From Spirochaetaceae bacterium (GTDB taxonomy: Bacteria > Spirochaetota > Spirochaetia > Treponematales > Treponemataceae): DNA of 32,597 nucleotides. Below the pieces are notes generated by a model. That model was not told the DNA's origin. It ran no database searches and saw nothing but the letters and a program-made list of their open reading frames with translations. The stretch's first letter is position 1. Every line of letters begins with the position of its first letter. Position numbers and translations under genes: made by a program. The DNA is taken from NCBI GenBank assembly GCA_017614995.1, contig JAGAAX010000008.1:1-32597 (forward strand). Reading direction: 5' to 3'. This document shows positions 1 through 32,597 of the stretch, piece by piece.

Positions 1-348
1 ATCGGGCATCTGCTTGAACAGGAATTTTCATGCAAATCTATAGAAGAATGTAATGTTGTGCTGGTAATGAAACGGCAGGACTTTGCAAACGATGTGTGCA
101 AACAAATCGAGGATTTTACGCAAACGGCTTTTCCTATGAGCGGAAACCTCGCAATTTCTGTTAATACTTCGGTTTCAAGCAAGATAATCGACATTGAAAC
201 GCTCCGCCTGATTCCGCAAAGCATACGCGAAAGACAGCAGGAATGTGGAGTCTGCGCAATAGGTTTTACCAACAAAAAGCAGATTCTTATTTCGCCCGAC
301 AATCTGCTGCGGAAATTCTTCGCGGTCGGACTTATAAAGAAAGGATAG
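1..348 (+). CDS. CheW-like protein, C-terminal part (runs off the left edge)
   Basis: The reading frame is open from base 1, so the first ATG inside it (67) is probably not the true start. About 115 residues are visible. The pattern of a hydrophobic stretch, a segment ending IETLRLIPQSI, then GVCAIGF and QILISPDNLL resembles the second half of a CheW fold, where a 'de-ip' segment is followed by a strand and an I-x-D-x-x-L-L end. CheW proteins link receptors to the CheA kinase. The context supports this: the stop codon lies 7 bases before cheB, and CheR, CheA and a receptor follow. The match is by pattern only and the usual V-D-x-V segment is not clear, so another chemotaxis adaptor is possible. 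Confidence 0.5.
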   Translation: MGHLLEQEFSCKSIEECNVVLVMKRQDFANDVCKQIEDFTQTAFPMSGNLAISVNTSVSSKIIDIETLRLIPQSIRERQQECGVCAIGFTNKKQILISPDNLLRKFFAVGLIKKG

Positions 349-355
349 TGTCTGT

Positions 356-1378
356 ATGAAGATAATGATTGCGGACGCTTCTGCCGTTGTAAGAACGATT
401 CTCGAGCAGAATCTGGCTGAGTATCCTGAAATAAAAATAGTTTCATCTGTCTCAAACGGAACAAAGCTGATGCACGCTGTTCAGAACGAGAATGCAGACG
501 CTGTAATTATAGATTTGGGTCTGCCCGACATTGAAGAGCTTGATATTCTGCACACAGTCGGGAAAACAATGCGCCTGCCAGTGCTTGCATTTGCACAAAA
601 TCAGGCTGACGGCTTAAAAGCAACGTCAAGCGGTGCAAAAGAATTTGTAATTAAGCCTCCGTTGAGCAATTACGACAAGGCTTTTTTCGATTCTCTCGTG
701 AAAATTCTTACAAAAATAAGCCCTGCGCCAAAACGCCCTGCAAAAAATGCAGAAAAGCATACACCAGAACAGCCTAAAATCGAAAAAAGCAGACAGGCGT
801 TTAAGGTTCTCTGCATCGGCGCTTCTACAGGCGGACCTTCAGCCGTATCAGAGGTGCTTTCAGGGCTTGGCAGCAATTTTCCGCTGCCGGTGCTTTACAC
901 ACAACATGTAGAAATCGATGCAGACAAAAAGCTTGCAGAGTGGCTTTCTGGTATATGCAAAAACATTGCGGTAACGCTTGCAAAAGACGGCGAAGAAGCT
1001 AAGCCCGGTCATGTGTACATGGCACCGGCAGACACGCATCTTGTTATTGATTATATAAAGCCGAACGGAACTCCGGTTTTGCATCTTTCTGACGAAGAGC
1101 CGGAGCGGTTCTTGCGCCCTGCCGTAAACAAGCTTTTTAGAAGCGCGGCACAGTTTTATCAAAAAAGCTGCCTCGCCGTTCTGCTTACAGGCATGGGCAT
1201 GGACGGCGCGGACGGCTGTAAAGAAATCTGCAACAACGGCGGCTGGACTATTGTAGAAGATAAATCTACATGTGCAGTCTTTGGAATGCCTGCCGCAGCT
1301 ATTGAGGCAGGCGGAGCAAGGGAAGTATTGCCGCGCGGTGATATTTCAGAGCGCATTTTGGAACTGGTGAAAAAATGA
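356..1378 (+). CDS. cheB: CheB protein-glutamate methylesterase with receiver domain
   Basis: Removes methyl groups from glutamates of chemoreceptors during adaptation. Residues 1-115 are a receiver domain with phosphoacceptor D53 and conserved K100 (VIKPP). Its acidic pocket keeps D7, but the preceding position is Ala instead of Asp. After a Pro/Lys-rich linker (about 120-148) comes the esterase domain with S157 in GASTGG, H184 in TQHV and D283 in GMGMDG, the expected catalytic triad. The length of 340 is normal. The end of the upstream gene (AAAGGATAG) supplies the ribosome binding site. The last bases overlap cheR by four (ATGA), a sign of translational coupling. Confidence 0.95.
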   Translation: MKIMIADASAVVRTILEQNLAEYPEIKIVSSVSNGTKLMHAVQNENADAVIIDLGLPDIEELDILHTVGKTMRLPVLAFAQNQADGLKATSSGAKEFVIKPPLSNYDKAFFDSLVKILTKISPAPKRPAKNAEKHTPEQPKIEKSRQAFKVLCIGASTGGPSAVSEVLSGLGSNFPLPVLYTQHVEIDADKKLAEWLSGICKNIAVTLAKDGEEAKPGHVYMAPADTHLVIDYIKPNGTPVLHLSDEEPERFLRPAVNKLFRSAAQFYQKSCLAVLLTGMGMDGADGCKEICNNGGWTIVEDKSTCAVFGMPAAAIEAGGAREVLPRGDISERILELVKK

Positions 1379-2241
1379 TGCAAGAAACAGTACATCTTAC
1401 ACAAGAAGAACTCGATTCTCTTATAGCTCTTTTAACACAGCGCACCGGCATTATTCCGCGTTCAAGCCACCTTGAAGGCATAAAGAACTACATCGAAAAA
1501 AAGCTGACTGAAAAAGGCTTAAGCGTACCAGAATATAAGACCAAGCTTTTTGTTGACGGCGGGCTTTTTTCAGAGCTTATAAACGAAAGCACCGTAAATG
1601 AGACTTATTTTTTCCGCGAAGAAAAGCAGTTTATTCTTCTGCGCGACAGAATTCTTCCAATGTGGAAAGCAACGGCTGGCTCTATGCCGGTAAAAATCTG
1701 GAGCGCGGCTTGTTCTTATGGCGAAGAAGCTTATTCACTTGCGCTGCTTGCAAAAAGCTGCGGCGTAAACGCAATGATTACGGCAAGCGACATAAATTCG
1801 CAGGTACTTGAACATTGCAGAGCCGGTGTTTTTAAAGATTCTTCAATCAGGTCGGTAGACGGTTCTTCGTTTAAGAATCTTCTTATGCCCTACCAAAAAG
1901 AAGGAAAGATTCAGTTCGGTTCAGAAATCAGAAACTGCATAACTACAAGAGAGATTAATCTTTCTAAAATAGACGAAATGCAGACAGAAGCTCTGCTTCC
2001 AAAAAATCAGAACATTGTGTTTCTGCGCAATGTGTTCATATATTTCAGCCAGAATCTTAGACTTAAGATTCTCAATAGTATAGCGGAAAAATGCCTTGCA
2101 GACGGCGGAGTTCTTTTTGTTTCGATGAACGAAACTGCACAGATTAACTTCAACGAAATATCACCGCTGCTTGAAAAAGTCATGGACGGAAGCATTTTTT
2201 ATTTCAAGAAGAAATCACCGGAGGTAAAAGCAAATGGCTAA
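1375..2241 (+). CDS. cheR: CheR chemoreceptor methyltransferase
   Basis: Uses S-adenosylmethionine to methylate glutamates in the receptor signalling domain, opposing CheB. The N-terminal helical domain (1-75) leads into NETYFFRE (75-82), matching the CheR N-x-T-x-F-F-R motif. The SAM-binding loop is SAACSYGEEAYSLA (110-123), where most homologues have a G or T at some of these positions. ASDIN (137-141) carries the acidic ribose ligand, and FLRNVFIYF is the late signature. The first two codons are both ATG, so the start may be 1375 or 1378. It overlaps the cheB stop and its own stop overlaps the following CheA gene by eight bases. Length 288 is normal, and no TPR or VWRYW tail was recognised. 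Confidence 0.94.
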   Translation: MMQETVHLTQEELDSLIALLTQRTGIIPRSSHLEGIKNYIEKKLTEKGLSVPEYKTKLFVDGGLFSELINESTVNETYFFREEKQFILLRDRILPMWKATAGSMPVKIWSAACSYGEEAYSLALLAKSCGVNAMITASDINSQVLEHCRAGVFKDSSIRSVDGSSFKNLLMPYQKEGKIQFGSEIRNCITTREINLSKIDEMQTEALLPKNQNIVFLRNVFIYFSQNLRLKILNSIAEKCLADGGVLFVSMNETAQINFNEISPLLEKVMDGSIFYFKKKSPEVKANG

Positions 2242-4330
2242 AGTCTCATCTGATATTATAGAAAGTTTCACCGCAGAAGTTCACGAACTTCTTTCTCTTT
2301 CCCGCAAGGACATTATTGCGCTTAAAGCGGCGCAGATTGACGAAGAAACGCTTTCAAGGCTTTTGCGCAACCTTCATACCATAAAGGGAAACGCCCGAAT
2401 GCTTGAGTTTTCTACAATAGAAAAACTTGCGCACGCGGTTGAAGACATTTATAAAAGCGTAAAAGACGGAAAAATTAAGACTACAGACCGGCTTATAACG
2501 CTTGTCTGTGCGGTTGCAGACAAAATAGACGAATGTGTTGTTTCCATTACCAAAAAGGGAACAGATGAAAAAGACATTGAGCTTTATCTTCAATACTGCG
2601 ACAAGCTTGCAGCTGGAGAACTCATCGACATAGAATCTTTTGTTTCTGAAATAAAGAAGCATGAGCAAAACATAGAAGACGATGATGAGGACGAGCTCAA
2701 CGAAAATATAAGCGAAATCCAGTCAATAAGAATCAAACTTTCGCGCGTAAACGAGATTATCACTGCATTCGACACAATGATAACCAGAGAGTTTCATCTC
2801 AAGCACCAGCTCGACGAGCTGCAAAAATATGAGGAAGCCACTAAAAACCACGAGCTTGCAAAAATCCGCAAGCAGTTTGAATCTGACATTTACGCACTTG
2901 AATCTTCGATTTTCAGCGTACAGGAACAGGTCTTTAATTTAAGAATGCTCCCAATAAGCATTGTATTGAATCCGCTTGAAAATGCCATTGCGCTTGAAAG
3001 TATAAACCTTAAAAAGAAGGTCAAATGCGAGATTCCGGCAACAGACATTGCGATTGACAAAGTAATTCTTGAAGAACTCGGTGACATTCTGATGCACCTT
3101 GTAAGAAACGCACTTGACCATGGCATAGAAACTCCAAAAGAAAGAAAAGCTGCCGGAAAGCCCGAAACAGGCACAATCTCTATAACCTGTCTGCGCGAGG
3201 CAAAGCATATTGAGCTTAAAATAAGCGATGACGGCCGCGGACTTAATTACCCGAAAATCCGCGAAAAAGCCATAAAACTCTACCCTGAAAGGACAGAAGA
3301 AATTACAAACATGGGCGACCGCGAATTGTCTCAGTTTCTGTTTCAGTCGGGCTTTTCAACAAAAGACAATGTTACAGAACTTTCAGGACGCGGCGTAGGT
3401 CTTGATGTTGTCTGGTCAACAGTCGAGAAAATCAAGGGAAGAATCAAAATTGAAAGCGAAGCCGGCAAAGGCACGTCTTTTATCCTCTACTTCCCGCTTT
3501 CGCTTTCAACCTTGCAGGGGCTTTTTGTTTACTCTAACAAAGACAAATACCTTATTTCGTCTCAGCACGTTATTGACATTATATATAGAAAAAAAAGCGA
3601 ATACGTTACGCTGCAAAACCAGAGCTACATCCGCCTTGAAGGTCAGCTTATTCCATGCTACTCGCTTTCTTCTCTTTTTGACGAGCAGAAAAAAACGGAC
3701 AACTATGATGCAGACTCAATTCTCATTGCCGAATACATGGAACAGCGCATCGGTATTGTAGTAGACCAGGTGCAGCAGTTTGTTTCGCTTGTCGTCAAGC
3801 CGCTGCCAAAAGCTTTCAAGAATTTCTCTATTCTGCAGGGCATTGTCTTTGATGAGCATTACGACATCGTGCCGATTCTGCATGTACCCGACATTCTAAA
3901 GAAATTCAAGTCACTGCGCGGCTACGACATCAAGAAGTACGAAGCGGCGACAAAGAAGCGTGTTCAGCACATTCTGATTGTAGACGATTCAGAAACTACA
4001 CGCCAAATTGAAAAGTCTATTCTTGAAAACGTAGACTTTGTTGTAGACGAAGCCGTAGACGGCATTGATGCTCTCGAAAAAGCCAAAGCAAAGCAGTACG
4101 ACCTTATTTTGACCGACAAAGACATGCCGCGCATGACAGGTCTTGTGCTTTTAGACAATCTGCGCCGCATGGAACAGTACAAAGATGTGCCAGTTGTCAT
4201 TGTTTCTGCCGACCAAAGTCCTAAGACAATTGCAGACTTTAAGGCTTTGGGCGCAAACGAAGTTATTACAAAAGGCAATTTTGAGCGCGGCAAACTTATA
4301 AACACTATCAAAGCCCTGCTGAAAGACTGA
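2234..4330 (+). CDS. CheA-type histidine kinase with C-terminal receiver
   Basis: A hybrid chemosensory kinase. The Hpt domain (about 5-125) has phospho-His H48 in LHTIKGNARM. An acidic linker (about 140-160) replaces a recognisable P2 docking domain. The dimerisation helices follow, then the kinase domain with the N box LVRNALDHGIE (289-299), DDGRG (332-336), FSTKD and GRGVGLDVV. A CheW-like domain (about 423-560) and a true receiver (579-698) complete it. The receiver has D584/D585, phosphoacceptor D628 in LTDKDMP and K680. This architecture resembles ChpA or FrzE rather than flagellar CheA, whose usual treponemal partners (CheW-CheX-CheY) are absent here. Phosphate probably goes to its own receiver and to CheB, since no stand-alone CheY is encoded here. 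Confidence 0.93.
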   Translation: MAKVSSDIIESFTAEVHELLSLSRKDIIALKAAQIDEETLSRLLRNLHTIKGNARMLEFSTIEKLAHAVEDIYKSVKDGKIKTTDRLITLVCAVADKIDECVVSITKKGTDEKDIELYLQYCDKLAAGELIDIESFVSEIKKHEQNIEDDDEDELNENISEIQSIRIKLSRVNEIITAFDTMITREFHLKHQLDELQKYEEATKNHELAKIRKQFESDIYALESSIFSVQEQVFNLRMLPISIVLNPLENAIALESINLKKKVKCEIPATDIAIDKVILEELGDILMHLVRNALDHGIETPKERKAAGKPETGTISITCLREAKHIELKISDDGRGLNYPKIREKAIKLYPERTEEITNMGDRELSQFLFQSGFSTKDNVTELSGRGVGLDVVWSTVEKIKGRIKIESEAGKGTSFILYFPLSLSTLQGLFVYSNKDKYLISSQHVIDIIYRKKSEYVTLQNQSYIRLEGQLIPCYSLSSLFDEQKKTDNYDADSILIAEYMEQRIGIVVDQVQQFVSLVVKPLPKAFKNFSILQGIVFDEHYDIVPILHVPDILKKFKSLRGYDIKKYEAATKKRVQHILIVDDSETTRQIEKSILENVDFVVDEAVDGIDALEKAKAKQYDLILTDKDMPRMTGLVLLDNLRRMEQYKDVPVVIVSADQSPKTIADFKALGANEVITKGNFERGKLINTIKALLKD

Positions 4331-4345
4331 AAAGGAGAATAAAAC

Positions 4346-6193
4346 ATGAGCAAAAAAATCCTTATACTTGAAACTTCAGTTACGCTTCAAAAACTGTTTA
4401 CTACCACGCTCGACAGTGATGACTATACAATTCATTTTGTTTCAGACGGAAAAGAAGCTGTTTACAAGCTTTTTGACGTTCAGCCGGATTTGTTCCTTGT
4501 AAACACAGAAATACAGAACCCCAACGGCTTTGAAGTCGTAAGACTTGTACGCTCTATAAAATGCTTCAAAAATCTTGCAATCGGAATGTACTCAAGTTTT
4601 CCGACACCGCTGGACGAATCGCTTGCTGCAGCAAGCGGAGCGAACAGTTTTGTGCGCCTAGACCACAAAACGCTGGTGCTTAACATTGACGAACTTGCCC
4701 AAATTTCAAGCGAAAGAATCGACAAGTCTGCTGTCTCGCAGTTGAAGAAAAACCTGGACGACAATTATCTGCTTCTTCAGTCTACATCGCTTTTGTCGCA
4801 GACCGCATACAAAAACGAGCTTCTTCTAAAGCTTTCGCAGCTTGCTTCCATTATAGAAGACATAGAAGAGATGGTAAAAGCACTGCTTTTTCTTATTGCG
4901 GAAACCTGCGAAGTGCCTATAGCCGGGCTTTATATAATTGAAAATGACGGGCCGCATGGCTATTACATCTGTTCTGATAATATGCGCGAAAAAGAAATTG
5001 AGGACTTTTTAAGCGTCTGCGCCGCTGACTTTGAGAAAATTCAGCCCGATTACAATGCGTCAAAGATAAGCCCAAAATGCCTTGAACGCAAAGAAGATTT
5101 GAACCGCTTTTTCTCCGGCAAAGTGCAGCTTTCAAGCTACGAAAGCGAGTCGCTAAGAACAAGCGATGAAAGCGACTACTTCGGAAGCGTGCATATCGTT
5201 TCGGAAGGCAATATTTCCTCTGAAAAGCAGGATTTGTTCTCTTTCTGCGTAAATTCTTCAGGCGACATCTTCAGCAAGGCGCTTATCTTCAAAAAGAAGA
5301 TGTTCTTTGAAAAGCGCATCCGCCGCGCGTTCAGCCGCTTTGTTCCTGAACAGATTATAGACAGCCTCGTTTTGCAGACAGACACCTCAGACGAAAAAAT
5401 CGGTGTCGGCGAGACAAGAGCCGTTGCAATTCTTTTCAGTGACATACGTTCTTTTACAAACATAAGCGAAAAAAACAAGCCGGATGTGCTTGTTGCATTC
5501 TTGAACCGCTATTTTACTGTTATGGTTGACATCATCAAAAAGCATGGCGGCACAATCGACAAGTTTATCGGCGATGCAATTATGGCAGAATTCGGCACGC
5601 CTGTAAGTTACGAGGACAACTGCAAGAGAGCAGTTTCTGCCGCTTATGAAATGCGCGATGCTCTGCCGACGGTGGAACTCGGCGACCTTGTAATGCCTGA
5701 AGGAATGACATTCAATATCGGTATCGGCATTCATTATGGCGATGTAATCGTAGGCTCTATCGGCTCAAAAGACAAGGTTGACTATTCCGTTATAGGCGAC
5801 AACGTAAACCTTGCGAGCCGTCTTGAAGGTCTTACAAAAACTTACGGTGTGCAGCTTATCGTAAGCGACAGCGTTAAGGCAGACGCCGGTGAAGATTCGT
5901 TCTTTTTCCGCCACCTTGACGACGTGCGCGTAAAAGGCAAGAAAAACGCCGTACCGATTTACGCCGTAGACAGAAGCGCAGAAGAGTTTCCGCCAGAATA
6001 TAAGGACGCGTACACAAAAGGCATGGATTTGTACAAAAAAGGAATCTGGAACCTTTCATGCGACTACTTTAAGAAAGCACTTGAAGCCGTTAAAGACGAC
6101 AAGGCGGCAGCTCTTATGCTTGAACGCTGCGAAGAATTTATTAAGAATCCGCCTGAAAACTGGGACGGCGCGATAGCATTCCACACAAAATAA
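4346..6193 (+). CDS. Class III adenylate cyclase with N-terminal pseudo-receiver
   Basis: Predicted to make cAMP from ATP. Residues 1-125 fold like a receiver but lack its chemistry: the acidic pair is E9-T10, the phosphoacceptor position is N53, and the usual Lys is R104. Residues about 155-320 look like a GAF-type domain. The cyclase domain (about 355-545) has both metal aspartates, D366 in FSDIRSF and D410 in FIGDAIM. It also has adenine-selecting K406 and D479, and transition-state N488 and R492, so it should be active. About 550-600 resembles one TPR-like helix pair. An AAAGGAGAA site lies eight bases before the ATG. It sits between the CheA hybrid and the receptor, so cAMP is the likely output of this pathway (inference). 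Confidence 0.92.
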   Translation: MSKKILILETSVTLQKLFTTTLDSDDYTIHFVSDGKEAVYKLFDVQPDLFLVNTEIQNPNGFEVVRLVRSIKCFKNLAIGMYSSFPTPLDESLAAASGANSFVRLDHKTLVLNIDELAQISSERIDKSAVSQLKKNLDDNYLLLQSTSLLSQTAYKNELLLKLSQLASIIEDIEEMVKALLFLIAETCEVPIAGLYIIENDGPHGYYICSDNMREKEIEDFLSVCAADFEKIQPDYNASKISPKCLERKEDLNRFFSGKVQLSSYESESLRTSDESDYFGSVHIVSEGNISSEKQDLFSFCVNSSGDIFSKALIFKKKMFFEKRIRRAFSRFVPEQIIDSLVLQTDTSDEKIGVGETRAVAILFSDIRSFTNISEKNKPDVLVAFLNRYFTVMVDIIKKHGGTIDKFIGDAIMAEFGTPVSYEDNCKRAVSAAYEMRDALPTVELGDLVMPEGMTFNIGIGIHYGDVIVGSIGSKDKVDYSVIGDNVNLASRLEGLTKTYGVQLIVSDSVKADAGEDSFFFRHLDDVRVKGKKNAVPIYAVDRSAEEFPPEYKDAYTKGMDLYKKGIWNLSCDYFKKALEAVKDDKAAALMLERCEEFIKNPPENWDGAIAFHTK

Positions 6194-6220
6194 CAGAAGA
6201 AGCCCTAGAAGGAGAACAAC

Positions 6221-7744
6221 ATGAGCGTATTTAGATTTTGTACACCACTACTTTTTGCAATAACTTATGCAGGAATTTTCGTGCTGCGTATCTTTCACTA
6301 CGGCTTTGTTTATGAGCGGCCGTCTGCCATAGTGCTTGAATGTGTGCCTACTGTGCTGATTTCATGTTTTCTTATTCTTATTGTCATTATGGTTGAGCGG
6401 CCTATCTTGAAACGCTTTGACGCAATTATCAGAAAGGGCAAAAAGGACAAAACTTCTATTACACAAGACGACATTGAACAATGTATGGCGTGCTATAAAA
6501 AATTTGATATAGCTATTGCCGTCGGCGAAGCCGTAGGTTATCTGCTTGGCTGCGGCTCAACTGCAATAATTGAATCGCTCAAAGGTATTGCACCGTTTAA
6601 CCCTGCTGTTTTTGTCATTATAGAATTGCAGAGCATGGGCATGGGCTTTTTGTGCTATACAATAATTGTTTTTCTCACAAAGAAAATCCTTATGACAAGA
6701 AAAATGCGCGAAATTGGAATAGAAGTAAGCGAAAACCTTTCGCGGAATCTTTCTATTGCAATAGCAACATGCGTTTTCATTTCTGTTATGAATATGATTA
6801 CAGTTCCAATCAGTCTGATTCAGCACCCTGCTCAAAATAATTTTACCAAATTTCTTGTTTACTGCATAATCGGAGCGGCAGTAAACATTCTTGTCTGCTA
6901 TGTAACTTATTCGGTTCTTGTAAAAAAGATTCAGCGTACTGAAAAAGACATAAGCGCCAAGCTTTTTAGCGAAACCCAAAATCTTGCTGAAGCCACAAAG
7001 GAATCTGCCGAGACAAGCCACAACCAGTCTGCCGCTGTAAAAGAGATTGTCGCCACAATGCAAGACTCAACCGAGCTTGCCGGAAACATAAGCGAAAAAG
7101 TGCGTCATGTTACAAGTCTTGCCGAAAAGTCGCGCGACGCGGTTATGTCCGGCCGCGAAGCTTTGCAGAACAACGTAAACGAGCTTCTGTGCATTAAAGA
7201 GAACAACCGCCTCACCATTGAAGGCATAAAAGACCTGAACAAGAAAATAAGCAACATTTGGGATATTGTTTCAATTATTAATGTTATTGCCGACCAGACA
7301 AAAATCATCGCATTCAATGCAGAGCTTGAAGCTTCAAGTTCCGGCGAGGCGGGCAAGAATTTCCACATTGTCGCTACAGAAATCCGCCGTCTTTCTGACA
7401 ATATCATTGACAGCATTAAAGAAATCAAAGAGCGTATCAGCGAAATCCAGAAAGCCTCTGACACACTGATTCTTGACAGCGAAAAAGGTACAAACCAGAT
7501 TGATTCCGGCTACCAGAGCGCAAAAAGCCTTGAAAACGACTTTGAAAGCATTATGCATTCTTCGGAAAATACGGCAAGCAGCACTCACGAAATCTTGAAC
7601 CATGTAGGTCAGCTTTCTGTTTCAAGCGAGCAGATTCTGATTACGCTCAAACAGATTGCGGACGGTGTTGAAACATTTTCGGCATTCACATCAAATATTT
7701 CGTCTGCATCAGAAAATGTGCGCCAAATTGCGAGCCGCCTGTAA
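6221..7744 (+). CDS. Methyl-accepting chemotaxis protein with multi-pass membrane sensor region
   Basis: Residues 1-236 contain about six hydrophobic segments (roughly 6-25, 37-58, 95-117, 128-152, 176-199, 211-234) with short loops. There is no extracytoplasmic ligand domain of the usual kind, so sensing may occur within the membrane. Residues 245-507 are the long cytoplasmic coiled coil with the receptor tip at about 352-390, including VIADQTKIIAFNAELEA and GKNFHIVATEIRRL. These diverge from the common QTNLLALNAAIEAARAGE version. No HAMP domain or C-terminal CheR-binding pentapeptide is visible. A clear AAGGAGAA site precedes the ATG. It probably feeds the CheA hybrid upstream. Confidence 0.9.
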   Translation: MSVFRFCTPLLFAITYAGIFVLRIFHYGFVYERPSAIVLECVPTVLISCFLILIVIMVERPILKRFDAIIRKGKKDKTSITQDDIEQCMACYKKFDIAIAVGEAVGYLLGCGSTAIIESLKGIAPFNPAVFVIIELQSMGMGFLCYTIIVFLTKKILMTRKMREIGIEVSENLSRNLSIAIATCVFISVMNMITVPISLIQHPAQNNFTKFLVYCIIGAAVNILVCYVTYSVLVKKIQRTEKDISAKLFSETQNLAEATKESAETSHNQSAAVKEIVATMQDSTELAGNISEKVRHVTSLAEKSRDAVMSGREALQNNVNELLCIKENNRLTIEGIKDLNKKISNIWDIVSIINVIADQTKIIAFNAELEASSSGEAGKNFHIVATEIRRLSDNIIDSIKEIKERISEIQKASDTLILDSEKGTNQIDSGYQSAKSLENDFESIMHSSENTASSTHEILNHVGQLSVSSEQILITLKQIADGVETFSAFTSNISSASENVRQIASRL

Positions 7745-7746
7745 AT

Positions 7747-8496
7747 ATGAAATACCAAGATTTAGATAAATACTGGCAGAGAATTTTCAAATTGAATTGG
7801 GAATCATTATGTCAGGGCAGCAAGGCTATTTCGGCTTTGCTGATTAATGAAAACGGCGAAATAATAAGCGAAGGCAGAAATCAAGTTGGTGAATCATCAA
7901 TTCCAAATCCAAGAGTCTGCCATGCTGAAACCGAATGTATCCGCAATCTTGATATAAGAAAATACCCGGCGCTAAAAGCATACACTTTGTTTTGTGCGCT
8001 TGAACCCTGCCCTATGTGCATGGGCACTGCCGCAATGAGCGGAATTCACAATTTTGTGATTGCCTGCCGAGATGATTTTGGCGGTGCGATGGAGCTTGCG
8101 AAGCATAATAAGCTTCTTCAGAGCAGAAAATTCAATATTACCTGGCTGCCACAGGAATTTGGTGATATTCAGCGCGGATTTCAGTTTCTAAAGGAACTGC
8201 TTTTTGAACCCCGGAAAGAAAAACTTGCCGAAATCGAAAAAGACTTTTCTGTTTATAATAAAGCTGGTGTTGAAGCCGCAAAATCAATTTATAATGACGG
8301 CTGGTTCAGCTCAAAAAAAGCTTCTGATTATTCTGTAGAAGAAATTTTTGATGAATTTGCTGCCCGGCTTGAAGGAAAATCAACAACCTCGCCGCAAAGC
8401 GACGAGGTATGTTGTTCTCAAAAGGAATTGCACTCGGGTTTGATACCCTTTGTTTCGACGCAGAGCGTCGGGGTATCAAACCCTCGGCACGAATGA
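7747..8496 (+). CDS. Cytidine/deoxycytidylate deaminase-family protein with repeat-derived tail
   Basis: A zinc-dependent nucleoside or base deaminase: zinc ligands H59, C88 and C91 (CHAETE and PCPMC) and proton shuttle E61 are all present. The substrate cannot be told from the sequence; guanine, tRNA adenosine and free cytosine deaminases share this core. The start lies two bases after the receptor stop without a good Shine-Dalgarno sequence, suggesting coupled translation. The last 38 or so codons (from about residue 212) run through two perfect palindromes at 8382-8483 and read as low-similarity sequence. The original protein probably ended near residue 210, and the tail was added by repeat insertion. 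Confidence 0.8.
   Translation: MKYQDLDKYWQRIFKLNWESLCQGSKAISALLINENGEIISEGRNQVGESSIPNPRVCHAETECIRNLDIRKYPALKAYTLFCALEPCPMCMGTAAMSGIHNFVIACRDDFGGAMELAKHNKLLQSRKFNITWLPQEFGDIQRGFQFLKELLFEPRKEKLAEIEKDFSVYNKAGVEAAKSIYNDGWFSSKKASDYSVEEIFDEFAARLEGKSTTSPQSDEVCCSQKELHSGLIPFVSTQSVGVSNPRHE
8382..8483. repeat. Nested palindromic repeat inside the 3' end of the deaminase gene
   Basis: Two hairpins side by side. The first has arms CCTCG (8387-8391) and CGAGG (8403-8407), flanked by AACAA (8382-8386) and TTGTT (8412-8416). The second has perfect 13-base arms at 8436-8448 and 8471-8483 (GGGTTTGATACCC and its complement). Inside it is a smaller perfect stem, CGACGC/GCGTCG (8456-8461, 8465-8470), with an AGA loop. 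The pattern suggests a mobile or dispersed palindromic element rather than a simple terminator, as no T-run follows. Confidence 0.8.
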
Positions 8497-8529
8497 AGCA
8501 ATCAAAAATCAATATAATAAGGAATACTT

Positions 8530-9237
8530 ATGACAATAACACAAAAGCTTTTTGAAGTACAGGACAGCGAATACCGCGAATTTCAGTCTAAGCTTGTACC
8601 GAATATTTCTAAAAACTCTATGATTGGGGTGCGCACACCGCAGATGCGTTCAATTGCTAAAGAATTTTTTGGAAAAGGCAAAACTATAAGCACAGAAGCT
8701 CAGGCATTTTTAAAAGAACTTCCGCACAAATATTATGAGGAAAATATGGTTCATTTTTTTCTCGTTTCAATGATTAAAGATTTTGATGAATGTGTAAAAG
8801 AACTTGAAGCATTTCTTCCGTTTATAGACTGCTGGCCTGTATGTGACCAGTCCAGCCCGAAAGCTTTTAAGAAAAACCGCGAAAAGCTTCTGCCGCTCAT
8901 AAAAAAATGGATTGACTCAAAACACGTGTACACTGCCCGCTTTGGCTTGCGTATGCTTATGAACGAATTTCTGGACGAAGCTTTTAAGCCTGAATATCTT
9001 GAATGGGCTGCTGAAAGACAGAATAAACCCACTGAAGGCGACGATTACTATCTTAAAATGATGATTGCCTGGTATTTTGCGACAGCTCTCGCTAAACAAT
9101 ATGATTCATCATTTCAGTTTATAAAAAACCACCGTCTTGAAACATGGACGCACAATAAAGCCATTCAAAAAGCAATTGAAAGTTTCCGAGTTTCAGATGA
9201 ACATAAAAAAGAGCTTGCAAAGCTAAAAATAAACTAA
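8530..9237 (+). CDS. AlkD-family DNA alkylation repair glycosylase
   Basis: HEAT-like repeat DNA glycosylase that removes positively charged alkylated bases. The length of 235 residues is typical. W102 and D106 (FIDCWPVCDQ) and W181 (KMMIAWYFA) match the spacing of the three AlkD active-site residues (Trp, Asp four later, Trp about 75 later), so activity is likely. An AAGGA site precedes the ATG (TAATAAGGAATACTTATG). It follows the deaminase on the same strand; both handle bases or DNA damage, but a functional link is only a guess. Confidence 0.88.
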   Translation: MTITQKLFEVQDSEYREFQSKLVPNISKNSMIGVRTPQMRSIAKEFFGKGKTISTEAQAFLKELPHKYYEENMVHFFLVSMIKDFDECVKELEAFLPFIDCWPVCDQSSPKAFKKNREKLLPLIKKWIDSKHVYTARFGLRMLMNEFLDEAFKPEYLEWAAERQNKPTEGDDYYLKMMIAWYFATALAKQYDSSFQFIKNHRLETWTHNKAIQKAIESFRVSDEHKKELAKLKIN

Positions 9238-9244
9238 AGCTTAC

Positions 9245-9268
9245 AAGCCTGCAAAAAATTTCAGGCTT
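9245..9268 (+). terminator. Possible transcription terminator hairpin
   Basis: Arms AAGCCTG (9245-9251) and CAGGCTT (9262-9268) form a 7-base stem just after the AlkD-type gene. The T-rich run comes about 25 bases later, so this is a weak candidate. It marks the likely end of the plus-strand operon that begins before base 1. Confidence 0.4.
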
Positions 9269-9317
9269 ATGACACACAACGCTGCAAGTTATTTCTCTTT
9301 TTTTTGCACATACTTCA

Positions 9318-9326
9318 TGCTATAAT
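9318..9326 (+). promoter_or_regulatory. Extended -10 promoter directly before the dehydrogenase start
   Basis: TGCTATAAT is a perfect -10 box with the TG extension. It ends six bases before the ATG at 9333, which places the expected transcription start on the A of the start codon. The -35 position is only T-rich (9298-9303). Confidence 0.65.
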
Positions 9327-9332
9327 CTCTGC

Positions 9333-10292
9333 ATGAAAATTTTAGTAATTAACAGCCAGCTTGATCAAAAGCATATCGAACTTATAAAAACTACAGCCGG
9401 AGAGCTCGGCGCGGAAGTTCATTTTTACAAAGCCGAATCTGAAATTCCGCAAAGCGACTTTAACACAGATATAATCTACGGTTTTGCGCCTTCAATCGTA
9501 AAGACGAGCAAGACGCTTAAATGGCTCTGTGTTCCATGGGCGGGCGTTGATTCCATTATGAAGCCGGACTACTTTGCAAACGAAGACTGTCTTCTGACAA
9601 ATTCTGCCGGTGCTTACGGTGTTTCAATAGCCGAGCACATGATTGCCGTTTCTCTTGTAATGATGCGGCGGCTCGACGAATTTTTATCAGAGACACGCGA
9701 AGGCAAATGGCTTTTGCCGCGGGCGCAAAAGTCGCTTAAAGACTGCCGCATTACAGTGCTCGGCACCGGCGACATCGGCACAAACTTTGCAAAGCGCGCG
9801 CGTGCATTTGAACCGGCTTCAATTACCGGCGTCTGCCGCAGCGGAAAAAGCCGCGAAACCGTCTATGACCGCGTGCTTCCTGTAAGCGCGCTCGATACAA
9901 TTCTGCCGGAAACTGATTTGCTTGCGATGAGCCTGCCTGCAACGCCAGAAACTTGCGGCATACTTTCGCGCGAGCGCATTTCGCTGCTGCCTGAAGGCTC
10001 ATACATCGTCAATGTTGGGCGCGGTTCTGCAATTGATGAAGACGCGCTTGCCGACAGTCTTGAAAGCGGTCATCTTGCCGGTGCGGCGCTCGACGTTTTT
10101 CAGACCGAGCCGCTGCCGAAAGACAGCCGCCTCTGGAAGACCAAAAAACTTTTGATTACCCCGCACGTTGCCGGCAATTTGACACTTGCCTACACAAAAG
10201 ACAAGAATGTGGCGATGTTCCTCGAAGACTTGCACAACTTCTGCGCCGGTAAACCGCTTCACTACCTCGTAGACAAAAAACTCGGGTATTAG
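9333..10292 (+). CDS. D-isomer-specific 2-hydroxyacid dehydrogenase
   Basis: NAD(P)-dependent reduction of a 2-keto acid to a D-2-hydroxy acid, or the reverse; the substrate cannot be predicted. The nucleotide-binding glycine motif is LGTGDIGTNFAKR. The catalytic Arg is in NVGRGSAID, the Glu in DVFQTEPLP and the His in ITPHVAG. Length 319 fits the family, with the N-terminal substrate domain shorter than in phosphoglycerate dehydrogenase and no ACT domain. No Shine-Dalgarno sequence precedes the ATG, and the -10 box is six bases away, so the mRNA may be leaderless. It stands alone between a weak terminator and a 17-base inverted repeat. Confidence 0.9.
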   Translation: MKILVINSQLDQKHIELIKTTAGELGAEVHFYKAESEIPQSDFNTDIIYGFAPSIVKTSKTLKWLCVPWAGVDSIMKPDYFANEDCLLTNSAGAYGVSIAEHMIAVSLVMMRRLDEFLSETREGKWLLPRAQKSLKDCRITVLGTGDIGTNFAKRARAFEPASITGVCRSGKSRETVYDRVLPVSALDTILPETDLLAMSLPATPETCGILSRERISLLPEGSYIVNVGRGSAIDEDALADSLESGHLAGAALDVFQTEPLPKDSRLWKTKKLLITPHVAGNLTLAYTKDKNVAMFLEDLHNFCAGKPLHYLVDKKLGY

Positions 10293-10302
10293 CAAAGCCA
10301 CA

Positions 10303-10352
10303 AAAAGTCCTATGACTTTCGTAATTTTTCTTGCAAAAGTCATAGGACTTTT
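10303..10352. repeat. Perfect 17-base inverted repeat between dehydrogenase and AAA gene
   Basis: Arms 10303-10319 and 10336-10352 are exact reverse complements around AGTCCTATGACT, with a 16-base loop. It could end the dehydrogenase transcript in the manner of a bidirectional terminator. The right arm also fills the spacer of the promoter for the next gene, so it could be an operator instead. Confidence 0.75.
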
Positions 10353-10360
10353 GTTATAAT
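10331..10360 (+). promoter_or_regulatory. Promoter of the AAA/DUF4143 gene
   Basis: TTGCAA (10331-10336), an 18-base spacer and TATAAT (10355-10360) with an upstream TG. The -10 box ends seven bases before the ATG at 10368. The spacer is the right arm of the inverted repeat. Confidence 0.65.
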
Positions 10361-10367
10361 AACAGAT

Positions 10368-11684
10368 ATGTACAGGCAAATCATAAATGACTTAATCAAA
10401 TGGAAAGGCAAAGCAAACAGAAAGCCGCTTCTTTTTACAGGCGTAAGACAATGCGGGAAAACCTATATCATTGGTGAATTTGCAAAAGAGCATTTCAAAA
10501 ATTATGTCTATATAAACTTTGAAGAAACAGAAAAGTATTCTGCTATTTTTGATTATGATTTTGATGTTCATAGAATTATTTCAGAATTAGAGAACAGTTT
10601 AAAAACAAAAATAATTTCAGGCGAAACTCTTCTTTTTTTTGATGAAATTCAAGCCTGCCCCAAAGCTATTACATCACTCAAATATTTTTGCGAGAACATG
10701 AACAATCTTCATCTTGTTTGTGCAGGTTCGCTTTTAGGAGTAGCTGTAAAACAGGAGCAGATTTCGTTTCCTGTAGGCAAAGTGAACCGCTTGCAACTTT
10801 ATCCGATGAACTTTAAAGAATTTGTTATAGCAAACGGCCGCGAAGATCTTATCAGAATTTTTGAGAACTGGCCTGTTGACCGCGTGATTCCAGATTTATA
10901 TTCTGTTCCTCTGAAAAAACTTCTAAAAGAATACTACATTGTTGGCGGAATGCCGGAAGCAGTAAAAGTCTGGATAACAACCCATAATATTGAAGAAGTT
11001 GAGCAAGTTCAAAATGAAATATTGCGTGACTATGCAGATGATTTCTCAAAGCACGCACCACTTTCAGAACTTCCGAAAATCAGATGGATTTGGGATTCCG
11101 TACCAGTTCAACTTGCAAAAGAAAACAACAAATTTGTTTTTTCACATGTAAAAGCCGGAAAACGTTCTGCTGAACTGGAGGACGCACTGCAATGGCTGAG
11201 TGATGCAGGTCTGATTTCTCCTGTCTATCTTGTAGAAAAACCGGAACTGCCCTTATCAGGTTTTGCGGATAAAACCTATTTTAAAGTCTATATGTCTGAC
11301 ATCGGGCTTTTGCGGACAAAATCAAAAATTTCTGCAAAAACAATCCTTGAAGAGAATGATTTGTACGCGCGCTATAAAGGTGCTTTTGCCGAAAACTATG
11401 TGCAGACAGAATTAAAATCACAGGACATTGAGGCGTTTTTCTGGCGTTCAGGCAATAGCGCAGAAGTTGATTTTATCTTTGAAAAAGAAAATGAGCTTGT
11501 TCCAGTTGAAGTGAAAGCCGCCGACAACACACAGGCAAAAAGTTTTAAGCAGTTCTGCAAAAAATATACGCCAAAAACAGGTTTTAAGCTTTCCGAAAAA
11601 AATATAGCTGAAAATATCTGCGAAGAAACAAAAACTTTTAGCATTCCGCTTTATTTAACGTGGAATATCTTACGGTATTTTTAG
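10368..11684 (+). CDS. AAA ATPase with DUF4143 C-terminal domain
   Basis: Member of the large group of single-gene AAA proteins with a C-terminal DUF4143 domain, whose cellular role is poorly known. Walker A is GVRQCGKT (25-32) and Walker B is LLFFDEIQ (88-95). The C-terminal part contains FWRSGNSAEVDFIFE followed by VPVEVKA, a pattern like the D-(9-20)-ExK core of PD-(D/E)xK nucleases. Length 438 is normal for the family. There is no Shine-Dalgarno sequence, and the -10 box is seven bases from the ATG. AT-rich codon use and an isolated position fit a mobile accessory gene, which is inference. Confidence 0.85.
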   Translation: MYRQIINDLIKWKGKANRKPLLFTGVRQCGKTYIIGEFAKEHFKNYVYINFEETEKYSAIFDYDFDVHRIISELENSLKTKIISGETLLFFDEIQACPKAITSLKYFCENMNNLHLVCAGSLLGVAVKQEQISFPVGKVNRLQLYPMNFKEFVIANGREDLIRIFENWPVDRVIPDLYSVPLKKLLKEYYIVGGMPEAVKVWITTHNIEEVEQVQNEILRDYADDFSKHAPLSELPKIRWIWDSVPVQLAKENNKFVFSHVKAGKRSAELEDALQWLSDAGLISPVYLVEKPELPLSGFADKTYFKVYMSDIGLLRTKSKISAKTILEENDLYARYKGAFAENYVQTELKSQDIEAFFWRSGNSAEVDFIFEKENELVPVEVKAADNTQAKSFKQFCKKYTPKTGFKLSEKNIAENICEETKTFSIPLYLTWNILRYF

Positions 11685-11706
11685 CTAATTACACCAAAGC
11701 TAAAAA
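11678..11706. terminator. Hairpin spanning two convergent stop codons
   Basis: TTTTTAGCT (11678-11686) and AGCTAAAAA (11698-11706) are perfect arms with an 11-base loop. The arms contain the TAG of the AAA gene and the TAG of the convergent HAD gene. The stem is AT-rich and lacks a following T-run on either strand, so terminator function is uncertain. Confidence 0.35.
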
Positions 11707-12437
11707 CTGAGGTTCAGAAATTCTTCAAGGTTTCTTACAGAATAATTCTGGCCATAGTCTGGAAAAGCGGCATTGACTGTTCCGTCTTCAGATGACGTTG
11801 AAGCAGAACCTTCTCTTTTAATTAACACAGACTTGCAGCCGAAACGGCGGGCGACTTCCACATCGCGGAAGTCATCACCGACCATAAGCATTTCTTCTGG
11901 TTCAGTGCAAAAAAATGCCGCAATGTCGGCAAGCCCTTTTGGGTTGGGCTTTTTAAAGCCGCACGAAAGCGACGAAACGTATAAGTCAAAATAAGGCAGA
12001 AGCGGAGCGACATAATTCTTATGAAGCTCATCGGGCATGCCTGTGGCAACGTCTGTAAGGGCCGCGATTTTTAAGCCCTTGCTGCGCAGCTTTTTCAGAG
12101 CAGGAATTGAATCCTCATAGATTACAGGCTCAAGTTTCAGAGATTCAAAAAAAGTATCAATAATCTTCTTAACAGGAACATCTGTATTCCAGGCGGAAAT
12201 TATGTCGGCGAAAATCTTTTCGGGCGCAATCTCTGCCTCGCGGGGCTTTATGCGTGGATTATAGTTCTTGTAGATTTCAATAGAAGCATCAATCTGCGCT
12301 TCAGAAAGCCCAAGCGAGAGTTTCCAGTTCACATAGTCAAAGCTGTCTTTGTAATAAGAAACCCAGCTCAAATGCATTCCCTTGTATTCCATGAGCGTAC
12401 AGCCCAAATCAAAAACAATAACCTTAATTTTCTGCAT
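11700..12437 (-). CDS. HAD-superfamily hydrolase
   Basis: Small-molecule phosphatase of the haloacid dehalogenase superfamily. Motif I is FDLGCTL with nucleophile D10. The second Asp of the classical D-x-D is Gly, as in many FDLGN-type members. Motif III is the Lys of FKKPNPKG and motif IV is GDDFRDVE. A helical cap lies between motifs I and II. Length 245 is typical; the substrate is not predictable. The start has no Shine-Dalgarno sequence, and a -10 box ends six bases upstream. It converges with the AAA gene and diverges from the EAL gene. Confidence 0.87.
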   Translation of the reverse strand: MQKIKVIVFDLGCTLMEYKGMHLSWVSYYKDSFDYVNWKLSLGLSEAQIDASIEIYKNYNPRIKPREAEIAPEKIFADIISAWNTDVPVKKIIDTFFESLKLEPVIYEDSIPALKKLRSKGLKIAALTDVATGMPDELHKNYVAPLLPYFDLYVSSLSCGFKKPNPKGLADIAAFFCTEPEEMLMVGDDFRDVEVARRFGCKSVLIKREGSASTSSEDGTVNAAFPDYGQNYSVRNLEEFLNLSF

Positions 12438-12443
12438 AACATT

Positions 12444-12472
12444 ATAATAAGTGGAAAAAACAAAGTATTCAA
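12444..12472 (-). promoter_or_regulatory. Promoter of the HAD gene
   Basis: Reading the minus strand: TTGAAT (12472-12467), a 17-base spacer, TATTAT (12449-12444), then six bases to the ATG at 12437. An overlapping TATAAT lies three bases closer but would start transcription inside the gene. Confidence 0.6.
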
Positions 12473-12568
12473 GCTACGAAATAATGTGAAATTAAACTAT
12501 AAATTTATGGAACATATAACAGGTCTGCTGTATAATTGAACTACCGTTTCAAAGGAATGCGGATAAAA

Positions 12569-14383
12569 ATGTTTATAAACAAACTGAACCAACTCTACAA
12601 ACCGAAAAGAACCCTATATTACATAGAAGCTGACAGCGAAAAGCTCAAAGCATTTTTTAAGGGCACTTTACCCAAAGAAATTGCAAAGTACGCAGACGCT
12701 TTCGGCACTTATGATTATCCGGGCGTTTTCTTCATCCGTCAGCTTGAAAAAGAAGTTATTGGCATTGAATTCAGAAGCGGCGACAAAAGAATAGACTACC
12801 CCACCGGGCTTAAATCAATTGAGCTTGAAGAAGCTTTCTTTTATTCAGTTGAATTCGACGATGACATACACATAAGCAGAACATTTATCCGCGAACTTTT
12901 TGAAAAAATCTCAAAAGATGACGACGCGCACCGCGCATATTCAGACTTAAGCATTAACAAAAGCCCGAACGCCATCGGTGTTTTTTCAAGCTATAAGAAA
13001 ATCAGAGTGCTCTACGAATGGAAGCTTGAAAGCGACCGGGCTTCTGACATAATTAATGATAATATAGAGAAATTTGATAAAACCGCACTGTATAAAGCCG
13101 CATTTTTTGATCCGATTACAAACCACAGCAACTGGAATCATCTTGTGCCCTATCTTGAAATGCCTGTGAAAGCAAATATTCAGGATTATGCTTTTGTGCA
13201 TTTTGACGTAAAAGAATTCAGAATCATCAACGAGGTTTACGGCCACATTGCGGCAAACAAAGTGCTTTCAAAAATCGTAAAAGCCATGAACGACGCTGAT
13301 TTTGTTTATGCCAGCGCGCGCTGCCACAATGACAATTTCGCCATGATTATAAAAGACATGCCTGAAGCCGAAACGCTTGCGAAGCTTCAAAAATTCTTTG
13401 ATGATTTGTCATATCTTGAAGAAGACCCCAACTACAGAATTTATTACCGCTGCGGTCTTGTGCCGATGCAGCGCGCTATGCTTTCAGGCAACAGAGTAGC
13501 TGACGCTGGAAAAATGGCGCAGGGGCTCGGCAACAGCACTAACAAAACCGACATCATCATATACACAGATAAAATGCACAACGATATTTTATGGGGAAAC
13601 TACATAAAAGCCTATGTTGATACGGCAATTAAAAATGACGAATTTATCGTGTATCTTCAGCCTAAGTTTGATATTCATACTGAAAAGATTAAGGGAGCAG
13701 AGGCGCTTATCCGGTGGAACTACAAATCAAAGGAATTTCTTTCGCCGGGGCGGTTTATTCCATTTTTTGAAAAAGACGGCAATATTGCAAAGATTGATGA
13801 TCTTGTTTTGAAAAAAGTCTGCGAGAGTTTTGCAAAATGGAAGTCTGAAGGAAAAGAGCTTTACCCGGTTTCGGTCAATTTGTCGCGGAACCAGCTTTAT
13901 GACAAAAATCTTATAGACCATCTGGTTGAAATTGTGGATTCTTACGCTATAGACCACGCTCTTATAGATTTTGAACTGACCGAAAGTGCCACCTACGATG
14001 ACATGTCTTATATGATTGAGGTGCTGCACACTTTGCGGCAGAAAGGCTTTAAGATTTCCATGGACGATTTCGGCACAGGCTATTCGTCGCTTTCGCTGCT
14101 TACAGAGATGCCGCTTGATACTCTGAAAATTGACAAAAGCTTTGTGGATAAAGTTGGAACAGACACAGAAAACATAAAAGACCTTGCCGTTATAAGGCAC
14201 ATAATCTCGCTTGCAAAAGAGCTGCATTTTACATGCCTTGCAGAGGGCGCAGAACAAAAATGCCAGATAGAAAAACTCCGCTCGCTCGGCTGCGAAGTGA
14301 TTCAGGGCTATTATTACAGCAAGCCGCTTCCAATTGCCGAGTACGAGCAGAAATACTTGAGCGGCGAGCCTTTCACTTTTTGA
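12569..14383 (+). CDS. EAL-domain c-di-GMP phosphodiesterase with degenerate GGDEF domain
   Basis: Predicted to break down the second messenger cyclic di-GMP. An N-terminal region of about 160 residues is not recognised. The GGDEF-type domain follows, with signature DPITNHSNWNHL, but its active-site loop reads CHNDNF, so it cannot be a working cyclase. The EAL domain (from about 13690) has AEALIRW, FELTES, MDDFGTGYSSL and KIDKSF, with AEGAEQ in place of AEGVET, then IQGYYYSKP. The catalytic set looks intact. The frame is open from a TTG at 12536 inside a TATAAT box; ATG 12557 touches the AAAGGA site, so 12569 is preferred, though 12557 is possible. Its end overlaps the convergent AraC gene by 11 bases. 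Confidence 0.9.
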   Translation: MFINKLNQLYKPKRTLYYIEADSEKLKAFFKGTLPKEIAKYADAFGTYDYPGVFFIRQLEKEVIGIEFRSGDKRIDYPTGLKSIELEEAFFYSVEFDDDIHISRTFIRELFEKISKDDDAHRAYSDLSINKSPNAIGVFSSYKKIRVLYEWKLESDRASDIINDNIEKFDKTALYKAAFFDPITNHSNWNHLVPYLEMPVKANIQDYAFVHFDVKEFRIINEVYGHIAANKVLSKIVKAMNDADFVYASARCHNDNFAMIIKDMPEAETLAKLQKFFDDLSYLEEDPNYRIYYRCGLVPMQRAMLSGNRVADAGKMAQGLGNSTNKTDIIIYTDKMHNDILWGNYIKAYVDTAIKNDEFIVYLQPKFDIHTEKIKGAEALIRWNYKSKEFLSPGRFIPFFEKDGNIAKIDDLVLKKVCESFAKWKSEGKELYPVSVNLSRNQLYDKNLIDHLVEIVDSYAIDHALIDFELTESATYDDMSYMIEVLHTLRQKGFKISMDDFGTGYSSLSLLTEMPLDTLKIDKSFVDKVGTDTENIKDLAVIRHIISLAKELHFTCLAEGAEQKCQIEKLRSLGCEVIQGYYYSKPLPIAEYEQKYLSGEPFTF

Positions 14384-14978
14384 CTGCGTCCTTGTATTCT
14401 TTTGGTGTAAGTCCGACTATTTTATGGAAGCATCTGTCGAGATGGCTTTGATCGCAAAAACCAGTGTCATAAGTCACCTCGCTGACGCTTTTTTCTTCTT
14501 CAAGTAATTTCTGCGCTTTCCGCACTTTACACTGAATCTGAAACTGGTGCGGTGTAAGCCCGAATGCCTTTTTAAACTGGCGGATCATGTGATACGGACT
14601 TATATTTGAATCCTGCGACATTTCTTCTATTAGGTAGATATTTTCAGGGCGGTCAAGAATTGAATCTTTAAGCTCTGCAAGATAACCTTCCCGCAATCCT
14701 GCTTCTTCAGGCACACGTATACAGATTACTGCCATTGAATAGCCAGTTTCATCAGCAGGTTTTATTTCATGAAGCACATCAGGCGGAATTGAGAACTCGT
14801 CACCTTGAGCGTATATTCTGCTCCTGCCGTCAATGATTATGCAGACTTTTCCAGATTCAACGCAGCAAAGCATGATATGTCCGGTATGAGTATGCGGCGG
14901 ATAAGATTTGTGCCAGTTTTTGTAATGGACACATTCTATCTCGTCATTTTTCTTATGATAAGAAATCTCGTTTATCAT
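14373..14978 (-). CDS. AraC-family transcriptional regulator with cupin domain
   Basis: A 201-residue regulator. Residues about 15-95 form a cupin-like effector domain (WHKSYPPHTHTGH, then CVESGKVCIIIDG and DEFSIPPDVLHEI). The C-terminal 95 residues are the double helix-turn-helix with SPYHMIRQFKKAFGLTPHQF and DTGFCDQSHLDRCFHKIVGLTPKEY. The His-rich cupin could bind a metal or sugar. The reading frame is open to 15197, but that extension runs through palindromic repeats and has no homologous look, so 14978 (or 15014) is chosen. Neither start has a clear ribosome binding site. The target is unknown. Confidence 0.85.
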   Translation of the reverse strand: MINEISYHKKNDEIECVHYKNWHKSYPPHTHTGHIMLCCVESGKVCIIIDGRSRIYAQGDEFSIPPDVLHEIKPADETGYSMAVICIRVPEEAGLREGYLAELKDSILDRPENIYLIEEMSQDSNISPYHMIRQFKKAFGLTPHQFQIQCKVRKAQKLLEEEKSVSEVTYDTGFCDQSHLDRCFHKIVGLTPKEYKDAVKK

Positions 14979-15078
14979 AATCTTGAGAATACATTTATCA
15001 CAGCTATCAGCCATAGTCAAGAAAAAAGCGCTGCCAGTCAGGGTTTCAGCATGAAAGGCATTATAATGTAATTTCGTT

Positions 15079-15166
15079 TGGCGGAAATCCGTTACTTGCG
15101 TCCGACGTCCTGCTCGCATGGCAAGCCATGAGGCAGTCCGCGTCCGCAATTCACTACTTTCCGCCA
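15079..15166. repeat. Nested palindrome 1
   Basis: Outer arms TGGCGGAAA (15079-15087) and TTTCCGCCA (15158-15166). Inside these are TTGCG (15096-15100) with CGCAA (15145-15149), then CTGC/GCAG, then the perfect hairpin CATGGC-AA-GCCATG (15117-15130). Confidence 0.75.
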
Positions 15167-15193
15167 GAAAATACAATCTAGATGTACACATAT

Positions 15194-15293
15194 ACAAGAA
15201 CCTGCGTAGGCAGATTTTGTGATGCGAATTACATGAACACCGAAGGTGTGAATCTAATTCGCGGAACGAAATATGCCGAGAGCAGGTTCTTGT
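15194..15293. repeat. Nested palindrome 2, three perfect levels
   Basis: Outer 12-base arms ACAAGAACCTGC (15194-15205) and complement (15282-15293). Middle 8-base arms GCGAATTA (15224-15231) and complement (15255-15262). Inner ACACC-GAA-GGTGT (15237-15249). All arms are exact. The transcript of either strand would fold into a long branched hairpin. Confidence 0.85.
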
Positions 15294-15307
15294 CTGCTAC
15301 AATTTCT

Positions 15308-15372
15308 TGATTAGTTTTTCATGCTGAAGGCGTAAGCGCTGCCAGTGCAAGACTAAACAGCGCAATTAATCA
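15308..15372. repeat. Nested palindrome 3
   Basis: Outer arms TGATTAGTT (15308-15316) and AATTAATCA (15364-15372) pair with one G-T wobble. Inner arms are GCGCTG (15336-15341) and CAGCGC (15358-15363), directly next to the outer right arm. The 13-base direct repeat copy lies within the inner arm. Confidence 0.65.
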
Positions 15373-15392
15373 GACAGTTTGAATTATGCTAT

Positions 15393-15575
15393 TCAAAAGA
15401 AGAACCAGACAAAGCCGTTGTAGACTGCACCAAATACTTTCAGTATGATTTTTAAAGGTACATAAAACAATCCGGCTATTTCATCTTTGTTTTTAGCAGC
15501 AAAGAAGATTACGCTTGCAACAAGCACATACAAAGCCAAAATAAGTGACAGGACAATTAATACAGACATATCCAT
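15393..15575 (-). CDS. Small hydrophobic membrane protein, 60 residues
   Basis: Not recognised as a known family. One strong transmembrane segment spans about residues 4-26 (ILALYVLVASVIFF). A charged NKDE turn follows, then a second hydrophobic stretch (36-60) ending FVWFFF. A very good ribosome binding site (GAGAGGTG, about six bases before the ATG) supports real translation. It lies downstream of the M20 peptidase on the same strand, 121 bases away, and may be in its transcript or have its own promoter (TAAAAT-like boxes near 15610). Function unknown; a small membrane regulator or toxin-like peptide cannot be excluded. Confidence 0.65.
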   Translation of the reverse strand: MDMSVLIVLSLILALYVLVASVIFFAAKNKDEIAGLFYVPLKIILKVFGAVYNGFVWFFF

Positions 15576-15696
15576 TGTTTCACCTCTCTAAGTTAAGTTG
15601 ATATGCCTATTTTAAAATACCCCCTGTAGCAAGAATTGCGACACCCTATAACTTTTTTTGAATTTTTTATGAAATTTGTGTTATATTTTGAGCTTT

Positions 15697-17076
15697 TCAC
15701 ACCACGCCGAGCAAATTCTTGTAGAATTCGACTGTCTTGAGCAGCGTTTCTATGCTGATTTTTTCGTCGATGCCATGAATCATGGCGCGGTCAGCTTTGG
15801 ACATGTACATGCCGCTGAATCTGTAGACTTTGTCTGTAATGGCGCAGTAATGCCTTGAGTCGCTGCACGCAAGCATGAGATATGGACTTACAAGAATTTC
15901 AGGCCAAGTCTTGTGCACAACCTCACTGAGCGACTTCCACTGCCAGCAGTCTGTGTCAGATTCTATAGAAGGATTGTTTGCGCTTACAACATTTACGCTT
16001 ATCTCAGCTTTTTTGCCGGCGGCTTTGCGTGCGATTTTCTCAATACGGGTTTTAGCTTTTTCTACGGTGTCGCTTCCGAGAAGCCTGAAATTTATTCCGG
16101 CTGAAGCCTTTGACGGAAGCACATTGTAAGAGCTGCTGCCGTCAAGCATTGTTACCGCGCAAGTTGTGTGAAGCATTGCGTTAAGCTCGCCGCCCAAAGC
16201 AGAAGATGCAAAACTTAAAAGCGGCTTTGTAAGCCACAAATTGCAAAGCAAAAATTTGAGCACAGGGTTCTTGTTGTTTTTGCCCATAATTTTGAAAAGC
16301 TGCTTTACAGGCGCAGTAAATTCTGCCTTGCATGGGGCTTTTTCAATCTGACAGACGATTTTGCCGGCAAGCCCTGCCGCTGAACTTTTTGGCGGTGCAG
16401 ACGCGTGTCCGCTTTTTCCCTTAACAACAACGTCCATAAAGACAGAGCCTTTTTCAGCAGTGCCAATCATCGCACAGCGTTTGTCTACGCCCGGAAAGAC
16501 GTTGTCAACTATTGCGCCGCCCTCGTCGAGCACAAAATCTACAGAAATGCCGTTAGTCTTGAACCATTCGACAATTTCGTTGCAAGTTGCGCCGTTTATT
16601 TCCTCTTCGCCGCTAAAGCAGAGATAAAGGTCATGCTTGGGTTTCCAGCCTGAAAGCAGAGAAGCTTCAACGGCTTCAAGACAGGCACATAAAGTGCCTT
16701 TTGTGTCCATTGTGCCGCGCCCGCGTATATAGCCGTCAGCGACATCGCCTGCAAACGGCTCAAAAGACCATTTTTCTTTTTCAGCCGGAACAACATCGTA
16801 ATGCGCCATAAGCACAACCGCATGTTTTGCGTCTGATGCACCGTCAGCAGAACCGCTGCCAGTGCCGCTTATTTTGTGCACGATTCCAGTTTTTCCGACT
16901 TTATAAAATTCGCAGGCTGAATAAATCTTTGGAAAAATCTCTTTGAGCAGGGCGCGGAATTTTTCAAATTCGTTCCACTCAACAAGTGAACCGTCAAGAT
17001 TAGAAACAGTCTTACACTGAATCATTCTGCACATATCTGAGACAATTTTCTGTTTTTCAGTTTCTGTAAAAGTCAT
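15697..17076 (-). CDS. M20-family metallopeptidase (carboxypeptidase S type)
   Basis: Di-zinc hydrolase that cleaves small peptides or N-acyl amino acids in the cytosol. Metal and catalytic motifs are in order: MAHYDVVP, GRGTMDTKG (bridging Asp), FSGEEEI (catalytic Glu followed by a metal Glu), the Asp of VLDEGGAI, and MIHGIDE near the end (last His). The lid or dimerisation domain runs from about 215 to 370 (KGKSGHASAPPKSS). Length 459 fits the Gly-X carboxypeptidase group. No signal peptide. It follows two membrane genes on the same strand with a 15-base gap, so its substrate may be what they transport (inference). Confidence 0.9.
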   Translation of the reverse strand: MTFTETEKQKIVSDMCRMIQCKTVSNLDGSLVEWNEFEKFRALLKEIFPKIYSACEFYKVGKTGIVHKISGTGSGSADGASDAKHAVVLMAHYDVVPAEKEKWSFEPFAGDVADGYIRGRGTMDTKGTLCACLEAVEASLLSGWKPKHDLYLCFSGEEEINGATCNEIVEWFKTNGISVDFVLDEGGAIVDNVFPGVDKRCAMIGTAEKGSVFMDVVVKGKSGHASAPPKSSAAGLAGKIVCQIEKAPCKAEFTAPVKQLFKIMGKNNKNPVLKFLLCNLWLTKPLLSFASSALGGELNAMLHTTCAVTMLDGSSSYNVLPSKASAGINFRLLGSDTVEKAKTRIEKIARKAAGKKAEISVNVVSANNPSIESDTDCWQWKSLSEVVHKTWPEILVSPYLMLACSDSRHYCAITDKVYRFSGMYMSKADRAMIHGIDEKISIETLLKTVEFYKNLLGVV

Positions 17077-17091
17077 TTGAGTACACCGATT

Positions 17092-17751
17092 TTAGAGAAT
17101 GCCCTTTTTGTACATTATTCTTGAAGCGGCAAGCGCAATTAAGATTCCGACCGGAACAAGCACACCGACAGAACTTGCAAGAGACGGAACAGCCACAAAA
17201 AGCACAACCATGAACAGCACAGGCGCAACCGAAACTTTCCAGTTTCTGCTTATATAGACTGTGCCAAGACCGCCGAACAGCGACGGCATAATGTTGTCAA
17301 ACGCGGGTTTAAGCTTTGCAGAACCGAGAAGCGGCTGAAGCGGCACAAAAAGAAAGATACCGGCTGCAATAATAAGCGTAGTAACAATAGAAGCGGTCGC
17401 AATCGCAATTGTAGAAATAATCTCGCCCTCTTCGCTGTTCGACTTTACGCCTGCGCTTTCCATTGCATTGAGCGCGGCAGGCACTTTTAAAGCAGTTACG
17501 TTGCCCGTAACAAAGCTCAAATATGTTCCGCCAGTACCGAGCATCGGCGTAAAAGTGATTATCTCTATAATGCCGACTGTCCAGTAAATCGGCGCAACAC
17601 CGAGAAGCCCTTTTAAGACCGCGCCCAAAGACGGCCAAGCATCATAATAAAGGCAGATTGCAACAGGCACAAAAAGAATTACACAGACTGCGCTCCAAAT
17701 CCAAATCTGCCCTGCCCTATGTGATTTTTCAATATATTCATCGTAAGTCAT
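17092..17751 (-). CDS. Integral membrane protein, partner of the DUF5058 protein
   Basis: 219 residues with about five or six hydrophobic segments (near 17-37, 48-66, 115-140, 166-182, 185-213). A glycine/threonine-rich loop GTGGTYLSFVTGN (about 72-84) may line a substrate path. An AGGGGA ribosome site precedes the ATG. I do not recognise a named function. The gene lies between the DUF5058 gene and the M20 peptidase with gaps of 24 and 15 bases, so the two membrane proteins probably form one transporter-like complex. Confidence 0.75.
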   Translation of the reverse strand: MTYDEYIEKSHRAGQIWIWSAVCVILFVPVAICLYYDAWPSLGAVLKGLLGVAPIYWTVGIIEIITFTPMLGTGGTYLSFVTGNVTALKVPAALNAMESAGVKSNSEEGEIISTIAIATASIVTTLIIAAGIFLFVPLQPLLGSAKLKPAFDNIMPSLFGGLGTVYISRNWKVSVAPVLFMVVLFVAVPSLASSVGVLVPVGILIALAASRIMYKKGIL

Positions 17752-17775
17752 TTGTTTTCCCCTGAACTAAACGCG

Positions 17776-18504
17776 TTAAACACCGAACAAAGGCGCGGCA
17801 ATTACGGCAAATGCCATTGAAAGAAGCATCGAAAACGGCATAGCGTAGTTTTCAAGCCATGCGATTTTGGCTTTTTTAACTAGCAGACCGCAGACACACA
17901 TAATCAAAGCTGAAACAAAAAGCACCGCAACAGGCAGAAACCCGGTAACGCCTTCGCGCACATGGCTGAAAACCATGCCGCTGAATGCTGAAATCATGCC
18001 CATAAAAAGAGACGTCATAAAAATGTCGCCCCACTTTGCGTCTTTAGTTTGAATCTTTACAACGCCTTTCTGGATTTTCTTAATGAGCAGCGGCGTGCCC
18101 AAAACACTTGGAAGAATGCCGAGCGTCATAACCCAGGCGATGGCTGTAAATATTTTTGGGTCTTGTATCATTTCAGAAAGCGAAATATGAAGCGCATTTG
18201 CCGTTGATGTTGCGGCCGGCAGCTCATAAGTGATTGCGCCGATGACACTCAGGCGCACCCACGGCAGCGGCAGCCCCAAAAACTGCGACAATGTAACGAC
18301 GCCGAGCAGAATAGAAAAAGCCGGTGCAACGGTGAATATCGCCGTCGAACCGATAGTTTTCCATATAACATGCATATCCATATTTATGGCTTTTGCCCTT
18401 AAAATTGAACGGATAAGAAAAAACACAGACTGCGCCAGAACAAACAAAATGACGCAGCCTGCCAGTACATACAAAAATATGCTGTTTGGGTTAAAACTAC
18501 TCAT
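17776..18504 (-). CDS. DUF5058-family membrane protein
   Basis: 242 residues with six or seven predicted membrane segments. The stretch PWVRLSVIGAITYELPAA (about 80-97) matches the signature I associate with DUF5058, a family of unknown function often beside peptidases and another membrane protein. First gene of a three-gene unit: DUF5058, partner membrane protein, M20 peptidase. Start choice: ATG 18504 has no Shine-Dalgarno sequence (upstream reads ATCTCCT), but a -10 box ends seven bases before it, so translation may be leaderless. Confidence 0.8.
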   Translation of the reverse strand: MSSFNPNSIFLYVLAGCVILFVLAQSVFFLIRSILRAKAINMDMHVIWKTIGSTAIFTVAPAFSILLGVVTLSQFLGLPLPWVRLSVIGAITYELPAATSTANALHISLSEMIQDPKIFTAIAWVMTLGILPSVLGTPLLIKKIQKGVVKIQTKDAKWGDIFMTSLFMGMISAFSGMVFSHVREGVTGFLPVAVLFVSALIMCVCGLLVKKAKIAWLENYAMPFSMLLSMAFAVIAAPLFGV

Positions 18505-18511
18505 AGGAGAT

Positions 18512-18541
18512 ATTTTAGCACCTTATAAGGCCAAATGTCGA
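18512..18541 (-). promoter_or_regulatory. Promoter of the DUF5058 operon
   Basis: On the minus strand: TCGACA (18541-18536), an 18-base spacer, and TGCTAAAAT (extended -10 ending at 18512), then seven bases to the ATG at 18504. Confidence 0.6.
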
Positions 18542-18671
18542 GTTTTTCAAAAAAATTAACATGAAGTGTAATCTTTGAAACATGCACTATCTGGCGGGTC
18601 CCAGCGACGGAAAAAATAAGGAAACCTTCCCACAGGGCGCCTTTGTACCTTTGTGCATCAGCTTTTAAGAC

Positions 18672-18760
18672 ACACGTCTGTACCCCCGTTAGATTTTGTA
18701 CACCAGCCGGGGATTTTCAAGGGGGGGCACCCCTTGAACGGTGCTGGGGAAGATAGGGGT
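18672..18760. repeat. Nested palindrome with G-tracts
   Basis: Outer ACCCC (18672-18676) pairs with GGGGT (18756-18760). Middle CCAGC (18703-18707) pairs with GCTGG (18743-18747). The inner 9-base arms are TTCAAGGGG (18716-18724) and CCCCTTGAA (18730-18738), with loop GGGCA. Confidence 0.7.
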
Positions 18761-18762
18761 TA

Positions 18763-18810
18763 AAGGGGAAAGAAACCCCCGCTTCCGAGTAGAGGGGTGT
18801 CTTTCCCCTT
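18763..18810 (-). terminator. Strong hairpin after galM
   Basis: Arms AAGGGGAAAG (18763-18772) and CTTTCCCCTT (18801-18810) are perfect, with an inner ACCCC/GGGGT stem (18775-18779, 18794-18798) across a two-base internal loop. It begins three bases after the galM stop on the minus strand, so it probably ends that transcript, though no proper T-run follows. It may equally be a copy of the dispersed palindrome type seen nearby. Confidence 0.55.
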
Positions 18811-18813
18811 AGT

Positions 18814-19860
18814 TTAGAGCCAACTAAAGCTCAGCACTGTCTGGGCGTCGAATTCTTCGCCGGGGTGAAGGATACATGACGGGAAATTGTCGTGGTTCGG
18901 GGCATCAGGGAACTGCTGTGTTTCAAGGCAGAAGCCCTCGTTAGGCTGGTGAATCTGGCCGTATTTGCCTGCACTGCCGCCAAGAGAACCGCCTGCATAG
19001 AACTGCACGCCCGGCTGGTTTGTTGAAACGAGCATTGAACGGCCGCTTGTCGGTTCGTAGACGGCGGCACAAACTGAAAGGCCGTTGCCCTCAACGCGGT
19101 TGATTACAAAATTGTGGTCATAGCCACCCTTTACTTTTGCAAAATCTTTTCCGATTGGCTTTGCCTTTCTAAAATCAAATGCCTTGTCTTTGTCAACAGA
19201 GGTCAATTCACCTGTAGGAATCAAATCCGGTGTAACGGCAAGATAAGCATCAGCATTAAGCATAAGCTCGTGGTCAAAAATCTTGTTATGAGAATTTCCT
19301 GTAAGATTGAAATATGTGTGGTTCGTAAAATTGACCGGTGTATCTCTGTCTGTCCAGGCTTTATATTCCATGAGAATTTCGTTTTTCTTGTTGAGAAGAT
19401 AAGTAACTTCTATAAGCAGATTGCCCGGGAAGCCTTGCTCTCCGTTGCGGCTTGTGCGTGTAAAGCGCACACCCATCGCGTCGGCAGTTTCAATTTCTTC
19501 AGCATCAAAAAGCATTTTGTCATAGCCGCGGAAACCGCCATGAAGCATGTTCTTGCCGTCATTTACGTCAAGCTTATAGGTCTTGTCGTTCAGCTTGAAA
19601 GAAGCACCGCCGATTCGGTTTGCAAAACGTCCGATGAATGCGCCGAAGAATGGGCCGCCATGGCTGTTGATGTAGCCGGTCAAATCAGAATAGCCTAAAA
19701 CTATGTCTTCTTTAGCCCCTGTCTTTGAAGGCACAATAATGCTTGTGATTGTGCATCCGAAATTAGTTACAGAAAAAGACATGTCTGCATTTTTGATTGT
19801 GTACAGATGTACCTTTTCTCCAGTTGAGAGAACGCCGAATTTTGTTCTTTTGATTTTCAT
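18814..19860 (-). CDS. galM: Aldose 1-epimerase (mutarotase)
   Basis: Interconverts the alpha and beta anomers of galactose, glucose and related sugars in the cytosol. H107 (LHGG) and H181 (FTNHTYFNL) are the substrate and acid residues, and E313 (CLETQQFPDAPN) is the catalytic base. R80 neighbourhood GRFANRI and the C-terminal LHPGEEF also fit. Length 348 is normal, with no signal peptide. The ribosome site is GCAGGAAA before the ATG. It appears to be a single-gene unit with its own terminator-like hairpin; no other Leloir genes are in the window. Confidence 0.95.
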   Translation of the reverse strand: MKIKRTKFGVLSTGEKVHLYTIKNADMSFSVTNFGCTITSIIVPSKTGAKEDIVLGYSDLTGYINSHGGPFFGAFIGRFANRIGGASFKLNDKTYKLDVNDGKNMLHGGFRGYDKMLFDAEEIETADAMGVRFTRTSRNGEQGFPGNLLIEVTYLLNKKNEILMEYKAWTDRDTPVNFTNHTYFNLTGNSHNKIFDHELMLNADAYLAVTPDLIPTGELTSVDKDKAFDFRKAKPIGKDFAKVKGGYDHNFVINRVEGNGLSVCAAVYEPTSGRSMLVSTNQPGVQFYAGGSLGGSAGKYGQIHQPNEGFCLETQQFPDAPNHDNFPSCILHPGEEFDAQTVLSFSWL

Positions 19861-19970
19861 TTTTGCATTTCCTGCCGATAATTTTAGAGTGGGTGGATAT
19901 GAGCAGTAAGCTCAAAGCAACAAAAGAAGTATAACGCAAGTTTCCGCGCTTGCATAGGATTTTAGTAAAA

Positions 19971-20261
19971 ATGATTGGTTCAAGTTTTCGTACAAAATCT
20001 TCCGCTTATGTAAACTCACGTGTAAATTATAATTCTGTTCCGCGGGAACTCTACAAAGATTTCAGAAGGCTTGGACTTGCTCCGGGCGCTTCGCTTGCAG
20101 TGTGCAAATCTGCGCAGCGCAATCTGATGAAGATTCACCACCCTGACAGACACGCCGAAAGCCGCTACAGCTTCTATGTAGCAACTCAGATTACTTCCAC
20201 TATAAACGAAGCATTTCAAAGAATCGAAGTCTGGTACACAAAAGGCAAGCTCGACGACTAG
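19971..20261 (+). CDS. Minimal J-domain protein
   Basis: A 96-residue protein consisting of an N-terminal basic stretch and one J domain. The HPD motif is at 57-59 (IHHPDRH), preceded by an AQRNLMK helix and followed by a helix ending INEAFQRIEVW. J domains stimulate DnaK-type ATPases. There is no Gly/Phe, zinc-finger or client-binding region, so it would need another protein for client choice. The frame opens at a TTG at 19950; ATG 19971 is preferred because it follows an AGGA, although the spacing of 11 is long. Its end lies opposite the 3' tail of a broken minus-strand gene. Confidence 0.75.
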   Translation: MIGSSFRTKSSAYVNSRVNYNSVPRELYKDFRRLGLAPGASLAVCKSAQRNLMKIHHPDRHAESRYSFYVATQITSTINEAFQRIEVWYTKGKLDD

Positions 20262-20517
20262 TCTTCAGCGTCGGCGCCGAAATGCCGTATTCGCTTAGAA
20301 GCGCAAGCACGTCGCGCGCATCAGCTTCGCCAAAGCCTGCCCTGCCGCCGCCCCAGACACAATCAGCCGGTGCGCCGTAAATCGAGCCGATGTCGCACCA
20401 GCTATAAAACATTTCGCGGTGCTTGCGGAAAAGCGGCAAAAAGACGCTGTAAAGCTCATAAAACTCAAACAGCCCCGGCAAATGATAATGCGCCGTCAGA
20501 TTATGCTGATTCTTCAT
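20200..20517 (-). pseudogene. Apparent 5' fragment of a longer conserved gene
   Basis: The first 80 or so residues look like the start of a real protein: MKNQHNLTAHYHLPGL, then WCDIGSIYGAPADCVWGGGR and LLSEYGISA. From memory this matches the N-terminus of an uncharacterised family of about 300 or more residues, not verified here. After GISA (near 20270) the sequence becomes basic and unstructured (KTSRRACLL) and runs antisense into the J-domain gene before stopping at 20200. The start has a good ribosome site (AGAGGAAAAG) 24 bases after the dcd stop. A deletion or rearrangement next to the J-domain gene probably removed the rest. Confidence 0.5.
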
Positions 20518-20541
20518 CAGTTCTTTTCCTCTGTCTAAAGT

Positions 20542-21090
20542 TCAGCCTTTATAGAAATAATCTTTTCCAAGTTCATCGGCTTTTAGGCTTGAGCGCGAGA
20601 CAGTCGGTTCGGTCTGCCCTTGATATCTGCCTCTGTAAAGAAAGTCTACATCTCCATAAGGCTCTGAAAAATAAATCTGGCCGATAAGCATGTCCGGGTA
20701 AATCTTGACAGGTTTGATGCAGAAAATTTCAAGCGTATAGTTGCCGTCAAAGCCGATGTCGCCGAAACCGGCAGTTGCATGAATAAGAATTCCAAGCCGC
20801 CCCACGGAGCTTCTGCCGTCAACGGCGGAAATGTACTTATCAGTTGCAACCCTCTCGACAATATTGCCGATGTAAAGCTCGCCGGGCTGTAAGATAAAGC
20901 CTTCTTTTGGAATCTCTATAACTTTTGAAGGATTGTCTTTTTCAAAATCAAGTACTTCTTCAGTATATACTTTCAACGTGCCGCCGAGCCTTACGTTATA
21001 GCTGTTGGGGTTCAGCTGGCTTTTGTCAAACGGCGTAATTTGAATTCCGCCGTTCTCAACTTCTTCTAATATTTTGCTGCCAGTCAGCAT
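20542..21090 (-). CDS. dcd: dCTP deaminase
   Basis: Converts dCTP to dUTP (or directly to dUMP in bifunctional members) for thymidylate synthesis. The trimeric dUTPase-like fold is shown by DGRSSVGRLGILIHATAG (91-108), then FDGNYTLEIF with catalytic E121. The nucleotide-binding end YQGQTEPTVSR is at about 156-166. Length 182 is typical. AAGGAG lies seven bases before the ATG. Whether it also hydrolyses the triphosphate cannot be settled by eye. It follows a small membrane protein gene in the long minus-strand operon. Confidence 0.93.
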   Translation of the reverse strand: MLTGSKILEEVENGGIQITPFDKSQLNPNSYNVRLGGTLKVYTEEVLDFEKDNPSKVIEIPKEGFILQPGELYIGNIVERVATDKYISAVDGRSSVGRLGILIHATAGFGDIGFDGNYTLEIFCIKPVKIYPDMLIGQIYFSEPYGDVDFLYRGRYQGQTEPTVSRSSLKADELGKDYFYKG

Positions 21091-21128
21091 TGCAGCTCCT
21101 TTTTATAAATTGCAGGCTAAAGCCCAGT

Positions 21129-21449
21129 TTAAACAAGAATAAGCAAGGTTATTACAAACAACGAAAGTGCTGCTGAAAAAAGTGCAAAGAAATAGCCTCT
21201 TTTTTTGTTGCGCTCAATTACGAAAATCCATCCCAAAAAACAAGACCCGATAATATAAAGCGGATAAAACGCGGACAGCAGCCACAAAAGCCGAACCAGC
21301 AACTCCAACAGATTAAAACTCAGCGGAGCATCTGCCGCGCTCATAATAGAAGCCATGAATATCAGCGGAGAAGGAAGCAAGGCTACACAATCAATAACCA
21401 AGATTATTCCAAAAAAAAATTTTTGTTTCAATGTTCCTTGCATTTTCAC
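21129..21449 (-). CDS. Small membrane protein, 106 residues
   Basis: Not recognised. Three hydrophobic segments are visible (about 11-35, 47-76, 84-106), with a basic RNKKRG loop before the last. The frame begins with GTG at 21449, placed six bases after GGAGAAAAGT; an ATG two codons later is the alternative. The gene lies 42 bases after the response regulator and 38 before dcd, on the same strand, so it is likely co-transcribed. Confidence 0.6.
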   Translation of the reverse strand: MKMQGTLKQKFFFGIILVIDCVALLPSPLIFMASIMSAADAPLSFNLLELLVRLLWLLSAFYPLYIIGSCFLGWIFVIERNKKRGYFFALFSAALSLFVITLLILV

Positions 21450-21491
21450 TTTTCTCCATTAGCAAGCCGTAAAAGCCGGAACTGCACCGGC

Positions 21492-22856
21492 TCAATCTTC
21501 GGTGGCGTCGAGAGCCTCACCTTCTTCGGCAAGCTTGCGGTGCAGCGTCTTTCTGCCGATAGCAAGCACGTCCGCTGTCTTTGATTTATTTCCCTTATTT
21601 GCGGCAAGCGTCTCGTTAATGTAGATTTTCTCTGCCGCATCAAGCGTAAGCCCTGCCGGAATCTGTACAACGTCCTGTGCGTTGTGCTGCGAAATTGTCG
21701 GCGGAAAATCGTCTAAAGTGAGCGTATTCCCAGCGCACATAACGACGGCACTTTCCATGCAGTTGCGGAGCTGGCGTATATTGCCCGGCCAGTCGTATTT
21801 GTAGAGCGCAGCCCTTGCATGAGAATCTATTGAAGTGATGTTCTTGCCGTTTTCTTTGGCAAATTCTTTCAAGAATGCGCTTACCATAAGCGGAATATCG
21901 TCTTTGCGTTCGCGTAGAGGCGGAACGTGAATGTGCACGACATTAAGCCTGTAGTACAAATCTTCGCGGAAACGGCCTTCTGCGATTTCTTTTTCAAGGT
22001 CGCGGTTTGTAGCGGCTATAACACGAACATCAGTCTCAACGGTTTCTTCGCCGCCGACGCGCTCAAAACGCTTGTCCTGAAGAACGCGCAGAATCTTAAT
22101 CTGAACATTCTGGTCAATTTCGCCAATCTCGTCGAGGAAAATCGAACCTTCGTGCGCAAGCTCAAACCGCCCGCGTTTTCTTGCCACAGCACCTGTAAAC
22201 GCACCCTTTTCATGCCCGAAAAGCTCGCTTTCAAGCAGGCTCTCTGAAAGTGCGGCGCAGTGCACCTTTATAAGCGGCTTATCTTTGCGCGGCGAAAGAT
22301 TGTGCACAGCGTTTGCGATAAGCTCTTTGCCTACGCCACTCTCGCCGGTTATAAGCACAGAAGCCTTTGACGAAGCTACGCGGCGCACCATCTCAAAGAT
22401 TTTCTGCATTTCCGCGCTTTTGCCGATTATCGATTCAAATGTCTTGTTAGAGTCAAGTTCCTCTTTAAGCTGCCTGTGCTGAAGCGAAAGCTCGCGGTTT
22501 TGAAGCGCGCGCTTTACAATAAGCGAAAGCCTGTCAAGGTTGAGCGGCTTCGTCAAAAAGTCGTAGGCACCGGCGCGCATTGCGTCAACCGCGCTGTCAA
22601 TTGTTCCATGACCTGTTAAGACAATAACCGGCAGTCCGGGGCTTTCTGAAGTGACTTTTGCAAGCACTTCTTCGCCAGAAATGCCCGGCATACGCAAGTC
22701 TGTAATCACAAGGTCAATGTCGCCGCGCCCTACAAGCTGCAAGCCAGTCTCGCCGTCTGGCGCAAGCACCACGTTATAGCCGTCCATCTCAAGAGCGGCA
22801 GCAAGACCTTCGCGGATATTTTTTTCGTCATCTATAATCAGAATGTTAAATTTCAA
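21492..22856 (-). CDS. NtrC-type sigma-54 response regulator
   Basis: Receiver (1-118) with D9/D10, phosphoacceptor D53 and K103; AAA domain with Walker A GESGVGKE, the GAFTGA loop that contacts sigma-54 RNA polymerase, and LDEIGE; and a C-terminal Fis-type helix-turn-helix (NKGNKSKTADVLAIGRKTLHR). It should activate sigma-54 promoters when phosphorylated by the kinase encoded just upstream. The start is TTG at 22856, overlapping the kinase stop (TTGA), with GGAGAA eight bases ahead, so the pair is translationally coupled. T. pallidum has a comparable pair, TP0519/TP0520 (from memory). Confidence 0.95.
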   Translation of the reverse strand: MKFNILIIDDEKNIREGLAAALEMDGYNVVLAPDGETGLQLVGRGDIDLVITDLRMPGISGEEVLAKVTSESPGLPVIVLTGHGTIDSAVDAMRAGAYDFLTKPLNLDRLSLIVKRALQNRELSLQHRQLKEELDSNKTFESIIGKSAEMQKIFEMVRRVASSKASVLITGESGVGKELIANAVHNLSPRKDKPLIKVHCAALSESLLESELFGHEKGAFTGAVARKRGRFELAHEGSIFLDEIGEIDQNVQIKILRVLQDKRFERVGGEETVETDVRVIAATNRDLEKEIAEGRFREDLYYRLNVVHIHVPPLRERKDDIPLMVSAFLKEFAKENGKNITSIDSHARAALYKYDWPGNIRQLRNCMESAVVMCAGNTLTLDDFPPTISQHNAQDVVQIPAGLTLDAAEKIYINETLAANKGNKSKTADVLAIGRKTLHRKLAEEGEALDATED

Positions 22857-24064
22857 TTTTTCAGTTCTCCATCATATTCAATTGAACGGCGTTCTTTTTG
22901 CGGAACAGGCAGCGAAATAGTGAAAATCGTGCCTTCTCCGGGAAAAGACCTTACATCGATTTCTCCGGCGGATTCTTTTATAATCTTGTAGACCATCGTA
23001 AGCCCTAAACCCGTTCCGTTGGCTTTTGTCGTAAAATATGGCTCAAAAATGCGGCTGCAAGTCTGCTCGTCCATGCCTTCGCCGGTATCTGCAACCGAAA
23101 GAATAAAGTGGTCGTTCTTTATCTGTGTGTTTATACCCAAAATGCCGCCGTTCTTCATTGCCGCAACTGCGTTCTGCGCAAGATTTATGATTACCTGCTT
23201 AAAAAGAGCCACGTCAAGCATAAGGTTCGGCGGCTTGTCGAGCAGCTCAAGCTTTAGCTCAACTTTAGCTTTATCAAATTCAGGCTTCATAAATTCCATA
23301 AGTGAATTAATAATCTCGTTTGGGTTTACCGGCTCAAGCTTTGCCTGAATCGGTCTGACCGCAAAAAGAAAATCAACAATAATTTTGTTAAGGCGGTCAA
23401 TTTCTTCGTTGACCACATCAAGGTAGTTTTCAACAAATTTTCTGTCGGGCAGCATACCGTCACCGGCACGCGCCTTTTTGAGCGCCTTTTGTATAAGCTG
23501 AATGTGAATACTTATCGCGCCGAGCGGATTCTTGATTTCGTGCGCAACGCTCGCGGCAAGGTTGGTAAGGCTCGCAAGGCTCTCCATGCGGCGCAAAAGC
23601 GTCTGCTGGTTTCTTGCGTCTGTAACGTCTTCAATTTGAATAAGCGTGCCGACTACGCGCTTTTTCTGTACAAGAGGCAGAGCCGTAACAACGATTATAC
23701 GCACGCTGCCGCCAGCCGTCTCAAGCGTAAATTCTTCGCTTGTCTGGTTTCTGGGCTTGTCGTAAACAGAGCGCAAAAACGCGCTTATGTCAGAATCTGC
23801 AATAATGTTCCAGACCGGCGTAGTCTGACCGCGCTGTTCTGCAATGCTTACGCGCGTTGCGTTAAAAGGCAGAAGTCGCTCTGCGGTTTTGTTGGTCAAA
23901 AGCAGATTTCCGCTCTTATCGCAAATCAAAAGACCTGTGCTTAAAGATTCCATAACGGCGTCAAGAGTTTCGTTTTCCTCAAGCACCATATCAAGAAGAG
24001 ATTCAACCTGTTCATTTGAAAGTTTGGCAACTTTTTGAGCCAGACGCTTAGCATACCGACGCAT
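22853..24064 (-). CDS. Cytosolic PAS-domain sensor histidine kinase
   Basis: Partner kinase of the NtrC-type regulator. There is no membrane segment. A PAS domain (about 35-145, MESLSTGLLICDKSGNLLLTN) would sense an internal signal. The phospho-acceptor is H175 in ASVAHEIKNPLGA. The ATPase domain carries NLAQNAVAAM, VADTGEGMD and GTGLGLTMV. A 403-residue soluble NtrB-like layout suggests control by a cytosolic cue such as metabolic or flagellar assembly state, as in other PAS-NtrB-like kinases; the signal itself cannot be read. It starts 14 bases after the delta-prime stop. Confidence 0.94.
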   Translation of the reverse strand: MRRYAKRLAQKVAKLSNEQVESLLDMVLEENETLDAVMESLSTGLLICDKSGNLLLTNKTAERLLPFNATRVSIAEQRGQTTPVWNIIADSDISAFLRSVYDKPRNQTSEEFTLETAGGSVRIIVVTALPLVQKKRVVGTLIQIEDVTDARNQQTLLRRMESLASLTNLAASVAHEIKNPLGAISIHIQLIQKALKKARAGDGMLPDRKFVENYLDVVNEEIDRLNKIIVDFLFAVRPIQAKLEPVNPNEIINSLMEFMKPEFDKAKVELKLELLDKPPNLMLDVALFKQVIINLAQNAVAAMKNGGILGINTQIKNDHFILSVADTGEGMDEQTCSRIFEPYFTTKANGTGLGLTMVYKIIKESAGEIDVRSFPGEGTIFTISLPVPQKERRSIEYDGELKN

Positions 24065-24077
24065 TTTTCAGCTCTTT

Positions 24078-25343
24078 TTATAAAGCAGCTTTTGACAGTT
24101 CAGCAGAAAGAAATTCCAAAGCACTTGCCGTACTCTGGTTGTACAGCGAAACATTCTCGCTTGTTGTGCGCACCACGTTAATCCAAGAAAAAGCGGCTTT
24201 CTGCTCCTGCGATGAAATGCCTTTTTCAAGAATTGCAACGCGGAGAATATCGAGTATTTCCTGCATAAAAAGCGAGAACAGTATGCGCGGCTCAAAATTG
24301 TGAGCTTCGTTTATAATCATTTCAACAGGAATCTGGTCGCGCGGGTTGAATTTCTGCATTATTATGCGCCTGACAAGCGGCGGCATGTTCTGTACTGTAA
24401 GAAGGAACGAACACGCAAGCATTGAAAGCTTTTCGCGCGAAACCGGCAGAAAAGACTCAAGATAAGCCGAAACTGAATCAAACGAAGTTTCCTCATGGAA
24501 AACGCGTGAAATTACCTCGCGCTGCTGTTCAGGCGTTCTGTCCACAAAGGCATAAGTTCTTACTCTAGAAAGAATTGTCGGCATAACAGCGGCACGTCTG
24601 CTTGTTGTCAGAATAAACAGCACATTCTGCGGCGGCTCTTCGAGAATTTTCAAAAGTGCGTTGCGCACAGAATCCTGCATACGGTCTGCATTTTCTATAA
24701 TAAGCACTTTCTTGCTTCCGTCTGAAGTCGTAAGGTGCGCCCATGCAGAAGCGCGCCTAATCTGTGCAACTGGAATCGAATCGTAAAGAAAGAGGTTCTC
24801 AAGCTTCTGGCACGCCGTAACGATGCAGTCTGCAATTTTCTGCACTTCTTCAAAAGGCGGCAGTGTGCGGAGCGGGTCAATTTCTTCCAAAAGTTCGTCA
24901 ATATTCTGTACAATTGGAGCCATCTTTGAAAGCTTTTCCTCGCCTTCCCACAAAATCGGGTTAAAGCGCATTGTAAGCTTGCGGACGGCTCTTACAAACA
25001 AATATCTTGCAGCCTGAATATAAGGCGATGATGCTTCTACGGCGTGCAGAAAGGTCTTGCGCGCAGCTTCAATTTCAAGGGTACATTCGCGCGGCCCTAC
25101 AATCATCAGGCTTGAATGGTTCAGCGCCTTGTGCTTAAGGCACGAAATACAGGCACAAGTCCATTCGCCGTTGGCGCCGAGACCGTTTCCCTGGCACGAA
25201 ATTACACGCGCAAGCTCAATTGCGCACGTCAGTTTGCCGGAACCTTTCGGTCCTGCAAAAAGCAATGCCTGCGGCAGTGTGTCTTTTTTTATTTCTTCAA
25301 TAAGAAGGCTTGTCACATTTTGGTTTAATACGTTATCAAACAT
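24078..25343 (-). CDS. holB: DNA polymerase III delta-prime subunit (clamp loader)
   Basis: Part of the clamp-loader complex that opens the beta clamp. The N-terminal AAA-type domain has a full Walker A, GPKGSGKLT (31-39). Cysteines C50, C63, C65 and C68 (around WTCACISC) form the zinc module of this family. KVLIIENADRM and LEEPPQNVLFILTTS are the Walker B and sensor regions. LSRVRTYAF sits where others have the S-R-C motif. At 421 residues it is longer than many delta-prime proteins (about 330). An insertion lies between about 110 and 190 (MRFNPILWEGEEKLSKM and following). AAGGAAG precedes the ATG. It overlaps the cvpA end by eight bases. Confidence 0.85.
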   Translation of the reverse strand: MFDNVLNQNVTSLLIEEIKKDTLPQALLFAGPKGSGKLTCAIELARVISCQGNGLGANGEWTCACISCLKHKALNHSSLMIVGPRECTLEIEAARKTFLHAVEASSPYIQAARYLFVRAVRKLTMRFNPILWEGEEKLSKMAPIVQNIDELLEEIDPLRTLPPFEEVQKIADCIVTACQKLENLFLYDSIPVAQIRRASAWAHLTTSDGSKKVLIIENADRMQDSVRNALLKILEEPPQNVLFILTTSRRAAVMPTILSRVRTYAFVDRTPEQQREVISRVFHEETSFDSVSAYLESFLPVSREKLSMLACSFLLTVQNMPPLVRRIIMQKFNPRDQIPVEMIINEAHNFEPRILFSLFMQEILDILRVAILEKGISSQEQKAAFSWINVVRTTSENVSLYNQSTASALEFLSAELSKAAL

Positions 25344-25839
25344 GAATACTTCCTTGAAATTGAATATTCTTAGGCACGTTGTCAGGTACAGTCACGAAAA
25401 GCGGAGAAAACAGCTTTTCAAAAAAGCTTGCGTCAAGCACCGGCCGTATGTCGAAAAATCTCTGCGAATGAAGCAGAAAAAGAATAAGCCCTACAACAAG
25501 AAAGCCTTCGGCAATTCCGAGGAAAAAGCCGAGCGACTTGTCTAGCCCCCTCATTATGTCGCCCTGAAAGGCAAAACCCACGATTTTCTGCACAAGCCTT
25601 ATTGAAATGTACACAATAATGAACAGAATCAAAAACGCTAAGATTCTTGTAAGCAGAATCAGATTGCCGAGCTTTGGCAGATGCGGAACGAGAAACCTGT
25701 TCAGCACAAGCCCGAAAAAGATTCCGGCAATTACCGCAAGTTTTGAGAAAAACTCATCCAAAAAGCCTCTAAGTGCTCCATGAATCGAAGTAATCAGAAT
25801 AATAATCCAAAAAATTACATCTATTATAGGCATATTCAT
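25336..25839 (-). CDS. CvpA-family membrane protein
   Basis: 167 residues with four hydrophobic segments (about 4-20, 31-50, 58-84, 100-124) and a GALRGFLDEFFSKL stretch typical of CvpA/colicin V production proteins. The molecular role of this family is unsettled. Two possible ATGs lie at 25839 and 25833. The first overlaps the murG stop by four bases (ATGA), indicating coupling. The C-terminal tail (about 135-167) is soluble and overlaps the start of the delta-prime gene. Confidence 0.85.
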   Translation of the reverse strand: MNMPIIDVIFWIIILITSIHGALRGFLDEFFSKLAVIAGIFFGLVLNRFLVPHLPKLGNLILLTRILAFLILFIIVYISIRLVQKIVGFAFQGDIMRGLDKSLGFFLGIAEGFLVVGLILFLLHSQRFFDIRPVLDASFFEKLFSPLFVTVPDNVPKNIQFQGSIHV

Positions 25840-26990
25840 CCATTATCCCAATTTTCGTTTACTAAAAGTTCTGCAATTGCTTCAGCAGGTTTAGCTTCAG
25901 GCAGAAGCGCAAAAACATTTGTGCTTAAGTTCTTCCTGAAAAGCTCATCTTCAAACGGAAGTACAGCCTCTTTCAGTGCCCCACCGGCGTCTTTGTCTTT
26001 AAGCACAAGACGGCGCGCCGCATTCTGCTTGACAAAATAATCAGCGTTCTCAACCTGGTCACCGCGTGTGCCGGAACCTTCAAGCGGAAGCAGCAGAAGC
26101 GGCTTTTTAAGCACAGCGGCTTCCCAGAGCGTATTTGCCCCAGAACGCGAAAAAACCGCGTCGGCAAAAGCCAGTACATGCGGCATTTCCTGATAGATAA
26201 ACTGAAAAGGCATATAAAGCTTTTCATCTATAAGCTTCTGCACTTCTTTAGAAAAAGCCTCTGTTTTTTGCGACGCGCCAATCTGATGAACAACAACAAA
26301 ATGACTGCACAAAAACTCAAGATTCTGCCAGACAAGCTCATTTATCTGCTTTGCACCGCCAGAACCGCCCAAAACCAGAAGCACCGGCTTTTTAGGCTTT
26401 TCTGTTTCAGAGAAACCCAAAAACTTTGCGCCGAGCGAAGCTTCAGCCTGATAAAAGACCGGCCGCACAGGATTGCCTGTTACGGTTATTGCACCCTGCT
26501 TTGACTTTGGAAAAAACTCCATTGTGTCGGCATAAGACACAAATATGCGTTTTGCACATTTTGTGTTGAGCCTTGTCGCAAGCCCCGGCGAAAAATCACA
26601 TTCGTGCGTATAAACCGGAATACCGAGCAGTTTTGCCGCAAAACACGGCGGAACACTGACGAACCCGCCCTTTGAGAACACAAAATCAGGCTTAAGCTTT
26701 AAAAGCACAAAAAACGCCTTGATGCAGCCTGCAATAATGCGGAACATATCAGTAACTGTCTTAAGCGAAAAATAACGCCGCAGTTTTCCAGACGGAATCC
26801 CAATAAATTTGTCGCATGAGCCGCTTTTTTCTACAAGCGTTCTGTCCATTCCCCTTGAAGAGCCGAGCCAGTAAACAGTGCACTCATGCTTTTTTTTAAG
26901 CTCGTCCACGACGGCAAGACCGGGATAAATGTGACCGCCTGTTCCGCCGCCTGTAAAGACCGCACAATATTTTTTAGTCTGCTTTGCCAT
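25836..26990 (-). CDS. murG: MurG: UDP-GlcNAc transferase of peptidoglycan synthesis
   Basis: Transfers GlcNAc to lipid I to form lipid II at the inner face of the cytoplasmic membrane. FTGGGTGGHIYPGLA is the acceptor-side loop. SKGGFVSVPP, THECDFSPGLATRL, GGSGGAKQIN and RSGANTLWEA are the MurG signatures, and EGSGTRGDQVENA is the late donor-binding loop (the common form has H-Q-x-x-N-A). The frame is open from 27038, but ATG 26990 places the glycine loop at the usual distance from the N-terminus and follows GGAAAAAT. That start overlaps the ankyrin gene by 17 bases. About 384 residues. Confidence 0.95.
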   Translation of the reverse strand: MAKQTKKYCAVFTGGGTGGHIYPGLAVVDELKKKHECTVYWLGSSRGMDRTLVEKSGSCDKFIGIPSGKLRRYFSLKTVTDMFRIIAGCIKAFFVLLKLKPDFVFSKGGFVSVPPCFAAKLLGIPVYTHECDFSPGLATRLNTKCAKRIFVSYADTMEFFPKSKQGAITVTGNPVRPVFYQAEASLGAKFLGFSETEKPKKPVLLVLGGSGGAKQINELVWQNLEFLCSHFVVVHQIGASQKTEAFSKEVQKLIDEKLYMPFQFIYQEMPHVLAFADAVFSRSGANTLWEAAVLKKPLLLLPLEGSGTRGDQVENADYFVKQNAARRLVLKDKDAGGALKEAVLPFEDELFRKNLSTNVFALLPEAKPAEAIAELLVNENWDNG

Positions 26991-27903
26991 ATTTTTCCAG
27001 AATTGCCTGAATTTTATTTTTCTTAAAAAGTTTTGCATAACCGTAAGCGGTCATGCCCATGTGGTCTTTCATCTTGCCGTCCGCACCGTTCTTTGCAAGA
27101 AGCTCGCAGATTTTCTCGTTTCCGTTGCCTACAGCCAGAATAAGCGGAGACTGACCGTCGTTGCTTATTAAATTGAGGTCTGCACCGGCTTTTATAAAGA
27201 TTTCCGCAATCTCAACATTTTCGCGCCAAATTGCGTCCATTAACGGTGAATAACCGCGGTCTTTAGAAATTGCGTTGACGTTTGCGCCATTATCCAAAAG
27301 CAGCTGAACTATTTCCTTGTGCTCTGCCCTTGCGGCATTACACAGCATCGGTGTTCCCGCAGAATCCACATCGTTGACGTCCATTCCAGCCTGCAAAAAA
27401 AGTTTGCACGTATCCTGGTTTCCTTTTGCAATTTGAAAAGAAAAACAGTCCGGCGTAAACGGCAGTCCTTTTTCGTAAAGCACTTTTTTTGCGTTTGCCT
27501 TTGTTTCTTCTTCAAGATATTCAACAAAGCGTTTGGCAAGTTCTCTTACAAGCTTTTCTTCTGTTGCAAATGTCTTAAAGCCCGAAAAGACTGCGGGCAG
27601 CTCTTTTGCAGACGCATAGCCTGTCACAAAAACAGGAATATTCCGTCCTGACAAAAAACCGCACAAATAAGGCAGCAGAGAATCTGAAAGATATTTACCG
27701 GCATCCAAAAAGATACAATGTGTTGTTTCTGAAAAACTTTTTTTAATCTTCTTAAATGTTACGTCAGCCTTATCCAGAGATACTTTATTTTTCTGATTTT
27801 CTACAGCATACAGAACAGACTTTACCATGTTTTCATGCAAAAAACACTGTACTGCATCAACCGCAGGACTGTCTGTCTGGGGAGTAACAATTAACCATTT
27901 CAT
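26974..27903 (-). CDS. Ankyrin-repeat protein with N-terminal TIR-like/Rossmann domain
   Basis: The N-terminal 125 residues alternate strands and helices (CIFLDAGKYLSDSLLPYLCGFL, RNIPVFVTG, then a conserved-looking L-P-x-F-x-x-F-K-T-F), resembling nucleotide- or TIR-like folds. No catalytic residue can be assigned with confidence. From about 150 to 305 there are at least four ankyrin repeats (for example HKEIVQLLLDNGANVNAIS, YSPLMDAIWRENVEIAEIF and QSPLILAVGNGNEKICELL), so it binds a protein partner. No signal peptide. It opens the murG operon from a start without Shine-Dalgarno, with a -10 box six bases before the ATG. Confidence 0.85.
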   Translation of the reverse strand: MKWLIVTPQTDSPAVDAVQCFLHENMVKSVLYAVENQKNKVSLDKADVTFKKIKKSFSETTHCIFLDAGKYLSDSLLPYLCGFLSGRNIPVFVTGYASAKELPAVFSGFKTFATEEKLVRELAKRFVEYLEEETKANAKKVLYEKGLPFTPDCFSFQIAKGNQDTCKLFLQAGMDVNDVDSAGTPMLCNAARAEHKEIVQLLLDNGANVNAISKDRGYSPLMDAIWRENVEIAEIFIKAGADLNLISNDGQSPLILAVGNGNEKICELLAKNGADGKMKDHMGMTAYGYAKLFKKNKIQAILEKYGKAD

Positions 27904-27909
27904 AAGTTC

Positions 27910-27938
27910 AGTATAAACTATCTCTCAAAACTCAACAA
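27910..27938 (-). promoter_or_regulatory. Promoter of the ankyrin-murG operon
   Basis: On the minus strand: TTGTTG (27938-27933), a 17-base spacer, TATACT (27915-27910), then six bases to the ATG at 27903. The -35 is weak, the -10 good. Confidence 0.55.
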
Positions 27939-28118
27939 GTAAAAGCTGAATAAAACTTTATAAAAATAGATAAGACTTATGGGCAGGCTATAAGTGCGGA
28001 TTTTGATTTTATATTATTCTGTATTGTATAAATTTTCACCGGACATTTTTTTTGTAAAATCTTTTAGAAAATCAGCAAAAATTAACAAAAATTTGCATTT
28101 TTAAACAATATATGTTAT

Positions 28119-29072
28119 ATGATGAAAAAGAACATAAATATTTACAACAGCCAAGATGAATATCTTGCACAGATGAAAAGCGGTGCGCTGCTTAATCCGC
28201 GCATAGATTCGACTTTTAAGGCATTGTTCACACAGCCTACAGCGGAATCGCGGAATGCACTACACTCGTTTTTGGAAGCTGCCACAGAACGCAAAATTAA
28301 GTCGGTGGAGCTTACGGCGAATGAAGCGCCTATATCATTTGAAAAGCAGCGCGGCGTGAGCTACGATATTCTGTGCATTTTTGATGACGGGCAGCCTGCA
28401 AACCTTGAAATGATGGCTTTTAATCAATTTTATGATTATGGGAAAAGAGCTGAATACCAAGTTGCAAGGCTTGAAACAACTTATCTCAAGAAAGGCGACA
28501 CTTGGGAAAAAGCTCCGAAAGTTTATCAGATTACGGTGTTAGATTTTGTGTTTGACAAAAGCTCAAATGATGCAGTCAGCCGCTATGCAATGCGCACAGC
28601 GGACAACCGCGAGCTTTCTGATACGCTCAATATCATTTTTATTGAGCTGCCCAAAGTCACCAAGCTTGAGAACAGCATTGAGAAGAACACAGCTTTAGAA
28701 AACTGGGCGATTTTCTTGAAAGAAGCTGATAATCCGAAGAAAAAAGGGATTATACAGAAACTAACCGAACAGGAGGCAGGACTTATGAACGCAAAACAGT
28801 CACTTTCTTCGATAAGTGCAAACCAAGACTTATGGGTTGAGCAGTTCAGACAAGAAATGTTTGAACGCGACTACCGTTCAGGCTTAAGCGCTGCCGAAAA
28901 CCGCGGCATCGCCATTGGTGAAGCTAGAGGTGAGAAACGAGGACGCACTGAAGCTAAGCTCGATGATGCACGTAAAATGATTCTGAAACACATCGGCACA
29001 ATAGAACAAATAGCTGAAGTCACAGATCTTCCGCTTGAAACTGTGCAAAAGCTCGCTGAAAAGCTTAACTAA
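28119..29072 (+). CDS. Rpn-family nuclease/transposase-like protein (PD-(D/E)xK)
   Basis: Belongs to the recombination-promoting nuclease group once annotated as transposases. The N-terminus reads NPRIDSTFKALF (D30), typical of the family. SYDILCIFDDG gives D83 and NLEMMAF gives E97, in the place of the usual E-x-Q, so the Q position is Met. The Y-x-K-R-A-E-Y-Q-x-A segment follows as expected. The C-terminal part has a long helix, the G-E-K-R-G-R linker and a degenerate helix-turn-helix (IEQIAEVTDLPLETVQKLAEKL). The first two codons are both ATG and there is no Shine-Dalgarno sequence; the upstream region is very AT-rich. Likely a multicopy gene in the genome, which would need checking. Confidence 0.82.
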   Translation: MMKKNINIYNSQDEYLAQMKSGALLNPRIDSTFKALFTQPTAESRNALHSFLEAATERKIKSVELTANEAPISFEKQRGVSYDILCIFDDGQPANLEMMAFNQFYDYGKRAEYQVARLETTYLKKGDTWEKAPKVYQITVLDFVFDKSSNDAVSRYAMRTADNRELSDTLNIIFIELPKVTKLENSIEKNTALENWAIFLKEADNPKKKGIIQKLTEQEAGLMNAKQSLSSISANQDLWVEQFRQEMFERDYRSGLSAAENRGIAIGEARGEKRGRTEAKLDDARKMILKHIGTIEQIAEVTDLPLETVQKLAEKLN

Positions 29073-29078
29073 AGAACA

Positions 29079-29095
29079 CCGCTTTATAAAAGCGG
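29079..29095. terminator. Short hairpin after the Rpn-type gene
   Basis: CCGCTTT-ATA-AAAGCGG, seven perfect pairs with a three-base loop, begins seven bases after the stop codon. No T-run follows, so it may only stabilise the mRNA end. Confidence 0.35.
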
Positions 29096-29171
29096 ACAGC
29101 AGCGGGCGATATGCCCATAGATTCCACTTTTATTCTGCGTTTTCTTTCCTTTGTATTCGTCAAGGCACTAC

Positions 29172-29200
29172 TTGACATAACTGCGGTTTTGATGTACCTT
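29172..29200 (+). promoter_or_regulatory. Probable tRNA promoter
   Basis: TTGACA (29172-29177) is a perfect -35. With a 17-base spacer the -10 is TACCTT (29195-29200), which is weak. It sits 20 bases before the tRNA-His 5' end. Confidence 0.5.
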
Positions 29201-29219
29201 GTTTCCATTGCTAACGCAT

Positions 29220-29292
29220 GGTGCCTGTAGTTCAGGGGTAGAGCGCCAGATTGTGGATCTGGTTGTCGTGGGTTCAAATCCCATCAGGCACC
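29220..29292 (+). tRNA. tRNA-His (anticodon GTG)
   Basis: The acceptor stem GTGCCTG pairs with CAGGCAC, with an extra G at -1 (29220) facing discriminator C (29292), the hallmark of tRNA-His. The anticodon loop reads TTGTGGA, giving GTG. The T-loop TTCAAAT is regular. The 3' CCA is not encoded (CCT follows), so it must be added by enzyme. Confidence 0.95.
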
Positions 29293-29297
29293 CTTTA

Positions 29298-29329
29298 ATA
29301 AAGGCACTGAACAAAATCAGTGCCTTTAT
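29298..29329. ncRNA. Perfect hairpin between the two tRNAs
   Basis: 13-base exact arms (29298-29310 and 29317-29329, core AAGGCACTGA) with loop ACAAAA. It starts a few bases after tRNA-His and ends seven bases before tRNA-Arg. It could be a processing signal or a partial terminator that lowers the tRNA-Arg level. Confidence 0.6.
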
Positions 29330-29336
29330 AAATTCT

Positions 29337-29410
29337 GCGTTTGTAGCTCAGATGGATAGAGCGTCGGACTTCGAATCCGCAGGTCGCACGTTCGAATCGT
29401 GTCAGACGCA
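29337..29410 (+). tRNA. tRNA-Arg (anticodon TCG)
   Basis: The acceptor stem GCGTTTG pairs with CAGACGC (one G-U). D arm GCTC/GAGC, anticodon loop CTTCGAA (anticodon TCG, reading CGN codons), T arm GCACG/CGTGT with loop TTCGAAT. The top pair of the anticodon stem is T-C, a mismatch. No encoded CCA. It probably shares the tRNA-His promoter. Confidence 0.93.
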
Positions 29411-29442
29411 AAGACCAAGGTTTGCAAATCTTGGTCTTTTTT
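29411..29442 (+). terminator. Rho-independent terminator after tRNA-Arg
   Basis: AAGACCAAG (29411-29419) pairs with CTTGGTCTT (29430-29438), the inner bases extending the stem, followed by a run of six T. It stands just before the end of the convergent ruvC gene. Confidence 0.85.
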
Positions 29443-29454
29443 GTTTTAAAGGCT

Positions 29455-29970
29455 TTACAGCGCGCTTATTCCGGCCGGTGTGTTCATTGTGTGGGTTATT
29501 GCGGCGGCGAGTGCATCGGCGGCATGGTCGGGCTTTGGAATTTCAGCAAGCCCCAAAAGCAGCTTTACATACTGCTGGACGTGCTTCTTTTCTGCTTTAG
29601 CCGAGCCTACAACGCACTGCTTTATAGAGAGCGGCGAATATTCAACAAGTGGAACAGTATTCTGCGCAAGGCAGAGCGTAACAACTCCCCTAGCCTCAGC
29701 AACAGCAAGCCCGGACGTTACGTTCTTTGCAAAATACAGGGCTTCCATGCTTGCCTCATTCGGGTTATATTCGCGCAAAACAGCGAGAATCCGGTTATAG
29801 ATTTCAAGAAGCCGCACCTGATGCTTCATCTGGTTTGTAGTTTCAATTACACCATGAGCAACATGAATCATACGTGAGCCGGACATATCTATAACGCCCC
29901 AGCCAGTTGAGGCAAGTCCTGGGTCAATTCCGAGAATCCGTCTTGTTTTTGAATCAGTTTTATTCTGCAC
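29455..29970 (-). CDS. ruvC: RuvC Holliday junction resolvase
   Basis: Cuts Holliday junctions symmetrically, working with RuvAB in recombination and repair. Active-site acids are D16 (LGIDPGLASTGWG), E76 (SMEALYF), and H149 with D152 (PDHAADALA). The His at the third position occurs in other RuvC proteins, such as that of Thermus. Length 171 is normal. The start codon is GTG at 29970 with no clear Shine-Dalgarno sequence; no better start is in frame. The ruvA and ruvB partners are not in this window. Confidence 0.94.
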   Translation of the reverse strand: MQNKTDSKTRRILGIDPGLASTGWGVIDMSGSRMIHVAHGVIETTNQMKHQVRLLEIYNRILAVLREYNPNEASMEALYFAKNVTSGLAVAEARGVVTLCLAQNTVPLVEYSPLSIKQCVVGSAKAEKKHVQQYVKLLLGLAEIPKPDHAADALAAAITHTMNTPAGISAL

Positions 29971-29990
29971 TTTCAGTTTAAAAACAAACA

Positions 29991-30025
29991 GCCCGATACA
30001 GATTGCGTCTACAATTTGATCGGGC
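29991..30025 (-). terminator. Likely terminator of yebC
   Basis: On the minus strand GCCCGAT (30025-30019) pairs with ATCGGGC (29997-29991), and TGTTTGTTTTT follows. It lies 56 bases past the yebC stop and just upstream of ruvC, so ruvC probably relies on another promoter or readthrough. A second hairpin (TGCCTGAC/GTCAGGCA, 30042-30066) sits between it and yebC. Confidence 0.6.
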
Positions 30026-30080
30026 GGTTCTGATAAAGTTTTGCCTGACGCTGAAAAGGTCAGGCAGTCATTTCAGCCGA

Positions 30081-30869
30081 TTACTCAGCTTCGTATCCGT
30101 CTGGATATTCAATGTTTGTATAGACGTTCTGAACGTCATCATCTTCTTCAAGTTTGTCTGTAAGCTTGTCGCATTTGCGTGCTGTTTCAGCATCAAGTGC
30201 CTGATAAGAAGACGGAACCATGGCAATTTCTGCTGAAAGCGGCTTCCAAGGATCTTCCTCGTCGTCGTCTTTTTTCTTGTCGTCAGTTACAGGCTTCTGT
30301 TTTGCTTCAAAAGCTTCCATTACGGCTGTAAAGTCGTTTGGAGCTGTTGTAACTGTTATGATGCCGTCTTCTGTTACGATGTCTTCAGCACCAGCTTCAA
30401 GAGCAACGTCCATTACTTCTTCTTCAGAAACTTTTTCTGCATCGAATTCAATAACACCTTTGCGCTCGAACATACGAGAAACAGAACCAGTTGTACCGAG
30501 GTTTCCGCCTGTCTTGTTGAAGATATTGCGTACGTTTGCAGCTGCGCGGTTCTTGTTATCAGTCAAGACTTCAACGAGAATAGCAACTCCGCCCGGGCCG
30601 AATCCTTCGTAAACCAATTCTTCGAATGTTGTAGCACCAAGCTCGCCTGTACCTTTTTTGATTGCGCGTTCGATATTGTCTTTAGGCATGTTAGCAGCGC
30701 GTGCTTTAAGGATTGCTGTTCTCAAACGTGGGTTTGAGTTAGGGTCACCGCCGCCCATTCTGGCTGCGATAGAAATTTCCTTAATAAATTTGGTGAACAA
30801 CTGACCGCGTTTTGCATCGGCAGCACCCTTGGCGTGTTTAATTGTCGCCCATTTACTATGTCCTGACAT
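30081..30869 (-). CDS. yebC: YebC/TACO1-family protein
   Basis: Members act in translation (relief of stalling at proline-rich stretches) and have also been described as DNA-binding regulators. The N-terminal domain is MSGHSKWATIKHAKGAADAKRG; the GFGPGGVAILVEVLTDNKNR core and the SVSRMFERKGVI segment are typical. At 262 residues it is slightly longer than the usual 240-250, because of an acidic KKKDDDEEDPWKP insertion at about 205-217. AAGGAGACATC precedes the ATG. In many genomes it neighbours ruvC, as here. Confidence 0.95.
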   Translation of the reverse strand: MSGHSKWATIKHAKGAADAKRGQLFTKFIKEISIAARMGGGDPNSNPRLRTAILKARAANMPKDNIERAIKKGTGELGATTFEELVYEGFGPGGVAILVEVLTDNKNRAAANVRNIFNKTGGNLGTTGSVSRMFERKGVIEFDAEKVSEEEVMDVALEAGAEDIVTEDGIITVTTAPNDFTAVMEAFEAKQKPVTDDKKKDDDEEDPWKPLSAEIAMVPSSYQALDAETARKCDKLTDKLEEDDDVQNVYTNIEYPDGYEAE

Positions 30870-31025
30870 GATGTCTCCTTATAATAAGTTACAAAATAAA
30901 ATTCAGTGAATAAGGCAAATGTAAGCCTTGTTTCAAGAGTTTAGCATATAGAGAAAATAGCGTCAATATGCAGAAAAACGCACAAAACGGCAAACTTTGC
31001 GCATTTTAGAGCCGATAAACAGAAC

Positions 31026-32198
31026 ATGAACATCTTTCAAAAGGGTCATCCTTTCATTATTGCGGAAATTGGAACTGCTCACGGCGGTTCGTTTGAAGAA
31101 GCACAAAAACTTATAGAAGCATCGGTTGCTGCCGGTGCAGACTGCGTAAAATTTCAGATTGTCTATGCAGACGAGATTCTTCACCCTAACACAGGTTTTG
31201 TAGCCCTCCCGGGCGGAAATATAAGGCTTTACGACAGGTTTAAGCAGCTTGAAGTAACCAAGAACTTTTTTTTCAAGTGCAAGGACTACTGCAAGACTTG
31301 CGGTGTCGGCTTCTGCGCATCGCCGTTCGGTTTGCAGAGCCTTGACGAACTTATTGCGCTTGAGCCGTTCGCGATAAAGATTGCCTCGCCAGAACTGAAC
31401 CATCTGCCGCTTATAGCACGTGCCGCCGCAAAAGCAGGTGACATTCCGATTATTCTTTCAAGCGGCGTCTCAAAGCTCAAAGACATAGAAGCGGCTCTTG
31501 AAACAATTGAAGAAAACCGCGCGGACGGCGGGCTTGCGAACATTGCGCTGCTGCACTGCGTTACAAGTTACCCTGCCCCGGAAACTGACTATAACCTCAA
31601 CGTGCTTGAACCTATGAGCAGAATTTTCGGCGTTGACATGGGAATAAGCGACCACAGTCTTGACCCTGTGCTTGTGCCTGTGCTTGCAACAGCTTGCGGT
31701 GCTTCTGTTATAGAAAAGCACATCTGCTTGAGCAAAGAAGGCGGCGGGCTTGACGACCCTGTTGCGCTTATTCCAGATGACTTTAAGAAAATGGTAGAAA
31801 CTGTACGGCAGGCGGAAAATTCCACAAAAGAAGAGACAATTTCAGCTTTAAATAGATTTTACGGTGAAGAAAAAGTGCTTGCTGTTTTGGGCAGCGGCGT
31901 AAAAAAGCTTGCGCCCTCTGAAAAAGCAAATTACACAAGAACAAACCGCTCGATTCATTTTATGCGCGACATGTCCGCAGGCGAAAAAATCGGCTTTGGC
32001 GACATTGCAATTCTCCGCACCGAAAAAGTGCTTACTCCGGGGCTTGAACCTTCGTTCTGGAACGACATAAACGGCGCAATTCTTACAAAAGACGCGTCAA
32101 GCGGCGAAGGCGTCACCCTCTCTCACCTGATTGTAAAAGACGAACCGCAAAAACGCGGCTTTCTCAACAAGTGCCTGCGCTCAATAAAGAAGCGGTAA
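31026..32198 (+). CDS. NeuB-family sialic acid/nonulosonate synthase with SAF domain
   Basis: Condenses phosphoenolpyruvate with an N-acetylated hexose to make a nine-carbon acid sugar (sialic, pseudaminic or legionaminic acid). The barrel motifs are IIAEIGTAHGG (E14), CVKFQIV (K42), KIASPELNHLPLI, LHCVTSYPAP and GISDHSLDP. IEKHICLSKEGGGLDDP differs from the common IEKHFTLDR-xxGPDH. The C-terminal 70 residues are an antifreeze-like SAF domain (NRSIHFMRDMSAGE). No other pathway gene is adjacent, so the product is uncertain; glycosylated flagellins of treponemes are one possible use (inference). Weak ribosome site. Confidence 0.9.
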   Translation: MNIFQKGHPFIIAEIGTAHGGSFEEAQKLIEASVAAGADCVKFQIVYADEILHPNTGFVALPGGNIRLYDRFKQLEVTKNFFFKCKDYCKTCGVGFCASPFGLQSLDELIALEPFAIKIASPELNHLPLIARAAAKAGDIPIILSSGVSKLKDIEAALETIEENRADGGLANIALLHCVTSYPAPETDYNLNVLEPMSRIFGVDMGISDHSLDPVLVPVLATACGASVIEKHICLSKEGGGLDDPVALIPDDFKKMVETVRQAENSTKEETISALNRFYGEEKVLAVLGSGVKKLAPSEKANYTRTNRSIHFMRDMSAGEKIGFGDIAILRTEKVLTPGLEPSFWNDINGAILTKDASSGEGVTLSHLIVKDEPQKRGFLNKCLRSIKKR

Positions 32199-32219
32199 GA
32201 GAGACTGTTAATAAGCTTC

Positions 32220-32248
32220 TTGGCGCAAGCCGCAAAAGTTTGCGCCAA
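32220..32248 (+). terminator. Hairpin after the NeuB-type gene
   Basis: TTGGCGCAA (32220-32228) and TTGCGCCAA (32240-32248) are perfect 9-base GC-rich arms with an 11-base loop, 22 bases past the stop. No T-run follows, so it is a moderate terminator candidate. Confidence 0.5.
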
Positions 32249-32301
32249 ACTCGAATCTTCTGCAAAAAAGGTCTTTCAGTACTTGAATTTTCAGGCATAA
32301 A

Positions 32302-32478
32302 CTACTCCATTATTTTCCAACAACCGTTCTTATCAGCACCATCACGTTCTATAATCTTTTTGTCTTTTAAGTATTGTAAGTCGCGTTTTATTGTTTTTTC
32401 AACAACATCCAGTTTTTGAGATAATAGTGCCGCTGTAATATGAGGATTTTCTTTGATATTTAGCCCGAATTTCGAGTT
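32302..32478 (-). pseudogene. 3' remnant of a winged-helix ATP-binding (AlbA_2-type) regulator gene
   Basis: On the minus strand an open stretch of about 58 codons ends in TAG at 32302. It reads IKENPHITAALLSQ, then VEKTIKRDLQYLKDKKIIERDG and CWKIME, the typical C-terminal winged helix of proteins with an AlbA_2/ATP-binding module. A TGA lies only seven codons before it (32481-32479) and no start is present, so the first several hundred codons are missing. The break coincides with AT-rich sequence leading to a new ORF on the other strand, suggesting a mobile-element insertion. Confidence 0.65.
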
Positions 32479-32554
32479 TCAGTAAAAATTTACAAAAAAA
32501 GCGTAAACCTTTAAAATTTGTTTTGCCCAACAAAAAAATCAAAGGGATACGCTT

Positions 32555-32597
32555 ATGTATGAACAAATTTTATCTTTAGTAACTTTATTTTTCAAGA
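32555..32597 (+). CDS. Start of an unidentified ORF, runs off the right edge
   Basis: ATG at 32555 with AAAGGG eight bases ahead, then MYEQILSLVTLFFK to the window end. The position right beside a truncated gene suggests a transposase, but 14 residues are too few to name it. AAGCGTA (32499-32505) and TACGCTT (32548-32554) form an inverted repeat whose right arm abuts the ATG, which may hide the start in readthrough transcripts, as known for some insertion sequences. Confidence 0.5.
   Translation, partial: MYEQILSLVTLFFK

Follow-up and report, generated by a model that had tools for sequence, protein, structure and literature searches.

The N-terminal domain of a predicted adenylyl cyclase encoded next to cheA in a contig of the gut-type Treponema lineage appears to be a pseudo-receiver, that is, a receiver fold that cannot undergo normal Asp phosphorylation. 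We consider it somewhat more probable than not that this domain serves as a docking or allosteric module, which reads the state of the neighbouring CheA by contact. The contig is the window, meaning the whole stretch of DNA that was analysed (32,597 nucleotides, 32.6 kb), and its first 7.7 kb form a single operon with the order CheW-like gene (cut), cheB, cheR, cheA, cyclase and membrane chemoreceptor. The genes of this operon and their domains lie on the forward strand. The junctions from cheB through cheR and cheA to the cyclase gene are overlaps or a 15-nt gap, and the cyclase ORF (4346-6193, 615 aa) starts 15 nt past cheA behind a good to strong ribosome-binding site, AAAAGGAG. Its closest named relative (77% identity) comes from a Treponema MAG of roe deer reticulum.

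Regarding the chemosensory components, the CheW-like gene (58-348) has lost its 5′ part at the contig start and was assigned by synteny with genes of 165-174 aa located before cheB; Pfam gives no match for the fragment, and a CheW match is present at the equivalent place in G002:C24. CheB methylesterase (356-1378), CheR methyltransferase (1375-2241) and CheA (2234-4330) were identified by Pfam. CheA comprises an Hpt domain with H48 (2255-2512), a HATPase domain (3083-3502), a CheW/P5 domain (3515-3904) and a C-terminal receiver (3971-4309). N292 and the G1 and G2 boxes are present, and P3 is recognised by alignment only, so that P1, P3, P4 and P5 of a complete CheA are accompanied by CheB, CheR and a receptor. 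The CheA receiver carries the canonical DD/D/S/K set and is the only fully canonical phosphoacceptor site of the locus, as the CheB receiver (D7, A8, D53, A80 and K100) is missing the second acidic residue. Examination of ORFs, Pfam matches and synteny revealed no stand-alone receiver in the operon, and the rest of the genome could hold one. The operon ends with a membrane-bound methyl-accepting chemoreceptor (6221-7744; Pfam MCPsignal and hydropathy), which has about five hydrophobic segments without a large periplasmic domain and is possibly a membrane-embedded sensor. Elsewhere, the window contains a transposase of the PD-(D/E)XK nuclease family (PDDEXK_2, 28119-29072).

The cyclase N-terminus (residues 1-120, 4346-4705) was modelled by AlphaFold2 as a clean (βα)5 fold with a pLDDT of 90.2 and a pTM of 0.85. 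Structure searches with Foldseek and VIA returned mostly receivers as top matches, namely WspR, PleD, DivK, YycF and CheY, with Z of about 19 (17.6-19.7), and the Pfam Response_reg profile matched with an E-value of 6.4e-7 and 30.0 bits, marginally below the cut-off of 30.2. A sequence-only reading of this DNA had already proposed a receiver-like fold with E-T in the acidic pocket and Asn at the phosphoacceptor position, and the alignment bears this out. E9 and T10 (4370-4375) stand in place of the acidic pair, which is DD or ED in other families (EN in one locus, L047); N53 (AAC, 4502-4504) occupies the phosphoacceptor position; and S83 (4592-4594) falls in the Thr/Ser switch column. The same reading had the conserved Lys replaced by Arg, which is off by one residue. 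In the Lys column, as set by canonical orthologues such as L044 (SGACAFVVKD) and L048 (AGADAYLEKS) in an alignment with L044-L050, the window has L105 (CTA, 4658-4660), and R104 (4655-4657) is the residue just before it. Position 104 is variable among relatives that share Asn53 (R in 70% of those whose CheA has a kinase, H in 40% of those whose CheA has lost it), and R104 was therefore ruled out as a stand-in for the Lys. The domain thus combines two of the features by which Bourret et al. (2025) define pseudo-receivers, a (βα)5 fold recognisable as a receiver and a lack of residues central to phosphotransfer (DD, D, T, K). Neither the second acid nor the acceptor Asp nor the Lys is left, which would bar standard phosphorylation chemistry, in agreement with the earlier claim that the domain cannot take phosphate in the normal way; the altered state is fixed across a large clade.

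By its sequence, the remainder of the protein is a working enzyme. Residues about 173-320 (4862-5305) probably form a GAF-like α/β region, judging from the order of helices and strands in the full model; Pfam gives no match for this region, and Foldseek with the full-length model finds cyclases and phytochrome-cyclase fusions, with a high rmsd wherever the match is long, which keeps the GAF-like assignment provisional. A long helix or coiled-coil linker in the AlphaFold2 model (residues 292-329, 5219-5332) leads to the class III adenylyl cyclase domain (residues 356-542, 5411-5971), which is supported by Pfam Guanylate_cyc (5.5e-27) and by the PDB entries 6fht, 2w01 and 3r5g. The metal Asp pair, the base-selecting Lys and Asp, and the transition-state Asn and Arg are all present (D366, K406, D410, D479, N488 and R492). 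The adenylyl/guanylyl cyclase 6FHT likewise has Lys at the position of K406, where the guanylyl cyclase Cya2 (2W01) has Glu. As the sequence-only reading had stated, the domain is predicted to be active; its product would be cAMP. Almost all homologues preserve the six catalytic residues, whereas their receiver sites vary; together with the open frames, the intact residues rule out decay of the whole gene. The protein ends in a helical repeat (AlphaFold2 helices 550-600) and a conserved tail of the PPENWDGAI..TK type (5993-6190), with P603, W606, D607 and K615 as conserved columns.

A profile of the receiver and GAF-like region was run over 274 genomes of the family and, combined with earlier sets, yielded 137 cyclases. 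A CheA-type gene lies directly upstream of 133 of them; of the other four, three are cut off from their neighbours by the end of a contig, and the fourth follows another cyclase gene in tandem. Such tandem cyclase pairs after cheA are found in distant Spirochaetes (L069, 9104-12165; L257, 1-2736), and both cyclases of L069 have changed catalytic positions, perhaps as a catalytic/regulatory pair. On a tree built from the cyclase protein minus its receiver, the window falls in a clade of 77 rows (support 100) with Asn at position 53 in 75, Thr in one and His in one, which rules out a sequencing error or chance at codon 53. Asn53 is a fixed trait of this clade. Within this clade, the position of the second acid is T, S, P, N or A, and the Lys position is L, F, I, M or Y. 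The sister group of 40 rows is mixed at position 53 (D in 20, Y in 9, S in 4, N in 3, E in 2, and G and F in one each); in the nine loci with Tyr (L058, L061, L188 and relatives) the same loss has ended differently. Both the Asp and the Lys are kept, with CheA upstream, in 11 loci of outer clades (L044-L050, L059, L060, L062 and L064) and in L255 and L256 from other families of the phylum. In all 13 of these other-family loci position 53 is Asp and the canonical site is full or nearly so, the exception being L047, where the second acid is missing. On the tree, the Lys column changes a single time. Asp at position 53 in relatives had been named beforehand as evidence against the lost site; it does occur there, in half of the sister group and throughout the other families, and the claim stands all the same, since this distribution implies that a phosphorylatable receiver was lost inside the Treponemataceae, the direction of change being inferred from the other families.

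The CheA proteins upstream of these cyclases fall into distinct states. In the 48 loci of the Asn53 clade with a kinase, H48 is kept where readable and the N, G1 and G2 boxes are kept, with poor alignment at G2 in L172 as the sole case; the D, D, D, K set of the CheA receiver is canonical in all 47 that are readable. In 27 other loci of the clade the HATPase domain of CheA is gone and S, C, E, K or F stands in place of the Hpt His. These proteins, mostly about 480-590 aa (e.g., L055, 8449-10008, and L056, 8518-10008, with 25 more loci), retain the CheW domain, a canonical receiver and the adjacent cyclase, and still hold remnants of Hpt and P3; the CheA of the window differs in having a complete kinase. 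A tree of the CheW domain and receiver groups the 27 loci into one clade with support 100 and one change, from which the deletion of the kinase is seen as a single event inside the Asn53 clade. Nearly every locus keeps the acidic pair, acceptor Asp and Lys of the CheA receiver. Among kinase-deleted loci this holds for 26 of the 26 that are readable, which makes it unlikely that the CheA receiver is a mere phosphate sink. The genomes with kinase-less loci, plus G002, were searched for another CheA, and 25 of the 29 encode a separate CheA-type protein of 790-860 aa. The CheB receiver is often degenerate in the kinase-positive part of the clade (acceptor D to G in 25/44), and in the kinase-deleted part it has the acidic pair and acceptor Asp in 23/23 and the Lys in 21/23. 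A further locus, L036 from the genus of the window, has a CheA (5745-7835) with degenerate kinase boxes, Hpt His replaced by Arg and receiver Asp replaced by Ala, with cyclase, CheB and CheR intact; it is a second degeneration of CheA, independent of the 27-locus deletion. All kinase-less loci have Asn53.

The constant pairing of cheA with the cyclase gene and the kinase-less clade favour contact of the pseudo-receiver with a CheA-derived scaffold. The protein would be the output enzyme of a chemosensory array, composed of pseudo-receiver, GAF-like region and adenylyl cyclase, and this array is probably not a motility one. In the window, phosphate would most likely stop at CheA's own receiver; the pseudo-receiver may bind the CheA encoded next door and sense the phosphorylated or unphosphorylated shape of its receiver and/or P3-CheW core, and that state may pass through the coiled coil to the cyclase. 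In the kinase-less sub-clade, the CheA remnant may act as a CheV-like adaptor (CheW and receiver); phosphate for its receiver would come from a different kinase, the simplest candidate being the cell's main CheA. The cAMP formed would be read by some of the cNMP-binding proteins, of which the genome of the window has about seven, beside three CheA-sized proteins with CheW domains. The same contig encodes a GGDEF-EAL protein (12536-14383), placing c-di-GMP signalling near the cAMP operon.

As for the contact surface, in three groups the evolutionary rate of the pseudo-receiver tracks that of the CheW (P5) domain of CheA (partial r 0.18-0.25, p 0.002-0.02), a weak, correlational signal that is also found for other domain pairs (GAF-like region, CheB), and in the kinase-deleted group it is the P3 region that tracks the pseudo-receiver most strongly. 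No rate covariation was found between the CheA receiver and the pseudo-receiver (partial r -0.10 to -0.20), which weakens the case for a receiver-receiver interface and leaves the CheA receiver without support from this quarter as a clear contact surface. The sequence-only reading had named the CheA receiver among the possible contacts. Its phosphosite, kept without a kinase, speaks for that proposal, and the rates, which follow the CheW-like P5 instead, speak weakly against it. In L036, the loss of the receiver Asp means that no phosphate signal can enter via CheA, at least there. A more far-reaching suggestion, which we offer only tentatively, is that the array itself contributes hardly any phosphotransfer, or none, to the control of its adenylyl cyclase, Asn53 having come first and the single kinase deletion in 27 loci afterwards, and that L036 signals by conformation alone.

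The earlier statement that control must come by protein contact was too strong, because control by a ligand or by the GAF-like region is possible as well. A small-molecule sensor, in which cyclase activity would depend on a putative ligand held in the old pocket (E9, S11, N53 and Y82), is an unlikely alternative. These residues are strongly kept in the Asn53 clade despite lost catalysis (E9 100%, S11 88-100%, N53 95-100% and Y82 88-100%), and the pseudo-receiver of ShkA, which binds c-di-GMP, provides a precedent (PMC7010744); the residues may, however, be structural, and the strict pairing with cheA would be left unexplained. Rather unlikely, too, is a structural or dimerisation relic with the cyclase controlled by the GAF-like region or cellular conditions. 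Mean pairwise identity in the kinase-positive Asn53 clade is lower for the pseudo-receiver (56%) than for the cyclase domain (83%), as a relic would predict, but it exceeds that of the GAF-like region (49%), and the near-invariant helix 1 positions T13, Q15, K16 and F18 (97-100%) suggest a maintained surface. That the pseudo-receiver locks the cyclase permanently on, with cAMP set by expression level or phosphodiesterases, is among the mechanisms given for bacterial pseudo-receivers (PMC12632262), yet it appears improbable here, as the retained receptors, CheB, CheR and CheA of the operon would have no explanation. Residual phosphorylation, for example via deamidation of N53 to Asp or on an adjacent Ser/Thr, is hardly credible: Asn is isosteric with Asp and T54 adjoins N53 in the window, but the Mg-binding second acid and the Lys are replaced throughout the clade as listed above, and residue 54 is unconserved in its kinase-positive part. 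Contact with CheA, a plausible interpretation to which the kinase-less clade lends strength, is the one we favour.

About 6% of bacterial receivers are pseudo-receivers, and a 2025 review called the way in which they are switched "a mystery" (PMC12632262). The locus described here offers a graded series in one syntenic setting, from a canonical receiver to a degenerate receiver with active CheA, then to a degenerate receiver with kinase-deleted CheA, and finally to a degenerate receiver beside a CheA with dead kinase, Hpt and receiver. With such a series, homologous proteins allow a direct test of pseudo-receiver switching. Every CheA homologue was reported to have a kinase domain in a survey of CheA architectures (PMC10782961); the kinase-deleted CheA beside a cyclase departs from it and is worth checking. 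The open-licence papers searched describe neither an adenylyl cyclase linked to CheA in spirochaetes nor a cyclase partnered by a kinase-less CheA, and the kinase-deleted CheA-cyclase loci look undescribed within that literature.

Among known systems, CheV resembles the kinase-less CheA remnants of the related loci in joining a CheW-like domain to a canonical receiver, whereas the remnants arose from CheA by kinase deletion and retain Hpt and P3 traces. The Pil-Chp system of Pseudomonas, which acts on CyaB via PilG (PMC12632253), is similar in that a receiver-bearing CheA ultimately controls an adenylyl cyclase. There, a separate response regulator, PilG, activates CyaB; here, the cyclase itself carries a degenerate receiver beside cheA, and no PilG-type regulator driving it lies within the operon. 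FrzS of Myxococcus, which also belongs to a chemosensory system, has a receiver that works independently of phosphorylation (PMC1974792) and likewise combines a receiver fold with loss of the second acidic residue and the acceptor Asp. In contrast, the Lys is still present in FrzS, a polar motility protein that contains a coiled coil, while the present pseudo-receiver is part of a nucleotide cyclase and has CheA as its partner. The closest known mechanism is that of PleD, in which phosphorylation of the receiver alters its contact with a pseudo-receiver and thereby switches a diguanylate cyclase (PMC12632262). In both cases a pseudo-receiver would relay the phosphorylation of an adjacent receiver to a cyclase. 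PleD, however, holds receiver, pseudo-receiver and GGDEF domain in one chain with c-di-GMP as output, whereas the protein described here has one receiver domain and a class III cyclase, its true receiver would be supplied in trans by CheA, and its predicted output is cAMP.
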